Shown here: one piece after another, positions 1-32,866 of the stretch
Numbering within the stretch: the stretch's first letter is position 1
How the letters are laid out: each line of letters starts with the position of its first letter
DNA from: Thermoplasmata archaeon
GTDB lineage: Archaea; Thermoplasmatota; Thermoplasmata; Thermoplasmatales; Thermoplasmataceae
Direction: 5' to 3'
NCBI GenBank assembly: GCA_021816965.1
Contig: JAKAWU010000010.1
Coordinates: 1-32,866 of the forward strand
Length of the DNA stretch: 32,866 nt
Program-made: the position numbers and the translations under genes
Notes under the pieces: model-generated
The model's database searches: none
Seen by the model: only the letters and a program-made list of their open reading frames with translations
Told to the model about the DNA's origin: nothing

Positions 1-99
1 CGGAGACATTCCCAACCCCATGCTGAAGTCCTTATGGATCAATCACTGCATGGGAATTTTCATGCATGACTTTCTCATGATATTTCACAGGAGCAGTTT

Positions 100-185
100 C
101 ATGCCTGAATCTCAATGCCTTTGTGAGGTATATAGGTTCGAATTCATCCCACGGCTTAAGTCGTGGGCTTTCTGCTCAGATGATC
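100..185 (+). mobile_element. Probable IS200/IS605-type (tnpB) right-end remnant / omega-RNA 3' end, with hairpin CCCACGGCTTAAGTCGTGGG at 148-167 followed by GCTTTCT
   Basis: Direct read: GAATTCATCCCACGGCTTAAGTCGTGGGCTTTCTGC, an 8-bp stem (one G-U) with a UUAA loop. The motif resembles IS605-family right ends in archaea. The annotated 68-aa ORF (20..226) runs through it and is probably not a gene, or is a decayed tnpB tail. Confidence 0.5.
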
Positions 186-456
186 GTAAAATAATGAAAG
201 TTAGAGATTGCTGGATGGAAAAATAAGTTTTACAGTTTTGCCACAGATACAACATATATGATTATCTATTTTAGTCGTTATCAGATGTTATTTTTTTATT
301 AATGAAGAATGTTATACATGCTATAACTATCCTCAAATATCAGTAATTAGACGCAGGATACGGATGGAAATGATTATATTATGTAATGTTATAACACAAA
401 ACGTTTCCCTTAGAAATACTCATTATTTGGGTTTTTATGTAAGGAAATGGAAAAGA

Positions 457-529
457 GCGGGTGTGGTGTAGCCTGGTAACACGCGAGCTTGCCAAGCTCG
501 TGCCTCGGGTCCAAATCCCGGCACCCGCA
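457..529 (+). tRNA. tRNA-Gly (GCC)
   Basis: Cloverleaf readable: acceptor GCGGGTG/CACCCGC, D arm GTG..CAC with GG, anticodon arm CGAGC-TTGCCAA-GCTCG, T arm TCGGG-TCCAAAT-CCCGG, discriminator A. Confidence 0.96.
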
Positions 530-756
530 TAGTCTAAAAAGATCGAACAGTAATTTTTTCAAATAACCGTTTTCTATTTTCTGAATTGATTTTTAATTGA
601 AATTGTATCCATAAATTTTATAAATCTACGCAATAACTGAGAGAAATTGAAACCATATTCCACAAAGGCAAAAATCATGAAAAATTTTAAAATTAGAAAA
701 GTTCCAATTCTGAATCTTTATATTGAAAGATAACATGTAACTGCAATCTGGTAAGG

Positions 757-1818
757 ATGGAATTCGAAAAATTCAAATTCATGCAATTTACGAGAGATAT
801 TTACGTAGGGCATGGAGTTATAAATAAAGCACCTGATGTAGTTAGAAAAAACCTCTTGAGGGGCAACGTTGCGATAATTACAGGCCACAACACATTCAAG
901 ATAGCAGGTAAAGAAATATCTATGCTGCTTGACGAGGCATCCATTGAAAATTCAGTTTTTATATGCGATAAGGCGGATGAGGAAAACCTGAACAGGGTAA
1001 CTAGGGAAGCAAAAGAGTATGGTGCAGGAATAGTGATTGGTGCTGGAGGTGGAAGTAAGATTGATCTTGCCAAAAAAACGGCATACAACCTTGACATACC
1101 CCTTGTAAGCATTCCTACAACACCCAGCCATGATGGAATAGCATCACCGAGAGCGTCCATAAAAAGGGGAAACTGGTCTGTTTCCGAGGAAGCTGTGATG
1201 CCGGTATCCATTATTGCTGATACATACATAATGTCCAAGGTTCCTTACAGGTATCTGAAAGCAGGAGCTGCTGACGTTATTTCTAATGAAACCGCAATAC
1301 TGGATTGGAAATTGGCAAACAGGATTAAAGGAGAAGAATTCAGCAGCAGTGCAGCTGCAATAGCTGAGTACGCTTCAAAAGAATTGGTTGAACGAGCACA
1401 TCTTATAATGCCGGAAGTTGAGGAGTCTGTATGGTTAGTAACAAAACAGATTCTTGCTTCGGGAACTTCCATGGCAATTGCGGCCTCATCAAGGCCTGCC
1501 AGTGGCAGTGAGCACCTCATAGCTCATGCTCTGGAAACCATGGCCCCTGGAACTGCAATACATGGTGAACAGGTTGCACTTGGATGCATTGTAGCCATGT
1601 TTCTGCATGGAAAGGATTGGAAATACATGGAGAATGTGTTCAAAAAAATAGGCATATCAACAAAGGCCAGCGATTATGGTATTAGGGATAATATAATGAT
1701 CGAGGCCCTGAGAACTGCCCACAGGATAAGGCCTGAGAGATTTACAATTCTTGGTGAAGTCGACCTGAGCTACCATGCTGCAGAATCTGCCCTCAGAATA
1801 ACAAATATAATAGATTAA
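757..1818 (+). CDS. egsA: sn-glycerol-1-phosphate dehydrogenase (archaeal lipid backbone)
   Basis: 353 aa; GAGGGSKIDLAK, SIPTTPSHDGIASPRASI and HGEQVALGCIVAMFLHG are typical of G1PDH. Confidence 0.95.
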   Translation: MEFEKFKFMQFTRDIYVGHGVINKAPDVVRKNLLRGNVAIITGHNTFKIAGKEISMLLDEASIENSVFICDKADEENLNRVTREAKEYGAGIVIGAGGGSKIDLAKKTAYNLDIPLVSIPTTPSHDGIASPRASIKRGNWSVSEEAVMPVSIIADTYIMSKVPYRYLKAGAADVISNETAILDWKLANRIKGEEFSSSAAAIAEYASKELVERAHLIMPEVEESVWLVTKQILASGTSMAIAASSRPASGSEHLIAHALETMAPGTAIHGEQVALGCIVAMFLHGKDWKYMENVFKKIGISTKASDYGIRDNIMIEALRTAHRIRPERFTILGEVDLSYHAAESALRITNIID

Positions 1819-1834
1819 AATCAGGTAGATCAAA

Positions 1835-2287
1835 ATGGCTTCAAAAGTAACACTTATAGGATTGGATCAAGCGGAAGTAGGTAATGTTTTCAGGTATGTG
1901 ACCCCTTTGCAGGTCTGTTCAGATTGCAAGGTAAAGGGCGCATGTTTTATTCTAGAAAAGGGGAAATTATACAGGGTTTCCCAGCTAAGAGAGAAAGAGC
2001 ATCCCTGCAAAGTTTTCAACCATGATAAGGTAAGGGTAGTCACAGTTGAAGAAGTACAGGAAGAGTTCATTGTGCCTTATGATAAAAGAGTCCAGGAAGG
2101 GTCCACCCTGAACATTGAAGGAATGGCGTGTGATCATATAACGTGCAGTTTCATCGAGAAATGCAATCTTCTGCACAATAAGGATGATCTTAAGATAAAG
2201 ATATCAAAAATAGAGAGAAAAGCAGAGTGCCCAAAGAATTATGACATGAGGATCATAAGCGGTACATACGCTACGGGGAAAAAGTAG
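1835..2287 (+). CDS. UPF0179 family protein (conserved archaeal, Cys-rich)
   Basis: 150 aa; CSDCKVKGACF, HPCKVF, MACDHITCSFIEKC and AECPKNYDMRI pattern recognised as UPF0179. Confidence 0.85.
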   Translation: MASKVTLIGLDQAEVGNVFRYVTPLQVCSDCKVKGACFILEKGKLYRVSQLREKEHPCKVFNHDKVRVVTVEEVQEEFIVPYDKRVQEGSTLNIEGMACDHITCSFIEKCNLLHNKDDLKIKISKIERKAECPKNYDMRIISGTYATGKK

Positions 2288-2290
2288 GAA

Positions 2291-3439
2291 ATGGATGTTG
2301 TTATTGGTATAGCTGGAAAACCAAATGCCGGCAAATCAACTCTCTTTTCTGCCATGACAGGCACCATGGTTGCTATAGGGGACTACCAATTCACCACGAC
2401 TGAAACAAACAAAGGTGTTGCATATATAGTATCCAAATGCCCTCATACTGAAATAAATAAAGAATGCAACCCAAGAAGGGGGAGATGTTTTTCCGGAATC
2501 AGGTATATTCCCATTGAAATTCTGGATATTCCGGGACTCATTGAAGGTTCTGGAAATGGGAAAGGAATGGGTAACAAATTCATGGATTCCATAAGAGGTG
2601 CATCTGCCATGATTAACCTCATAAGCCCTGTTTCTGACGGCAAGGAAATGTTATCTGCTCAGGAAATAGAGCAAGGTGCGAAAGAGGTTGAAACTGAAAT
2701 CATTTACTGGTTTTCATCAAGGCTTGGATCAGAATGGGACAAATTCTGCAGGAAGGTTTCACATATGCAGGGGCCAATTGAAGAGAAACTTCTCCATAAG
2801 GTTGGTTTTTTTGGGATAGGACTGGATGAAATAAAGAAAATTCTGAATTCTGGCAACTTCCCTGAGAATTTATCTGCATGGAATGATGAGAACATGGAAA
2901 ACTTCTCCAGAATTGCAATGACTGTGATCAGGCCTATAAGACGAATTGTGAATAAAGGTGACCTGCTTGAGAAAACTGAAGAATTTAGGGCAAAAAACAT
3001 GAGTGTGATATCTGCAGATTATGAACTTTCTATTCAGAGAGCATACTCAGCAGGAATAATAAGTGATATGGAAAGTTTGGCACCGACAGATAAAGCAACT
3101 CAAAAACAGGTGGATGCGCTGGAGAAGATAAGATCAGATTTTCATACAGGAAAAATAGACAGAATCCAGAAGATTCTTACTGATATGATAAAGGTTCAAA
3201 TGGAAAATATTGTAGTCTATCCCGTTTATGATGAGTCTAAGTGGTGTGACAAGGACGGAAAAGTTCTTCCTGACGCATTCATAATGAAAAACACTGACAC
3301 TGCACTTGATCTTGCATTTGCAGTTCATACAGAAATAGGACAGGGCTTTATCCGTGCAATAAATGGCAGAAACAGGATGATTCTGGGAAAAAACTATGAG
3401 ATGAAAGATTCGGACGTCATAAGAATCATATCAAAATAG
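2291..3439 (+). CDS. ychF: YchF/OLA1-type (Obg-HflX superfamily) translation-associated GTPase
   Basis: 382 aa; Walker A GKPNAGKSTLF, DIPGLIEGSGNGKGMGNKF, C-terminal TGS-like HTEIGQGFIRAINGR. Confidence 0.9.
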   Translation: MDVVIGIAGKPNAGKSTLFSAMTGTMVAIGDYQFTTTETNKGVAYIVSKCPHTEINKECNPRRGRCFSGIRYIPIEILDIPGLIEGSGNGKGMGNKFMDSIRGASAMINLISPVSDGKEMLSAQEIEQGAKEVETEIIYWFSSRLGSEWDKFCRKVSHMQGPIEEKLLHKVGFFGIGLDEIKKILNSGNFPENLSAWNDENMENFSRIAMTVIRPIRRIVNKGDLLEKTEEFRAKNMSVISADYELSIQRAYSAGIISDMESLAPTDKATQKQVDALEKIRSDFHTGKIDRIQKILTDMIKVQMENIVVYPVYDESKWCDKDGKVLPDAFIMKNTDTALDLAFAVHTEIGQGFIRAINGRNRMILGKNYEMKDSDVIRIISK

Positions 3440-3450
3440 TGATTTTAAAT

Positions 3451-4113
3451 TTAAGAAATTACTTTCCTCAGTGTTTCAATAAATTCCTCCCTTGTTATTC
3501 TACCGGTGTTAACATTTCTTGGGCTTGGATGAAAAAGGCAGAATATTCTTTTTCCCCCTATTTCATAAGAAGCATTGTTTTTAAATTTGGCACCCTTCAC
3601 ATCAATATTCTTCCACTTAAAATATGAAATGATTGAATTGAAGGCCAATCCCCCTAGAATCACTATTTTCTCAAGGTTGGGCATGAGATCTATTTCCCTG
3701 TATAAAAAAGGGAGACAATTCCGAATCTCATCACTCTCAGGTCTGTTGTCAGGAGGCACACATTTAACTGCCAACGTTATGAATGAATCGTTATATTCGA
3801 GGCCATCATCACTGCTTACTGAATATGGTATGCTTGTCAATCCAACCTCATGCAGGCATGATATGAGGAACTCAGAACTCTTATCCCCTGTGAATACCCT
3901 GCCTGTTCTGTTAGCTCCTGAAGCAGCAGGTGCCAGTCCAATGATCAGGATTTTCCCATCAATGTCTCCATATCCAGATACGGGTTTTCGCCAGAAAACC
4001 TCTGTTGAATACCTTTTTGAATCCTTCAGGACGTTATTCCTGAAATCAACAAGCCTTGAGCATTTATTGCAGGAGTGAATCTCTTCCTTCAGCTTTTGTA
4101 ATTCAGTATTCAT
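3451..4113 (-). CDS. Family 5 (UDGb-type) uracil-DNA glycosylase
   Basis: 220 aa; CNKCSRLV, GLAPAASGANRTGRVFTGDKSSEFL, FHPSPRNVNTGRIT. Confidence 0.9.
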   Translation of the reverse strand: MNTELQKLKEEIHSCNKCSRLVDFRNNVLKDSKRYSTEVFWRKPVSGYGDIDGKILIIGLAPAASGANRTGRVFTGDKSSEFLISCLHEVGLTSIPYSVSSDDGLEYNDSFITLAVKCVPPDNRPESDEIRNCLPFLYREIDLMPNLEKIVILGGLAFNSIISYFKWKNIDVKGAKFKNNASYEIGGKRIFCLFHPSPRNVNTGRITREEFIETLRKVIS

Positions 4114-4160
4114 AGATCTACCTCACATTATGCTTACATTGATAAGAAACTATGCACATT

Positions 4161-5840
4161 TCACTGTTGCATTACCATGTCTCTAAGTGATTTTTTGATT
4201 ATTTTCCCGAGCGCATTCTTTGGAAGAAATTCAACAAATTCTATTGAATTTGGAATCTTATATTCTGCAAGGTATCTATTGCATTGCATAATTATTTCAT
4301 TTTCCGTAACCCTGAGCCCTTTCTTCACCACAATAAAAGCTTTTATGAACTCAATATCATTCTTCTTGTATCCGATTACAGCAACTTCCTCAACATTCTT
4401 GTTCCCCATTATGACTTTTTCAATCTCAGCAGGAGATACCACAAATCCTTTGGATAAAAAAACATCGTTCTTCCTGCCAAGAATGTATATAAACCCATCA
4501 TTGTCAATGCTTGCAATGTCCCCTGTGTACAGCCAACCTTCTTTCAAAACCCTGGCAGAATCTGTCGGGTTATTGCGAAACCCTGCCATGATCTGTGGGC
4601 CTGAGACTATCAGTTCACCAGTCTCACCTAATGGTACAGGAATTTTTCCTGTTTTCATGTCAACAATTTTGACATAAGTATTTGGAAGAGGCATACCAGC
4701 TGAATTCTCCTTCAGGATATTATAACCAATCGGCATGTAAGAAATGGTGGAAGCTGCTTCCGTCAGACCATAACCTTCAAGGATTTCTGTTTTTTTGATT
4801 CCTGATGAATTGGTTTCAACAAGATCAGATGAGGATAAATTACTGGATACGAGTGAAGAAACAGATCCAATTGTAGGTTCACGTACATTTATGGCCTCAA
4901 ACATTTCTTTATGCATATAGGGGTTGCTGGAAAAAATCACGTTAGATTCCTTTGATATGGTTGTCACTGCGGCAAGTGTATCATCGTGATTTCCCATTAT
5001 GACAATTTTAGCCCCAAGGAGGAATGGCAGAAGAATTCCATGCACGATTCCGTATGCATGAAAAAATGGGGCCCCTGAAATCATTGTGAGGGAATCTTTT
5101 TGAACAGGTGCTGCCCACTCCTTCATCTGATATGCATTTGAAACCAGATTCATGTGCGTTAAAATAACCCCCATTGGTGTGCTTGTTAATCCAGATGTGA
5201 AACATATTACTGCTGTTGTCTTTTCTGAATCAAATTGCTCTTCATCACGTGCTTGAATTACAACTCTTGCTTCGGACATATAATGAATGTTTTCATTCTG
5301 ATTCCTGGTTTCAATCAACCCGGAAACTTTTCTTACCATACTTGATAATACGTTGTCTGTCATATAGGATTCATGTTCAACAATGATTAATTTTTTCAGA
5401 TCTGTATATAAAATATTCAATATTCTTGGAACAATATCTTCCATTACAATCAAGGTGCTCGATGATGTCTCCCTAATTCTCTCCCTTAATTCGTGTTCTG
5501 TAAGCAAAATATTCATGGGAACTACAGTGGCCCCTAATTTAAGAACTGCAAAAAATGCAATGGGAAACTGGACAGAATTGGGGAGGAGTATTCCTACGAA
5601 ACTTCCCTTCCTTACACCCATTTCGTATAGAAATGCTGAAAATTGATCTATTTCCCTTAATGTGTCTGCGTAAGAGAATTTTTTACCGTTATTAATAATT
5701 GCAGTTTTGTTGCTGTTGATTTCGACTGATGATTTAAAGAGAGAGTATAGTGACATTTGTGGAATATTGATTGTGCGTCGCATGAACCCGGGATAATTTC
5801 TTTCCCAAATGTTCTCGAGATTGTTGTCCTTTTCTATCAC
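4161..5840 (-). CDS. AMP-dependent acyl-CoA synthetase/ligase (ANL superfamily)
   Basis: 559 aa; TTAVICFTSGLTSTPMGVILTH, EGYGLTEA, GWLYTGDIASIDNDGFIYILGRKND, NALGKIIKKSL. Confidence 0.92.
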   Translation of the reverse strand: MIEKDNNLENIWERNYPGFMRRTINIPQMSLYSLFKSSVEINSNKTAIINNGKKFSYADTLREIDQFSAFLYEMGVRKGSFVGILLPNSVQFPIAFFAVLKLGATVVPMNILLTEHELRERIRETSSSTLIVMEDIVPRILNILYTDLKKLIIVEHESYMTDNVLSSMVRKVSGLIETRNQNENIHYMSEARVVIQARDEEQFDSEKTTAVICFTSGLTSTPMGVILTHMNLVSNAYQMKEWAAPVQKDSLTMISGAPFFHAYGIVHGILLPFLLGAKIVIMGNHDDTLAAVTTISKESNVIFSSNPYMHKEMFEAINVREPTIGSVSSLVSSNLSSSDLVETNSSGIKKTEILEGYGLTEAASTISYMPIGYNILKENSAGMPLPNTYVKIVDMKTGKIPVPLGETGELIVSGPQIMAGFRNNPTDSARVLKEGWLYTGDIASIDNDGFIYILGRKNDVFLSKGFVVSPAEIEKVIMGNKNVEEVAVIGYKKNDIEFIKAFIVVKKGLRVTENEIIMQCNRYLAEYKIPNSIEFVEFLPKNALGKIIKKSLRDMVMQQ

Positions 5841-5910
5841 GAATGTTTCTCCCTTGAAAGTTAATCACGTATTCTATTGTCTTTTCATTAAATTACCATA
5901 TAAACAATAT

Positions 5911-5930
5911 ATTTAGATTTTTGTCTAAAT
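5911..5930. promoter_or_regulatory. Inverted repeat ATTTAGA-N6-TCTAAAT upstream of the acyl-CoA synthetase gene
   Basis: Exact 7-bp arms read directly, about 70-90 nt upstream of the minus-strand start; operator role is inference. Confidence 0.35.
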
Positions 5931-6028
5931 TAATTCAATTTGTGTAATTATTGTTTGAAATTTAATATATTGTATATATCTTATTTTTATCTAAGACCCA
6001 CTGAATTTGACTTTATCCTGAAAAAAAA

Positions 6029-7390
6029 TCAGGTGGTTATGGAATCCGTACCTGAATTTGCAGTCTCTTTGGATAGAAAGATTCCAATAGCCATTACAGC
6101 AATACCAATAATGACAAAGGATAACCAAAGTTCCAGGAGAAATGCAATGCTTGTACTTTTATTCCATATATACCATAAATATGTAATGAGTGTCAATGCA
6201 AAGCTTGCTGGTAGAGCGGCAAAGTTATAAACGGTTCCAACTGCTGTAGTTCTGTGTGCTTTGTTGAAAGTCTCTGTAAGGAATGCAGGAATCGAAGAGA
6301 AGATTGCAGCTTCGAAGAATGCAATAATTGAAAAAGCTACAACTGCCATTAGGTTGGAAACAGGCGTCAGAAGATAAGCAGGGATAAATGCTATGAAAAA
6401 TAAAACTGTGAAGACACTGAGCGAAAGTTTCCTCCTGAACAGATAGAAACCTGCAAAGCCACCTATCCATACTCCCGCAAGAGATACGAGATTTATGTAT
6501 GCATTTTGAATACTCATTTTTGCAATTAATGCACTCGAATTCAGTGTTGGATATGATATGTGATCAAACATGATTAAAAGTGTCGGGAAAAAGCTGAAGG
6601 TTATTATATTTATGAAAAGTAGTCCTGATAGAATGAGGAAAGTTGCAAAATATTCTCTTAACTGCCCGATTATACCGAACAGGGGGACTTTTTCCAGTTT
6701 CCCCTCTTTCTGCATATTCTTGAATACCTCTGTTTCACTGGTGAACAGCCTTATTACCAGGGCAGCAAGGGCAGGTATTATTGTTGTTAGATACATGTAT
6801 CTCCAAGCCAAATCAGCTGATATGTGAAATGGCCCCTCAATCAAATAAATAACAAGAGATATAAGGAAAAATCCAACTCCGTATCCACTCTGCACGAATG
6901 ATCCTACGAAGAGCCTGCTTTTCTGTGGAACATTTTCCATTGAAAGTGCTGCACCTCCTGCATATTCGGCACCAGCGAATATTCCAACCATGAAAAGCAA
7001 TATGTAAAGTAGTACAGGTGCAATAAATCCAACTTGGGAATATACCGGAAGAAAGGCTATTGCAAAAGAGAAGATTGAAAAACCTATAATAGAATATACA
7101 AGCATAGTCCGGCGTCCATATCTGTCTCCCAGGAAATTGCCTAAAGTAATTGATCCGACTATTCTTGCAACTGCTCCAAATGGAAGGCCTAGAAATATTG
7201 CAACTAGAGAGAGACTACCAAAAGAATTTGGAAAAAATTGTGTAGACAAGGTACTTGCTACGAGTAGATAACCTATTGAAACATAGCCATCCATTAACCA
7301 TCCTGAAAAAGCTCCAAACACAGGAATGATAGAAGTCTTGCTCACAACATGTTCAGTGGAATTACTTTCCGTCGCGTTTAAATCATTCAC
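6029..7390 (-). CDS. MFS transporter (metabolite:H+ symporter-like)
   Basis: 453 aa, multiple hydrophobic TM segments, NFLGDRYGRRTML motif typical of MFS loop 2-3. Confidence 0.88.
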   Translation of the reverse strand: MNDLNATESNSTEHVVSKTSIIPVFGAFSGWLMDGYVSIGYLLVASTLSTQFFPNSFGSLSLVAIFLGLPFGAVARIVGSITLGNFLGDRYGRRTMLVYSIIGFSIFSFAIAFLPVYSQVGFIAPVLLYILLFMVGIFAGAEYAGGAALSMENVPQKSRLFVGSFVQSGYGVGFFLISLVIYLIEGPFHISADLAWRYMYLTTIIPALAALVIRLFTSETEVFKNMQKEGKLEKVPLFGIIGQLREYFATFLILSGLLFINIITFSFFPTLLIMFDHISYPTLNSSALIAKMSIQNAYINLVSLAGVWIGGFAGFYLFRRKLSLSVFTVLFFIAFIPAYLLTPVSNLMAVVAFSIIAFFEAAIFSSIPAFLTETFNKAHRTTAVGTVYNFAALPASFALTLITYLWYIWNKSTSIAFLLELWLSFVIIGIAVMAIGIFLSKETANSGTDSITT

Positions 7391-7735
7391 GGGACGTAAT
7401 ATTTATTCAATATTTAATATGACTACATCTTTTTATACATTCAGGAAAATAGTTCAAACATTTGTGAGTAGGAATCCCCTTCCCGGTCAAGAGGTCTTCT
7501 TGCTCACATCTGTTAAGCTGGGAAAAATTATTTTCTTTCTGTTGAAATTACAATTTCCTCTTTCAGACAGAACTGAGAGGAAACGCGTATTGGTTAATAG
7601 ATTGCCTCCATCCATAAAATCAAATTGCTTAACATGAAGGATAGAATACATTCAGACTGCGAAAATTAAAACCTGTGGAGATGCCGCAAACAATCTTTGA
7701 AGTGAGAAGATTCCACTGAAAACAGAGAGTGGAGG

Positions 7736-8032
7736 TCACATGAATTTGAGCCAGAGCATCACCGGGTCATCCTCTCCTTCCAGTTGAGTTACAGTTTCAC
7801 CCAGTGAACTTATGGTTCTAAATGTTGTGAAGAATATTTTATCATCTTCCCTGAACCCTGTCATTATGTGCTCTACGGGTTGTCCGTCTGGAAGATGTGC
7901 AAGTGCTTCAGGCATCTCGGGGCTGAAATGAAGCTCAATTGTATTATCCTCATTTTCATGGAGAGAATATGACCTGTTTATAAGTATATATTCCTTCAAT
8001 TTCTCATATTCAACCCATGGTTTGTTGTTCAT
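7736..8032 (-). CDS. Small hypothetical protein
   Basis: 98 aa ORF with coding-like composition; family not recognised. Confidence 0.6.
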   Translation of the reverse strand: MNNKPWVEYEKLKEYILINRSYSLHENEDNTIELHFSPEMPEALAHLPDGQPVEHIMTGFREDDKIFFTTFRTISSLGETVTQLEGEDDPVMLWLKFM

Positions 8033-8352
8033 ATGCTTAAATTACAGCATATTTTAAATCCCTTTGCCTTGAAATTATGATTCCTCATTTGTAATTATTG
8101 ATTCTATCTGGTATCATTTCCATCCTGAAATAGCTGGAGCTCCCTGCTTCATATAGTTATAACTCGCGGGCCTCTTTTTGGATGAGCTGTAGCAGTAGCA
8201 CTTTCCAATGGCGTCAAATTGGGGATGCTCTTCCCTACTTAATATTACAATGTTGCATTTGTTAATTGCTGAATGCATACCCGTATCCATCATAAGGCCA
8301 CGATTCACAGAGATGGATGATAATTTTTAAATTGATTATTTTTACGTAAATA

Positions 8353-9291
8353 TCAAAGGAATGGCCCCAGAAGTAGCGGAAGGATAACAGTTGCATCCCC
8401 ATAAACATTGACAAATTTCGCATCTGGCCTGATCTTCTTCCATGAAATTGCCTCTTCGAGTTTTGCACCTGAAAGAGAACCATCAAATTCCTGTGCTGTT
8501 GTGATATAAACTGAGTAGTCAAGGCCACCTCTAAACTGATTCCACCATATGGTGTGGTGCTTGGAGATACCGCCACCTATCATCAGAGATCCTGTCTTTT
8601 TTGAATCAAATATTATGTCTGAAAGCTCATGCTCATCCTGAAGCACATCCACCATGAAATCTGGGTTCATTTCCCTGAAAGACCATAACTGTGAGCCAAA
8701 TGAGCCATCAGTTATGCCTGGAACGAATACCTTGATGTTGTTTTTTGCAGCATTATACAGGATGGAAGATTCATTGTTTATCTCCAACCCGAACCTGTGG
8801 ATGAGTTCCCATCCTGGCCAGACTTTCTTTTCTCCATACAGTTTTTCCAGCCTTGACTGCATGAATTGCTCCATTATTTCCCCATAGGATTCGTCAGGTA
8901 TGACAACACTACCCAGCCTGTTGACACCTATATCCTTGAGTTCTCTGTCCGGGTAATCAAAGGAACCACAGTAATAATCCCTGAATGACCGGGCAATATC
9001 ATGATCAAGTGTTCCGGTTGTGGTGATGATGACATCAACAAGTTTTCTCCTGACGATTTCATTTATCACCCCTCTGGTTCCAGTGGAAATGATGTCCGCC
9101 GGAAAGGAGAGGAACGTTGTGTTCTCATCCGAAAACATCTCTTTCATTATTTCATAAGCAACTGATATTTTTGAAGTAGTAAACCCGCCCGAAACGGCAA
9201 AATTCTCCATGAGTTCTCTCAGGCTTGTATTGCTGTTAACCATGGTATCTTTCACAGGTGTGGAAAGGATGCTCTTTCTATCTATTGACAT
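8353..9291 (-). CDS. dys: Deoxyhypusine synthase
   Basis: 312 aa; TGTRGVINEIVRRKLVDVIITTTGTLDHDIAR, GGGISKHHTIWWNQFRGGLDYSVYITTAQEFDGSLSGA. Confidence 0.95.
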   Translation of the reverse strand: MSIDRKSILSTPVKDTMVNSNTSLRELMENFAVSGGFTTSKISVAYEIMKEMFSDENTTFLSFPADIISTGTRGVINEIVRRKLVDVIITTTGTLDHDIARSFRDYYCGSFDYPDRELKDIGVNRLGSVVIPDESYGEIMEQFMQSRLEKLYGEKKVWPGWELIHRFGLEINNESSILYNAAKNNIKVFVPGITDGSFGSQLWSFREMNPDFMVDVLQDEHELSDIIFDSKKTGSLMIGGGISKHHTIWWNQFRGGLDYSVYITTAQEFDGSLSGAKLEEAISWKKIRPDAKFVNVYGDATVILPLLLGPFL

Positions 9292-9402
9292 AATGCAATA
9301 TGTTTAACGCATATCTGATTTTTTCTATTGAAAAAAAAATCCGTGTTATGTTACTGTTAAATTATTACAGTATGTTGATGTCAACTACTACACCCTGAAG
9401 TA

Positions 9403-9459
9403 TTGTAGTTCGCTGCAGGTCTCCCTATTGCACATGGACATGAATTCATCGAACTACAA
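9403..9459. repeat. 10-bp perfect inverted repeat TTGTAGTTCG (9403-9412) / CGAACTACAA (9450-9459)
   Basis: Direct read; 37-nt spacer, in the dys/MFS intergenic region. Confidence 0.7.
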
Positions 9460-9669
9460 CTATCTGTTGATTGACTTTGGTTGAGAACCTCAGTGGGTTA
9501 TTGACCATTTTTATACATCGGCACCCCCCATCCCGGCAGATGCTTTGACTCATTCAGTCCTCTCTTCGCGGAAGGTTTGCAATTGAAACCATTGTATCTC
9601 CATGCCAATGCATTGAAATTTGACTGCTGTTTTCAAACTCCTAACAAAAACTATTAATAATTTTCATAA

Positions 9670-10965
9670 ATGATGAAAAAGAGATTAAAAATGCAAAAAC
9701 GTGAAAATAATATTTCTAGAGATAATGGCAGAATAATGTCTGTAATGCTTATTTCACTCATTGTGGATGAATGGAATGTTTTCCTGATTCCACAAACTAA
9801 TACATTTGTCAGGTCTTTCTTTCATCTGAATAATTTTTCGTTTGGCCTAATCACTGCAGTGGTCATAGGTGGAGCAGCCATAGGTTCTCTTTTGGGAGGC
9901 TACCTGACAGATCGATTTGGAAGGAAAATTATATTTCAGGCAGACATGATAGTATTTATCATTGCAGCCATAGCATCCACCTTTTCCACTGATTTCACGT
10001 TCTTTACCATCACAAGGTTCATTGCTGGAATAGCAGTAGGTGCTGATATTTCAAACGTTTATGCATATATTATGGAAAGTTCAGCCACAGGCAGGAGAGA
10101 ATTCACAGGGGCCATGAATACTTTGATGGCTTCATTCTCTATTCTTGCGATAAATTTCGTTATACTGTACATGATGTTTATAAATGAAGCACAGAACATC
10201 ATATGGAAATATCCCCTGATTCTCTCTGTGTTGCCTGCATCAATCGGTCTTGTTCTATCCCTGAGAATTGGTGAAACGGGATTGTGGAAAGAAGTCTCAT
10301 CAAAGAATAAAGGAGAGAGAGGAAAAATCTCCGACATTCTTTCGAATGGCATTAAAAGGAAAACAACCATTTTCACCTGGATATCAGGAACTGCAAGCAC
10401 CATTGAAATAGGCACATTTGCCTTCTTCATACCTTATATAATAAGAAACCTCGGAATCTCCTCACCCATGTCAAGAGAACTGATAATAATAGGAGTGTAC
10501 GCTTTTGGTATTCCATCAGGTTATCTTGGGCCCAGACTCCTTCCACGGCTTGGATTGCGAAAATTGAGCTATGTCGGGTACATTATAACTGTTGTTTCCC
10601 TTATCTCTGCAGGGCTTTTGATCATTGAAAGGATGTACATACTTGTACCATTTTCAATGGTGATGTTTGTCTGGGGAAACCACTGGAATTCTCAACCTAT
10701 ACTGACTTCCCAGGCTCTTGTCTCACAAACTGAATACAGGGGAAGATCTGTTGGAATAACCAACTTCATTTCTGAACTGCCTGCTTTCCTCTCCATTACC
10801 TTATTCCCTTCGCTGATATCGTACATAGGCCTGGGTGAATCCACCCTCCTTATTGCACTGGCACCAGTGACTGGATTGCTTGCTGCACTGTACATTTTCA
10901 AGGAAATATATGGATATACGGATGATCTTAACATTTATGGCATATCTGCAATTGAGATGTCATGA
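9670..10965 (+). CDS. MFS transporter
   Basis: 431 aa; GGYLTDRFGRKIIFQ motif, about 12 hydrophobic segments. First few codons uncertain (ATG at 9670, 9673 or 9691). Confidence 0.88.
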   Translation: MMKKRLKMQKRENNISRDNGRIMSVMLISLIVDEWNVFLIPQTNTFVRSFFHLNNFSFGLITAVVIGGAAIGSLLGGYLTDRFGRKIIFQADMIVFIIAAIASTFSTDFTFFTITRFIAGIAVGADISNVYAYIMESSATGRREFTGAMNTLMASFSILAINFVILYMMFINEAQNIIWKYPLILSVLPASIGLVLSLRIGETGLWKEVSSKNKGERGKISDILSNGIKRKTTIFTWISGTASTIEIGTFAFFIPYIIRNLGISSPMSRELIIIGVYAFGIPSGYLGPRLLPRLGLRKLSYVGYIITVVSLISAGLLIIERMYILVPFSMVMFVWGNHWNSQPILTSQALVSQTEYRGRSVGITNFISELPAFLSITLFPSLISYIGLGESTLLIALAPVTGLLAALYIFKEIYGYTDDLNIYGISAIEMS

Positions 10966-11016
10966 ATTTTAAGGGATTATCTTATAATACAAGTTTTTCT
11001 CAAAGTTTTTATTCTG

Positions 11017-11781
11017 ATGTTGAATAACAAGCATATGGAATTTTCTGACACGGAATTAGCCACTGAAGCACAAATTCCGTTATCTTTCCGGAATGTCACA
11101 AAATCATACGGAAAAAATATTGCGGTAAATGGCCTAAATATTGAGATAAAGAATGGAGAAAAAGTAGCTCTCCTTGGAGAAAATGGTGCGGGTAAATCTA
11201 CCACATTGAAAATAATCAGTGGGCTCATGAGGCCGGATGCGGGAAGTGTCAGAATTTATGGGCATCTTCCAAGTTCCATTTCTGCAAAGAAACATATTGG
11301 ATATCTTCCTGAGGACCCGAGTCCATACCTGAATCTTTCTGTCAGGGAAAATCTGGAGTACATAGGAGCAATAAGGCAGGCTAGAAATCTTGAATCAAGG
11401 ATTGATGATCTCATATACAATCTCCAGCTCAAGAATTATGAGAAACAGAAACCACTTTCTCTCTCGCGGGGCAACAGGCAGAAACTCTGCCTTGCACTTT
11501 CCATCATACATGAGCCATCATTCTGTGTCATGGATGAACCACTGAATTACCTTGATATACCTACCCAGGAGATCATTTTCCAGTATTTTGAAAACATGAA
11601 TAGTTCATTCATTATTTCCACCCATATCCTTTCCATTGCAAGGAGATTGACTGAAAGAATTATCATAATTTCATCAGGAGCGAAAATCTGGGATGGGAAA
11701 CTTGCTGAACTTGAAGAAATGGGTAAGAATGGTAAAACCATGGAAAATGTCTTGTCGGAATTGATGAAAAATGTTTCTTAA
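11017..11781 (+). CDS. ABC transporter ATP-binding protein
   Basis: 254 aa; Walker A GENGAGKST, LSRGNRQKLCLALSI signature, CVMDEPLNYLD Walker B. Confidence 0.92.
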   Translation: MLNNKHMEFSDTELATEAQIPLSFRNVTKSYGKNIAVNGLNIEIKNGEKVALLGENGAGKSTTLKIISGLMRPDAGSVRIYGHLPSSISAKKHIGYLPEDPSPYLNLSVRENLEYIGAIRQARNLESRIDDLIYNLQLKNYEKQKPLSLSRGNRQKLCLALSIIHEPSFCVMDEPLNYLDIPTQEIIFQYFENMNSSFIISTHILSIARRLTERIIIISSGAKIWDGKLAELEEMGKNGKTMENVLSELMKNVS

Positions 11782-13174
11782 ACTTCTCACTCTTCTTATC
11801 AGAACCAGATTCTCGAAATCATACCTAATAATTATATCTCTTGTGTTTTTATACTCAATTCTTGCCTTATGGATGGGTTTCACAGCCAGCTTTTTTATTC
11901 CCCAGTATTACCTCGGGTTTATCTTCGCCATATTCCTTGTACCATCAACATATATTGGAGGACTTTCCATCAATGAAGCCGACAGGGATTTTCTCTTCAC
12001 TTCTGCCATTAGGAACAGAGATCTTATTCCAACCTTTTACCTTGCTCAGGCCATTGCCTCTTCTCTGATATTTATGTCTGCCACGCTTGTGTATCTTACG
12101 CTTCTGGCCGGTAATCTCCTGTATCTTGCATATGGAATTATCTCTGTAATCTGCATGTCACTTCTCCCCATATCCATGAGTCTTAACATGGCAGGAAAGG
12201 GTTCCATAATGAAGATTTCCATATGCACACTTGAATTCCTTTGGATTCTGTCATCATTCTTCGGATACACTATTGGGCCCATTTCTTTCCTGGATGGAGG
12301 GCCTGGCTCACTTATCTCCATGCTTGTGCTTCTTACCATAACTGTAATAACAACAAGTCTCGCATTCTTAAGTATCAATGCGGAATCACTTCCCTTCAGG
12401 TTCTATTCCTTTTCTGCAAGAAACAAAGATCGTTTTACAAGAACCCAGAAATTTGCAGGAATGAGAAGTGAGAAAGCAGTCATAAAATTAAATTTCACAC
12501 AGGTTGATTTCACGAGCAGAGTGGCCAGTGTTGGGAATATAAGAGTAAGAGTGAACAGGATCAGTGTATATAGGCTTTTTGTGGTGATGTGCGTTTTCTC
12601 TGCTGCATATTTCGCTGTGAGTTTTTTCTATATCAGAATGGAAAACTTTCAGATTTTTATTGCAACATCATACATAGCATGGTTCCTGATCATTGCAATG
12701 AGCTCTGGAACTATGTCCAAGGAAAGGGCATGGCTTTCCCTGAGCGCAATGCCTATTGAATCATACATGAGACTTCTGATGATATCAAAGATCATACAGG
12801 CATTGTTTGTTTCACTACCCTTCTCAATAGTAACAATTTTTCTGGTTTTTGAAGGTATTCTTCCCACATCTGTACCACTCCTCTTCCTTTTTGTTGTACC
12901 TTCATTTGCAGGTATTAACTTCACTATTTCACTTATAAGAAAACCATACCAGGTACTTCAGGAAGATATTCTTCCATCAATCTATAATTCCTCTCAGTTC
13001 ATGACCGTTCCAATTTCACTTTTTATGCTTTTCTTCATCTTTCTGGTGATGATATATCCATTTGCATTCCTACTCCTGATTCCTGGAACACTACTTGTCA
13101 TATTTGCATCGTTCTTCAGTAGGTTTTACTGGCAGAACGGAATTTACAGATGGATAGAGATGGGTTATGTTTGA
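11771..13174 (+). CDS. ABC transporter membrane protein (permease partner of the preceding ATPase)
   Basis: 467 aa, strongly hydrophobic; start overlaps the ATPase gene by 11 nt. Confidence 0.75.
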   Translation: MFLKLLTLLIRTRFSKSYLIIISLVFLYSILALWMGFTASFFIPQYYLGFIFAIFLVPSTYIGGLSINEADRDFLFTSAIRNRDLIPTFYLAQAIASSLIFMSATLVYLTLLAGNLLYLAYGIISVICMSLLPISMSLNMAGKGSIMKISICTLEFLWILSSFFGYTIGPISFLDGGPGSLISMLVLLTITVITTSLAFLSINAESLPFRFYSFSARNKDRFTRTQKFAGMRSEKAVIKLNFTQVDFTSRVASVGNIRVRVNRISVYRLFVVMCVFSAAYFAVSFFYIRMENFQIFIATSYIAWFLIIAMSSGTMSKERAWLSLSAMPIESYMRLLMISKIIQALFVSLPFSIVTIFLVFEGILPTSVPLLFLFVVPSFAGINFTISLIRKPYQVLQEDILPSIYNSSQFMTVPISLFMLFFIFLVMIYPFAFLLLIPGTLLVIFASFFSRFYWQNGIYRWIEMGYV

Positions 13175-13188
13175 AAAAAATTTAAAAA

Positions 13189-14643
13189 TTAATTGGAATA
13201 GAGTTGGTAATTTGGTGGCTCTGAAATTATTTTTATGTCATGTGGATGGTTTTCTCTCAGCCCACTGTTAGTGATCTTCACAAAGGTCGTGTTCTTTCTC
13301 AGTTCCTCAATGTTCCTTGAGCCAGAATAGCCCATTCCAGCCTTAATTCCGCCTACCAGTTGATACAGGACATCCTCAACCTTTCCCCTGTATGGAACTG
13401 CACCCTCCACTCCTTCTGCAACAAACTTGCTTCCGCTGAATTTTCCATACCTGTCAGAACCTTTCACCATTGCCCCCAGAGAGCCCATTCCCCTGTATGT
13501 CTTGTACTTCCTTCCATTTATTATCATTTCTGTTCCGGGGCTTTCATCAGTTCCTGCCAGAAGTGAACCGACCATGACTGATTCTGCACCTGCTGCAATT
13601 GCTTTCACTATATCACCAGAGAAACGTATTCCCCCATCAGAAATAATTGGAATATCATGCATCGATGCTATGTCAGCCGTTTCTGAAATTGCGGTTATCT
13701 GTGGAACGCCGATACCTGCAACAACCCTTGTTGTGCATATAGATCCTGGACCTATCCCTGTCTTGATACCATCAACTTCACATGATGCTATATCCTCTGC
13801 TGCCTGAGCAGTCGCAATATTTCCTACCACAATATCTACATCAATTTTCTTTCTCAGGGTTCGTATGGATGAAAGCACATTCTCGTTGTGTGCGTGAGCG
13901 GTGTCGATAACTATTACATCGGCACCTTCCTTTTCCATCAGGAGTGCCCTGTCAATGTCAAAGGGGCCAACGGCAGCACCAACCATTAATTGCCCCTCAT
14001 CATCCCTTGTGGCAAGTGGGAATCTTTTTCTTGTGAAGATATCTTTTGATGTTATCAGACCCACCACCTTCATCTTCTTATCTACAAGAGGAAGCTTTTC
14101 AATGCGGTTCTTAAACAAAATCATTGATGCTTCATCTGGAGAAATGCCCTCTTCAGCATATATGACATCCTTCGTCATTATGTCCTTGACTCTTGTGCCA
14201 TCCCTCTGTGCATAACCAAGATCTCTTCTTGTGACAATTCCAACCAGTTTTTCATGCTCAATAACAGGGAATCCTGCAATGTTCTTTTCATCCATTATGT
14301 TAAGTGCTACATTGGCAGGAGTTTCCGGATCAATAGTATGAACATTCCTTATAACGATGGATTCCTCTCTCTTCACTTTCCTGATCATTGTAGCTTCTTC
14401 ATTCTTTGACATGTTCCTGTGGATTATTCCAAGTCCACCAGCTCTTGACATTGCAACTGCCATGTTCCATTCAGTGACTGTATCCATGGGGGAACTTGTG
14501 ATTGGTGAATTTAGTTTTATCCTCTTGGAAAATCTTGTGGTAACATCAGTCATAGATGGCTCTATAAGTGATTTTGCCGGTAAAATTAGTACATCATCAA
14601 AGGTCAATCCTTCTACAATTTTAGATAACTTATCGTGGAACAT
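13189..14643 (-). CDS. guaB: IMP dehydrogenase (two CBS domains)
   Basis: [64 protein letters not shown]. Supplied ORF begins at 14691; internal [18 protein letters not shown] start is more likely. Confidence 0.96.
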
Positions 14644-14736
14644 GAGAAGTGAGGTTAAATCACTTAATAAATATTGCCAAATATTGCCCAAAAATGCCTG
14701 TAGAATCCATGTGTGCAGACATCGTTTGAAAAATCA

Positions 14737-15483
14737 TTAAGGATTAAAAATTTCCATTTTATTAGTGGAATAAAGTTTCTCTAGTTTTCCAAGATGTTCA
14801 TGGATTATGGAGTCATAATCATAACTTATGACCTCATAGTATCTCTGCACTATTCTGGAAGGGATGCCAATTTCCAAACTTGCTGCAGTTTTTCTCTTTT
14901 CCCATGGAGTCACCCTGAAATCAGCGGGAAAAACGTCTGATGAATCAGGTCCCTTTTTCCTGACTGTTACTGCATAAATACTGTAAAGGTTGTAAAGCCT
15001 GCTGAACATGTGTGTAACATCATAAATGATCCTGAAGGAACTACTGTATACAGAGAGCGCAGCGTCTCCTATTACAAGTGCAAAATCATTTTCTTCAAGC
15101 AGTGATGTCGGGTCTGAATGCTTACTCCTGATCAGTATTGAATCTGGAAATGTTTTATCCAGGACCAAACGAAGGAAAAATGCAGTGGTTTCAGTCTGGC
15201 TTGTGACCCCTATTCTCATTCTATCATGAGGTTCTTCATTTCGTGATATCATGAGATTCGACATAGAATGCCCAAGGCCCGTTATTGTAGGACCTCTTAC
15301 GAGATTTAATTGATCTTTATTATTGAAATAATCCACAACGGAAATCATGGCATAATCAACTTTTCCCGACATTACAAGGGACAGATTTTCCCTTGTGTCA
15401 TGGCTTTCCACCGAAATTTTATCCTTCATGTGTTCCCTTAATGGAATGCTGTGTGTGAGATTGATCAGGGAGATGCTGCTCAG
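14737..15483 (-). CDS. mqnA: Chorismate dehydratase MqnA (futalosine menaquinone pathway); start is probably upstream of the listed ATG (15429)
   Basis: SGKVDYAMISVVDYF, TSQTETTAFFLRLVL, FALVIGDAALSVY fit the MqnA/MqnD family. Reading frame upstream of ATG 15429 encodes ..LSSISLINLTHSIPLREH, matching the expected N-terminal strand and YLNxxPL-like segment. Confidence 0.8.
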   Translation of the reverse strand: MSSISLINLTHSIPLREHMKDKISVESHDTRENLSLVMSGKVDYAMISVVDYFNNKDQLNLVRGPTITGLGHSMSNLMISRNEEPHDRMRIGVTSQTETTAFFLRLVLDKTFPDSILIRSKHSDPTSLLEENDFALVIGDAALSVYSSSFRIIYDVTHMFSRLYNLYSIYAVTVRKKGPDSSDVFPADFRVTPWEKRKTAASLEIGIPSRIVQRYYEVISYDYDSIIHEHLGKLEKLYSTNKMEIFNP

Positions 15484-16619
15484 AAATATCCCCTTATATT
15501 ATAGAATGTGTCTCTCTTTGCAGGTATTTTCCCTACTTCCCTTATCATGGATGATAATTCTTCCACTGTTGTCTGCTCATGCCTGTTTGTTGCACCGAAT
15601 ATCTTTTCGCTTACGGCGGTTCCGACCAAGTCATTTCCACCTCCAGTCAGTGCCATCTGGGCTATTCCCTTTCCCATTGCCACCCAGTAAACGCTGATGT
15701 TTTTTATAGAATTTCCCAAAATGATCCTTGCAAGGGCGATCACCTTAAGGTCCTTGTCCCCTGGCGATGGTCCCTTCACCATTCCCATTTTCAGCAAAGG
15801 AGTGTTTTCAGGACTGTATTTCAATGGGATGAAAGAGAGGAAACCTGGCGATTCAATCTCGCAATCCCTCAATTTTATCATGTGATCTGCTATATGAACC
15901 CATTTTTCCACATGTCCATAGGTCATTGTGGAATTCCCCCTGATTCCCATGGAATGAAGAAGCTTGGCAATATTGAGATATTCCTCACCGCTTATCTTTT
16001 CAGGTGTGGTGATTGTCTTTCTGATATCCGGATCAAAAATCTCCGCTCCTCCTCCAGTGTGTGCCTGCATGCCAGCAGCATGAAGCCTTTCTATAGTTTC
16101 CTTGACCGAGTTTCCTGTGACCTTGGCAATGAAGGATATCTCTGGTATAGTGAGTGCTTTAAGAGTACTTTCAGGCATGTAATTCCTGACTGTTGAGAAA
16201 ATTTCCTCATAATATTCAAGTGGAAGATATGGGTTGAACCCTCCTACCATATGGATTTCAGTCGGATGAAAAGCCTTTGCTTTCTCCAGTTCATTCTTCA
16301 CATCATCCACAGTGAGTTCATATCCCCGATCAGTTTTTCCCCTGATCTTTGCAGGAACATAAAAAGCACATATGGGACAACTTGCAGCACAGAAATTACT
16401 ATAGTTGATATTATATGAGACGGCGAAGGTCACCCTGTTTCCAATCTGAAGATCAGTAAGTGAGTCTGCCATGGACATCAGTTCATGAACAGAGAGGCTT
16501 TCTAACATCTCCATTGAATCCTTGACATCAAACCGGTGATTATTCCTTGAAAGTTCTGACCAGTAATCTGAGGAATAAGTGTTCAACATAACTCCATATT
16601 TCAATATTGTTAATAACAA
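15480..16619 (-). CDS. mqnE: Radical SAM aminofutalosine synthase MqnE
   Basis: CAASCPICAFY (CxxxCxxC), IHMVGGFNPYLPLEYYEE, GGGAEIFDPDIRK, TMTYGHVEKW, FLSFIPLKYSPENT. Start may be the internal ATG MLNTYSSDYW at 16589. Confidence 0.85.
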   Translation of the reverse strand: MLLTILKYGVMLNTYSSDYWSELSRNNHRFDVKDSMEMLESLSVHELMSMADSLTDLQIGNRVTFAVSYNINYSNFCAASCPICAFYVPAKIRGKTDRGYELTVDDVKNELEKAKAFHPTEIHMVGGFNPYLPLEYYEEIFSTVRNYMPESTLKALTIPEISFIAKVTGNSVKETIERLHAAGMQAHTGGGAEIFDPDIRKTITTPEKISGEEYLNIAKLLHSMGIRGNSTMTYGHVEKWVHIADHMIKLRDCEIESPGFLSFIPLKYSPENTPLLKMGMVKGPSPGDKDLKVIALARIILGNSIKNISVYWVAMGKGIAQMALTGGGNDLVGTAVSEKIFGATNRHEQTTVEELSSMIREVGKIPAKRDTFYNIRGYF

Positions 16620-16725
16620 TTATTTAGGTAAAGTTTTACACAACTTTCTATGCATTATCCATTACAACAGGTGATTCACATAAATCTTTTGCAATTCTTT
16701 ATTTATTCATGAAAGATACTGATTC

Positions 16726-17835
16726 ATGTTTATGCAGTCGGATGATCCCATGGTAGATATCATGGAAAGGGCAATAAGAGGTGCTCCTATCTCCAGAGAT
16801 GAAATTGTATACTTATATAATGAGGTCGATATCAATAAACTTGGATATGCTGCCCGGATTATAACTGAAAAACTCACTGGAAGACAGGTCAGTTTTGTCT
16901 CGAACATGATATTCAATTACACAAACATATGCAATGTGAGATGCAAATTCTGTGCGTTTTACAGGACTGGAACGGAATCTGATGCATACACACTCACATC
17001 ACAGCAGGTTGTTGACAGGGTGAGACATTTTCATGAGTTATATGGAATAAGACAGTTGCTCATACAGGGTGGTGTGAATCCTGACCTTCTCCTGAGTTAT
17101 TATACAGAATTATTCAAGCATATAAAGCAACAGATCCCTGAGATAGGAATCAATGGTCTCTCAACCTCGGAAATTTCATTCATAGCAAGGAAGGAGAAGA
17201 TGAGCATCGAGAAAACACTTACTGCTCTTAGGGAAAGTGGCCTTGATACTATTCCGGGTGCAGGGGCTGAAATTTTCGATGATGAAGTGAGGAAAGTTCT
17301 GAGAAGGCCCCCAAAGAGTGGAGAACAGTGGCTCAATGTCATGGAAACTGCCCATAAAATGGGAATAAAGACAAGCGCAACAATGATGTTTGGGCATGTT
17401 GAAAATGCGTACCACAAGGCTGATCACCTTCTTGCACTGGTAGAACTGCAGAAAAAATATAACGGATTTCTCTCCTTCACCCCATGGAATTTTGAACCTG
17501 GAAATACAGAGCTTGAAAAAGAGGGACTTGTGTCTGGGAGAGTTGGTGGGCAGGAGGTTCTGAGAAACATAGCAATATCAAGAATTGTGCTTAACCGGCA
17601 CTTGCCCATAATCCAGTCCTCATGGCTTACAAATGGAGTGCAGATGGGACAGATGGCTATTTTTTATGGAGCGAACGATTGGGGTGGAACAATATATGAT
17701 GAAAAGGTCATACCTGCCACTGGGAAAATGGTTGGAAACCTCAGAAAAGAAACAATTATAAGGGCTGTGAAAGAGATTGGAATGGTGCCTGTTGAACGCG
17801 ACAATTCATACAGGATCGTCAGAACGTACATCTGA
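16726..17835 (+). CDS. mqnC: Radical SAM cyclic dehypoxanthinyl futalosine synthase MqnC
   Basis: CNVRCKFCAFYR, LLIQGGVNPDLLLSYY, GAGAEIFDDEVRK, TMMFGHVE, FLSFTPWNFEPGNTELE (MqnC-type FxPW). Confidence 0.85.
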   Translation: MFMQSDDPMVDIMERAIRGAPISRDEIVYLYNEVDINKLGYAARIITEKLTGRQVSFVSNMIFNYTNICNVRCKFCAFYRTGTESDAYTLTSQQVVDRVRHFHELYGIRQLLIQGGVNPDLLLSYYTELFKHIKQQIPEIGINGLSTSEISFIARKEKMSIEKTLTALRESGLDTIPGAGAEIFDDEVRKVLRRPPKSGEQWLNVMETAHKMGIKTSATMMFGHVENAYHKADHLLALVELQKKYNGFLSFTPWNFEPGNTELEKEGLVSGRVGGQEVLRNIAISRIVLNRHLPIIQSSWLTNGVQMGQMAIFYGANDWGGTIYDEKVIPATGKMVGNLRKETIIRAVKEIGMVPVERDNSYRIVRTYI

Positions 17836-17840
17836 TATTC

Positions 17841-19010
17841 ATGCCTTATAGTATAAAGATGACCCCTGAAGATTTTCAGGTGGAAGAGATACCTGTTGAA
17901 ATTCCAGTGAACCCTGATGGAAAATACCTCATTTTGCGAATCAGGCTCATGAACTGGGAGACAAACCACTTTGTCTCTTATTTGTCAAAGGTCCTCTCCA
18001 TTAGCAGGAAAAGAATTACCTATTGTGGGACAAAGGACAAGAGAGCTGTCACAACACAATTTTTCTGCATCAACATTCCAGGAACTCACCAGTTCAATAT
18101 CAAAGATTGTGAAATCCTTGAAAGTTTCAGATCTGACAGAATGCTCTCACTGGGAGATTTAAGAGGGAATAGATTCTCAATAAGGGTGCAATCAGACAAT
18201 GATGAAAATATTGTGATGGAAAGATATACATCGATCAAAGAACATGGAGGATTCTGGAATTATTTTGGCGAACAGCGCTTTGGAAGTGTGAGGGCAAATA
18301 CCGATATTGTTGGGAAAAAGCTTCTAAAATATGGCGTTGAAGCTGCGGTGAGGGAGTATCTGTATGATCCGGATATTGATCTTGAGCAATACAGGGTCAA
18401 TCTTGGAAAAACATGGGATTATGCCGCTGGAATTAAGGAATATCCAGAGCATCTCCAGTTTGAAAGAGCTATGATGAATTCTCTTGTTCATGAGGAAAAT
18501 TACGCCCTTGCATTTGATACGCTACCAAAGAACCTGAAAATGATGTTCATTCATGCATATCAGTCAAGGATATTCAACAGAATCATAGATTTAAGGAAAG
18601 AGATGATGGAGCACCCTGAAACTGCAGTTGCAGGAGATTATGTCTCGCCATGCGATTCTCTATCAAATATAAACGAGGATCAGATCATAAAGGTGGATAG
18701 TTTCAACCTTGACCATATCAACAGGATGATAAAATCCGGTAACGTTTCCCTTGTTGCTCCCCTTGTGGGATATTTAACACCGGAAATCGATGGTATTCCG
18801 GGTGAAATTGCTCAAAAAGCACTGGATGAGGAGGATGTCAGAAGAGGGGATTTTGATATTCCCGGAATGAAGGAATTCTCCTCCACTGGTACTTTCAGAG
18901 CCATACAATTCAGGCCAGTTGATCTTTCAATAAGTGATGGATGGCTCAGATTCTCCCTGGGAAGAGGAATGTACGCCACAACACTCATTAAGCAGATCTT
19001 CTCAGATTAA
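17841..19010 (+). CDS. truD: tRNA pseudouridine(13) synthase TruD
   Basis: 389 aa; PEDFQVEEIP, YCGTKDKRAVTTQFFCI, NYFGEQRFGS. Confidence 0.95.
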   Translation: MPYSIKMTPEDFQVEEIPVEIPVNPDGKYLILRIRLMNWETNHFVSYLSKVLSISRKRITYCGTKDKRAVTTQFFCINIPGTHQFNIKDCEILESFRSDRMLSLGDLRGNRFSIRVQSDNDENIVMERYTSIKEHGGFWNYFGEQRFGSVRANTDIVGKKLLKYGVEAAVREYLYDPDIDLEQYRVNLGKTWDYAAGIKEYPEHLQFERAMMNSLVHEENYALAFDTLPKNLKMMFIHAYQSRIFNRIIDLRKEMMEHPETAVAGDYVSPCDSLSNINEDQIIKVDSFNLDHINRMIKSGNVSLVAPLVGYLTPEIDGIPGEIAQKALDEEDVRRGDFDIPGMKEFSSTGTFRAIQFRPVDLSISDGWLRFSLGRGMYATTLIKQIFSD

Positions 19011-19556
19011 ACCTACTTTCTGCAGTTCTTTTTTTACCTTGATGACTGCCTGCTCAATTTCATTTTCTTCCTTTGCGCCAGTGCATACAACCTTTCCAGA
19101 ACCGAACAGCAGAAGAACAACCTTTGGCTCCTCTACCCTGTAAACTAGACCGGGGAACTGTTCGGGTTCGTATTCAACATTTTCAAGGCCAAGGGACATG
19201 GCTATCTGTGTGAGGTTCAGATCGGCTTCAAGATCGTAAACTGCTACAATGTTCTGCACAACTATCTCAGGATCGTCCACGACCTCAATTCCTGATTTTT
19301 TCAATTTTTCAATAATAGTCTTTATGGTAAGTCTTACATTGGCAAGATTTTTTGCACCAGTACAGTTGACTTTACCACTTCTAAATATAAGAACCGCTGT
19401 TTTAGGATCATGCAATCTGTATATGAGGCCGGGAAACTGCTCTGGTTCGTATTCCGATCCTTCCAGTGCTAGTGCAATCTTGCTGAGATCCAGATGCTCT
19501 GCAAGCGATGTCGATGCCACTATATTTTCGATATGTATCTTTTCTCTCTCGCTCAT
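19002..19556 (-). CDS. tbp: TATA-box-binding protein (TBP)
   Basis: 184 aa; two direct repeats each with (L/V)EYEPEQFPGLVYR..P..VLLLFGSGKVVCTGAK. Confidence 0.97.
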   Translation of the reverse strand: MSEREKIHIENIVASTSLAEHLDLSKIALALEGSEYEPEQFPGLIYRLHDPKTAVLIFRSGKVNCTGAKNLANVRLTIKTIIEKLKKSGIEVVDDPEIVVQNIVAVYDLEADLNLTQIAMSLGLENVEYEPEQFPGLVYRVEEPKVVLLLFGSGKVVCTGAKEENEIEQAVIKVKKELQKVGLI

Positions 19557-19637
19557 AAAAAACCAACATAGGATATTTAAACTATATATAAATGTTATAT
19601 AAAGGGATAGAAAAATCAGACTAAAAATTGATAATGA

Positions 19638-20102
19638 TCACTCAATTTTGCAGCTGAGGATCTTAACATCTGTTACAGGCCTGTCGTTTCTGCTTGTCTG
19701 GACTTTACCTATCTTTTCCACTGTTTCCATACCTTCAACCACTTTCCCGAAGACGGGGTGTTTTCCGTCCAGATAGAGATTGTCAACAAGATTTATGAAA
19801 AACTGACTTCCACCTGTGTTTGGTCCTGCATTGGCCATGGAAATTGTTCCCTTCTTGTTGTGATTGTCCTTTGAGAACTCATCTTTGATTGTGTACCCGG
19901 GGCCCCCTGTTCCATTTCCTTTTGGGTCTCCACCCTGAATCATAAAACCACCAATGACTCTGTGAAATATTGTGCCATTATAGAATCCTTTTTCTGCAAG
20001 TTTTATGAAATTGCCTGCGGTTATAGGCATGTTCTTGTCGTCCAGCTCAATGACAAACTTTCCCATGTTGGTTTCCATATGTGCTTTCTTCATTTTAATC
20101 AC
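19638..20102 (-). CDS. Cyclophilin-type peptidyl-prolyl cis-trans isomerase
   Basis: 154 aa; [47 protein letters not shown]. Confidence 0.96.
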
Positions 20103-20148
20103 ATGTGATTCCTTACTCGGTTATGATTTCTTCTAAACATGTTGACTT

Positions 20149-20532
20149 TTATCTTTGGAAGTTAATATTCTTTCTTGATAATACTTTGCAGATATGCACC
20201 ACCATCCCCTCTATCCCAATGTGGTTGAGTTCAGGTATTGCCTTTTTGTTATGTTATATGCATTATTTAGGCCAGCATGTATGAATGTTCCATCTGAAGA
20301 TTGAAATGTGCCTCTTTAGCTATTTTCCAAAGTATGTATTTTGGTGTTCTCTGGTTTCATTACCGGGAAAACAACCTTTATTTTTTTAATGGTTCTGATT
20401 CCCATGAATATATTCGGATGCTCATTCCATGTCCTCATTTCTCTCAAGAACCAGTTCCAAGATTGCATAACTTACCTGATTGTCCACGGTGCTATCTCTG
20501 ATATAGATCTGTTCAGTTTTGTTAACTTTCAT
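20149..20532 (-). pseudogene. tnpB: Decayed, frameshifted and internally deleted IS605 OrfB/TnpB-like pseudogene
   Basis: My reverse-strand translation gives three collinear fragments in different frames: MKVNKTEQIYIRDSTVDN (from 20532), FLREMRTWNEHPNIFMGIRTIKKIKVVFP (about 20450-20364) and SDGTFIHAGLNNAYNITKR followed after a frame change by IPELNHIGIEGMVVHICKVLSRKNIN (20297-20149). They resemble TnpB N-terminus, the 'KEHPEKFxGRPxxPKYK' region and the 'IHADLNGAYNIxRK' C-terminus. Confidence 0.7.
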
Positions 20533-20622
20533 ACCCAGCCTTTCGCCAGTAGTTTGTTGTCTCTGAATTGAAATATAATCTTAACACAGAAAACTAAAAT
20601 ATACTATAGGGGATATACACCA

Positions 20623-22788
20623 ATGAGCGATTTGGAGAATGAAGATATATTAATCTCAGGTTTTGATCCTTCACAGATCAGGACTGCCTGGGAACACTTT
20701 TTTCAGAAATATGGTTATTTCAATGTTATAACAGAGATGAGTTCCCATTACCCTGAAGTGAGAAGCCTGTATGTCTCCTATGAGGACATAGACGAATTCA
20801 GTTCGGACTTTTCCCTTTACCTCATCCAGAATGCAGAAGAAACCATAGATTGGGGGGTGAGCGTGATCCGTGATTATATCTCCACACCAAACATGTCAAT
20901 AGGTGGGAAAAACAAGAATTCCATCATCGTAAATATAAGAATTATAGACCTTCCTGAGAACATCAAGATTGATATACGAAATCTGAGAAGTATCAATGTG
21001 GGCAGGCTCCTCAGCATAACTGGAATTGTTAGAAAAACTGCTGAAGTGGCCCCAAGGCTCTACAATGCTGCTTTTATGTGCTCATTCTGTGGATATGTTT
21101 CATTTGTCCTTCAGCAGAAGGGTAGGGTTGAAATGCCTGAAAGATGCGAGAATAATGAGTGCGGTGCATTGGAAAAAAACAAGCCCAGATTCACACTCAG
21201 ACTTGAAGAATCCAAATTTATAGATACGCAGAAAATAGAGATTCAGGAGGAACCAGAGAATATCAATGGTGGTGCCCAGCCCCTTCGTCTTACTGCAATC
21301 ATTGAAGATGATATTGCAGGAAAGATATTCCCCGGAGACAGGGTCACTCTTGACGGAATTATCAAGGCTGAGCAGAAGATGCTTGCAGGAAACCTTCTAA
21401 CGGAGTTCTCCACACACCTGTATGTCCTGAATATAAGAAAGGCCACAAAGGAGGTGGATGATGTCGTCATTACGCCCGATGAAGAGAAAGAAATTCTTGA
21501 TATGGCCAAGGATCCTAAAATTCTGGACAAACTTGCAGGTTCCATCGCACCGACTATATTTGGGCTTGAAAACATAAAAAAGACACTTGCACTGCAGATG
21601 TTTGGCGGTGTGAGAAAGACCATGAAAGATGGCACGACCATCAGGGGTGATATTCACATAATGATGGTTGGTGATCCAGGTACCGCAAAATCACAACTTC
21701 TAAGGTACATGTCCGAAGTGTCTCCGAGAGGCATACTTGCAATCGGTAAGGGCTCAAGTGCTGCTGGACTCACAGCTGCTGCTGTAAGGGATGATTTTGG
21801 TGAAGGGAGATGGACCCTTGAGGCAGGGGCACTTGTTCTTGCTGACAATGGATTCGTAGCCATTGATGAGCTTGATAAAATGGATGTGAAGGATACTGCA
21901 GCCATGCATGAGGCAATGGAGCAACAGACAGTAACAATTTCAAAAGCAGGAATCATAGCAACGCTCAAGTCCAGATGCTCTGTTCTTGCTGCAGCTAATC
22001 CCGATAAGGGGAGGTATGATGAATCATCAGAATTAATGGAACAGGTCAAGTTCCCTGCACCACTTATATCGAGATTTGATGTCATTTTCAAGATGATTGA
22101 CAGACCGGATGAAAAGAGGGACTCAGATCTTGCAACACATGTCCTGAATGCGCACAGGCTTGGGGAAATATATAGGAGTTATGAATTGAAGAATGAGGAA
22201 GAACCGGTCCTTACTGAGGAGGAGAAGGTTTATGAGCCACCATTCTCAAAGGAGATGCTGAGGAAATATGTTACCTATTCCAAAAGCCATGTTATTCCGA
22301 AGCTCACTCCGGATGCCATTGAGTATCTCAGGGAAGAGTATGTCAGGACAAGAAATCCTCCGGGAAGAAAAATAGATGGGCGACCTTCTGTTCCAATCAC
22401 TGCAAGGCAGCTTGAGTCGACCATCAGGCTTGCAGAGGCTTCTGCCAGGGCAAGACTCTCGACTGCTGTAAGCCTTGACGATGCCATAATCGCGAAAACT
22501 ATTGTGGATTCTTTCCTGAAGGAACTTTCATCTGATAAGAATGGATATGATATCGATATACTTGAAACTGGAATAAGTGCTGCCAGAAGAACCAGCATTG
22601 ATGAATTGCTCTACATCATAAGAGACCTGAAGGCCATGAAAAAAGGTGCTGCTCCTTTGGAAAAAGATGTGGTTGAGGAAGCTGTTACAAGAGGGATGAA
22701 AAAGGAGGACGCAGAAAAAACCATAAGAATGGCAATCTCATCCACTATACTGTACAGGCCCATGGATAAATGCATAGACGAGGTGTGA
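20623..22788 (+). CDS. mcm: Replicative DNA helicase MCM
   Basis: 721 aa; CSFCG..CENNECG zinc site, GDPGTAKSQLLRY, GKGSSAAGLTAAAVRD, AIDELDKM, LISRFDVIF. No intein seen. Confidence 0.97.
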   Translation: MSDLENEDILISGFDPSQIRTAWEHFFQKYGYFNVITEMSSHYPEVRSLYVSYEDIDEFSSDFSLYLIQNAEETIDWGVSVIRDYISTPNMSIGGKNKNSIIVNIRIIDLPENIKIDIRNLRSINVGRLLSITGIVRKTAEVAPRLYNAAFMCSFCGYVSFVLQQKGRVEMPERCENNECGALEKNKPRFTLRLEESKFIDTQKIEIQEEPENINGGAQPLRLTAIIEDDIAGKIFPGDRVTLDGIIKAEQKMLAGNLLTEFSTHLYVLNIRKATKEVDDVVITPDEEKEILDMAKDPKILDKLAGSIAPTIFGLENIKKTLALQMFGGVRKTMKDGTTIRGDIHIMMVGDPGTAKSQLLRYMSEVSPRGILAIGKGSSAAGLTAAAVRDDFGEGRWTLEAGALVLADNGFVAIDELDKMDVKDTAAMHEAMEQQTVTISKAGIIATLKSRCSVLAAANPDKGRYDESSELMEQVKFPAPLISRFDVIFKMIDRPDEKRDSDLATHVLNAHRLGEIYRSYELKNEEEPVLTEEEKVYEPPFSKEMLRKYVTYSKSHVIPKLTPDAIEYLREEYVRTRNPPGRKIDGRPSVPITARQLESTIRLAEASARARLSTAVSLDDAIIAKTIVDSFLKELSSDKNGYDIDILETGISAARRTSIDELLYIIRDLKAMKKGAAPLEKDVVEEAVTRGMKKEDAEKTIRMAISSTILYRPMDKCIDEV

Positions 22789-23096
22789 TGATGCCGGATC
22801 CTATAAACATGAAAATGATCCATATCAATCAAGAAATAGTTCTCAGCGCTGCAGATCATGATCTCATTGGAAAGGTCGTTGCAGAAAATGGACTTCACAT
22901 AAATATAACAGAAGATTTTTACGGAGACAACACAGTGAGGATCGGAATGCTTGATGAGGCCATTGAGATATGCACCATAGGGAATTTTGTTGGTGAAAAA
23001 TCTGTTGGAAGGGCAGTAAAAATGGGTGTAGTTGATCCTGATAATATCATAACAATTGCAGGTGTTCCACATGCACAGTTTGCCAGAATGAGGTGA
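22788..23096 (+). CDS. DUF424 family protein
   Basis: IVLSAADHDLIGKV..., GNFVGEKSVGRAVKMGVVDPDNIITIAGVPHAQFARM. Start overlaps the mcm stop (TGATG); supplied ORF starts at 22770. Confidence 0.8.
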   Translation: MMPDPINMKMIHINQEIVLSAADHDLIGKVVAENGLHINITEDFYGDNTVRIGMLDEAIEICTIGNFVGEKSVGRAVKMGVVDPDNIITIAGVPHAQFARMR

Positions 23097-23100
23097 TATC

Positions 23101-23769
23101 ATGAGCCAGAAAGAAGCCATGGTAAGGGATGTTTTCAAGAATATCAGCAAAAATTATGATTTCTTTGATTCACTCATGAGTTTTGGGATGGATAAAAGAT
23201 GGAGAAGAATTGCAGTAGACATGATGGATATCCATGATGGGATGAGAATTATGGACGTTGGTGCAGGTTCCGGAAAAACCATAGAGGAGATCACAGTGAG
23301 ATATCCAAATTCTATGATTGATGCTATAGATATCACACAGGAAATGTTTCCCGGAAACATGAAGAACGTGAATTTCAATATTGCCTCTGCTGAATCAATC
23401 CCTTTCCAGGATGGTTCCTTCCAGCGAATCGTATCTTGTTTTTTGACAAGAAACGTAGAATCCCTTGAGAATTACTTCTTCGAAGCTTACAGGTGCCTTG
23501 AGAAGGGAGGCGTTTTCTGCAACATGGATATTTTTGATCCAGGGAATAGCTTCATTTCACCTCTCTTCAGGACATACTTCTATAATATCATGCCCAGGCT
23601 CCTTGACAGAACAAGCAGGAGCCATTCCTATTCATACCTTGCAGGTTCAGTGAAAAGATTCATAACTCCCTCAGCAATGGTTGAAATACTTGAAAATTCG
23701 GGGTTCAGTGAAGTTATAACAAGAAGGCTTGCAGGTGGAACTGTCTATATTCACAAATGTATTAAATAA
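23101..23769 (+). CDS. UbiE/MenG-like class I SAM methyltransferase (candidate demethylmenaquinone methyltransferase)
   Basis: 222 aa; VRDVFKNISKNYDFFDSLMSFGMDKRWRR, MDVGAGSGKTIEE, SAESIPFQDGSF. Confidence 0.8.
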   Translation: MSQKEAMVRDVFKNISKNYDFFDSLMSFGMDKRWRRIAVDMMDIHDGMRIMDVGAGSGKTIEEITVRYPNSMIDAIDITQEMFPGNMKNVNFNIASAESIPFQDGSFQRIVSCFLTRNVESLENYFFEAYRCLEKGGVFCNMDIFDPGNSFISPLFRTYFYNIMPRLLDRTSRSHSYSYLAGSVKRFITPSAMVEILENSGFSEVITRRLAGGTVYIHKCIK

Positions 23770-23792
23770 AAGATATTTCATAATAAGCATCA

Positions 23793-25067
23793 ATGTATAA
23801 ATACAATCATTTTATACCTTTATCTATGTATGGAGTTAAAAATAAAGATATCATACCGGAGCAATGGTACAACATCACGCCTGACCTTCCTGAACCATTA
23901 TCACCTCCGAGGGATCATGATCCGGAAAGATCTTCAATTGATCTCCTGAACAGGATTCTTCCTTTGGAAGTGCTGAAACAGGAATTCACCTCGAGGAGAT
24001 ATGAGAAAATACCTGATGAAATCCTCAGGCAGTATGAACAGGCTGGAAGGCCAACTCCCCTTATCCGGGCAAGGAATCTTGAGTCCTTTCTGAATTTTAC
24101 AGGAAAAATATTTTACAAGTATGAGGGTGCAACAGTCACAGGTTCCCACAAGATAAATGCTGCAATTCCACAGGCATATTATGCTGCACAGGAGGGTGTA
24201 ACGGAAGTAGCAACTGAGACTGGGGCAGGGCAGTGGGGTACTGCAACTGCTCTTGCTGCTTCACTGAATGGAATAAAATCAAAGATATTCATGGTGAATG
24301 TGAGTTTCAGGCAGAAACCCCTGCGGAAAAGAATAATTGAAATTTATGGAGGAAATGTTGTTGCAAGCCCCAGTACACTGACTGACTATGGAAGACAGAT
24401 CCTGAAAAAGGAACCTGAGCATCCGGGGACACTGGGGATTGCCATCAGTGAGGCTGTTCAGTACACCCTGGACAATAATATAAGATACCTTATGGGAAGC
24501 GTGGAAAACTCAGTCATAACATTCCAGAGCATCATTGGGCAGGAAGCGCAGAAACAACTTGAAATTGAAGGGGAGGAACCGGATGTGCTAATCGGATGCG
24601 TAGGAGGAGGAAGCAACTTTTCGGGTTTCGTTTTCCCTTTTATGAAAACAGATGTTGAGATGATTGCCTCTGCAGCCTCTGAAGTGCCAAAATTTTCCAA
24701 GGGAAAATACAGATATGACCTGATTGACACCGCAGGTATACTTCCACAGCTAAAGATGATATCACTCGGAGCAGATTATGTTCCTCCGCCAATCTATTCT
24801 GGAGGTTTGAGATATCATGGCGCTGCCCCTGCACTCTCAATGCTTGTGAACAATGGAAGGATCAGAACGGATGAGGTAACTGAAGAGAAAAGCATGGAAG
24901 CAATGCAGATATTTGCCAGAACTCAGGGAATTGTTCCTGCACCCGAATCAGCTCATGCAATTGCAACTGCAATTGACTACTGCAGGAATCATGAAAATCA
25001 GGGAAAAACAGTTGTGCTTAATGTTAGCGGGCATGGATTGCTTGATCTTTCAATTTTCGGTGATTAA
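23793..25067 (+). CDS. trpB2: Tryptophan synthase beta chain, TrpB2 type
   Basis: 424 aa; GRPTPLIRARNLE, KYEGATVTGSHKINAA, TETGAGQWGTATALAAS, IGCVGGGSNFSGF. Long N-terminus and GRPTPL/SHKIN pattern are TrpB2-like. Confidence 0.92.
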   Translation: MYKYNHFIPLSMYGVKNKDIIPEQWYNITPDLPEPLSPPRDHDPERSSIDLLNRILPLEVLKQEFTSRRYEKIPDEILRQYEQAGRPTPLIRARNLESFLNFTGKIFYKYEGATVTGSHKINAAIPQAYYAAQEGVTEVATETGAGQWGTATALAASLNGIKSKIFMVNVSFRQKPLRKRIIEIYGGNVVASPSTLTDYGRQILKKEPEHPGTLGIAISEAVQYTLDNNIRYLMGSVENSVITFQSIIGQEAQKQLEIEGEEPDVLIGCVGGGSNFSGFVFPFMKTDVEMIASAASEVPKFSKGKYRYDLIDTAGILPQLKMISLGADYVPPPIYSGGLRYHGAAPALSMLVNNGRIRTDEVTEEKSMEAMQIFARTQGIVPAPESAHAIATAIDYCRNHENQGKTVVLNVSGHGLLDLSIFGD

Positions 25068-25799
25068 ATGAAACTTGCACTCTATTTCACATTTCCATAT
25101 CCCTCAAGGGTGGCGTTTGATAAATTCATCAATAGAACCTTACTACTGAATTACGAATATGTTGAATTGGGCATACCAACTGAGCACCCTTACTATGATG
25201 GCCCAATCGTAAGGAGAACCCATGGAAAGGCCATGGAAGAATTTTCCATGAAACTGCTGGAGGATACAGTTCATATGATCAGGGAGAAAGGAAAGAAAGT
25301 TTATGCCCTTGCATACTGTAATCTTTTTGAAAATGATCCGGATGGATTCATGTCTTCAATGGAAGATGCAGGCTTTGATGGCTTGATTCTCCCTGATCTA
25401 CTAACTGATTATTACAGTATAAGGAAAGATATTGCCTCATCTGTTTCTTCCCATGGACTGGAACTGATTCCATTCTTCAATTCAACCACACCAGATGCCT
25501 CCATTAATGAAATTCTGCAGTTAACCAACAGCTGGGTGTATTTTGGTCTCCAGCCATCCACGGGTATCAGGGTCCCTCTTGATATACCAAGCATGTACAG
25601 CAGGATAAGGAATCTCTGCGGAGAGAGGGAAATCATTGTTGGATTTGGCATCAACAGTGCCGGCACCATAAAAGAACTGAGGAAAATAGGGTTTGATGGC
25701 ATAGCAGTTGGTTCTGCATTCGTAAATTCCATGGAAAATGATGATCAGGTTGCTTTCGACCTGCAGATTAAAATGCTGGAGAGTGAAACACATGGATGA
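25068..25799 (+). CDS. trpA: Tryptophan synthase alpha chain
   Basis: 243 aa; YVELGIPTEHPYYDGPIV, DGLILPDLL, GFGINSAGTIKEL, GIAVGSAFV. Confidence 0.93.
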   Translation: MKLALYFTFPYPSRVAFDKFINRTLLLNYEYVELGIPTEHPYYDGPIVRRTHGKAMEEFSMKLLEDTVHMIREKGKKVYALAYCNLFENDPDGFMSSMEDAGFDGLILPDLLTDYYSIRKDIASSVSSHGLELIPFFNSTTPDASINEILQLTNSWVYFGLQPSTGIRVPLDIPSMYSRIRNLCGEREIIVGFGINSAGTIKELRKIGFDGIAVGSAFVNSMENDDQVAFDLQIKMLESETHG

Positions 25800-26808
25800 G
25801 GCACTCCTGGAAATACTTAATGGGAAACTTGCGAAAGGACATGACATGAATAGAATGGCATGCCTCCTTTCTTCTCCGGATGCGACTGACAGTTTAAGGG
25901 CAGCATTTCTCTCATCTCTCTACGTGAGGGGTGAAACAGCAGAGGAAATTGAGGGATTTGCTTCAGGCATCATGTCTATGGCATCCATAAAACCATACAG
26001 GAAGTGCACTGACATAGTTGGAACAGGTGGAGATAGAAAGGGGACAATCAATGTCAGCACTGCATCCGCAATTGTCTGTGCTTCCCTTGGTATTAAAATT
26101 GGAAAACATGGAAACAGGAGCATTACAGGAAAATTCGGAAGTGCAGATTTCATGGAAGCATGCGGTTATGATTTTTCAATGAATGGTGAAGAAATAGTAA
26201 GAAATATACTAAATGAGAATTTTGTATTCATTCTTGCCCCTGAGTACAATAATTCATTCATGTCATTTTCTTCAGTCAGGAAAAAGTTAGGACACAGAAC
26301 AATATTCAACATAATGGGGCCCATTACAAATCCGCTGGGCCCGGAAAAGGCAGTTATTGGAAGCATCAGTCCTGAAATGCAGGGTATGATTGCAAGAGTG
26401 ATGAAGATTAGGTCTGTGAATGGTTATTCCATAACATCTTCAGACGGAATGGATGAAATTTCCCCTATTTCAGAGTCTTTCCTAATGGAAGTTTCTGATT
26501 CGATAAAAACACATGAAGTGGACGGGAGGAATATCATAGGAAGAAGGATTTCTGAAAATAACATAGAAGGAAAAGAGAGGGAGACCCTATTCAACCTTAC
26601 GCTTTCCGGAATAAAGGGAGAAAACAGGGATGCATCAGCATTTATTGCTCTCAACGCTGCACCTGCACTTCTTCTTAACGGAGTTTCGGGCACATTTGAA
26701 GATTCTTACAAGATTGCACTGAAATCCATGGAAAATGGAATGGCATTCTCAAAACTTACCAAAATCACGAAGGGAAAGGTGCTGGAGGCAGATACAGTTG
26801 CTGGTTAA
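25792..26808 (+). CDS. trpD: Anthranilate phosphoribosyltransferase
   Basis: DIVGTGGDRKGTINVSTASAIVCASLGIKIGKHGNRSITGKFGSADFMEACGY; start MDEALLEILNGK overlaps trpA stop. Supplied ORF begins at 25738. Confidence 0.94.
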   Translation: MDEALLEILNGKLAKGHDMNRMACLLSSPDATDSLRAAFLSSLYVRGETAEEIEGFASGIMSMASIKPYRKCTDIVGTGGDRKGTINVSTASAIVCASLGIKIGKHGNRSITGKFGSADFMEACGYDFSMNGEEIVRNILNENFVFILAPEYNNSFMSFSSVRKKLGHRTIFNIMGPITNPLGPEKAVIGSISPEMQGMIARVMKIRSVNGYSITSSDGMDEISPISESFLMEVSDSIKTHEVDGRNIIGRRISENNIEGKERETLFNLTLSGIKGENRDASAFIALNAAPALLLNGVSGTFEDSYKIALKSMENGMAFSKLTKITKGKVLEADTVAG

Positions 26809-27391
26809 GGTATGTGGTATAACCAATGTGGGAGATGGAATCATGGCATCAGAAATGGGTGCTTTTATCCTTGGAGTTGTCCTTTCAGAAAGATCTATAA
26901 GAAAAGGGACTGTGGAAGTGGTTTCACAGCTCAAGTCATATGGATACTCGGTTGCAGCAGTTCATACATCCATGAATGATGCCATCACTTCGGTTGGGGA
27001 TGAGGACTACATACAGCTTCACTTCCCTCATGTCATACATGAAGTTGAAGAGATTAAAAAACTCGGAAAGAAGGTCATATCTGTGATTCCAGTAGATTCC
27101 AGCACTGAATACATAGGAGAAATAAAGCAAGCATCTGATCTAGTCCTATTTGAACATAAGCCTGAAATTGTGGATAAAATGACTCAGATCTCTCCATTTA
27201 TGGATAAATCTACAGGAGTTGCAGGAGGGATCGCGATAAATAACCTGAGAGAGATAATTTCGCATGAACCGGGATTCATAGATGTAAGCAGTTCGCTTGA
27301 ATGTGCACCTGGTAAGAAGAGCAAACAGAAGATGGAGAAATTTTTCAGGGAGGTGAAACTGCTTGGAAATACTTGCGAACAGGATGCGTGA
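26798..27391 (+). CDS. trpF: Phosphoribosylanthranilate isomerase (probable TTG start)
   Basis: (M)LVKVCGITNVGDGIMASEMGAFILGVVLS, GIAINNLREI, IDVSSSLECAPGKKS. Homology begins at TTG 26798; the ATG at 26735 lies deep inside trpD. Confidence 0.88.
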   Translation: MLVKVCGITNVGDGIMASEMGAFILGVVLSERSIRKGTVEVVSQLKSYGYSVAAVHTSMNDAITSVGDEDYIQLHFPHVIHEVEEIKKLGKKVISVIPVDSSTEYIGEIKQASDLVLFEHKPEIVDKMTQISPFMDKSTGVAGGIAINNLREIISHEPGFIDVSSSLECAPGKKSKQKMEKFFREVKLLGNTCEQDA

Positions 27392-28511
27392 TCTTGCTTC
27401 AAGGAATATAAATTTTGCCTACTTCTGCAGGTTCAAGGATCATGACAGACTTATTGGTGAGGAAAAACTGTACACAGGAAAGGAGGCGATCAACTTAATT
27501 AAAGCGGAAACGCTTGATCATGTTTCTGTAGAGGTGCCAGTTATCGTTTCATTTTCCTATGTGAACAACATATTTGAAAACATAAAGTACAGTTCTGAAT
27601 ATCCTCCATTATCTTATTTTATTCCTGACACTGCAGAAACAGGAAGATACATCAGAAGGAATGTATTCAACCCGTCTCCTCCTTCAGGATTTCCAAGTGA
27701 TCATGAATTTGAGACGGAAATCCTGCATATGAGATCACTCATAAAAGAGGGAGAAATGCTTCAGGTAGTTCTTTCAAAGGAATTTGGCCCCCTCAGCATT
27801 GATCCTGTGGAACGACTTCTTTCATTCCTTGAGAACGACAGGTCCATGTATGTTTTCTATTACAGGATAGGCCCCTATGAAGTGATTGGGAGCTCACCGG
27901 AAAATGTTATAACGAGGAATGGTAAAATAACGATGATAGAACCCATTGCAGGAACAAGAAAGATATCACAGGATCATATGGAAAATTTGGAGATTGAGAG
28001 AAACCTTCTTGGTGACCCAAAAGAACTACTTGAACATAGGATGCTTGTGGATCTTGCAAGAAATGATCTTGGAAAGGTTTCGGAATATGGAACTGTAAAA
28101 GTTGTAAAATCCATGGAAATCAGGAGATTTGCCTCGGTTATGCACATTGTGAGCAGGGTAGAATCTACTTTGAAAGAAGATGCTACGAACAGCAGAATAC
28201 TGGATGCAGTCTTTCCAGCAGGTACAGTTTCAGGGGCCCCCAAGGAGAGAGCCATATATCATATAAAGAGAACAGAGAAGATGGAAAGAGGAGTATATGC
28301 AGGGGCTGTCGGAATTGTTTCGGAAAATGCCATGGATCTTGCCCTTGCTATCCGAACAATATATGGCAGGGATGGGCTATATTACACCAGAGCAGGTGCA
28401 GGAATTGTAAAGGATTCAATTCCTGAGAGGGAGATGGATGAAATTTTCATGAAGGCATTTTCTGCAGCAGGAGGTGAATTGTATGAAATTACTGGTTGTA
28501 AACAACCATGA
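27363..28511 (+). CDS. trpE: Anthranilate synthase component I
   Basis: 382 aa; GEMLQVVLSKEF, FYYRIGPYEVIGSSPE, IEPIAGTRK, VFPAGTVSGAPKERA. Confidence 0.93.
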   Translation: MEILANRMRDLASRNINFAYFCRFKDHDRLIGEEKLYTGKEAINLIKAETLDHVSVEVPVIVSFSYVNNIFENIKYSSEYPPLSYFIPDTAETGRYIRRNVFNPSPPSGFPSDHEFETEILHMRSLIKEGEMLQVVLSKEFGPLSIDPVERLLSFLENDRSMYVFYYRIGPYEVIGSSPENVITRNGKITMIEPIAGTRKISQDHMENLEIERNLLGDPKELLEHRMLVDLARNDLGKVSEYGTVKVVKSMEIRRFASVMHIVSRVESTLKEDATNSRILDAVFPAGTVSGAPKERAIYHIKRTEKMERGVYAGAVGIVSENAMDLALAIRTIYGRDGLYYTRAGAGIVKDSIPEREMDEIFMKAFSAAGGELYEITGCKQP

Positions 28512-29046
28512 TTCCTTTGTGTACAACATAATCCAGATACTTGGAAAACTAGGGAACAGCTACGATGTGGTGAACAATGAGGATGCAGATAAAGTGAAAC
28601 CTGAGAAATATGAAAAAATAATAATATCTCCCGGACCCGGGACACCCCTTAACACGAAGGATAGAGGAAATGTGGACATTCTGCTGGACATGGCAGTTGA
28701 CCAGCATGTTCTTGGAGTGTGCTTCGGCCATCAACTTCTCGGAATGAGGATGGGTTCAGAAATAAGAGTGATGGATGAACCGATGCATGGGGAGGTTGAC
28801 GTGATGATTCATTCTGATTCTCCATTGTACAAAGGCATCCCAAGGGAGTTTCAAGCAGTTAGATATCATTCGCTTGCAATTTCAGGAAATGACAGTATTG
28901 TAGTAGATTGTGTTTCGGAAAGAGATGGGGCCATAATGGGATTCCACAGCACCGATATGAAACGTTTTGGCGTGCAGTTCCATCCTGAAAGTTATTACTC
29001 TGAATATGGCGAGAAGATCATATCAAATTTTTTGGGGGCATGCTGA
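28483..29046 (+). CDS. trpG: Anthranilate synthase component II (glutamine amidotransferase)
   Basis: MKLLVVNNHDSFVYN, ISPGPGTP, GVCFGHQLLG, GVQFHPES. Supplied ORF begins at 28474. Confidence 0.94.
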   Translation: MKLLVVNNHDSFVYNIIQILGKLGNSYDVVNNEDADKVKPEKYEKIIISPGPGTPLNTKDRGNVDILLDMAVDQHVLGVCFGHQLLGMRMGSEIRVMDEPMHGEVDVMIHSDSPLYKGIPREFQAVRYHSLAISGNDSIVVDCVSERDGAIMGFHSTDMKRFGVQFHPESYYSEYGEKIISNFLGAC

Positions 29047-29813
29047 TGGCCCTTGTTGATGAAATTTACAGGAAAAACAGGGCGAGAAAATATAAATTGG
29101 ATGGCAGAAGAACAAGGAATACCATATCACTGGAAGGAACCATAAAAAATATCAACAAAAAAAGAAAGAAAGGATTCATCATAGAGTTCAAAAGATCATC
29201 GCCATCTGGATTCAGGGGAAATACAGTACTCAATCCTGAAGATTTTGCAGTTATGGTGCATGAATATGCAGACGCAATCAGTGTGCTCACTGAGCCGGAT
29301 CACTTCAATGGAAGCCTTCAGGACGGAACGAGGCTGCAGGGTATGAATATGCCCATGCTCATGAAGGATTTCATCTGTACGGAGGATATGATTCTCGCGG
29401 GATACCACAGCGGATTTGACGCTGTTCTCCTGATTGCAGACTTTCTCAGCGGAAATGACATGGATGTTCTTGTAAATTATGCACTTTCACTTAAAATGGA
29501 TGTACTTGCGGAATTCCATGATACGAAAGCACTTGAGAGAATACCTGAGAAAGCCGGAATACTTGTTGGATATAACAGAAGGAATCTCAAGAGCCTCAAG
29601 ATGGAGCCGAATGAAATTAATGCCATGAGTATGATTAGTGAGAGAAAAGCGTTGAAGATACTGGAAAGCGGCATAGGTAGGGATAACTTTCAGGAACTGC
29701 TTGAAACACCATATAATGGGTTCCTGATAGGGACCTCTGTGCTGAATGAACCAAAATTTTTAAAAGAGATTAAAGAGGGTGAAAGTAATTATGTTGACAG
29801 AAAACATGCGTAA
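29040..29813 (+). CDS. trpC: Indole-3-glycerol phosphate synthase
   Basis: 257 aa; IIEFKRSSPSGF, ISVLTEPDHFNGSL, MLMKDFI, VGYNRRNLKSL. Confidence 0.93.
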   Translation: MLMALVDEIYRKNRARKYKLDGRRTRNTISLEGTIKNINKKRKKGFIIEFKRSSPSGFRGNTVLNPEDFAVMVHEYADAISVLTEPDHFNGSLQDGTRLQGMNMPMLMKDFICTEDMILAGYHSGFDAVLLIADFLSGNDMDVLVNYALSLKMDVLAEFHDTKALERIPEKAGILVGYNRRNLKSLKMEPNEINAMSMISERKALKILESGIGRDNFQELLETPYNGFLIGTSVLNEPKFLKEIKEGESNYVDRKHA

Positions 29814-30573
29814 AGTGAGAGAACTGTTACCAGAGGGTGAAATATCCTTCATAGCGGGCCCATGCTCAGTGGAAAGCAGAAAAATGCTGAATGATGTTGC
29901 AGGATTCCTTTCAGGGATAGGAGTCAGGATGCTTCGTGGTGGCCTATTCAAGCCAAGGACATCACCGGACAGTTTCCAGGGACTCAGGGAGCAGGGATTA
30001 TCCATAATGAGAGAAGTCGCGGATGAACATCATATGGTGATGATTACAGAGGTCATAGACCCAGATTATATTGAACTCGTAGGGCAATACACTGATGTTT
30101 TCCAGGTGGGAAGCAGGAACAGCCAGAACTTTGCACTACTCAAAGAGCTAGGCAGGCAGGAAAAACCGGTTCTTCTAAAGAGGGGTTTTGGGAATACCAC
30201 AGAGGAGTTCTACCAGTCCTCAAGATATATATCATCTGAAGGAAACAGTGATATAATCATGGTTGAAAGAGGAATCAGAACATTTGAGGATTCCACCAGA
30301 TTTACTCTGGACATATCAAGCGTCCCAGTGATGAGGGAGAAAGTTGCTTATCCCATAGTTGTTGATCCAAGCCATCCTGCTGGGAAAAGAGAGTATGTGG
30401 AATCAATGTCTCTCGCTGCAGTGGGTGCAGGGGCAGATGGATTGATGATTGAAGTCCATCCTGAACCGAATCATGCACTCAGTGATGGGAGGCAACAGGT
30501 GACCTTCGCACAGTTTGAAAAAATATACAGGAAAGCTATTGAAATAAGGAAGACTATGAATTCAGGGCTTTGA
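29791..30573 (+). CDS. aroF: 3-deoxy-7-phosphoheptulonate (DAHP) synthase, KDO8PS-like type
   Basis: FIAGPCSVES, LRGGLFKPRTSPDSFQG, VGSRNSQNFALLKELG, VDPSHPAGKREYV. Alternative GTG start at 29779. Confidence 0.93.
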   Translation: MLTENMRKVRELLPEGEISFIAGPCSVESRKMLNDVAGFLSGIGVRMLRGGLFKPRTSPDSFQGLREQGLSIMREVADEHHMVMITEVIDPDYIELVGQYTDVFQVGSRNSQNFALLKELGRQEKPVLLKRGFGNTTEEFYQSSRYISSEGNSDIIMVERGIRTFEDSTRFTLDISSVPVMREKVAYPIVVDPSHPAGKREYVESMSLAAVGAGADGLMIEVHPEPNHALSDGRQQVTFAQFEKIYRKAIEIRKTMNSGL

Positions 30574-31173
30574 TTCTTTCAGGTAATCCTTCACAAGTTT
30601 TTTCATTGCCCTTCTCAATGTTTCCGAGAGAGAGGAGGTGGATATGCCCATTATTTTTGCAATTTCCGTGAGGGATGCCCTCCTTTCATTCTCAAAATAA
30701 CCAAGCTCATAACACATCTTAAGGATGGAGAACTCCCTTTCCGATATCTCAGTTTTCTTCTCCTCGGGGCCCTCTATTATCATTGGCTTAAGGTCTTCAT
30801 CCTCAAGTTTTTTCACGAGCCTTCTCATGGCACCTCTGTTCTCAACAAGAACCCGGTAGTTTATCCTGTAGTTATCCACGGAAGTGCTTGAAAGAATCAC
30901 TGCTTCACTGAGGGCCATAGTCCTGCAGGCAGAACAACTCTTTCCATAAACCCATATCTTCTTCTGACCCATCCTTGCCACATTTATGGACAGTTTCTTA
31001 AGAATCAGCATATCCCTTTCAGAGAAATTTTCTTTTTCAAAACTGTGAAGAGTCTCTTCTGGTTCAATCTTCAATCTAGATACTGACTTGACCCCCGTCA
31101 TTTTCATTATGGCATCAACGATCTTACAGTCATCTCTCTGAACCTGTACGACGAACTCAAGGGGGTAGTTCAT
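30562..31173 (-). CDS. HTH_10 (bacterio-opsin activator-type) transcriptional regulator with CxxC
   Basis: 203 aa; C-terminal ISEREFSILKMCYELGYFENERRASLTEIAKIMGISTSSLSETLRRAMKKLV; central GKSCSACR. Confidence 0.85.
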   Translation of the reverse strand: MNYPLEFVVQVQRDDCKIVDAIMKMTGVKSVSRLKIEPEETLHSFEKENFSERDMLILKKLSINVARMGQKKIWVYGKSCSACRTMALSEAVILSSTSVDNYRINYRVLVENRGAMRRLVKKLEDEDLKPMIIEGPEEKKTEISEREFSILKMCYELGYFENERRASLTEIAKIMGISTSSLSETLRRAMKKLVKDYLKESKP

Positions 31174-31219
31174 AATCCCCTATATATAAGGGCAATATAA
31201 ATGTTCAAATGTAGTTATT

Positions 31220-32125
31220 TCAATTGCCTGTACTTCCCTTGAGAATGCTTTTCCTTAAATCCCCTGCTGTTGATTCTATCTGTGCATATGCATTGTGTGG
31301 GTGGATGCTTTCGTAGCTCTCTGAACTGATGGAAACTATAGTGTCATCCCTAATGCCCATTTCTTTTAGAAGCCTTGAAGCTATTTCTCTCACAATATCC
31401 TCTACAAACATAGGATTCATATGTGCCCTGACCACGAGTTCTCCCTCATCCCTTCTCTTGAGCACTGGAAGAAGCGAGCCATTGGCAACGGATTCACCGA
31501 TTTCTATTAGCCTCAGGGCCTCAACCTGAATTTCCCCGTCCGTTTCAAGAGAAATTTTCACCCTGTTTCTCTGATTATGTGTTATGATCGGTATCTTCGA
31601 CAGAAACTCCTCTGCTTCAGGATGTGAATCAGATATTATGGATCTTGCGCTTTCCATTGCGCAGGGACAGGCATTCATCCCCATAAATTCAACTCCTATT
31701 TTCTGCCTGAGATTACCTCCTCTGTGAAGAACAGTGGATGATTCAAGATTGTAAGAGACAAAAGATTTCCTTCCACTTCCTGATGTTGTTTCCGCAAATA
31801 ATTCAGTTTTGAGTGAAACGTTGCATTTTTCAGAATATGTGAATCTTTTCAGGGAATCCCTTGCTATCTCCAGAGTCACGTTCTCGATAGATATCTCATC
31901 CTCCCTGTCGAGTGCTATGCTGTTGATTGATTCTACAGCTCTGGACATGTCAGCACCCTTTCTTCCTGGAGGAAGATCAACATATAATTCGATATCCGCA
32001 AGGATATGATTCACATTGCCTCCCCTCTTTATGTTGAGAGGTACCCTGACGTTCCTGACTCCAACCTTCCCAATAGAAAGATAATGTTTTGGAGAACCGC
32101 CCTGAACGTCAGCTAGTTCTTTCAT
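31220..32125 (-). CDS. mptA: GTP cyclohydrolase MptA (COG1469/FolE2-type)
   Basis: 301 aa; GVRNVRVPL, DLPPGRKGADMSRAVESI, FMGMNACPCAMESAR, THNQRNRVKISLET. Confidence 0.93.
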   Translation of the reverse strand: MKELADVQGGSPKHYLSIGKVGVRNVRVPLNIKRGGNVNHILADIELYVDLPPGRKGADMSRAVESINSIALDREDEISIENVTLEIARDSLKRFTYSEKCNVSLKTELFAETTSGSGRKSFVSYNLESSTVLHRGGNLRQKIGVEFMGMNACPCAMESARSIISDSHPEAEEFLSKIPIITHNQRNRVKISLETDGEIQVEALRLIEIGESVANGSLLPVLKRRDEGELVVRAHMNPMFVEDIVREIASRLLKEMGIRDDTIVSISSESYESIHPHNAYAQIESTAGDLRKSILKGSTGN

Positions 32126-32131
32126 ATGAAC

Positions 32132-32491
32132 CTACTTGCCTGTCTGTCCGCCATAAGCTTTCTGGATTGCCTGTTCGAGTTCCCTGTACTTCTCATCCAG
32201 TGACTTTTGCTGCTTTTCTATGGTTTTAATCCTGATCTCACTGAGTTCCTTCTGCTCCTTAAGGTCATCCATAAGTTTTGTTTTGTCATCAACCTTGTAT
32301 AAAACGGGGCCCACACTCTTGTACACGGGAACACCATCATTTATTTTCTCAAGTTCCTCTATCGTTTTTGAGAGTTCCTTAATTCTTAGGTCAATCTGGT
32401 ACTTCTGGTTTCCAAGTTGTTCTATCTGGTTCTCCAACTGCTGGGCCTGCTTGATCTGATTCTGTAAATAATTACTTATTCCCCCTTCCAT
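32132..32491 (-). CDS. pfdB: Prefoldin beta subunit
   Basis: 119 aa coiled-coil with central VYKSVGPVLYKVD. Confidence 0.92.
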   Translation of the reverse strand: MEGGISNYLQNQIKQAQQLENQIEQLGNQKYQIDLRIKELSKTIEELEKINDGVPVYKSVGPVLYKVDDKTKLMDDLKEQKELSEIRIKTIEKQQKSLDEKYRELEQAIQKAYGGQTGK

Positions 32492-32494
32492 CTC

Positions 32495-32758
32495 TTATTC
32501 ACCTTTAATTATTCTGTCTGCTATTACGAGCCATTTCTGGATAGAACCCATAACAGCCCTAAGTGAAACTATATCGCTGGCTCCTATATAAATTATGAAA
32601 TCTTCACTGTTTTCCTGAATGCTGACTTCTGTCCTTCCAGACCTTGAATCTATGTTTTCTCTTATGGAATCCACATGTTTTGAGAACATATTTTTTTCCA
32701 GCCTTATGGTCAGGTTGAAAGGTTGTCTATTCATTTCCAGATAATGCATGGAACTCAA
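32495..32758 (-). CDS. pcc1: KEOPS complex subunit Pcc1
   Basis: 87 aa; short Pcc1-like fold, IYIGASDIVSLRAVMGSIQKWLVIADRII, adjacent to prefoldin beta as is common in archaea. Confidence 0.8.
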   Translation of the reverse strand: MSSMHYLEMNRQPFNLTIRLEKNMFSKHVDSIRENIDSRSGRTEVSIQENSEDFIIYIGASDIVSLRAVMGSIQKWLVIADRIIKGE

Positions 32759-32789
32759 AAATATATATTTGTGTTAAGTATCACATTTT

Positions 32790-32864
32790 GGGCTCGTGGC
32801 CTAGTATGGATAAGGCACCGTCCTTCTAAGTCGGTGATCGTGGGTTCAAATCCCACCGGGCCCG
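32790..32864 (+). tRNA. tRNA-Arg (TCT)
   Basis: Acceptor GGGCTCG/CGGGCCC, D arm GCC..GGC, anticodon loop CTTCTAA, T arm GTGGG-TTCAAAT-CCCAC, discriminator G. Confidence 0.95.
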
Positions 32865-32866
32865 TA

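What the first reader, a model, noticed from the sequence alone, without database searches (positions are those of the whole stretch)
20149..20532. Decayed tnpB fossil between cyclophilin and mcm, missed by ORF calling
Reverse-strand translation shows three collinear fragments in shifting frames (MKVNKTEQIYIR...; REMRTWNEHPNIFMGIRTIKKIK; SDGTFIHAGLNNAYNITKR / IPELNHIGIEGMVVH) that match the order of an IS605-family OrfB/TnpB. Total length is about 380 bp against roughly 1.1-1.3 kb for an intact gene, so large internal deletions are implied. The two 66-76 aa plus-strand ORFs listed here are then antisense artefacts. It also places an old insertion directly upstream of the replicative helicase gene.
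Basis: partly seen in the sequence, partly recalled or inferred. Interest (0 to 1): 0.6.

Follow-up and report, generated by a model that had tools for sequence, protein, structure and literature searches.

The report
Decayed IS607-type transposon relic (tnpB)
Between a protein-folding gene and the DNA-replication helicase gene of an uncultured archaeon lies the broken remainder of a common jumping gene; it is ordinary dead DNA, except that its end lies so close to the folding gene that this gene's on-switch probably sits inside it.

Summary
Window 20541-20119 (- strand) is a decayed tnpB. A gap-tolerant alignment to a profile of 12 relatives scores 276, against 59 +/- 6.7 for shuffled sequence; whole-genome DNA matches reach E = 4e-23. 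Two internal deletions (about 180 and 690 nt), in-frame stops and frameshifts remove two-thirds of the gene. The right end is complete and stops exactly at 20119.

The family name needs correcting. The complete relatives are IS607 elements: an IS607 serine transposase (NF033518, 163 bits) overlaps the tnpB start, so this is not IS605. The relic has lost that gene and the left end.

Neither product can work. The RuvC-I and RuvC-II stretches are deleted, the RuvC-III Asp is Gly, and 11 of 36 predicted RNA pairs at the right end are broken, against 0-3 in intact copies. Decay is spread over all codon positions. No other copy carries these deletions.

The mcm promoter block is intact. The relic ends 25 bp before the cyclophilin ATG, so the cyclophilin promoter probably now lies in relic DNA (inferred). 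An ordinary pseudogene.

The parts
20498..20541 (-). relic block 1: last 9 nt upstream of the tnpB ATG (end of tnpA) plus tnpB codons 1-12 (ATG at 20532)
   Evidence: 77% identity to intact-element consensus, profile alignment
20399..20497 (-). relic block 2: tnpB codons about 73-105, shifted frame, one in-frame TAA; preceded by a deletion of about 182 nt
   Evidence: 72% identity, profile alignment; tblastn residues 72-103
20371..20398 (-). junction stretch of 28 nt at the second large deletion (about 690 nt), origin not assignable
   Evidence: aligned only in short ambiguous pieces
20119..20370 (-). relic block 3: 3' part of tnpB (RuvC-III with Asp to Gly) and complete IS right end ...GAAATCATAACC
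   Evidence: mostly 62-88% identity in sub-blocks; right end stops exactly where intact copies end
20586..20622 (+). host mcm promoter/leader block, conserved in relatives G008 and G004, not disturbed by the relic
   Evidence: sequences of orthologous loci
19638..20102 (-). cyclophilin-type peptidyl-prolyl isomerase (start GTG 20102 or ATG 20093); its upstream DNA from 20119 on is IS-derived
   Evidence: Pfam PF00160; distance read from the sequence
20623..22788 (+). mcm replicative helicase
   Evidence: Pfam MCM

Best explanation
An IS607-family insertion sequence (serine transposase tnpA plus RNA-guided nuclease tnpB) inserted just upstream of the cyclophilin gene, in the divergent cyclophilin-mcm spacer, and then died. 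Deletion removed the left end and almost all of tnpA; two more deletions removed about 180 and 690 nt of tnpB; point mutations and frameshifts followed. What remains is non-functional: no transposase, no nuclease active site and a broken guide-RNA scaffold. The similarity, the deletions and the loss of the active site are shown. The order of events is inferred. The most likely present-day effect, also inferred, is only that the cyclophilin promoter now lies within relic DNA.
For: Profile alignment score 276 against null 59 +/- 6.7. Collinear tblastn fragments. DNA matches in 23 of 117 genomes of the order, best E 4e-23 (the count includes the window's own genome). The right end stops at the same point as in 16 other copies. 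The tnpA that overlaps tnpB in complete relatives is an IS607 transposase: NF033518 163 bits, PF00239. The relic keeps ATGAAAGTTAA, in which the tnpA stop overlaps the tnpB start, as in G034. Excess mismatches over intact copies fall on all three codon positions, and 28 of 319 bases occur in no intact copy. 11 of 36 RNA pairs are broken against 0-3. The closest relative G008 has a spacer of about 149 nt without a recognisable element.
Against: No left end remains, so the insertion site cannot be tested for the IS607 GG target rule. The G008 spacer may hold a tiny further-decayed remnant (p about 0.02), so whether it is a true empty site is open. The tail of tnpA upstream of 20541 is not distinguishable from host DNA.
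Confidence: 0.93

Rival explanations
1. The relic is a non-autonomous, internally deleted IS derivative (MITE-like) that could be mobilised by a transposase elsewhere.
For: It keeps the 5' start of tnpB and a complete right end while losing the middle. G034 carries copies with a deleted tnpA, so deletion derivatives arise in this family.
Against: No second copy in its own genome. No genome in the order shows the same deletion junctions; hits are always pieces, and where both ends are found they lie most of a kilobase apart. The left end is missing. No IS607 TnpA in the own assembly, which is 85.5% complete.
Confidence: 0.03
2. The remnant now has a role: its right end supplies the promoter or leader of cyclophilin.
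For: Only 25 bp lie between the IS end (20119) and the cyclophilin ATG (20093), the neighbouring gene is divergent, and cyclophilin is intact and 93-94% identical in G008. Transcription must therefore start from relic DNA or far upstream with a leader of more than 400 nt.
Against: No promoter mapped; a home-made motif search did not recover a TATA signal and is uninformative. The relic shows no sign of constraint. It may merely house the promoter by default.
Confidence: 0.3
3. IS200/IS605-family tnpB.
For: Pfam PF01385 is named OrfB_IS605 and matches the intact relative, but that model covers TnpB of both families.
Against: The gene that overlaps the tnpB start in complete relatives is an IS607 serine transposase, not a Y1 transposase.
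Confidence: 0.03

Closest known systems
IS607-family insertion sequences in related archaea of the same order (copies in G034, G023, G103, G068, G074)
   Same: Same tnpB, same right end, same tnpA-tnpB overlap; mostly 70-77% DNA identity in the longer retained blocks
   Different: The relic has lost the left end, nearly all of tnpA and about two-thirds of tnpB, and carries stops and frameshifts
IS200/IS605-family elements (TnpB of the ISDra2 type)
   Same: TnpB is homologous across both families (PF01385, NF040570)
   Different: The transposase of the relatives is a serine recombinase; the position where RuvC-II Glu is usual holds Gly, with a Glu near the zinc-finger Cys instead
Fanzor-like TnpBs with repositioned RuvC-II Glu (Ealt), described in PMC10711439
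   Same: Intact relatives show Gly at the canonical position and a nearly invariant Glu just before the zinc-finger Cys
   Different: Most have D-[IVM]-G rather than DPG in RuvC-I; only one copy (G115) reads DPG; the relic itself has lost this part

Membership tests
IS607 family insertion sequence | serine recombinase TnpA | tested here: inconclusive
   Met in complete relatives (NF033518, PF00239); in the relic itself the gene is deleted, so assignment is through its relatives
IS607 family insertion sequence | tnpB follows and overlaps tnpA | tested here: met
   ATGAAAGTTAA overlap kept in the relic as in G034
IS607 family insertion sequence | right-end sequence of this IS607 group | tested here: met
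   ...AGAAATCATAACC stops at 20119, aligned to 16 copies
IS607 family insertion sequence | no target duplication, insertion at GG (PMC6188088) | tested here: inconclusive
   Left junction lost; G008 spacer too diverged
IS200/IS605 family | Y1 (HUH) tyrosine transposase as partner | tested here: not met
   The partner gene in complete relatives is a serine recombinase; no separate Y1 model search was run
active TnpB RNA-guided nuclease | RuvC active site | tested here: not met
   RuvC-I and RuvC-II stretches deleted; HADLN reads HAGLN in the relic
active TnpB RNA-guided nuclease | folded guide-RNA scaffold at the right end | tested here: not met
   11 of 36 consensus pairs broken, against 0-3 in intact copies; the consensus structure itself is a prediction with little covariation

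The most novel reading that the evidence does not exclude
The right end of a dead IS607 element has replaced the promoter of an archaeal cyclophilin gene, so that a housekeeping gene is now driven from transposon DNA, possibly from sequences that once drove the element's own guide RNA.
Probability: 0.3. Interest if true: 0.3.

Novelty: new member of a known kind. Interest (0 to 1): 0.14.

Why it matters
Little beyond annotation. It corrects the family (IS607, not IS605), explains away two spurious ORFs, and shows a lineage in which one relic is all that was found of an element still present in related genera. If transcript mapping put the cyclophilin promoter inside the relic, it would be a neat case of transposon DNA rewiring a housekeeping gene in an archaeon.

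Tried and rejected
Left end and target-site analysis: no left end is present in the relic. G008 as a further-decayed carrier of the relic: profile alignment not significant (37.5 against null 31.7 +/- 4.5), pairwise test marginal (p 0.02); left open. Promoter motif search by EM on 59 upstream regions gave a meaningless motif and was discarded. Rfam: no guide-RNA family matched the relic or three intact copies. A mobile deletion derivative: no copies with the same junctions. G004 could not serve as an empty site, because mcm has a different neighbour there.

Full report
What is there. The window is contig C20 of a 1.36 Mb, 85.5% complete archaeal assembly whose nearest mcm relatives are Thermoplasmata MAGs, one of them (69% identical) labelled Cuniculiplasma. 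The spacer between cyclophilin (PF00160) and mcm is 520 bp.

Is it tnpB? DNA search finds matches at 66-71% identity, best E 3e-18 among 40 relatives and 4e-23 over 117 genomes of the order. The best-preserved relatives encode an intact 417-aa protein (P0001) that matches PF01385, PF07282 and the NCBIfam RNA-guided TnpB subfamily NF040570 at 203 bits. tblastn of that protein hits the relic in collinear pieces, about residues 1-11, 72-103 and 358-384. A gap-tolerant alignment to a profile of 12 relatives scores 276 bits against 59.4 +/- 6.7 (maximum 82.5) for 200 dinucleotide shuffles.

Extent and damage. Element-derived DNA runs from 20541 down to 20119. Block 1 (20541-20498) holds the last bases before the tnpB ATG and codons 1-12. 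A deletion of about 182 nt follows, then block 2 (20497-20399). A second deletion of about 690 nt follows, with 28 nt of unassignable junction, then block 3 (20370-20119) to the element's right end. The right end GAAATCATAACC stops at 20119, at the same point as in 16 other copies, after which flanks diverge. Stops occur in-frame in blocks 2 and 3, and frames shift between and within blocks. The RuvC-I and RuvC-II stretches (residues 191 and 284 of the intact protein) lie in the second deletion, and the RuvC-III motif HADLN reads HAGLN. The predicted right-end RNA fold has 11 of 36 pairs broken, against 0-3 in intact copies. That fold is a prediction with almost no covariation support.

Which family. 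In the complete relatives the gene directly upstream, overlapping the tnpB start, is a serine recombinase: NF033518 IS607 transposase, 163 bits against a cut-off of 110, and the reading frame appears to extend further upstream. The relic retains the overlap ATGAAAGTTAA, where TAA ends tnpA. IS607 elements lack inverted repeats and target duplications and insert at GG (PMC6188088). The relic cannot test these, since its left end is gone.

Age and relatives. G008 is the closest relative (mcm 94% identical; four-fold-site distance 0.43 over nine genes). Its spacer is only about 149 nt with no recognisable element, apart from a marginal similarity (p 0.02) that could be a last trace. The relic carries bases seen in none of the 12 aligned copies at 28 of 319 retained coding positions, evenly over codon positions, which fits neutral decay of roughly a tenth of sites. 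That is less than the roughly 0.2 expected per lineage since the G008 split, so inactivation after the split is likely but not proven. The own assembly has no other copy, no IS607 transposase, and otherwise only distantly related tnpB genes (28-37% identity). Strong matches to the intact protein are found in 23 of 117 genomes of the order, in several of them in multiple copies, so the element spreads in the group.

Effect on neighbours. The block upstream of mcm (20586-20622) is conserved in G008 and in G004, where the rest of the upstream region is unrelated; the insertion did not touch it. On the other side the element ends 25 bp before the cyclophilin ATG (16 bp before the GTG). Since the next gene is divergent, the cyclophilin promoter most likely lies in relic DNA. 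This is inference; no promoter was mapped, and a motif search failed.

Verdict. An ordinary transposon relic, correctly spotted by eye, with the family corrected to IS607. Interest is low.

Noticed in passing
L211 (G115:C46), L079, L080, L201-L208 and other intact tnpB copies: This archaeal IS607 TnpB group has Gly where the canonical RuvC-II Glu is expected and a nearly invariant Glu just before the zinc-finger Cys, like the repositioned site of Fanzors. One copy (G115) also reads DPG in RuvC-I; PMC10711439 reports DPG plus repositioned Glu (pro-Fanzors) only from cyanobacteria. A single copy could be a chance substitution.
   Followed up: partly
L083 and L045 (G034:C20): Two copies with intact or contig-cut tnpB carry only a short stub of tnpA behind a shared upstream sequence, so tnpA-less deletion derivatives appear to spread in G034.
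   Followed up: no
L228, L229, L230 (G070, G077, G011): A sub-group of the same TnpB has LLDKSWK instead of IGHNNGWK at the RuvC-II position while keeping the Glu before the zinc-finger Cys.
   Followed up: no
L091, L092, L093, L094, L096 (elsewhere in G000): Five other tnpB-like genes with open frames of 357-417 aa in the same genome, only 28-37% identical to this family in the matched parts.
   Followed up: no
L027 (G004:C76) 1790-1880: In G004 cyclophilin is not next to mcm; a tRNA-like sequence lies upstream of mcm instead, so the neighbourhood was rearranged in that lineage.
   Followed up: partly
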